From the IMG/VR virus record IMGVR_UViG_3300030099_004716, positions 1 to 23,557 of that record: 23,557 bases of DNA; one strand, written 5' to 3'. The position numbers and the translations under genes were made by a program. The notes below the pieces were generated by a model. It was not told the DNA's origin. It searched no databases and saw nothing but the letters and a program-made list of their open reading frames with translations. Below, in pieces: positions 1 to 23,557 of this stretch. Numbering within the stretch: the first letter of the stretch is position 1; each line of letters opens with the position of its first letter. The DNA comes from a virus.

Positions 1-1274
1 ACAGCAATGCTGCGGTTCAGTCTACTGCGGTGACTCAGAATGCTATCCAGCGCACTCTCAACTCCCAGACCATTGATCAGTTAGCTGAAGCTAAGAAACT
101 GCAATCCGAAGTTGCTGCAAGTCAGGCTAGAGTTGAGGCGCAGAAGTTCTCTATTGGTGCGCTGGAAATGCTCCAGAGTATGGAAGCTAACCAATTCAAT
201 CGTAACATGCAGATGACCAATGCTATGATTGACGATCAGCGCTGGAGAGAAGGCTTTGAGTTGCGTAAGGCTCAGTTTGAAGAGGCCCAAGCTAACCGCA
301 AAGCTCGCCAGCAGGATGAGGAATTTTACGCTGAGCAAACTGCTTGGGGTAATGCCGCTGCTGAACGTCTCGGTCTGCGTCCGCGTAGTGTAGCTGAGTA
401 CAAACGTTTCCTTGGCACCAACAGTCCTGAAGGCCAGCGACTGCAAATGCTGGTAGAACAAGGTTACAACTTGGAAGCTAATGGTTCACTTGCGCCGCTT
501 GGTGCAACTCCGGCAGAAGCATTCCTCAATGTACAAGCTGTTGGCATTGACCCACCGCCAGCTCACCGTCCGGTGCGTAACTTGGTTGAGGCAGCTAAGC
601 AGACTACTGCATTTGCTGAGGCTACCAACAATCCTCGGGCCACACCAGAAAGTGTGACTCATGTATTTAATGAAGAGATCCAAAAAGCGGCCACGGCTCA
701 ATCCAAAAACGTTACTCAAGCTGGCAACAACGCTAACGCAGTTCCAGAGATTGCTACAGTTCTGGCTGCAGGTACTCCCGGTGCTCAGCGACTGGCGCAG
801 AGTAAGTTTGGTACAGAAGTTCTGGCTGCTATGGTCTCCACTGATAATGGTAATCCTGAAGCTGAAGTGCTCATGGCTACAGGACTTGCCGCGGTTAATG
901 AAGGTAAAATTACTTTCCAAGAACTGCAGCAAGGTGTGGCTGCTTTTTACCAGGAAGGTGTTAACCTTACCGCGGCTACTGGTGGGTTCCAGCTGTACAG
1001 CATTAAAGCTCCAACTACTTATGAGATCAGTATTGATCGTATCCGCCCGGATAATAAGTGGTACCAGTTTGGTGGGCAAGGTGTCGGTGCTACTAACCAA
1101 GCCTTACTCAACATTGCTGCGCGAGCTACTGGCCTGCCGGCAGACTCTGTACAGTTGCCTACTCGTCTGGATATGACCAAGCCAGAGGCAGTGGCTAAGG
1201 CTTTGACCCTGATGCAAGCTGGCAACATTGCAGCTAAGATCCAAGAGCAATCTAAGAGCGGCCAACAACAGTAA
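1..1274 (+). CDS. Structural (probable internal virion) protein, 5' partial
   Basis: The frame is open from the first base (complete codons from position 3), so the start lies outside the window and about 423 residues are visible. A GTG at position 30 could be mistaken for the start, but it has no Shine-Dalgarno (SD) sequence and the frame continues upstream. The first ~110 residues are rich in Q, A, E, K and R and look like a long coiled coil. The rest is an Ala/Gln/Asn-rich globular-looking region without cysteines or an enzymatic motif I recognise. The gene ends 9 bases before the giant gene at 1284. That order, a medium coiled-coil protein followed by a very large protein, is what podoviruses such as T7 (gp15 then gp16) show for internal core or ejection proteins. 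The role is therefore inferred from position and composition only. Confidence 0.6.
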   Translation, partial: SNAAVQSTAVTQNAIQRTLNSQTIDQLAEAKKLQSEVAASQARVEAQKFSIGALEMLQSMEANQFNRNMQMTNAMIDDQRWREGFELRKAQFEEAQANRKARQQDEEFYAEQTAWGNAAAERLGLRPRSVAEYKRFLGTNSPEGQRLQMLVEQGYNLEANGSLAPLGATPAEAFLNVQAVGIDPPPAHRPVRNLVEAAKQTTAFAEATNNPRATPESVTHVFNEEIQKAATAQSKNVTQAGNNANAVPEIATVLAAGTPGAQRLAQSKFGTEVLAAMVSTDNGNPEAEVLMATGLAAVNEGKITFQELQQGVAAFYQEGVNLTAATGGFQLYSIKAPTTYEISIDRIRPDNKWYQFGGQGVGATNQALLNIAARATGLPADSVQLPTRLDMTKPEAVAKALTLMQAGNIAAKIQEQSKSGQQQ

Positions 1275-1283
1275 GGTACGCGT

Positions 1284-4200
1284 ATGAACTACGAAGACTC
1301 TCCCAACTACCTATCCGCAGCAGACAATCACAGCATTGCTGCCGCCGGCCTTTCCTTTTTCGAGGACATTGGTAATGCAGCAGCAAATACTCCGGACTTT
1401 CTGTTTGTATCAGCTATGTCTGCAGCAAACAGTTTCTACAATACTGGCAACGCTGTGGGCAATATTTTCCGGGATCGCGATAACGAAGTTAGTATGCGCG
1501 ACACTGGGGAGTGGATTACCAGCATGGACGATGATCTTGGCAGCTATTACAAAGATGTAAAAGGTGCCGCTGATCTGACAGGCTTTGTAGTTAGCTCATT
1601 CATTCCGGGTGGAGCGGCTATTAAAGGTTTGCGCGCTGCCCAAGGTGCGCTCACTGCTGCTAAAGCCGGTGAAGTTGGTTACAATATGTCGGTAGCTACC
1701 CGCTTGCTGGCTCCTTCTATGGAGACCTATGTTAAGCGTGAGGCTGCTATGCTGGCTGGCCGTCAGCAGGCATTTAGCTTTATGCACCAGAACTCACTGA
1801 AAGCTCTGGCCTCTGGTACTCACCAAGCTGTGCTGGAGTCAGTAGCTTTTGAAACTGCTGTGGCCGCCACTATGTTCCAGTCCCCGATTCTGGAGGACAT
1901 GGATGTTTGGGACATCATGAAAACTGGCCTGATTGGTGTTGGTTTCGGTAGTGCGCTGGGTGCGGTAGGTTCGGCAGCTGGCACATACTTTGGAGTTAAG
2001 CGGCTGGTGCAGAATGCTAATGCCCGCGCTAATCCATTTTATGCTGGAGCTGAGGCTACCACTGTTGGGGCTGAGCGCACTGGTAACTACGCATCTGACC
2101 AGATTGTCCTAGATGCCATGCAACTTACTAGACTGGAGCAGACTCCGGCAACTCTGGACGGTATCCGTAATACCAAGATTGCCCAAGGCGAGACTGGGGA
2201 AAGTTTGCATCCAGATGCTATTTTCTCTGAGCTTACCAGAGTCCAAGAGATCACTGACAACGCCAAGCAGGTTCTGCAAAATCGTATCCGTACTGGCCTG
2301 CAACAGATGACTAAGCAGACCGGTATGGGTAACTACGCATTCGAACTGTTCAGCAAAATGGGCCCACGGGAAACTGTGGAAACTATGCTGAACATGAAAG
2401 AGATGCGCAGAGCTGGAGTTAAAACTGATTTCGAACTTGAGATCAAGGCTTACCGTGACATGATTAAGAAACGTGACGGCAAGTCTATTACTCGCGCTCA
2501 GGCGCTTAAGCGTTTGAATCGAGAAGATCCGCAGTTCTATATCCAACTACACTCCGGTAGCATTGGCCAGAAAACTCAGGGCCGTGCTGGTACTTTGCGC
2601 ATGGCTGACCGCTTCTCTGAGCAACAACTAGCTAACCGCTTTAGCGGTAACTTCCGTTTCAGAGAGACTGTGGACTTCCGACTCAAAGGTGATCCTACTG
2701 ACTTTGAATTGCGCTGGGCACTGTCGCGTAAGCCGGGTTCTCCGGTGCCTGCTAAGCTGCCTCCGATCCACTCCCATGACTTGCCAGCTCTGGACATGCT
2801 GCGCCGGGCTGGGGTCAGCGAAGTTACCTTGACTAATGGCCAGAAAGTGAATCCAGCTGAGTGGTTGCCGACTGCCCAGATGGAAGTCATTCAGGCACAG
2901 AAAGCTAACAAAGCTAACAGTGCCACACTGGAAATCATTGCGGATGTTCGTAAGGATTTTCTGGAAGGTAACATTGATCCGAAACTTGTAGATGATCCTA
3001 AGTGGTTCCGGGCACAGGAATCATATGCAAAAGAGCTGGACGAGTTCCTTGGCGGTGAAGGTAAAGTAACTGCCTGGGATTTGCATTCCCGTCCGTCCAA
3101 AGCCAAAGTAATCTACGATACCTCACTCCTGAAAGAGGGAGATGGTATGGTGATGAAAGGTATGGTGATGCTCAAGCACCGTAACAAACTTTCGCAGATG
3201 GACACGGATCGTATAGTTTCCAGATATCTCGGTACTCAGTTCGATCTGTTGGCTCCTCGGTTAGATAACCCAGATGATGGACTGTACAGTACTGAGTATG
3301 GCTCTACATTCCTGACCAATGCTGGTGGGGAGTACGGCAGTCGTGCGCAGCGTGCAGCTTATATTGGTGATGCTATCTCTGAGGTCACCAAGACTAAGAT
3401 CACTGCCCTGACTGAGGAAGTGCAGAGCAAGTTCAGCAACATTCTGCTGGCTAAGCCTGATGAAGCTATCCGCTTTGAAGGTATTAACAGTCTGGTTACT
3501 CGCACACCTGACCACTATGTTTTGCATCCAGAAGGTAAGCAAGCTCTGGTTCCTGAGCAACTGGCTGATTACTGGAAAGCTATGGCTAGGGGGGATGAAA
3601 ACATCACTCCTCCGCAGCTGCATCCTAACACAGTGGAAGAAATTCCTCTGGACAGTGAGGACTTGTATCAAGCGGTTAAGTATTGGATTGATGCTAACGA
3701 CGCTCAGCTGCTCTCTCGGCAAGAGTTCTCCAGTTTGGAAGGCCGGGCAGGCACTAAACGTATGGGTATCTTTGCCCCTGTACGTCCTGACCCCCGCAAT
3801 GTTAAACATGTTGCCTTTGTTCGTGACTCCACTATTACTGGCGGCGGCATGACTCAGATGGTATATGCTGACAGTGCGGCTAAACTGCAAGACATGATGC
3901 GGCAGATTCGGGAGCTGGGTACTTACCAGATTATCCAGAAGCCAACTCAAGGTCTGAAGATTTACACTCGGGGACAAGCAGAGGACTGGCACAAAGCATA
4001 TGGAGACTGGCAGTACGACAAGACTCTGTATGAGAACCACATTAACTCTGACTTGTTGCGTAAGGGTATTGCGACTGAGTACCTGCCGCTGACTGATCCG
4101 GACTTGATTGTTAACCGTGCTTACCAGCAACTGGTGCGTAACGAGAACACCAATATCCGCACAGCGTTCAACCTGACATACAAGGAAGAACTCAACGCAA

Positions 4201-6164
4201 TTGCTCAGCGGGCCAATGAATGGAACTTGGCTAAGGACTCCACCAAAGGCAGACTGACTCCACAGGAACTGTTGCTGCAAGACAGTAAGAATCCCTACAC
4301 TGGGATGATGAAGTCTATGCTCAACATTACCAAGACTGAAGAGTACGGACTGGTAAATACAATGCAACAGGCATTGGATGCCGGAGTCTCTAAGGTCTGG
4401 GACAGTGCGCAGCGCTTATTTACTGACTCATTCCGCGGCGCAGGTAAGATCACGGATGAGCGGGTGGATGAGATTAACCAGATCTTTGAAGACCTGGGTG
4501 TCAAGTCTGCTTACCAAGATGCAGCGACTATGATGATGGTTAACAGTCAGGTGCCCCGTGGTACTCTGACCCGTTTTGTGCGTACTGCTAACGCGCTACT
4601 CACTACCACTATTCTGCGTCTGGACGCATTCAACGCTTTCAACAACTTGGTAGGTAACACAATTCTGTATAGTACTGAAGTGCAGAGCTTGCTGAAGTCT
4701 ATCAAGACTGGAGATAGCGCGGCGGCTGGTGAGCTTGCCAAACTGGCCAGAACTAAAGTTCCGGGCACTGGCGGGGATGACATTTTCAGCCCACTCAAAC
4801 TTATGGAGAACTCCATTAAGAGACTCCACGGGGAAGGTAAGGATGCACTGATTGCTGAGTACCGTCGCCGAGGTTTGCTGCCTGATCTCAGTGACCAGTA
4901 CTATCGGAGCCTAGACACACTGACTCTTACTGGCACTGAAACTGTAGCCAACATGAACTCCAAAACTGCGCAACTAAAGGAGCGCATGAAGGAGTGGGCT
5001 AACACTGGTGAGAAGTGGACTGGTAACAAATGGGCTGAGCAGTTTAACCGGCTCATTGCTATTGACACCATGAAGCAGATCACAGAGTACGGTGTTAAGG
5101 CCGGCGTGATTGATGAGCGTACAGCTTGGCAGTATGTGTCCACTTTTAACAAACGAGTCAACGGTGTTATCCGCGCTGCTGAAAGACCCGGCATGTTCCA
5201 AGGTCCAGTTGGTCAGGCTATCGGACTGTTCCAAAGTTATCAAATGAACTTGATGGCTCAGGTGTTCAGGCATGTTGGGGCTGGCCGTGGTAAGACTCTG
5301 GCTATGATGGGAGGTCTGCAAACTACTATCTACGGCGCGAGTTCCATGCCCGGATTTGCTCTTATCAATCATCAGATTGGTATGGCCCCAGAGAACCGGG
5401 AGCACTATGACTTGTACAGTGCGGCTTACCAAGTGTTCGGTCAGGAAGGAGCTGATTGGTTAATGTATGGTGCGCCAAGTAATGTGCTGGACGCATCACT
5501 CTATACTCGGGGTAACACTAACCCACGTGTATGGCACATTGTACCTAACCCAACTAACCCGACTGACTTGCCTTTCCTTGCTGCTGGTATCAAAGCATTC
5601 GGTGCTATTAAAGGTATGGCTACTCAGGCAGCTGATGGAGTTCCGGTCTGGGAAAGTGTACTGTCTGGACTGGAGCACTCTGGACTTAGCAGACCACTTG
5701 CAGGCTTTGCGGCAGTTGCTCGCTCTGCTTACAATGACGGCACTGTTATTAGCACTCAGCGTAATGGCTCTATTGCTGGCTCCAATGATCTGATGTCAAT
5801 GGCAACACTGGCTAGGATCGCAGGTGCTAAGCCAATGGATGAAGCGGTAGTTACTAATAGTTACTTCCGTATCAATGCGTACGCTGAAGCTGACCGGCAA
5901 GCAAGGGAAGAGCTAGGAATTGATTTGAAACAGCAGATACGTGGTGGAGGTGAGATTTCTAACGAGGCTGTAGCTAACTTTGCTGAACAGTATGTTGGCA
6001 GGGGCGGGAGCCAGCGTGGATTCAACCAGTGGTTTATGAACCAATATGAGAATGCCAATAAGTCTCAGGCTACCCAGTTGGCAGAACGACTGGATTCACC
6101 TTACGCTAGACGGATGCAGGAAGTGATGGGTGGGAGGGAAAGCAACTTCGATCTTAGTTATTGA
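1284..6164 (+). CDS. Giant internal/ejected virion protein (1626 aa)
   Basis: This is the largest gene in the window and the last of the rightward late unit. The ATG at 1284 follows TAAGG by 7 bases. The N-terminal part has several Gly/Ala-rich hydrophobic stretches (about residues 95-115 and 212-235) that could insert into membranes. The middle is long, mostly charged and probably helical. A second hydrophobic, Met/Gly-rich stretch lies near residues 1300-1360, and the tail is polar and Gln/Asn-rich. I see no lysozyme or transglycosylase motif and no RNA polymerase motif. Size, position after a coiled-coil structural protein and membrane-active segments fit a protein ejected with the DNA, comparable in role to T7 gp16 (1318 aa) but without visible similarity to it. 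A bidirectional terminator follows 6 bases after the stop. A tail or polyvalent protein remains possible. Confidence 0.65.
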   Translation: MNYEDSPNYLSAADNHSIAAAGLSFFEDIGNAAANTPDFLFVSAMSAANSFYNTGNAVGNIFRDRDNEVSMRDTGEWITSMDDDLGSYYKDVKGAADLTGFVVSSFIPGGAAIKGLRAAQGALTAAKAGEVGYNMSVATRLLAPSMETYVKREAAMLAGRQQAFSFMHQNSLKALASGTHQAVLESVAFETAVAATMFQSPILEDMDVWDIMKTGLIGVGFGSALGAVGSAAGTYFGVKRLVQNANARANPFYAGAEATTVGAERTGNYASDQIVLDAMQLTRLEQTPATLDGIRNTKIAQGETGESLHPDAIFSELTRVQEITDNAKQVLQNRIRTGLQQMTKQTGMGNYAFELFSKMGPRETVETMLNMKEMRRAGVKTDFELEIKAYRDMIKKRDGKSITRAQALKRLNREDPQFYIQLHSGSIGQKTQGRAGTLRMADRFSEQQLANRFSGNFRFRETVDFRLKGDPTDFELRWALSRKPGSPVPAKLPPIHSHDLPALDMLRRAGVSEVTLTNGQKVNPAEWLPTAQMEVIQAQKANKANSATLEIIADVRKDFLEGNIDPKLVDDPKWFRAQESYAKELDEFLGGEGKVTAWDLHSRPSKAKVIYDTSLLKEGDGMVMKGMVMLKHRNKLSQMDTDRIVSRYLGTQFDLLAPRLDNPDDGLYSTEYGSTFLTNAGGEYGSRAQRAAYIGDAISEVTKTKITALTEEVQSKFSNILLAKPDEAIRFEGINSLVTRTPDHYVLHPEGKQALVPEQLADYWKAMARGDENITPPQLHPNTVEEIPLDSEDLYQAVKYWIDANDAQLLSRQEFSSLEGRAGTKRMGIFAPVRPDPRNVKHVAFVRDSTITGGGMTQMVYADSAAKLQDMMRQIRELGTYQIIQKPTQGLKIYTRGQAEDWHKAYGDWQYDKTLYENHINSDLLRKGIATEYLPLTDPDLIVNRAYQQLVRNENTNIRTAFNLTYKEELNAIAQRANEWNLAKDSTKGRLTPQELLLQDSKNPYTGMMKSMLNITKTEEYGLVNTMQQALDAGVSKVWDSAQRLFTDSFRGAGKITDERVDEINQIFEDLGVKSAYQDAATMMMVNSQVPRGTLTRFVRTANALLTTTILRLDAFNAFNNLVGNTILYSTEVQSLLKSIKTGDSAAAGELAKLARTKVPGTGGDDIFSPLKLMENSIKRLHGEGKDALIAEYRRRGLLPDLSDQYYRSLDTLTLTGTETVANMNSKTAQLKERMKEWANTGEKWTGNKWAEQFNRLIAIDTMKQITEYGVKAGVIDERTAWQYVSTFNKRVNGVIRAAERPGMFQGPVGQAIGLFQSYQMNLMAQVFRHVGAGRGKTLAMMGGLQTTIYGASSMPGFALINHQIGMAPENREHYDLYSAAYQVFGQEGADWLMYGAPSNVLDASLYTRGNTNPRVWHIVPNPTNPTDLPFLAAGIKAFGAIKGMATQAADGVPVWESVLSGLEHSGLSRPLAGFAAVARSAYNDGTVISTQRNGSIAGSNDLMSMATLARIAGAKPMDEAVVTNSYFRINAYAEADRQAREELGIDLKQQIRGGGEISNEAVANFAEQYVGRGGSQRGFNQWFMNQYENANKSQATQLAERLDSPYARRMQEVMGGRESNFDLSY

Positions 6165-6170
6165 GATCAT

Positions 6171-6214
6171 AAAAAACCCCGGCAGGACTTGACTGTTCCT
6201 CCGGGGTATTTTTT
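6171..6214. terminator. Bidirectional rho-independent terminator
   Basis: ACCCCGG at 6176-6182 pairs with CCGGGGT at 6201-6207. The stem is extended inside by AGGA (6184-6187) with TCCT (6197-6200). A run of six A lies on the left and a T-rich run (6209-6214) on the right, so either strand yields a hairpin followed by U residues. It sits exactly between the rightward late genes and the convergent leftward block, where a two-way terminator is expected. Confidence 0.9.
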
Positions 6215-6243
6215 CGCCTGTGATTTAATCAATCTGCTTACTC

Positions 6244-6390
6244 GGCCTTGTCGCTTGCCAGCTCCACTTAGCTTACCACGGGGGCATCCCAGTCAATACT
6301 CCCCTCGCTGCGCTCGGCAACTCCGTTGGTATTGACAGTGAGCCTGGCTTCCCGTGGCTGCATCGCTACGCCGGTCAAGGGACAGCGGCC
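6244..6390 (-). other. Long imperfect inverted repeat; structured 3' UTR or small mobile element
   Basis: This GC-rich stretch lies between the stop of the last leftward gene and the terminator. Nested complementary arms span almost its whole length: GGCC 6244-6247 with 6387-6390, TGTC 6249-6252 with GACA 6381-6384, CTTG 6254-6257 with CAAG 6376-6379, CCACGGG 6276-6282 with CCCGTGG 6351-6357, and GTCAATAC 6292-6299 with GTATTGAC 6329-6336. The leftward transcript would carry it as a roughly 150-base folded 3' end just before the terminator hairpin. No credible ORF lies in it. It may be a structured RNA that stabilises the 3' end, or a miniature palindromic element of outside origin, since its composition differs from its neighbours. 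Confidence 0.5.
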
Positions 6391-6393
6391 TCG

Positions 6394-6660
6394 TTAATGG
6401 ATACCAATGATGATACTGCGCTTGTCTTGGAGTTTGCGGACAAGAACTCCGAAGAGAATACGCATGTCATTGACACTGTACTCCCCATCCATAGCTACGT
6501 CACAGTGGGCTGCAATAATAGCAATCCCGTCTGCGAAAGTCTTGCAACTACTGGGATTCAGTTGGGCAAGCAAGTCTGGGTGGTTTTGGAGTTCCTGCTG
6601 AAGCTCTTCGAGTTCTGGCGGAACCATTACTATCAGACTGTCAGAGGTGACATTGCTCAT
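6394..6660 (-). CDS. Unknown small protein (88 aa)
   Basis: This is the last gene of the leftward block. I do not recognise the family. The start at 6660 is chosen because GAGGA lies 8 bases upstream; an earlier in-frame start at 6702 lacks such a site. The protein is acidic at its N-terminus (PPELEELQQELQ), has two cysteines (near residues 39 and 53) and ends in a short hydrophobic patch (IIIGIH). No membrane segment or catalytic motif is visible. It overlaps the end of the upstream gene by 20 bases, so the two are likely translationally coupled. Its SD-to-start segment is identical over 17 bases to that of the upstream gene. Confidence 0.7.
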   Translation of the reverse strand: MSNVTSDSLIVMVPPELEELQQELQNHPDLLAQLNPSSCKTFADGIAIIAAHCDVAMDGEYSVNDMRILFGVLVRKLQDKRSIIIGIH

Positions 6661-6874
6661 CAGATTGGTCCTCTTGCTTGTAGTGGATGTCAATACTTTC
6701 ACCAGTGGCGGTATCGTGCCAAGCCACGTTTACATTGCGGGCTATGGGAGTACCGTCGCTGTAAGTTGCATTCTTAGGTGGGGGCCCTTTTGTAGATATG
6801 ACCAGGCGACCCAGTCTACTACGAGCGCGAAGCCACTCGTCTACCTCTTTAGCATTGAGCATTTCCAGCTTCAT
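6641..6874 (-). CDS. Unknown small protein (77 aa)
   Basis: I do not recognise this protein. The start ATG at 6874 is preceded by GAGGACCAATCTG and overlaps the stop of the exonuclease gene by one base (TGATG). The N-terminal half is basic and helical-looking (residues 8-25), and the C-terminal half resembles a small beta-rich domain ending in an acidic, His-containing tail. The position directly downstream of a nuclease gene with coupled translation suggests co-expression with it, but nothing in the sequence shows a function. Confidence 0.7.
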   Translation of the reverse strand: MKLEMLNAKEVDEWLRARSRLGRLVISTKGPPPKNATYSDGTPIARNVNVAWHDTATGESIDIHYKQEDQSDEQCHL

Positions 6875-7446
6875 CAGATTGGTCCTCCGTATACAAAGTC
6901 TTTGACTCGGGGAACTTCGGTAGCCAACTTGTCCAGGTTAGCCGCAGTAGCTTTAGCATCTGCCAGTGCGGTGTGGTCGCCACGGTGGGGTGTGCGAACT
7001 TCCGGATACTGCTGGAACAGGTCGCGTGTGCAGTGTGCATTGCGATAGTGCCAAGGCAGACTCAGACCAGAATAGGCAGCCAAGTTACCAATCCACGGAA
7101 TGTCCGCATCTTTACCTTGGCACCAGATGTGGAGCTCAGTGCCGGGAATGTGCTGCTCTTTACACCAGTCAAGAAACTTCTCAACAACTCGACGACCGTC
7201 GCCACCTTCAGAGTTCAGGCGAGCAAGATAGTCAGGATTGTTTTTCTGGTGGAATGCAATAGCCGCAGGTGACACATGGAAAAGACTCGGCCTGTCTTTA
7301 CGAGCATACCACTCAGGGCAAATAGATGCACTGAAAGTAGCACCGGTACGCATATTGATTGCACCGATCTCGATAACTGCTGCGGTACTTTTCAGTCCGA
7401 GAGTTTCAAGATCCAGTACAATCGGAGTTTTAGCTTTGAGCTGCAT
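6874..7446 (-). CDS. DEDDh 3'-5' exonuclease, Rv2179c-like (190 aa)
   Basis: This protein belongs to the RNase T/DnaQ superfamily of 3'-5' exonucleases. Motif I is DLETLG (D12, E14), followed by the strand IEIGAI. Motif II is in the segment with GKDAD (D113 or D115). Motif III is HTALAD (H158-x4-D163), which makes it the DEDDh subtype. The small size and the opening strand match the Rv2179c-like group (DUF5051), whose members act on RNA or DNA 3' ends. The open frame extends upstream to 7758, but that part is a shadow of the neighbouring gene. The start at 7446 has AAAGGA upstream and overlaps the previous gene by 17 bases. The substrate cannot be told from sequence. It could serve nucleotide scavenging or RNA turnover, because the polymerase has its own proofreading domain. 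Confidence 0.85.
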   Translation of the reverse strand: MQLKAKTPIVLDLETLGLKSTAAVIEIGAINMRTGATFSASICPEWYARKDRPSLFHVSPAAIAFHQKNNPDYLARLNSEGGDGRRVVEKFLDWCKEQHIPGTELHIWCQGKDADIPWIGNLAAYSGLSLPWHYRNAHCTRDLFQQYPEVRTPHRGDHTALADAKATAANLDKLATEVPRVKDFVYGGPI

Positions 7447-7951
7447 CAGTATTTTCCTTTGGTGTCTCACGTGGGAGGATTCGGTCTTGCACCAGCTTGG
7501 CGTAACCTTGAATGTCGATCCAGTTGTCATCGTAGTCAGGGTCGCCTGACAGGATACGGGCGATCTTGTCAGCAATAACAGTGAGTGCTTGTTTCTGCAC
7601 TGCTGACAAGTAGCGCCAGTTTTCCTGCTCTCGCATAGTGTCTTGGAGTTTCTGCGCGATGCGAGCATGGACAGAGAAGTCCCCGTAACGGGAACCACGT
7701 TGCGCCAGAATGTCTGCGATAGTTTGAGACGGTTCAGCCCCGGCAGGTTGGATAGCATTCTCTGCCTCCAGAGCTACTGTCGGGTTTCGATACAACGCAA
7801 TGGTATTCTGAGTAATAGCCAGCCCTCTGCCGCACTTACATTTAATAGTCATAGCCGCCGGTACTGCATGAATCCGGTCGCAGTTTCTGCATTGGATAAC
7901 AAGGCCGTCGCGGGGATTGTAGGACAACGCTTCATAATTGGAGTTACTCAT
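7430..7951 (-). CDS. DUF6378-like protein with N-terminal zinc ribbon (173 aa)
   Basis: The C-terminal two thirds (about residues 75-160) carry the pattern ILAQRGSRYGDF, then a helix with MREQENW, then VIADKIARILSGDPDYDDNWIDI-type residues and a GYAKL helix. This matches, from memory, the phage domain DUF6378, whose function is not established. The N-terminal part has C21, C24, C38 and C40 (C-x2-C-x13-C-x-C), a likely zinc ribbon. The start at 7951 is preferred over 7966 because GGAG sits 6 bases upstream. The previous stop ends one base before this ATG. The neighbours (DUF3987 ATPase, polymerase, exonuclease) place it in the replication unit. The helical DUF6378 part could resemble MazG-type folds, which is only a guess. 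Confidence 0.75.
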   Translation of the reverse strand: MSNSNYEALSYNPRDGLVIQCRNCDRIHAVPAAMTIKCKCGRGLAITQNTIALYRNPTVALEAENAIQPAGAEPSQTIADILAQRGSRYGDFSVHARIAQKLQDTMREQENWRYLSAVQKQALTVIADKIARILSGDPDYDDNWIDIQGYAKLVQDRILPRETPKENTDAAQS

Positions 7952-7952
7952 T

Positions 7953-9173
7953 TTACTCTCCTTCAATCAAGTAGTTATAGTCCACCATGTCATTGTATTT
8001 CTCTTTGACAGCGCGGCGAACTGGGTATAACTTGTGCTCGTGAGTTTTGACTTTGCCGGCGTGAATCATGCCAGCCACAGTCTGGTGGAATGTATCAAGT
8101 TTATCAAAGTCGCTCTGCACTTTAGCCCACAAGTCTTGCATGTCCATACCGTCAGACGCTTCCAGAATCTGAGATACTTTGTGCACCAATGTGGAAGTGC
8201 GGGAGAAACCAAAGTCACCAAAGGCATCAGGCATGAACTGCTCAGCATGATACATCACAGTATTGGCATGTCTTACATCTACAGCCTCGATGATGTTTGA
8301 CATCCGGGCAGCTGCGTGCAGCATAGAGACTTTTAGCAAGTGAGTCAGTCTCCGGTTACTGTAGGCAGCGAACCGTACATCATCCACTGGTTGCCAAGTT
8401 TTGTATATCTTGTCAATCAGAACTTTGGCTTCAGGGCTGTACTCTAGCTCGCCTACTACTTTGGCTTTAATTTCGTGCAGCCTGCTAACCATCCGTTCTG
8501 TCCATTCCTCATCTTCTAATGGCGGCCAAGTTATTTTTTCACCAGTAGGTCTGGCATAGATAACAAGTACACGACTGAAGAAACCCTGACCGACAGCAGA
8601 TGGCGGGAAAGTCTCAGCGAATTGAGTCTGGGTAGTACCGCCAAGCAAACTGATGATAGGGTTAGGAATGGTTACTGACTTACCGTTCTTAACTTTGTTC
8701 TCATACGGGCCGTCCCAATCCCACAGTGCGCCCAACATGGAAACAAACTCCAGAACATTGTTACCGAAGAAGTCATTGAACTCATCGGCAGCAATCCAAC
8801 AGGGTCTTGAATCAAAGGAATCACTTCCGAACAGGTCTTGCTCTAGGAAACTTTCACCGTCGCCGATGTCAACTCCGTCGCCCAAGTCTGCAAGGAACTT
8901 TTCCTTACTTGTCTTTTCAGCACTAAAGGTTTTGTAACCAGCGTTTCTCAAGAGATTCTTAGCAGCTTTAATTGCAGTAGATTTCTTAGTACCTGCTGCG
9001 CCCATTAGCAATGTGTACATATTAGGGTAAAGTTTTGATCTGCCGAATTTGCAATAAATGTCTCTTTCTAACCAAGCGCCGAGCATACTTATGGCACACC
9101 ACCTGTCAAAAAACCGCGGGACTTCTGACCCCGCAGTGTAGTCCAGGTATTCTAGAAAGAAATCATCCTGCAT
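7953..9173 (-). CDS. DUF3987-type P-loop ATPase, putative replicative helicase (406 aa)
   Basis: Residues 58-66 form a P-loop, GAAGTKKST, in which Lys replaces the usual Gly before the catalytic Lys. The Walker B segment is WIAADEFNDFFG (D130, E131). The segment ISLLGGTTQTQF (about 174-185) and GFFSRVLVIY with R201 follow, the order seen in DUF3987 (YfjI-like) proteins, where the Arg is a likely arginine finger. Such genes often lie beside phage family A polymerases and are annotated as helicases. No primase domain is visible, so primase must be elsewhere or supplied by the host. The ATG overlaps the polymerase stop (TAATG) and has GGAG 7 bases upstream, so the two genes are coupled. Helicase activity is inferred from family and context. 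Confidence 0.8.
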   Translation of the reverse strand: MQDDFFLEYLDYTAGSEVPRFFDRWCAISMLGAWLERDIYCKFGRSKLYPNMYTLLMGAAGTKKSTAIKAAKNLLRNAGYKTFSAEKTSKEKFLADLGDGVDIGDGESFLEQDLFGSDSFDSRPCWIAADEFNDFFGNNVLEFVSMLGALWDWDGPYENKVKNGKSVTIPNPIISLLGGTTQTQFAETFPPSAVGQGFFSRVLVIYARPTGEKITWPPLEDEEWTERMVSRLHEIKAKVVGELEYSPEAKVLIDKIYKTWQPVDDVRFAAYSNRRLTHLLKVSMLHAAARMSNIIEAVDVRHANTVMYHAEQFMPDAFGDFGFSRTSTLVHKVSQILEASDGMDMQDLWAKVQSDFDKLDTFHQTVAGMIHAGKVKTHEHKLYPVRRAVKEKYNDMVDYNYLIEGE

Positions 9174-11440
9174 TATTTATCTCCCTTCCAGGTCAACCCC
9201 TTACGTTCCAAGTCTACAGGGATTACCATGTTTCTTGTGACACCTTTACAATCAGTAACCGGCACTCCGAAAGTCATCAGCTGTTTGACTCTCTCTGCTA
9301 GGTCAGTGCGTCCGAGCCTGATTTGGAAAAGGATACTGTCGTGGATTTGTGCCAGTAACTTAAAGTCTGGGTGGAAGCCCAGTTCTCTAAACACAGCCTT
9401 GAATGCGCGGTTCAGGATCATTGCATTTAGACTCTGAGTTACATGGGCAACATAAGCATTCAGCATAGGCTTGCTAGCATTGGGGTCACCAAAGCAGTAG
9501 CGAGTCCAGCCGGTATCGCCAATGAGTCTACTGGTTTTTCTCACCTCCAGTTTAATAGATTGATAATACTCTTTCTTCACAGTTGGGAATGCTTTCTCAT
9601 AAGCCAGCAACAGGAAAGTTGCCACACCTTTGAGTTCCCAATGAGCTGGCAGTCCAAGCATTGCCTGAGCTGCGCGAATCTTTTTAGGTCCCATAGTCTG
9701 GACCAGTACCTCAGCGCCCATGTTATAGTTAGCGCCGTGGTTAATACGTTTACCCAACTGGCGCAAGTCGCCGCGCTTAACCTTGTTCTCAACAATGTCC
9801 CAAATGTCTTCATAGTCCATGCCGAAGAACATAGCAGCTTTGTATGAGTGGCTGTCTTTACCGGACTCAAAGATATCGAGAAGGCTAGGGTCACCTGACT
9901 TGTGTGCCACTCCTCGGTCTTCAGCTTGGGAGTAGTCAGCTTCCCAGATTTCAAAACCGTCATCAGCTACTAGAGTGTAGCGAGTGGCTCCTTCTTTCTC
10001 CATGTTCTGAATCTGGAGACCGCACCAGAAATGGTGCTCTTTACTAGCTAGTCTGCCTGAGTCAGTAGCGTGAGGGGACAGAGAGTACAGGATTCTGCCA
10101 CGGAACTCTTTGGCCTTATCACCTGTGGTCAGGTAAGTTGTTGCCAGTTTACGAACTCCCCGGTAATCGAGGATAGCTTCCAGAATGCGTTCATTCAATG
10201 GATGCTTAAACATCACCGCTTGCATGACTGACTCAGCTGAGGAAGTTGCTTGCTTTTCACCCAGTATTCTCAGGAGAGCTGTGCATTGCTTAGGACTACT
10301 GGGATTGAAATTGGGGATACCGACCATCTTGCGAATGCTTTCGAGTTTCTTCTCCAGATACTCTTCGGCTTCCTGCGCAACTTGCTCCAGTCTGTCTTGG
10401 TCCCGCTTAATACCAGTCATCTCACACATATGACAAGCGGGAACTACAGTGAACTCCATTGCATAGTTACGGCGTGCCCACTCAGGAGCTGCCAGTAACC
10501 AAGCCATGCAGGCTTCGCCAGTTGCCCAAGTATCCAGACCGCAGTACAGGTACTCGTCTTCTTCAGTACCGATCTTGGACAAGTCTTTCCAATACATGGA
10601 GTTACGAATAAACAGTGCTGCCACTGAGCCTAGGTCTTTCGGCAGCTCACAGTACCAACTGTGCAACAAGTTAGCAGTATCCCACATCCAGTTGTAGAGT
10701 GGGGCACCGTACATAAAGAAGTACGCAGAGTCATACTTACCATTCTGCATTACCTTAGACGGTTTAGTCTCATTAAACTTGCGCATCCACATAACATCGC
10801 CCATTGATTTAATAGGCAACACAAAGGTGAATGACTGACTGGAGCCAAACTTGAAGCAAGAGTAACCTACCATAGTAATGCCAGGCACTGGGTCTTTGAC
10901 AGTCTCAATGTCCACTGCTACCAGATCAGACATTTCCATAACCTGTAGAGCGTACTCACGCAGGTCAGGAGACTTGAGCACTTCCACTTTAGCTTTAGTG
11001 GTGGCTCTCCAGTTCTGGGGTTTGGTTACTTTGGAGACATAAGTTTCGAAAAGGAACTCGCCATAAGACAGAGTGACAAGTTGCTTGAGAGGGTTCACAA
11101 CCAAGAACTCAAGGGTAAAGTCTTTGACTGTGAAGGGGAGAATAGACCCGGCATAGTTACTGATCTTAGCCAACTTGCGCAGTTCTTCAGGCAGCAGCTT
11201 TTGAAGTATGTCGAGTCTTGTAGTTACAACGTGGGAGAATCCATTCTTCTTTGCAGCAAGCACCAGCTCTGTGATAGTTGTGATCGGCACATCTAGCACA
11301 CGCACACGAGTACCGTGAAAGGTTTTCTTCGTGCGGTTTACATAGGGCTGGTCGTCCCGTTCCACAAGCAAAATCACCCCAGTGCATTCGGGGTGACTTG
11401 TCTCTTTCTTGGAAGTTTTGGGGAGCAGGTGTGTAGCCAT
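9173..11440 (-). CDS. Family A DNA polymerase with 3'-5' exonuclease domain (755 aa)
   Basis: This is the replicative phage DNA polymerase. The proofreading domain has motif I VDIET (D177, E179), motif II NGKYD (D237) and motif III YCGLD (Y299, D303), so it should be active. The polymerase domain has DSGRLAS (460-466), motif A ADYSQAEDR (D502, E507, R509), motif B with K564, N571 and Y572 (LGKRINHGANY), and motif C QIHDS (H700, D701). Motif C has Ser702 where most family A enzymes have Glu. The first ~160 residues do not match a 5'-nuclease, as usual for T7-like phage enzymes (T7 gp5 is 704 aa). The start at 11440 lies 12 bases after the peptidase gene and has only a weak SD (AAGAG). Confidence 0.95.
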   Translation of the reverse strand: MATHLLPKTSKKETSHPECTGVILLVERDDQPYVNRTKKTFHGTRVRVLDVPITTITELVLAAKKNGFSHVVTTRLDILQKLLPEELRKLAKISNYAGSILPFTVKDFTLEFLVVNPLKQLVTLSYGEFLFETYVSKVTKPQNWRATTKAKVEVLKSPDLREYALQVMEMSDLVAVDIETVKDPVPGITMVGYSCFKFGSSQSFTFVLPIKSMGDVMWMRKFNETKPSKVMQNGKYDSAYFFMYGAPLYNWMWDTANLLHSWYCELPKDLGSVAALFIRNSMYWKDLSKIGTEEDEYLYCGLDTWATGEACMAWLLAAPEWARRNYAMEFTVVPACHMCEMTGIKRDQDRLEQVAQEAEEYLEKKLESIRKMVGIPNFNPSSPKQCTALLRILGEKQATSSAESVMQAVMFKHPLNERILEAILDYRGVRKLATTYLTTGDKAKEFRGRILYSLSPHATDSGRLASKEHHFWCGLQIQNMEKEGATRYTLVADDGFEIWEADYSQAEDRGVAHKSGDPSLLDIFESGKDSHSYKAAMFFGMDYEDIWDIVENKVKRGDLRQLGKRINHGANYNMGAEVLVQTMGPKKIRAAQAMLGLPAHWELKGVATFLLLAYEKAFPTVKKEYYQSIKLEVRKTSRLIGDTGWTRYCFGDPNASKPMLNAYVAHVTQSLNAMILNRAFKAVFRELGFHPDFKLLAQIHDSILFQIRLGRTDLAERVKQLMTFGVPVTDCKGVTRNMVIPVDLERKGLTWKGDK

Positions 11441-11452
11441 AATGAGCGACTC

Positions 11453-11872
11453 TTAGTGGAAGGCAGGACAGTCTAGTATGCGCGCATCAATATTAAAACT
11501 GCACATCATCTGAAAGTCCTTGTAGTGATAGCAACCGGGATTACCTTCTTGTGGATCGTAAATAGACTTAAGTGCCTCGGCCCCAAAGCGCAAGTCTACA
11601 ATGATCTGATGAGTTCCACCGGAGTCATTCAGACTTGGTACAGATACTAGATAGCATTGTCCCCAGTACATAGTGCTACCGTAGCTACTACTAGGCACAG
11701 CTTCTATGCCGTACTTAGCCAACATCTTATACATAGTCAGCTCTGGCGCCATGTGGTAATCCTCATTAAACTCAGAGGAAACCACTTGCTCATCCACATC
11801 TGCAAGCATAGCGATGCAGGCAGATACACAACTGTTTTGCAGAGTCTGGGTACGAAGAGTAAGTGGTCTCAT
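11453..11872 (-). CDS. C39-like papain-fold cysteine peptidase (139 aa)
   Basis: The protein opens with LQNSCVSACIAMLADV: Q12 as oxyanion residue and C15 as nucleophile, with A18 and M22 in the positions typical of the C39 pattern. GGTHQIIVDL supplies H88 and IYDPQEG supplies D106, giving the order Q, C, H, D expected of the papain fold. The length of about 140 residues is that of a stand-alone C39 domain. There is no signal peptide, membrane segment or transporter domain, so it should act in the cytoplasm rather than in bacteriocin export. The start follows the previous stop by one base and has a poor SD, suggesting coupling. It sits between an unknown gene and the polymerase. The target may be a phage or host protein; the sequence does not say which. 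A deamidase or other papain-fold hydrolase is possible. Confidence 0.7.
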   Translation of the reverse strand: MRPLTLRTQTLQNSCVSACIAMLADVDEQVVSSEFNEDYHMAPELTMYKMLAKYGIEAVPSSSYGSTMYWGQCYLVSVPSLNDSGGTHQIIVDLRFGAEALKSIYDPQEGNPGCYHYKDFQMMCSFNIDARILDCPAFH

Positions 11873-11873
11873 G

Positions 11874-12131
11874 TCAATTTTTTCCCGGTGGTTTCCAGCC
11901 TAACTTAACCAGAATCTTATGAACAGCACTGAACTCATCAATCTTAATTTCTTGCACTGAGTCCTGCTTGGTCACATGATTGCGATGAGTGATTGTGATT
12001 TTGTTCTGAGTTGCATCAACAAGAATCACACGGTGCTGGCCACCCGGCATGATAGTTAAGTGCGCAGAGTCTGGAATCTCTTTACGCTTCGGATGGTTTG
12101 GAGTCTCTTCGATAACAAGTTGGTCAGTCAT
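11874..12131 (-). CDS. Unknown small protein (85 aa)
   Basis: I do not recognise this protein. The ATG at 12131 has a strong SD (AAGGAG, 8 bases upstream) and follows the tRNA gene by 28 bases, so it is probably the first gene of a sub-transcript. The composition suggests a small beta-rich domain (HRVILVDATQNKITITHR) followed by an amphipathic helix and a basic Pro/Gly tail (KPPGKN). No cysteines or membrane segments are present. It is followed one base later by the C39-like peptidase, so the two may work together. Confidence 0.75.
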   Translation of the reverse strand: MTDQLVIEETPNHPKRKEIPDSAHLTIMPGGQHRVILVDATQNKITITHRNHVTKQDSVQEIKIDEFSAVHKILVKLGWKPPGKN

Positions 12132-12159
12132 AGCGGTTACTCCTTATAAAGTAACGATG

Positions 12160-12236
12160 TGGTATGCCAGACAGGATTCGAACCTGCGACCAAGAACTTA
12201 GAAGGTTCCTGCTCTATCCAGCTGAGCTACTGGCAC
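12160..12236 (-). tRNA. tRNA-Arg (anticodon UCU), CCA encoded
   Basis: All arms fold. The acceptor GTGCCAG pairs with CTGGCAT, with a G-U at the end. The D stem is GCTC/GAGC. The anticodon stem GGAAC/GTTCT encloses the loop CTTCTAA, with the anticodon TCT at 12200-12202. The T arm is GCAGG-TTCGAAT-CCTGT. The discriminator A and a genomic CCA follow (12160-12163). It reads AGA and AGG, codons that are rare in many proteobacterial hosts but used in leftward genes such as the SF1B helicase. It lies inside the leftward gene block between unrelated genes. Confidence 0.95.
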
Positions 12237-12250
12237 ATAAACTTCAGCAA

Positions 12251-12259
12251 ACTATAACA
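12251..12259 (-). promoter_or_regulatory. Possible extended -10 promoter for the tRNA gene
   Basis: On the leftward strand, TGTTATAGT gives TGn followed by TATAGT (5 of 6 matches to TATAAT). Transcription would begin about 8 bases before the tRNA 5' end. There is no good -35 box at the expected distance, so only the extended -10 supports it. Confidence 0.25.
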
Positions 12260-12261
12260 AG

Positions 12262-12290
12262 ATAAGGCACGAAAACTTCTCATGCCTTAT
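12262..12290 (-). terminator. Hairpin between candidate SSB gene and tRNA
   Basis: ATAAGGCA at 12262-12269 pairs perfectly with TGCCTTAT at 12283-12290. On the leftward strand it is followed by CTTGTTAT, a weak U-rich tract. It may be a poor terminator for the recombination genes or an RNA-processing stem upstream of the tRNA. A smaller perfect hairpin (GGCACA/TGTGCC, 12312-12327) lies just before it. Confidence 0.4.
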
Positions 12291-12335
12291 TTGTGTTACA
12301 GCTTTAGGACTGGCACATCCTTGTGCCTACCAAAA

Positions 12336-12824
12336 TCAGGCCAGTTGGACAGACTTGATCTGGTTGAACTTCATGTCCGGGTCATCCTTGTCAGCCTTGA
12401 CTGCCACAGTCATTGCAACTTCTGCACCGTCAGAGGCATTCATGATTTCGGAAGGGGAGGAACCACCGAAAGTTTCACGAAGTACTGCGAGTACCTCTTT
12501 CAGCTGACCTTGGCCAAACAGCATCGGCTTGCCTGCGTTCGGTCCTTTCTGAGTAATGATGGGAGTACCATCACGCATCTCGATCGGGAAGCGGAAGTTG
12601 ACTTTCTTACCCGGCTCCGGCGCAGTGTCCTTGGTGGGATTGGAAAGTTCCAGAACTTCTTTGTACTCGAAGCTCATGACAACGATGACTTTCTCTTCGT
12701 CGTCAGCCATGCCCCAACCGATAGTACCGAGGTGGCTACCTTTGGGCAGGGGTTCAAACTTTTCCAGATCCGCCAGATCGTCGATAGAGGAGTCCAGCAA
12801 ACCGCCAATGTTGTCGATAGACAT
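12336..12824 (-). CDS. Candidate ssDNA-binding or recombination partner protein (162 aa)
   Basis: I do not recognise the family with certainty. The first ~25 residues are acidic and flexible. They are followed by a beta-rich domain with TIGW, VIVVMSFEYKEV and KKVNFRFPI strands, a linker with Gly/Pro, and an Ala/Val-rich C-terminal strand region. There is no DNA-binding motif and no acidic C-terminal tail of the usual single-stranded DNA-binding protein (SSB) type. The gene directly follows the Sak4-like recombinase, the place where many phages carry an SSB, which is the only reason for the suggestion. Codon choice (CTG, AAC, GGT, CGT) is more host-optimal than in the right-hand genes, as expected for an abundant protein. 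The start at 12824 has AAGGA upstream. Confidence 0.6.
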   Translation of the reverse strand: MSIDNIGGLLDSSIDDLADLEKFEPLPKGSHLGTIGWGMADDEEKVIVVMSFEYKEVLELSNPTKDTAPEPGKKVNFRFPIEMRDGTPIITQKGPNAGKPMLFGQGQLKEVLAVLRETFGGSSPSEIMNASDGAEVAMTVAVKADKDDPDMKFNQIKSVQLA

Positions 12825-12879
12825 AGTCTTATTCCTTCTTCATTACAGTGTGATATGAGGTTGTGTATTACAGTACTTC

Positions 12880-13677
12880 TTACTGCGGAGTCTCCCAGAG
12901 ATCCAGGAGTTTGGCATTCGGGTTGTTGTCCAGATTAGCTGAACTACGCCCCCCTGTGAGAATGCCGTTGGCGTATGTGGTACTGGAAGCAAAACGATGT
13001 TGCTTGTTTTTGATCTCACAGTACACTACTTCGTCGAAATACTTTGCAGAGTTTCGAGAGAAGTTCCGAGTCCCAGCAGTCGGGACCAATTTGTCTTTAC
13101 CTTCTTTAGACCCATCGGGAACTTTAACTTCGTTCTCGTGAGTGATCCAGACAACATTGTACGGAGCTGCCTGAATGTAGGAAAGAATTGTGTCCATCAG
13201 CTTACCCAAGTTACCCCAGTCGTCATGCTGGAGTTTGTACAACTCATCCTTATCACGGGTAATGTGCGCGATAGCAGAGTTGGTGAGCTGAGTACCGCTG
13301 TCAATAACTACACAGTCGTTTGGCCCCAAGTCATTCAAACTGACTCGCTCAGATACCGCACCTTCTTTGCGGCAGATTGGGCAACTGACCTTACCGTGCT
13401 TGATACAGATTTCAACTGGCAAGCCCTTCATAACTTTGAGCACAGTGTCAATAGCTTGCGGGTTCACACGAGTGTCAGGAATCTGAATCACATTGATTCG
13501 CTGCTTCCACTCAGCAGGTAACTTGTGCAAAGTGGCGGAGCCTTTTTCCAAGTCAAACCAAACAAGGTTAAACTTCTCAGACAGCTTACCGGCCAACTCA
13601 GTTTTGCCAGACTTAGGCGCACCGTATACACAGATGTGCTTGACTGGACTTTGTGCGAGTTCAGTGAGTTGTACCAT
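12880..13677 (-). CDS. Sak4-like RecA-fold ATPase (phage recombinase), 265 aa
   Basis: The Walker A motif GAPKSGKT (residues 19-26) lies close to the N-terminus and the Walker B strand is CVVIDSG (D126). The arrangement, length and the later segment VVWITHENE fit the AAA_24 (PF13479) family, which includes Sak4, a short RecA/Rad51-like protein that promotes single-strand annealing. An insertion carries C91, H94, C99 and C102 (C-x2-H-x4-C-x2-C), a probable zinc knuckle. The start overlaps the previous gene by 17 bases, and an SD-like GGAGC lies upstream. Its neighbours, a PD-(D/E)XK nuclease upstream and a possible SSB downstream, support a recombination role. A more general DNA-packaging or replication ATPase is less likely. 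Confidence 0.8.
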   Translation of the reverse strand: MVQLTELAQSPVKHICVYGAPKSGKTELAGKLSEKFNLVWFDLEKGSATLHKLPAEWKQRINVIQIPDTRVNPQAIDTVLKVMKGLPVEICIKHGKVSCPICRKEGAVSERVSLNDLGPNDCVVIDSGTQLTNSAIAHITRDKDELYKLQHDDWGNLGKLMDTILSYIQAAPYNVVWITHENEVKVPDGSKEGKDKLVPTAGTRNFSRNSAKYFDEVVYCEIKNKQHRFASSTTYANGILTGGRSSANLDNNPNAKLLDLWETPQ

Positions 13678-13990
13678 TGGCGGGTGCTCCTTGATCGGCG
13701 AACTTTTTGATAATGGTGGCGGCAGCTTCTTGCATTACTTCCAAGTCTGCGGGACTCAGCTCTGCAAGGGCTTTGAAGTGTGCGCCAATTTGCTGGTCTT
13801 TCATTTGAGTATCAAGCGCGTTACCAAGTGAGGCGCAAGTTACGTCCTCAAGCAGAGCGCGGCGTTGCTCCTCAGTTAGATCACCTGCCAGAACTGCACC
13901 CATCGCAACTCCTACAGCTTTGTCTGCTTGGTTACGGTTGTACAAGTCAGCGACAAAGTCAGAGACTTTCTGAAACTTATCTGCGTCCAT
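13661..13990 (-). CDS. Unknown helical protein (109 aa)
   Basis: I do not recognise this protein. It appears all-helical, Ala-rich and mildly acidic, with a Gly/Pro tail (DQGAPANGTTH). It has one cysteine and no membrane segment. GAGG lies 9 bases before the ATG. Its end overlaps the start of the Sak4-like gene by 17 bases, so the two should be made together in related amounts. A helper for the recombinase is a reasonable guess from position alone. Confidence 0.75.
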   Translation of the reverse strand: MDADKFQKVSDFVADLYNRNQADKAVGVAMGAVLAGDLTEEQRRALLEDVTCASLGNALDTQMKDQQIGAHFKALAELSPADLEVMQEAAATIIKKFADQGAPANGTTH

Positions 13991-13994
13991 CTTT

Positions 13995-14210
13995 TTAGTC
14001 CTCTTTTTCAGAGTTGTGAGCTTTTATCTTACCATTGTCCAGATTGATTGTCCAGAACTTTCTGCTGCAATCTACAATGTCTCCATCACTGTCCATAGGC
14101 GAACCTACTACAACAGTGTTGGGCATGTAACGAGACGCTACTGCTATAGCTTCCGGTCCTGACTCAGCGTGTAGCTTGAGTATGACATCAGTTAACTCTA
14201 ATAATCTCAT
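13995..14210 (-). CDS. Unknown small protein (71 aa)
   Basis: I do not recognise this protein. It overlaps the nuclease gene by four bases (ATGA), and GAGGAG in the nuclease reading frame serves as SD. The N-terminal ~30 residues form an amphipathic helix. The rest looks like a small beta hairpin domain with two VDC/TINLDNG strands and an acidic tail (SEKED). It lies between the PD-(D/E)XK nuclease and the small helical protein before Sak4. Confidence 0.75.
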   Translation of the reverse strand: MRLLELTDVILKLHAESGPEAIAVASRYMPNTVVVGSPMDSDGDIVDCSRKFWTINLDNGKIKAHNSEKED

Positions 14211-15196
14211 GCCAGTAACTCCTCGAAGTCAATGTAGAAATCATACTTAGCTTCTTCCCATTCACCAGCCAGATTCTTACGCAAGTCTTTGTAATGTTTC
14301 TCACGCAACAGAGACATAAGAGACTCAGTAGGCTGGTGACAGAAGTCCATGTACGGACAGACTCGGCCAAAGTTAGTGCAGCTCTCACCGTGAGTAGGCC
14401 AGTTGCCGTAGTTGCCAAACCTCTCTAGCATACGCTCAAGAGTTTCTTCATCCCACAGTCTGTCCTGCAACCACAGTGCCCGCTGAGTCATGGACTTAGG
14501 AAAGTCAAACGGCTCAAAGCGATTGAGCTTAGTCATCCACACAAGGTACTGAACATTGTAGCTAGTGCAGCCAGGCTCAATCTTATCCAGAATTACTGAG
14601 TACCCAATGGCTTGCGCACTGTTCTTGTAATTGTAGTGGTTGACATAGTTAGCACTGGAGGTTTTCAACTCCAATACCAACAACTCACCTGTGATAATGT
14701 GGCGCAATACCAAGTCCACATAACCCCGGTACTGAACTCTGGGGAACTGGATACAGAATGACAACTCAGCTGCTGGCTTACCGTTAATGTACGCGACTTC
14801 GTAGTCATCAAACATACCTGCATCCACTAAGTCCACAAACTGCATCAGGCAACCGATGGCACTGAGTAAGCTCTTCTTCTGCTTCTCATTCTCTGCCCAA
14901 GTTTCTGTGTGCCAAGTAGTGAACATGGCCCAGACAGTCTTGTTCCAGTCGCGAGTGATAAGGTACTGCTGGATACCTTCACCAATCACATGACCATAAG
15001 AGAAAGTGATCTCAGTATTGTAGTCATGAATAGAGTCAGCTTGTAACTTACCCAACTGGAATCGGCGGGGACACTCATGTAGTCCCAACTCAGATGAGTA
15101 AGACATACGCAGGAAGCGTGGGTCAATCTCACCGGGTTCCAGTATTCTAACTGGTGAAGTATCTTCTTCCGACAGGGCTGTATCTAAGAAACTCAT
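14207..15196 (-). CDS. PD-(D/E)XK nuclease, RecB/Cas4-like, with probable Fe-S cysteines (329 aa)
   Basis: The nuclease core shows YRGYVDLV (D161), then LLVLELKTS (E176, K178), then QAIGY (Q195, Y199), the order of the PDDEXK_1 / Cas4 / AddB nuclease group. Four cysteines frame the domain: C42 in HECPRRF, and C273, C280 and C286 (C-x6-C-x5-C). In Cas4 and AddB such a set holds a 4Fe-4S cluster that locks the fold. The spacing here differs slightly from the usual C-x2-C-x5-C. The protein probably resects or trims DNA ends for the Sak4 pathway. Start: GGAG lies 9 bases upstream, and the gene overlaps its upstream neighbour by ATGA. Confidence 0.85.
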   Translation of the reverse strand: MSFLDTALSEEDTSPVRILEPGEIDPRFLRMSYSSELGLHECPRRFQLGKLQADSIHDYNTEITFSYGHVIGEGIQQYLITRDWNKTVWAMFTTWHTETWAENEKQKKSLLSAIGCLMQFVDLVDAGMFDDYEVAYINGKPAAELSFCIQFPRVQYRGYVDLVLRHIITGELLVLELKTSSANYVNHYNYKNSAQAIGYSVILDKIEPGCTSYNVQYLVWMTKLNRFEPFDFPKSMTQRALWLQDRLWDEETLERMLERFGNYGNWPTHGESCTNFGRVCPYMDFCHQPTESLMSLLREKHYKDLRKNLAGEWEEAKYDFYIDFEELLA

Positions 15197-15726
15197 TTGC
15201 CTAGTCTCCGTTCATGTGGTGATTTACAACAGGAGTCAAACTTACCTGCTGTGTAAAAGTTCTGCATTGCTACATTGAATGCCCACTCTACCCAAGTCCA
15301 GTGGATACCAGTGTGCATAGCAATGCGTTGTATCTCATACGCTGGTGACCAGTTAAGTCCCCGGCAGTTACGGCAGGCATTTACTAATGCCGGATAGTCA
15401 GAGTCTGCTACCTTAGTACCGCAGCCGCACACGATAAGGAAACTATCGGACGGGAACTGCTTAGCACTAAACTTATCTCGCAGATCATGGCCGGGTCTCA
15501 CAAGTATCTCAAAGAGCATAAGACCTGTAGCCATATAGTCTTTGTAATTCTCGTGGCGTTGGGACAGATAAAGATGTACTGCAAGTAACAGATCGTCTTT
15601 ATCTGCGCCAGCTAGTTCAGTAATATCAGTCACAGTTCTTGAGTTAGTAGCCAAGCGCACACCGTCAAATGGTATACGCTCAGCTCCTAAATCCTCCGCA
15701 CTTTCCAGTTGAGAGAGTATGTCCAT
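15193..15726 (-). CDS. Unknown protein with zinc-ribbon cysteines (177 aa)
   Basis: I do not recognise the family. C100, C102, C118 and C121 (C-x-C-x15-C-x2-C) make a probable zinc ribbon in the middle. Flanking it are a helical N-terminal part (ADKDDLLLAVHLYLSQRHENY) and a helical, Trp-rich part (HWTWVEWAF) that ends in a basic tail with C165 and C166. Translation begins at TAATG overlapping the previous stop, with no good SD, so it depends on coupling. It overlaps the nuclease gene by ATGA. The context suggests DNA-end processing, and zinc ribbons often bind nucleic acid, but the role is unproven. Confidence 0.75.
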   Translation of the reverse strand: MDILSQLESAEDLGAERIPFDGVRLATNSRTVTDITELAGADKDDLLLAVHLYLSQRHENYKDYMATGLMLFEILVRPGHDLRDKFSAKQFPSDSFLIVCGCGTKVADSDYPALVNACRNCRGLNWSPAYEIQRIAMHTGIHWTWVEWAFNVAMQNFYTAGKFDSCCKSPHERRLGK

Positions 15727-16283
15727 TACAAATCGTCAGCACTGATTTGCAGATTCTTAACAGACTTCTTAGCTGCCTTGACTTTAGCTGGCTTAACAAT
15801 CTCAACATTAGCCATCTTAGTCAGTGCCTGCACAACTAAGCCAATGCCTTCATCAGTAAAGGCGGTTACAATAGCAGGATCTTTGCGCAACTTAACGTGA
15901 ATGTCACGGAGTACCACACGCATCTCAGGCAGCTCTTCAAGCATAGCTTGCTCAAGTTCTGCCATTTTCATTCTCAGTTGCTCTGCTTCTTCGTGGTCGT
16001 CCGTGATCCACTCATCTGCTGATAAGGACTCAGTGACTGGAGCATCTGGACTCGGTCGGGATTGTTGAGTTGCGACTGCAGTAACTTGTTCTGTCCCTGA
16101 GTCCAGCGCAGTTCCCGCTTGGTCTGCTGAAGTTTCCGGCTGCTCAGGTTCACTAACATTGCTGCTACCAGATTCAGTGCCAGCGATGCCAGTGCTAGGA
16201 CTTGCCAAGTTTCCAGATTCATTTTCAGTCTCCGCTCCCTTACGCTTGGCCATTAACTCAGCCAGTCTGTTCTTTGCACTCAT
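15726..16283 (-). CDS. Protein with disordered linker and shared N-terminal SAK-RLAEL peptide (185 aa)
   Basis: I do not recognise the family. Residues 2-18 (SAKNRLAELMAKRKGAE) form a basic amphipathic helix that closely matches the N-terminus of the SF1B helicase and the C-terminus of the 351-residue protein. Residues ~19-95 are rich in S, T, E, P, G and A and should be disordered. Residues ~96-160 are helical and acidic (AELEQAMLEELPEM), followed by a Lys/Ala-rich tail (KPAKVKAAKKSVK). The protein could be a scaffold that brings replication or recombination proteins together, an inference from the shared helix. GGAG lies before the ATG at 16283. An ORF in another frame with its own SD lies inside the disordered segment. 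Confidence 0.8.
   Translation of the reverse strand: MSAKNRLAELMAKRKGAETENESGNLASPSTGIAGTESGSSNVSEPEQPETSADQAGTALDSGTEQVTAVATQQSRPSPDAPVTESLSADEWITDDHEEAEQLRMKMAELEQAMLEELPEMRVVLRDIHVKLRKDPAIVTAFTDEGIGLVVQALTKMANVEIVKPAKVKAAKKSVKNLQISADDL
15974..16222 (-). CDS. Possible overprinted gene: single-span membrane protein (82 aa)
   Basis: This frame lies wholly inside the 185-residue gene, shifted by one base. The ATG at 16222 has GGAG 7 bases upstream, an ideal SD placed within the coding sequence of the host gene. Residues 7-26 form an uninterrupted hydrophobic helix (VLALASLALNLVAAMLV). It is followed by a strongly basic, Gln-rich helical segment (SSRKLQQTKRELRW, then NKLLQSQL) and a Lys/Ser tail. 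By the positive-inside rule the C-terminus would face the cytoplasm, which argues against a standard spanin. It coincides with the disordered, easily overprinted part of the host protein. An accidental hydrophobic stretch from CTG- and GCA-rich codons in the shifted frame remains possible. Confidence 0.4.
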   Translation of the reverse strand: MNLETWQVLALASLALNLVAAMLVNLSSRKLQQTKRELRWTQGQNKLLQSQLNNPDRVQMLQSLSPYQQMSGSRTTTKKQSN

Positions 16284-16284
16284 G

Positions 16285-16992
16285 TTACACTCTCCGCTTG
16301 TAGATACTCCCCAACTCAGAGAGCATGAAAGTTTTGTACTCTTCCCAGGTTTCAGGAGTAGCTGCTTTACTGCGCTGCATCAGGACTTCCAAGAACATAT
16401 TATCTTCAGCAGCCAGGCTCTCAAACCAGCCCGGAACTTTCCAGTGCTTGTCGTACTCACCGCTCTTGTAACCGTTGGCTTGGCGGAACTCATTGAGACA
16501 GCACTTGGCAGCATAGATGTGGACAACATCTTCACCAGTCATACCTAGAGTATGCAGAAGACTCTGCAAAGAGTCCCACTTAATGCCAGTTGCCAGGTAC
16601 TCACAAGCGATTACTTTCAAATTGTACGCAATAGTATCTGTCTGAAGGTGAGAAAGATACTCTTTGCTTGCAGGTTCAGGAACTTGATTGACCATCCAGA
16701 ACTTGCTCAGAACAAAGTGAAGCATGTCAATCAGCTCCAACTTGAACTGCTCCCGATTCTCAGGCGGGAGATAGTAAGCACCACTGGTATCTTTCCACCA
16801 CTTCCAGTTGACCAGACTCAGTGCTTCAGCAACTTCGTCAATAAGAGCCAGTTGGAAATCCCAGTTCTGGGTCAGCCAGTTAGGATGGATCAACTTGTTC
16901 AGCTCATTCTGGCGTTCCATAAGCCAAGCAATTTGGCTACGGGTAAATACCGGGCCAGTAACTGCTCTTACTACTGTACGTTCTTCGTTCAT
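16285..16992 (-). CDS. All-alpha dUTPase / NTP pyrophosphatase (235 aa)
   Basis: The sequence fits the all-alpha NTP pyrophosphatase superfamily of the dUTPase_2 type (PF08761). FQLALIDEVAEAL gives the first metal-binding pair E53 and E56. NWKWWKD follows, and KLELIDMLHFVL gives E86 and D89. These enzymes cleave dUTP to dUMP and keep uracil out of new phage DNA. The start at 16992 is chosen because GGAGG lies 7 bases upstream and the ATG overlaps the previous stop as ATGA. The open frame begins at a TTG at 17007, which lacks support. The C-terminal ~110 residues include helices and a basic end (YKRRV). A related dCTPase or MazG-like specificity cannot be ruled out. Confidence 0.85.
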   Translation of the reverse strand: MNEERTVVRAVTGPVFTRSQIAWLMERQNELNKLIHPNWLTQNWDFQLALIDEVAEALSLVNWKWWKDTSGAYYLPPENREQFKLELIDMLHFVLSKFWMVNQVPEPASKEYLSHLQTDTIAYNLKVIACEYLATGIKWDSLQSLLHTLGMTGEDVVHIYAAKCCLNEFRQANGYKSGEYDKHWKVPGWFESLAAEDNMFLEVLMQRSKAATPETWEEYKTFMLSELGSIYKRRV

Positions 16993-17210
16993 TGCATTGC
17001 CTCCCAACCTGAAGTTGACTTCTCAGACCGCGCTAACTCCCAGACATCGCCAGAGTCATCCTTAATATGCCCACCAATGTATACAAACTTAACACGGCGA
17101 TAGTCGTCAGGCGCTCCCTTGTACTTAACTTTGCCTGTCTGATCTGTCTCAGTACGAGTACGGCAAAGAAAGGGAGTACCAACTTCTAGGAGTTTATATT
17201 TCTCGGACAT
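16989..17210 (-). CDS. Unknown small protein (73 aa)
   Basis: I do not recognise this protein. It looks beta-rich, with segments such as FLCRTRTET, RRVKFVYIGG and GDVWELARSE, and could form a small SH3- or OB-like barrel. One cysteine is present and there is no membrane helix. An AGG lies 9 bases before the ATG. It overlaps the dUTPase gene by ATGA and is therefore coupled to it. A strong hairpin lies 33 bases upstream of its start, so its transcription may be controlled there. Confidence 0.75.
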   Translation of the reverse strand: MSEKYKLLEVGTPFLCRTRTETDQTGKVKYKGAPDDYRRVKFVYIGGHIKDDSGDVWELARSEKSTSGWEAMQ

Positions 17211-17242
17211 TGAAAGTAACCTCAGTGATTTTATTTAGGGCG

Positions 17243-17285
17243 CAAGAAAGCCCGAACAGACTCTGCTCAGGCTTTCTTGTTTTTT
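17243..17285 (+). terminator. Strong hairpin with T-run in the rightward direction
   Basis: CAAGAAAGCC at 17243-17252 pairs perfectly with GGCTTTCTTG at 17270-17279. The stem is extended inside by GAaCAG/CTGcTC with one mismatch. Six T follow on the + strand (17280-17285). By these features it terminates rightward transcription, yet every gene here is leftward. In the leftward RNA the same stem is preceded by six A and followed by CGCCC and an AU-rich stretch, so it may act there as a 3' stabiliser or weak terminator after the 201-residue protein. Confidence 0.65.
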
Positions 17286-17310
17286 CACCGAATTGTAACC
17301 GGCCAGGTAC

Positions 17311-17916
17311 TTACAGAGCGTCAGCAGTCACGACTTCGGACTTCTCAGTCAGCTCAGCAACCTTGTCCATCAGGTACTTAACCACACGTTCGTGAGTTTC
17401 CAGCACGTCTTCAGGCGCATTGGTAACGAAAGTTTCCAGATAGCCGACCAGTTTCTGAAGTACCGCAGTATCGCCGGCAACTTGCTTGAAACGGTCGATG
17501 AAAAGACCAGCAGCCATCTGGAGTTGCTTCTCGGTACGATCGGACGCAGTTGCCATAACTGTGATGAAGTCTTTGGCGAACGCTTCCAGATCGACTTTGG
17601 TAAGTACCGAACGCTCGGACTTCGGCAAGTTTGCCAGAGCTTCCAGAGTCAGCTTACCTTCGGCAGCCAGTGCATCCAGAGTATCTTGATTGAACTCAGG
17701 ATTTTCGTCAACAAAGCTACGGATGTAGCTGTTCAGAGGAGCGTAAGCCGCTTCGACAATGAAGTCTTTTACTTTCTCACTGCCGTTAGTCAGCAGTTCG
17801 ATCAGACCAGCAGCACTGGGTACAGCGAACACGACTTCAACAGTCGGGCGCTTGTAGCCAGTTTCTTTGTCTTTGCGGAAGTTGTAAGTACCAGTAACTT
17901 GCTGTTCAAGGCTCAT
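17311..17916 (-). CDS. Unknown, probably abundant early protein (201 aa)
   Basis: I do not recognise the family. It begins with a beta-like segment (residues 1-35), then is mainly helical, with an acidic C-terminal helix and tail (AELTEKSEVVTADAL). It has no cysteine and no membrane segment. AAGGA lies upstream of the ATG. Three things suggest strong expression: its own extended -10 promoter about 70 bases upstream, a hairpin at the presumed mRNA 5' end, and codons (CTG, CGC, AAC, GGT) closer to host-optimal than those of the helicase and the genes to its right. A hairpin after the gene would isolate it as a short transcript. Abundant early phage proteins of this size include DNA-binding and host-takeover factors, but nothing here decides. 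Confidence 0.8.
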   Translation of the reverse strand: MSLEQQVTGTYNFRKDKETGYKRPTVEVVFAVPSAAGLIELLTNGSEKVKDFIVEAAYAPLNSYIRSFVDENPEFNQDTLDALAAEGKLTLEALANLPKSERSVLTKVDLEAFAKDFITVMATASDRTEKQLQMAAGLFIDRFKQVAGDTAVLQKLVGYLETFVTNAPEDVLETHERVVKYLMDKVAELTEKSEVVTADAL

Positions 17917-17948
17917 TTTGAGTTTCCTTATTACAGATAGTGAGGGGG

Positions 17949-17976
17949 AAAAAGCGCTTGGCGTTTTGCCTTGCGC
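17949..17976 (-). promoter_or_regulatory. 5' leader hairpin with U-tract
   Basis: On the leftward strand GCGC (17973-17976) and GGC pair with GCC and GCGC (17954-17957), separated by an AA/AA mismatch. Five T follow (17949-17953). It starts about where the transcript from the nearby promoter should begin. It is either a stem protecting the mRNA 5' end or a short attenuator. Confidence 0.45.
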
Positions 17977-17984
17977 GGGTGGCC

Positions 17985-17993
17985 ATTATAGCA
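17985..17993 (-). promoter_or_regulatory. Extended -10 sigma70-type promoter
   Basis: The leftward strand reads TGCTATAAT, a perfect TATAAT with the TGn extension. No clear -35 box is found at 17 bases, which extended -10 promoters tolerate. Transcription would begin near 17978 and give a leader of about 60 bases before the ATG at 17916. The surrounding sequence is GC-rich, unlike most of the block. Confidence 0.75.
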
Positions 17994-18032
17994 CATGCCC
18001 GCGCCGGTATGGGTGAAAAAATTCAGCTCATT

Positions 18033-18278
18033 CTAGCGAAGACTATCCTTAGTTTCTCGCTCTTGCAAAGTTAAGCGTCTGTCCTCCTCTTGCATAGCTT
18101 TAACTGTGGCTTCCAGCTCGTCAAAAATTTCTGTAACAGTTTCCATACGCGCTGAGTTACTTCCAGTGTACTTAGCTACCATAGGTAGTACGCAAGCTCG
18201 AAGTCCTTTTATTCTGAACAACTCCCAGTTCCTTTCACGAGTGCGTTGAGCAAATGGCTTGTTAGTGTTTCGCAGCAT
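18033..18278 (-). CDS. Unknown small basic/helical protein (81 aa)
   Basis: I do not recognise this protein. The N-terminal half is basic (NKPFAQRTRERNWELFRIK), and the C-terminal half is a charged helix likely to form a coiled coil (FDELEATVKAMQEEDRRL). The ATG at 18278 has AAAGGA upstream and overlaps the helicase gene by 17 bases, so it is coupled to it. It is the last gene before the promoter region at 17917-18032. A nucleic-acid-binding partner of the helicase is plausible from charge and position only. Confidence 0.7.
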   Translation of the reverse strand: MLRNTNKPFAQRTRERNWELFRIKGLRACVLPMVAKYTGSNSARMETVTEIFDELEATVKAMQEEDRRLTLQERETKDSLR

Positions 18279-20082
18279 TTTGGAATCCTTTATCTTCAGC
18301 TAGTCTCCACAGTCCAGTAGGCTCTTGCATTTCTGCACCTTTGTACTGGTTGATTTCAATGTAGCGACTAAAGTTAGCAAGTTTTAATTCCAGAGTCTGG
18401 CCCGGAATCTTCTGAGTTGTGATACCTTTGACAAACAAGTTAGGTTCACCAATTACCCAAAGCTCTCTCTTAGCCCGTGTTACTGCTGTGTACAGCAACT
18501 CCCGGAAAAGCATATTACCTTGGGACTTATGAGTAATGAACAGGACTCGCTCGTATTCAGAACCCTGGGACTTGTGGACTGTGATTGCATAACCTAAGTC
18601 CAGTACTGACAACTCACCAGCACTCTCAATAGTTGTGACTGGCGCAGGTCCGTATTCATCCTCATTCCAACCTATCGGAGTTACTTGGATTTGAGAACTG
18701 ATCGCTCTCGATGTTGCTTTCTCTTCGTCACCTAACCTCCCAGCAATCTGGTCAAGGAAATTATCTACCGCACTCGCGTGCTCTGCTGACATAGCATCTT
18801 CATCATAGTCATCCATAAGAATACTAGCCATTGCACTTGTGCGAGTTTTGTCATGCTCAATACCCCAGTAGTCCAGAGTCCTACTAGGTGTGGCAGGTTC
18901 TGGCCCGATGTACTTAGCATTGTGGCGAATGTCAGTAATAATGTGCTCAGTTTTGTCCCACAGAACTTTATCACCAATTCGGAAATACTTTTTACTTATA
19001 CCTCCAAGTATCTCATGCACTTCAGCATCGGCATCCATAGCAAGTTTAGTTGCCACAATCTTATTCATCTCAATTGTGCCAAATGACTTGTTGTACGGAG
19101 TGAGAATAGTGTCTTTCATTGGCTCATAACTGCCTTGGTCAATCAAGTTAGGCAGAAATGTGGTGAGTGCCTCAAGTGCTTTCTCTGGCCCAAGTGCTTT
19201 CTTCCACGGATGCACAATGAGTCTGTCACCTTTCTCACTGGTGATATTCCAGTCAGGTAGCTCAGGTGCGGGAATAACTTTACCGCTCAGAATCCTGTGG
19301 GCTAGTGCCAGAATTGGAGACTCCAGAGCTTGCCGGTGAACATGAGTTAGTTCAACTGTCTCAATACCAGCTTGCATAGAGTGAATGAAAATGGACTTAC
19401 CAAACACTGGAGGTAACTGCTGAATGTCACCAAACAGAATTATTTGGACTTCGTGGTCTACCGCAATAGCGTCCATTAACTCATTCCACAAAGGAATGCC
19501 AGTCATAGTAGCCTCATCCATACAGATAACTTTAATATCTTTAGGGAGAGGATTCATTGCATTGCGACTAGGCAAGAACTCTCGCTTAGTCACATTCTTC
19601 ATTTTAACTGGATCCCATTCCTCAGTGAATACAGGTTTGAACTCCAGCAGTTTGTGGATAGTCATAGCATTGTGCCGCAGATTACTGGGCAACTTACTTC
19701 GAGTATTCTCTACAGCTTTGTTAGTGAAAGAAACAAATAACATACCGGGAGCGCCAGTAGTTATGTACTTATGTCCATCATTGTGATTGATTGCAGGTAG
19801 GCTAAGTGACAGTTGTCTGGCAATTTCCACTTCCACTGTAGTTTTACCAGAACCAGCAGGCCCAGTGATAGCGACAGGTTTGCCAGATACAGCAGTCTGA
19901 ATGGCTCGTAACTGATCCTCATGCCAGTTCCAAGAGCTGCTACTGAGCGCGCCTGCTAACTCCGAGTCCTCGACGGCTACTGCTAACTCAGTCTTACTCA
20001 GGTTAGGATTAGTTTCTGCAATCTGTTCTCTGGCTTTTCTTTTAGCTGCTAGTAGCTCAGCTAGTCTAGTTTTAGCACTCAT
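18262..20082 (-). CDS. SF1B helicase, RecD/Dda-like (606 aa)
   Basis: All helicase motifs are visible: Q-motif region WHEDQLRAIQ (about 53-62), motif I GPAGSGKT (74-81), Ia VSFTNKAVENTR (117-128), II CMDE (D189, E190), III GDIQQLPP (218-225), IV THVHRQ (246-251), V ITVHKSQGSEYERV (500-513) and VI LLYTAVTRAK (529-538). This is the RecD/Dda/TraA type that moves 5' to 3' on single-stranded DNA. Residues 2-17 (SAKTRLAELLAAKRKA) are an extra basic helix shared with two other proteins here and are followed by a linker, so they look like a docking peptide. The protein could act in replication restart or with the PD-(D/E)XK nuclease in end resection. The start has AAGGAG upstream and an ATGA overlap. 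Confidence 0.92.
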   Translation of the reverse strand: MSAKTRLAELLAAKRKAREQIAETNPNLSKTELAVAVEDSELAGALSSSSWNWHEDQLRAIQTAVSGKPVAITGPAGSGKTTVEVEIARQLSLSLPAINHNDGHKYITTGAPGMLFVSFTNKAVENTRSKLPSNLRHNAMTIHKLLEFKPVFTEEWDPVKMKNVTKREFLPSRNAMNPLPKDIKVICMDEATMTGIPLWNELMDAIAVDHEVQIILFGDIQQLPPVFGKSIFIHSMQAGIETVELTHVHRQALESPILALAHRILSGKVIPAPELPDWNITSEKGDRLIVHPWKKALGPEKALEALTTFLPNLIDQGSYEPMKDTILTPYNKSFGTIEMNKIVATKLAMDADAEVHEILGGISKKYFRIGDKVLWDKTEHIITDIRHNAKYIGPEPATPSRTLDYWGIEHDKTRTSAMASILMDDYDEDAMSAEHASAVDNFLDQIAGRLGDEEKATSRAISSQIQVTPIGWNEDEYGPAPVTTIESAGELSVLDLGYAITVHKSQGSEYERVLFITHKSQGNMLFRELLYTAVTRAKRELWVIGEPNLFVKGITTQKIPGQTLELKLANFSRYIEINQYKGAEMQEPTGLWRLAEDKGFQNAAKH

Positions 20083-20429
20083 ACATGCAACTCCTTAACT
20101 TGTTTAGGCCAGACTGGCGCTATAACTGCGATAGCTTTACCATTCCGGCGGCGGAAACTGACCCAGACTTCAGCACTCAGTGACAGTATCTTATCCGCAC
20201 CGTTAATGTAACAGCACTCATAAGTAATGTGACCGCCATCTACTCTGTCAGGGTAAATCATCTCATTGTCATAACTGCCAGGCACTGTGCGATTCATAAA
20301 CTCTTGCCAAGTCATACGGCGCAGAAAGTATCTGTCACATTGGGCAATTGTGTCACTTGGGAGTCTGAAAGATCCTCGGAGTTGTGCGATTACCCGATGT
20401 TCTGCTTGGTGGTTAGTATTATCACTCAT
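20079..20429 (-). CDS. Unknown protein (116 aa)
   Basis: I do not recognise this protein. It contains a polar N-terminus, a segment with FRLPSDTIAQCDRYFLRRMTW, then a beta-rich half (GHITYECCYINGADK, EVWVSFRRRNG, AIAVIAPVW). Three cysteines are present, two adjacent. The start overlaps the previous stop (TAATG), and the GGGGAG that encodes the last residues of the 351-residue protein is its SD. It overlaps the helicase gene by ATGA, so these three genes are a coupled set. Confidence 0.75.
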   Translation of the reverse strand: MSDNTNHQAEHRVIAQLRGSFRLPSDTIAQCDRYFLRRMTWQEFMNRTVPGSYDNEMIYPDRVDGGHITYECCYINGADKILSLSAEVWVSFRRRNGKAIAVIAPVWPKQVKELHV

Positions 20430-21484
20430 TACTTAGCTCCCCTAATCTTAGCCATACGCTCTTGGAGTTTAGCCATTGCTGACTTAGCCGCTTCCGCAGT
20501 TTCTCGGATTTCTTCTGGAGTTGGTTGGCCAGGCTTAGTAGGGTCTGCAAGTAACTCGGCTGGTGAAAGTTCCGGGGTCTGCAAGGGTCCGCTAGGGTCT
20601 GCAAGTACCTCATTCACCTTATTAGCTTTCCGGACTGGAGATGCAAAGTCTTTAAGTACCTCAGCAGTCTCATTCAGATTCCGTATAACTTCCATTGCCT
20701 GCACACTTCCCATGTCCAGATAGTCTACACAGTGCATGGAAAGTAACTCAATGTCATGAGCTTTGATTCCAGTACCTAACAGAGTGTAAGCACCTTGGGA
20801 AGAGAAAGTCAGGGTGAGTATCTTACGCCACAGTTTGGCAAGAGTTGTGCGGTTACCTTTACCGTCAGTAACTGTGGTAGTTGGGAATGGAGCAGCTTTC
20901 TCAAGCCAGTTACATATAGCTTGAGCAAACTTTTCGTGTTCTTTAGGTCGCATAGGTGAGCCACGCAGACCACGCAAGATAATTTCCTGCACTGAGTGAT
21001 CATTCTCAAATGACTCAGCCTCTCGTGCAGCTTTATTCAGTTTGCGAACTGCATCACTATCAATAGATACTGTTCGGGAAAAGTAAGCAATGCGCAAGTC
21101 TTTAAGATAGTCATGCAAGTTGCTCAGGTTCTCCTCACTCAGCCGGAACTTCGGGAGTCTGTCTGCAAAAGTAACTCCGCTAATTTTAGTAGCTAGTTCC
21201 GCAAACAACTCCATGTGCTTGACAAAGTAAGGCAGGTATTTAGGGAAGTGCTTAGATTTAAGTGCTGGCAGTTCAACACAGGGTAGCTTAGTTATATAAG
21301 CCAGAGCGAGCAAGTAAGTCTCAGTATCTGTCAGTTTACCTGCTGCAAAACTCTCCAGATATGTCTCATTCAGTTGGTGAGGATACATTGCCGGTGACAA
21401 CATTGGATGGATATGCACAGTTTCTCCAGCAGCGGGAGTTGATACTGTCCAAGATAGTCCAGATATAGGGCAAGTAAGTTTCAT
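20429..21484 (-). CDS. Unknown protein with shared C-terminal helix (351 aa)
   Basis: I do not recognise the family. Residues 1-30 contain a CPISG/HIHPM segment that might bind metal. Residues ~30-270 look all-helical. Residues ~285-330 are a Pro-rich linker containing LADPSGP, LQTPE and LADPTKP, encoded by repeats of one DNA word. The last 17 residues (335-351, SAMAKLQERMAKIRGAK) match the N-terminal peptide of the 185-residue protein position by position and resemble that of the helicase. The start at 21484 has AAGGA 8 bases upstream. It lies directly upstream of a 116-residue gene and the helicase, so a helicase loader or accessory protein is possible but unproven. Confidence 0.75.
   Translation of the reverse strand: MKLTCPISGLSWTVSTPAAGETVHIHPMLSPAMYPHQLNETYLESFAAGKLTDTETYLLALAYITKLPCVELPALKSKHFPKYLPYFVKHMELFAELATKISGVTFADRLPKFRLSEENLSNLHDYLKDLRIAYFSRTVSIDSDAVRKLNKAAREAESFENDHSVQEIILRGLRGSPMRPKEHEKFAQAICNWLEKAAPFPTTTVTDGKGNRTTLAKLWRKILTLTFSSQGAYTLLGTGIKAHDIELLSMHCVDYLDMGSVQAMEVIRNLNETAEVLKDFASPVRKANKVNEVLADPSGPLQTPELSPAELLADPTKPGQPTPEEIRETAEAAKSAMAKLQERMAKIRGAK
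20543..20604 (-). repeat. Three copies of CTTGCAGACCC inside a gene, read in two frames
   Basis: On the leftward strand the 8-base word TTGCAGAC occurs at 20543-20550, 20577-20584 and 20597-20604, each followed by CC. The outer copies are read as Leu-Ala-Asp-Pro and the middle one as Leu-Gln-Thr-Pro, one frame away. The DNA word, not the peptide, is therefore what is repeated. Confidence 0.7.
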
Positions 21485-21563
21485 ATATTAAGTCCTTAAA
21501 AGGATAGTTTCTAAAGGTTGAGTGGGCGAGGCTGCTAACTGACTGAGTATCTAACTGCTAGCG

Positions 21564-21624
21564 AACTCTAACTCTAACTCCAACTCTAACCTGTCTGCAA
21601 TGCAAGGGTCTGCAAAGTCTGCAA
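21564..21624 (-). repeat. Hexamer tandem repeat and TTGCAGAC cluster in an intergenic gap
   Basis: The + strand carries AACTCT, AACTCT, AACTCC, AACTCT and a half copy at 21564-21590. Next to it are three copies of GTCTGCAA (21593-21600, 21608-21615, 21617-21624), which is the complement of the word repeated in the neighbouring gene. The gap (21485-21626) has no SD-supported ORF. Possible roles are a replication origin, a recombination site or slippage. Confidence 0.65.
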
Positions 21625-21626
21625 AG

Positions 21627-22067
21627 TTATGCCCGGATATTAACTTGTGGCATTTCATAACCATGAAATTCAGCATACTCTTTTGCTGCATTGTAGTCAG
21701 CTTGGCTAACTGCCATACCAGAGACTGCTGCAAGTTCCACAATTTGCCAAGAACTGTACTGAACTTCTGGGCTAGAGTAGTCTAAGTCTTGGCCAGTTAT
21801 AGCCTTTGCCTGACTCGCACTAGCTTCAGGACCAAGTAACTCTTGGCGAATAAGATCAGTCTGAGTTGCTCGGGGTCCAGTATTTACATAAGCTGGTTTA
21901 ACTGCGCCCATATTGATCTTAACCAATTGCATCTGTACAACTTTGTATGCTGAGTTAGCAGTTTCATTAGTTGCACAGTATGGTTCAAGAGCCTGACTGA
22001 TAACTTTCAGCTCATCAGCAGTCAGAGAGGGACGGTACTTAGCGGATTTAGTTAGATCATTAGTCAT
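21627..22067 (-). CDS. Unknown protein (146 aa)
   Basis: I do not recognise this protein. A basic N-terminus (TKSAKYRPSLTADELKVI) is followed by helical segments. The middle is polar with a GPRATQTDLIRQELLG stretch, and a C-terminal helical part (AVSQADYNAAKEYAEFHGY) ends the protein. It has one cysteine and no membrane segment. The ATG at 22067 has AAGGTAA upstream, inside the end of the interrupted gene before it. A repeat-rich gap of 142 bases follows its stop. Confidence 0.7.
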   Translation of the reverse strand: MTNDLTKSAKYRPSLTADELKVISQALEPYCATNETANSAYKVVQMQLVKINMGAVKPAYVNTGPRATQTDLIRQELLGPEASASQAKAITGQDLDYSSPEVQYSSWQIVELAAVSGMAVSQADYNAAKEYAEFHGYEMPQVNIRA

Positions 22068-22068
22068 T

Positions 22069-22359
22069 TTAGTTACCTTGTTTATGTTGGTTATTCATAT
22101 AGTTAATGTTAGCAAAAAACATTTTGTGTTGAATTGAGGCATCCAGCAACTTAAAGTTTCTTTGCAGTCTTTTAACTATAGCTACTCGTTGTGATTCAGG
22201 CAGTTTTCACCAAGCAGTTCTGTAAACTTTTAAGTCATCGTTTCTTTTAAGCTCGATCATGAAAAAAGTTAATCGGTTAAGAGACTGCTCTGGTGTCATT
22301 TCCTCTGGCGCAGCAGTAAACTGGTGAGGATAAGTTTCGCGCTCTTGTTTATCAGCCAT
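22069..22359 (-). pseudogene. Small early gene interrupted by an in-frame TGA
   Basis: The ATG at 22359 has GGAG 9 bases upstream, and the previous gene stops 6 bases before it. The first 50 codons start MADKQERETYPH and end KVYRTAW. Codon 51 (22207-22209) is TGA. The same frame then runs on for 45 codons (KLPESQRVAIVKRLQRNFKL, and so on) to TAA at 22069-22071, one base before the next ATG. Both halves are charged and helical, alike in composition, and only the full length fits the gene-to-gene spacing seen elsewhere. TGA is an ordinary stop in other genes here. A CGA-to-TGA mutation, a sequencing error or stop readthrough would all explain it. If translated only to the TGA, it makes a 50-residue protein. 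I do not recognise the family. Confidence 0.7.
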
Positions 22360-22365
22360 TGTCAG

Positions 22366-22761
22366 TTACTCCATTCCAATTGAGGCCAGTTGTTTACGCC
22401 ACTCAGTATAGACAGTACCAGTCAGGCAGTCTGCATCAGTTAGCTCAATGCGATACTCTTCCCATACTTTGTCTTTCAGTCCATTAGGAACTGCTACTGA
22501 TCCGCAAAGTCTTAGCTCAGAGAGTTTCACAACTTGCATCATATAGTGACCGTGATCTTTACTCTTACCCCAGCAAACTACACTCAGAGTGGACATTAAA
22601 TCAGAGTGCTGAGTTGGATAGTGTGAGTCAACCCAGACTAATGAGTTAGGCTTAAGATAGTGGTTTAAAGGTGCGCAACCTTTAGTAACTACCAGAACTT
22701 TACCTTTAATAACAGGCAAGTCATCTTTAGTCAGTTCCACATGCTGGTAACCGTGAGTCAT
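22366..22761 (-). CDS. Unknown protein (131 aa)
   Basis: I do not recognise this protein. The start at 22761 is chosen because AAGGA lies 9 bases upstream; the open frame runs back to 22920, but that part is a shadow of the upstream gene. The sequence looks beta-rich (KGKVLVVTKG, SLVWVDSHY, TLSVVCWGKS, YMMQVVKLSEL), with three cysteines and an acidic C-terminal segment (RIELTDADCL). The upstream stop lies two bases after the AAGGA, so translation is probably coupled. Confidence 0.75.
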   Translation of the reverse strand: MTHGYQHVELTKDDLPVIKGKVLVVTKGCAPLNHYLKPNSLVWVDSHYPTQHSDLMSTLSVVCWGKSKDHGHYMMQVVKLSELRLCGSVAVPNGLKDKVWEEYRIELTDADCLTGTVYTEWRKQLASIGME

Positions 22762-22765
22762 TGTA

Positions 22766-23167
22766 TTAGTCCTTATAAGTGATAACTGATTTGAGTAGTG
22801 CAATTCGAGCTTTCTTTGACTTAGGCCGCTTAGCCCAGTTTGAAAAGATAGCGAATCGCAGTTTGTGCATAGTTGATTGATAGCAGAACTTCGGGTTATT
22901 CCAGACTCCCCAGTATTCATCAGTTTCTTGGAATGCCTGAATGTAAGGTACTACAATTGAGTTACTGCGGCCATTTGGTAGACTCAGGTAAGTGTGGATA
23001 CTTTTGGCTACTTTCACATATTCTTTAAATGATATGAGTTTATGAGTTACCGCTAGACCTACCTCATTACACATATACCAACCATCAGTAGGTTGATATT
23101 TACTATCTATGTGAGTCAGTAGAGTGTTAAATATTTCCTGAACTGATCTAACTTTGTTAGTGCTCAT
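22766..23167 (-). CDS. Unknown first gene of the leftward block (133 aa)
   Basis: I do not recognise this protein. It is rich in aromatic residues, basic at the C-terminus (NWAKRPKSKKARIALLK) and probably a mixed alpha/beta fold. It has two cysteines and no membrane segment. GAAGGA lies upstream of the ATG at 23167. It is the first gene after a 390-base gene-free region with a promoter, so it is likely expressed immediately after infection. Small basic proteins in this position often bind host factors, but no specific role can be claimed. Confidence 0.75.
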   Translation of the reverse strand: MSTNKVRSVQEIFNTLLTHIDSKYQPTDGWYMCNEVGLAVTHKLISFKEYVKVAKSIHTYLSLPNGRSNSIVVPYIQAFQETDEYWGVWNNPKFCYQSTMHKLRFAIFSNWAKRPKSKKARIALLKSVITYKD

Positions 23168-23557
23168 AAGTTTCTATCCTTCTCTGAGTTTCTAATTCTA
23201 GCTTGCCAGCGCCTCGGTTTGCCGAATTGTCGCGCGCGACGGCTTGCCAGCCAACCAACCATAACACGCGGGCGCCCATGCGGTCAAGCCCCCTATGCCC
23301 TGTGCGCCTCGGTTAGTTATTACTGTATATTTACTTACTATCCTCATCTGTATAACTTATCTCAGTCTATGTTATTTATGGTCCTATCATTAACGGTATA
23401 TATCTATACCCTATTAAAAATAATAAAACTAAAACAATATAGGGATAGTTATATAGACTATATAAGATCAGGCAGTGTTAGATAGTAAGCTAGTGTTAGA
23501 TAGTAATAGATACTAGGGTAATTAAGTAGGCAAGGCGCGTGGGGGTGCAGGGTGCGG
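23168..23557. promoter_or_regulatory. Gene-free control region with repeats
   Basis: No SD-supported ORF lies here. The part nearest the genes is GC-rich and holds the direct repeats GCTTGCCAGC (23201-23210, 23242-23251) and GCGCCTCGGTT (23209-23219, 23304-23314) and a perfect palindrome GTCGCG-CGCGAC (23229-23240). From 23315 it becomes very AT-rich, with inverted repeats GGTATA/TATACC (23395-23410) and TTATATAG/CTATATAA (23449-23465). A 15-base direct repeat, AGTGTTAGATAGTAA, occurs at 23474-23488 and 23492-23506. An AT-rich region with short iterated repeats beside early genes could be a replication origin as well as a promoter region. Confidence 0.6.
23258..23287 (-). promoter_or_regulatory. 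Sigma70-like promoter for the leftward early genes
   Basis: On the leftward strand TTGACC (23282-23287) is followed after 18 bases by TATGGT (23258-23263), with TGn just before it. Four of six -10 positions and five of six -35 positions match. Transcription would begin near 23251, giving a leader of about 84 bases containing the GC palindrome before the ATG at 23167. Confidence 0.55.

Follow-up and report, generated by a model that had tools for sequence, protein, structure and literature searches.

A candidate overprinted gene, predicted to encode a small membrane protein, within the disordered linker of a phage replication/recombination gene

The locus and its embedded reading frame

The window analyzed here is the whole of a 23,557-nucleotide (23.6-kb) viral record (IMGVR_UViG_3300030099_004716), for which a near-identical complete contig, its twin, exists (IMGVR_UViG_3300030119_000441). 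Its minus strand carries an operon with genes for a Dda/RecD-like helicase, a dUTPase/MazG-like protein, a 185-aa protein, a 177-aa protein, a Cas4-like exonuclease, a Sak4-like protein and DNA polymerase A. The gene for the 185-aa protein of this replication/recombination module (15726..16283, minus strand), hereafter the host gene, is preceded by that of the dUTPase/MazG-like pyrophosphohydrolase (16285..17007, minus strand; PF08761, phrog_173) and lies 5' of that of the Cas4-like PD-(D/E)XK exonuclease (14207..15196, minus strand; PF12705, phrog_1218). The AlphaFold model of the host protein comprises an N-terminal helix (residues 3-17; 16233..16277, minus strand), a disordered linker (residues 22-92; 16008..16220, minus strand) and a conserved helical domain (residues 94-157; 15813..16004, minus strand) that is modeled with pLDDT above 90 over most of its length and that, according to HMM matches, makes up the whole protein in most orthologues. 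The fold of this domain has no match in the PDB at E <= 0.001, and two viral models match it.

The termini of the host protein bear short motifs that recur in neighboring proteins. Its N-terminal helix has a motif in common with the N-terminus of the phage helicase (20082..18262 and 16283..15726, both minus strand; MSAKTRLAELLAAKRKARE and MSAKNRLAELMAKRKGAE), and similar ELKARLAxxK N-termini are found also on the host orthologues and helicases of relatives, so that this type of N-terminus is perhaps a common docking peptide. Short acidic C-terminal tails, reminiscent of SSB C-terminal tips, are present on the host protein (15726-15743, minus strand) and on a 201-aa protein (17311-17330, minus strand); across window proteins and the orthologues in L005-L008 they read ISADDL, STDDLGF and LDEDL, and VVTADAL and SVTEDSL.

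The linker is overprinted by a complete 82-codon open reading frame (15974..16222, minus strand) that lies fully inside the host gene, in its +1 frame, and starts 61 nt from the host start with an ATG of its own (16220-16222, minus strand). A Shine-Dalgarno (SD) core, GGAG (16230..16233, minus strand), is located 7 nt upstream of this ATG, within GGGAGCGGAG, and its predicted duplex with the anti-SD has an energy of -8.0 kcal/mol, as compared with -7.0 kcal/mol at the start of the host gene itself and a median of -2.4 kcal/mol over all minus-strand ATGs of the window. The encoded sequence, MNLETWQVLALASLALNLVAAMLVNLSSRKLQQTKRELRWTQGQNKLLQSQLNNPDRVQMLQSLSPYQQMSGSRTTTKKQSN, contains a predicted transmembrane (TM) helix at residues 8-26 (VLALASLALNLVAAMLVNL; 16145..16201, minus strand; Kyte-Doolittle 19-residue mean of 2.23), with no Lys or Arg N-terminal of the helix and five in the 15 residues that follow it. 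The remainder is a basic, Gln-rich tail (residues 29-82; 15977..16138, minus strand), with a net charge of +8 after the helix, which the positive-inside rule places in the cytoplasm. A preliminary description of the sequence had pointed out the frame, its ATG, the GGAG 7 nt upstream, the hydrophobic helix and the basic tail, and its coordinates and features were all correct when derived anew; its placement of the frame over a disordered part of the host protein is likewise borne out by the model, in which host residues 22-78 have a pLDDT of 41-46. The embedded protein has no match above cut-off in Pfam, PHROGs, NCBIfam or PADLOC, and no tblastn match among named phages.

Relatives of the host gene

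Searches at the DNA and protein level for direct relatives of the host or the embedded gene returned only the twin contig, identical here, and no named phage, and a scan of genome contigs for relatives found none. Relatives were hence gathered with the exonuclease as bait, and host orthologues were then identified among them with an HMM of the C-terminal domain. This yielded about 130 non-redundant host orthologues, most of them of about 85-105 aa and devoid of the linker; 17, including that of the window, are extended at the N-terminus by at least 60 residues. The named phages related through the exonuclease are Polaromonas phage Tiera, Pseudomonas phage PaP2 and its relatives (Fredfastierviridae), and Aeromonas phage P5, at 29-32% identity, and the three closest linker-bearing relatives (L012, L013/L014 and L039) have exonucleases 52-53% identical to that of the window in tblastn matches. 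Some loci are close copies of one another: L001 and the window have the same sequence across the host/embedded region, L013 and L014 differ by one base and one gap in 9 kb, and L097 and L098 are identical over the 323 bases that they share.

An SD-led ORF starting with ATG occurs in the +1 frame of the linker in 12 of the 17 linker-bearing orthologues, that of the window included; the linkers of L139, L182, PaP2, Tiera and Aeromonas phage P5 have none. The SD core lies 6-10 nt upstream of the first ATG in all 12, and its anti-SD duplexes (-5.6 to -10.8 kcal/mol, against ATG medians of -1.4 to -2.6) are comparable in energy to those of real gene starts. The contexts of these ORFs share the SD and ATG, and inspection by eye revealed no slippery sequence, so that a programmed frameshift joining the host N-terminus to the +1 frame was discarded.

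The preliminary description had proposed to examine related phages for the open frame, its SD and its hydrophobic helix. The three closest relatives retain them all: L012, L013/L014 and L039 have an open +1 frame, an ATG with GAGG or GGAGG 9 nt upstream, and a hydrophobic helix. Over the whole linker-bearing set the SD-led frame recurs as stated above and the helix is kept in part, seven of the 12 products (L008, L095, L096, L098, L123, L136 and L144) having no TM segment. Single-TM products are predicted for L012 (92 aa), L013/L014 (63 aa), L039 (112 aa) and L233 (42 aa), and the combination of one hydrophobic helix of about 19-22 residues with an asymmetric charge distribution, as judged from hydropathy and Lys/Arg counts, is predicted for these and for the window, which agrees with the proposal that the 82-codon ORF encodes a small bitopic membrane protein. 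Whereas the window protein has its helix at the N-terminus, in L012, L013 and L039 the helix is C-terminal and sits just 5' of the conserved host domain even though the host linkers are unalike and do not align. Nevertheless, in all five TM proteins the positive-inside rule predicts the basic helical part to be cytoplasmic, despite the placement of the TM helix at opposite ends. There is no recognizable full-length homology between the embedded proteins of the window and its relatives, which have only their architecture in common. The embedded protein of L039 is modeled by AlphaFold from its single sequence as two long helices (mean pLDDT of 76).

The absence of a TM segment had led the L008 ORF to be put down to chance, a reading that was dropped after the wider count of SD-led frames; it is probably part of the recurrent +1 pattern. 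Linker and ORF are both absent from L015, which the exonuclease tree places as sister to the window; they would have been lost together, which indicates that the embedded gene is dispensable. In the linker-less phage L024 a free-standing 52-aa gene (792-950, plus strand), with an N-terminal TM segment and a coiled-coil-like tail, lies between the host gene and the exonuclease, and it is possible that it represents a stand-alone counterpart of the embedded protein.

Recurrence of the embedded frame beyond chance

A stop codon in the +1 frame requires a host codon with TA or TG at its second and third positions, hence one for Leu, Val, Ile or Met. Linkers poor in these residues are thus open in the +1 frame by virtue of their composition, and one alternative to a gene is that a Ser/Thr/Glu-rich linker of low hydrophobicity, in which NTA and NTG codons are rare, has acquired an SD and a hydrophobic stretch by accident. 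The window by itself is only weakly beyond this expectation: an ORF of 82 or more codons is reached with p = 0.087 under synonymous permutation and with p = 0.033 under codon-usage resampling, and the value of 0.003 that the null gives once SD and TM helix are added concerns a feature that was picked from 23 kb of sequence. For comparison, two of the 201 further 200-codon units taken from these contigs (about 1%) contain an out-of-frame ORF of at least 60 codons with both SD and TM.

The significance of the frame comes from the relatives and not from the window alone. With the host protein held fixed and host codons resampled from each locus's own usage, the 16 linker loci other than the window should contain 1.2 SD-led +1 ORFs of at least 40 codons, and 11 are seen (p about 7e-13). 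Frame, start and SD are thus preserved among relatives to a greater degree than the host protein imposes. Permutation within genes leads to a similar expectation for these 16 loci (1.5), a stricter five-base SD definition gives nine against 0.7 expected, again with the window excluded, and the +2 frame of the linker loci holds no SD-led ORF, with about zero expected. ORFs with both SD and TM number four (L012, L013, L039 and L233), window excluded, against 0.17 expected (p 5e-6). The null is well calibrated for SD-led ORFs, of which the 201 other gene units contain two against 1.46 expected. On the other hand, it errs somewhat on the strict side with ordinary genes, where 27 ORFs of 60 or more codons are seen against 15.7 expected and two with SD and TM against 0.47, and hence the p-value for the TM proteins is optimistic and becomes about 0.005 after a four-fold correction. 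Relatives within a clade are, moreover, not fully independent, though their linkers hardly align.

Comparable SD-led, hydrophobic out-of-frame ORFs occur inside the exonuclease gene (L025, L027, L048, L054, L074, L076, L182, L197 and L236) and probably in the Sak4-like gene (L021, L022, L075, L112 and L203). These were rejected as overprinted genes because they follow conserved host amino acids, of which they are probably by-products, and were taken as false-positive controls. They illustrate how a conserved protein can generate such frames, and in that sense they speak for chance in the linker too; in the window clade, however, the host linker is not conserved and cannot account for the recurrence. 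This, together with an excess that persists with either null and either SD definition, makes an accidental origin an unlikely account of the linker ORFs.

Selection and history of the embedded frame

Hints of selection on the embedded frame appear in part of the set. The embedded proteins of L012 and L039 are more similar in the +1 frame than any of 600 resampled pairs (0/600), and those of the window and L039 are also more alike than the resampled null (p 0.0017); similarity between the remaining pairs is weak or at chance. In the clade of L008 four-fold-degenerate sites agree more often in the linker (0.53) than in the C-terminal domain (0.34), and a +1 motif, YN(P/Q)Qx-LLSWN, is kept; L012/L013/L039 and L123/L136/L144 show no excess conservation of four-fold sites in the linker. 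The otherwise highly variable host linkers of L008, L095, L096 and L098 share a conserved motif, LQSTxVVVVEQPxE, in which third positions are conserved as well. On the exonuclease tree the ORF-bearing rows require five changes and occupy at least four places, a scattered distribution that may reflect either an ancient gene that has frequently disappeared along with the linker or several separate gains.

The poor conservation of the product sequence, whereas SD, ATG and openness of the frame are kept, lends itself also to the main rival explanation: that translation matters and its product does not. The +1 ORF would then be a leader or coupling device whose stop permits restart at a nearby host-frame ATG, yielding the C-terminal domain alone. 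In the window, a host-frame ATG that might serve for reinitiation (15969..15971, minus strand) lies 2 nt beyond the embedded stop (TGA-GA-ATG), L012 and L039 have TAG-CA-ATG, and L013 has a +1 stop at the corresponding place, behind an earlier one; the C-terminal domain alone is, moreover, the form that most orthologues, being linker-less, encode. Yet no host-frame start follows shortly after the stop in L008, L095, L096, L098, L123, L136, L144 or L233, the host-frame ATG lacks an SD, the CTA-GCA-ATG context belongs to a conserved host motif (PLAM), and the TM helix is in excess in five members. We therefore regard coupling as a distinctly improbable explanation of the pattern.

Discussion

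The ORF embedded in the linker is a well-supported candidate overprinted gene, of the membrane type in the window clade, and not an artefact. The reading that we favor, and consider probable on the sequence evidence gathered here, is that it is a real and fast-evolving overprinted gene whose product in the window clade is a small single-pass inner-membrane protein. Ribosomes would start at the embedded SD and ATG on the early replication/recombination mRNA and produce, from the +1 frame of the host linker, an 82-residue protein that would insert into the inner membrane with an N-out/C-in topology in the window; for L012, L013, L039 and L233 the predicted topology is N-in/C-out.

Embedded genes of phages are known mostly from lysis, as with phiX174 E within D, and are often missed by gene callers. 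A close parallel is lambda Rz1, embedded in the +1 frame of Rz, with which it forms a two-component spanin (PMC6139136). The present case resembles Rz/Rz1 in its full embedding in the +1 frame, in the small size and membrane targeting of the proposed product and in the location of the SD within the outer gene, and the N-terminal TM and helical tail of the window protein are reminiscent of an i-spanin. A lysis gene, be it spanin, holin or antiholin, is nonetheless very improbable. Unlike Rz, the outer gene encodes a non-membrane protein of the replication/recombination module and lies 5' of the Cas4-like exonuclease, away from the lysis cassette; the embedded protein contains no Cys and hence no lipobox, as an o-spanin of the Rz1 type would require; and the TM helix is C-terminal in relatives. 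Furthermore, the late region of the twin contig has a separate pair of adjacent M15 endolysin and Rz-like spanin genes (L167:18692-19509), on the strand opposite to the early operon with the host gene. The second of these (L167:19174-19509, plus strand) is an Rz-like i-spanin that follows the M15-type endolysin.

As to function, gene context and architecture suggest that the product perhaps serves the phage replication/recombination complex as an accessory tethered to the membrane, an idea that we advance only tentatively. The membrane proteins p1 and p16.7 of Bacillus phage phi29 have been proposed to anchor and organize replication (PMC4974454), and the likeness, a functional analogy only, lies in a small early membrane protein of the replication module with one TM segment and a helical soluble part. 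Unlike p1 and p16.7, however, the gene in the window is overprinted and does not stand alone, and no PHROG or Pfam family is significantly matched by the embedded protein. The next candidate, perhaps a shade less plausible, is an early role at the envelope, such as superinfection exclusion or modulation of the membrane of the infected cell.

Viral overprinted genes arise de novo as a second gene in a shifted frame (reviewed in PMC8227390), and the present one conforms to this in occupying a sequence-tolerant, disordered part of an older gene. It departs from it in that the older gene is a DNA-metabolism gene of a tailed dsDNA phage, in that overprinted frames recur in no fewer than four lineages within a single gene family, and in that the products are not recognizably related between lineages. 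They are predicted to be membrane proteins in the window clade and in L233 and look soluble in the L008 and L144 clades. More speculatively, and with the odds leaning against it, the linker may be a recurrent cradle for overprinted genes, having carried an SD-led +1 gene with differing products in at least four phage lineages; the fast-changing 'disordered' sequence of the host protein would then be largely dictated by the second gene, and not the reverse.

Embedded phage genes as such are already known, and what would be new here is the location of one in a replication/recombination operon. The finding would provide, in an uncultured phage group, a small early predicted membrane protein as a test object, and, in the replicate lineages of a single family, a setting in which the gain and loss of an overprinted gene and the conflict between two frames over one sequence become measurable. 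If the proposal is true, some disordered linkers would be kept, or even shaped, for carrying a second gene.
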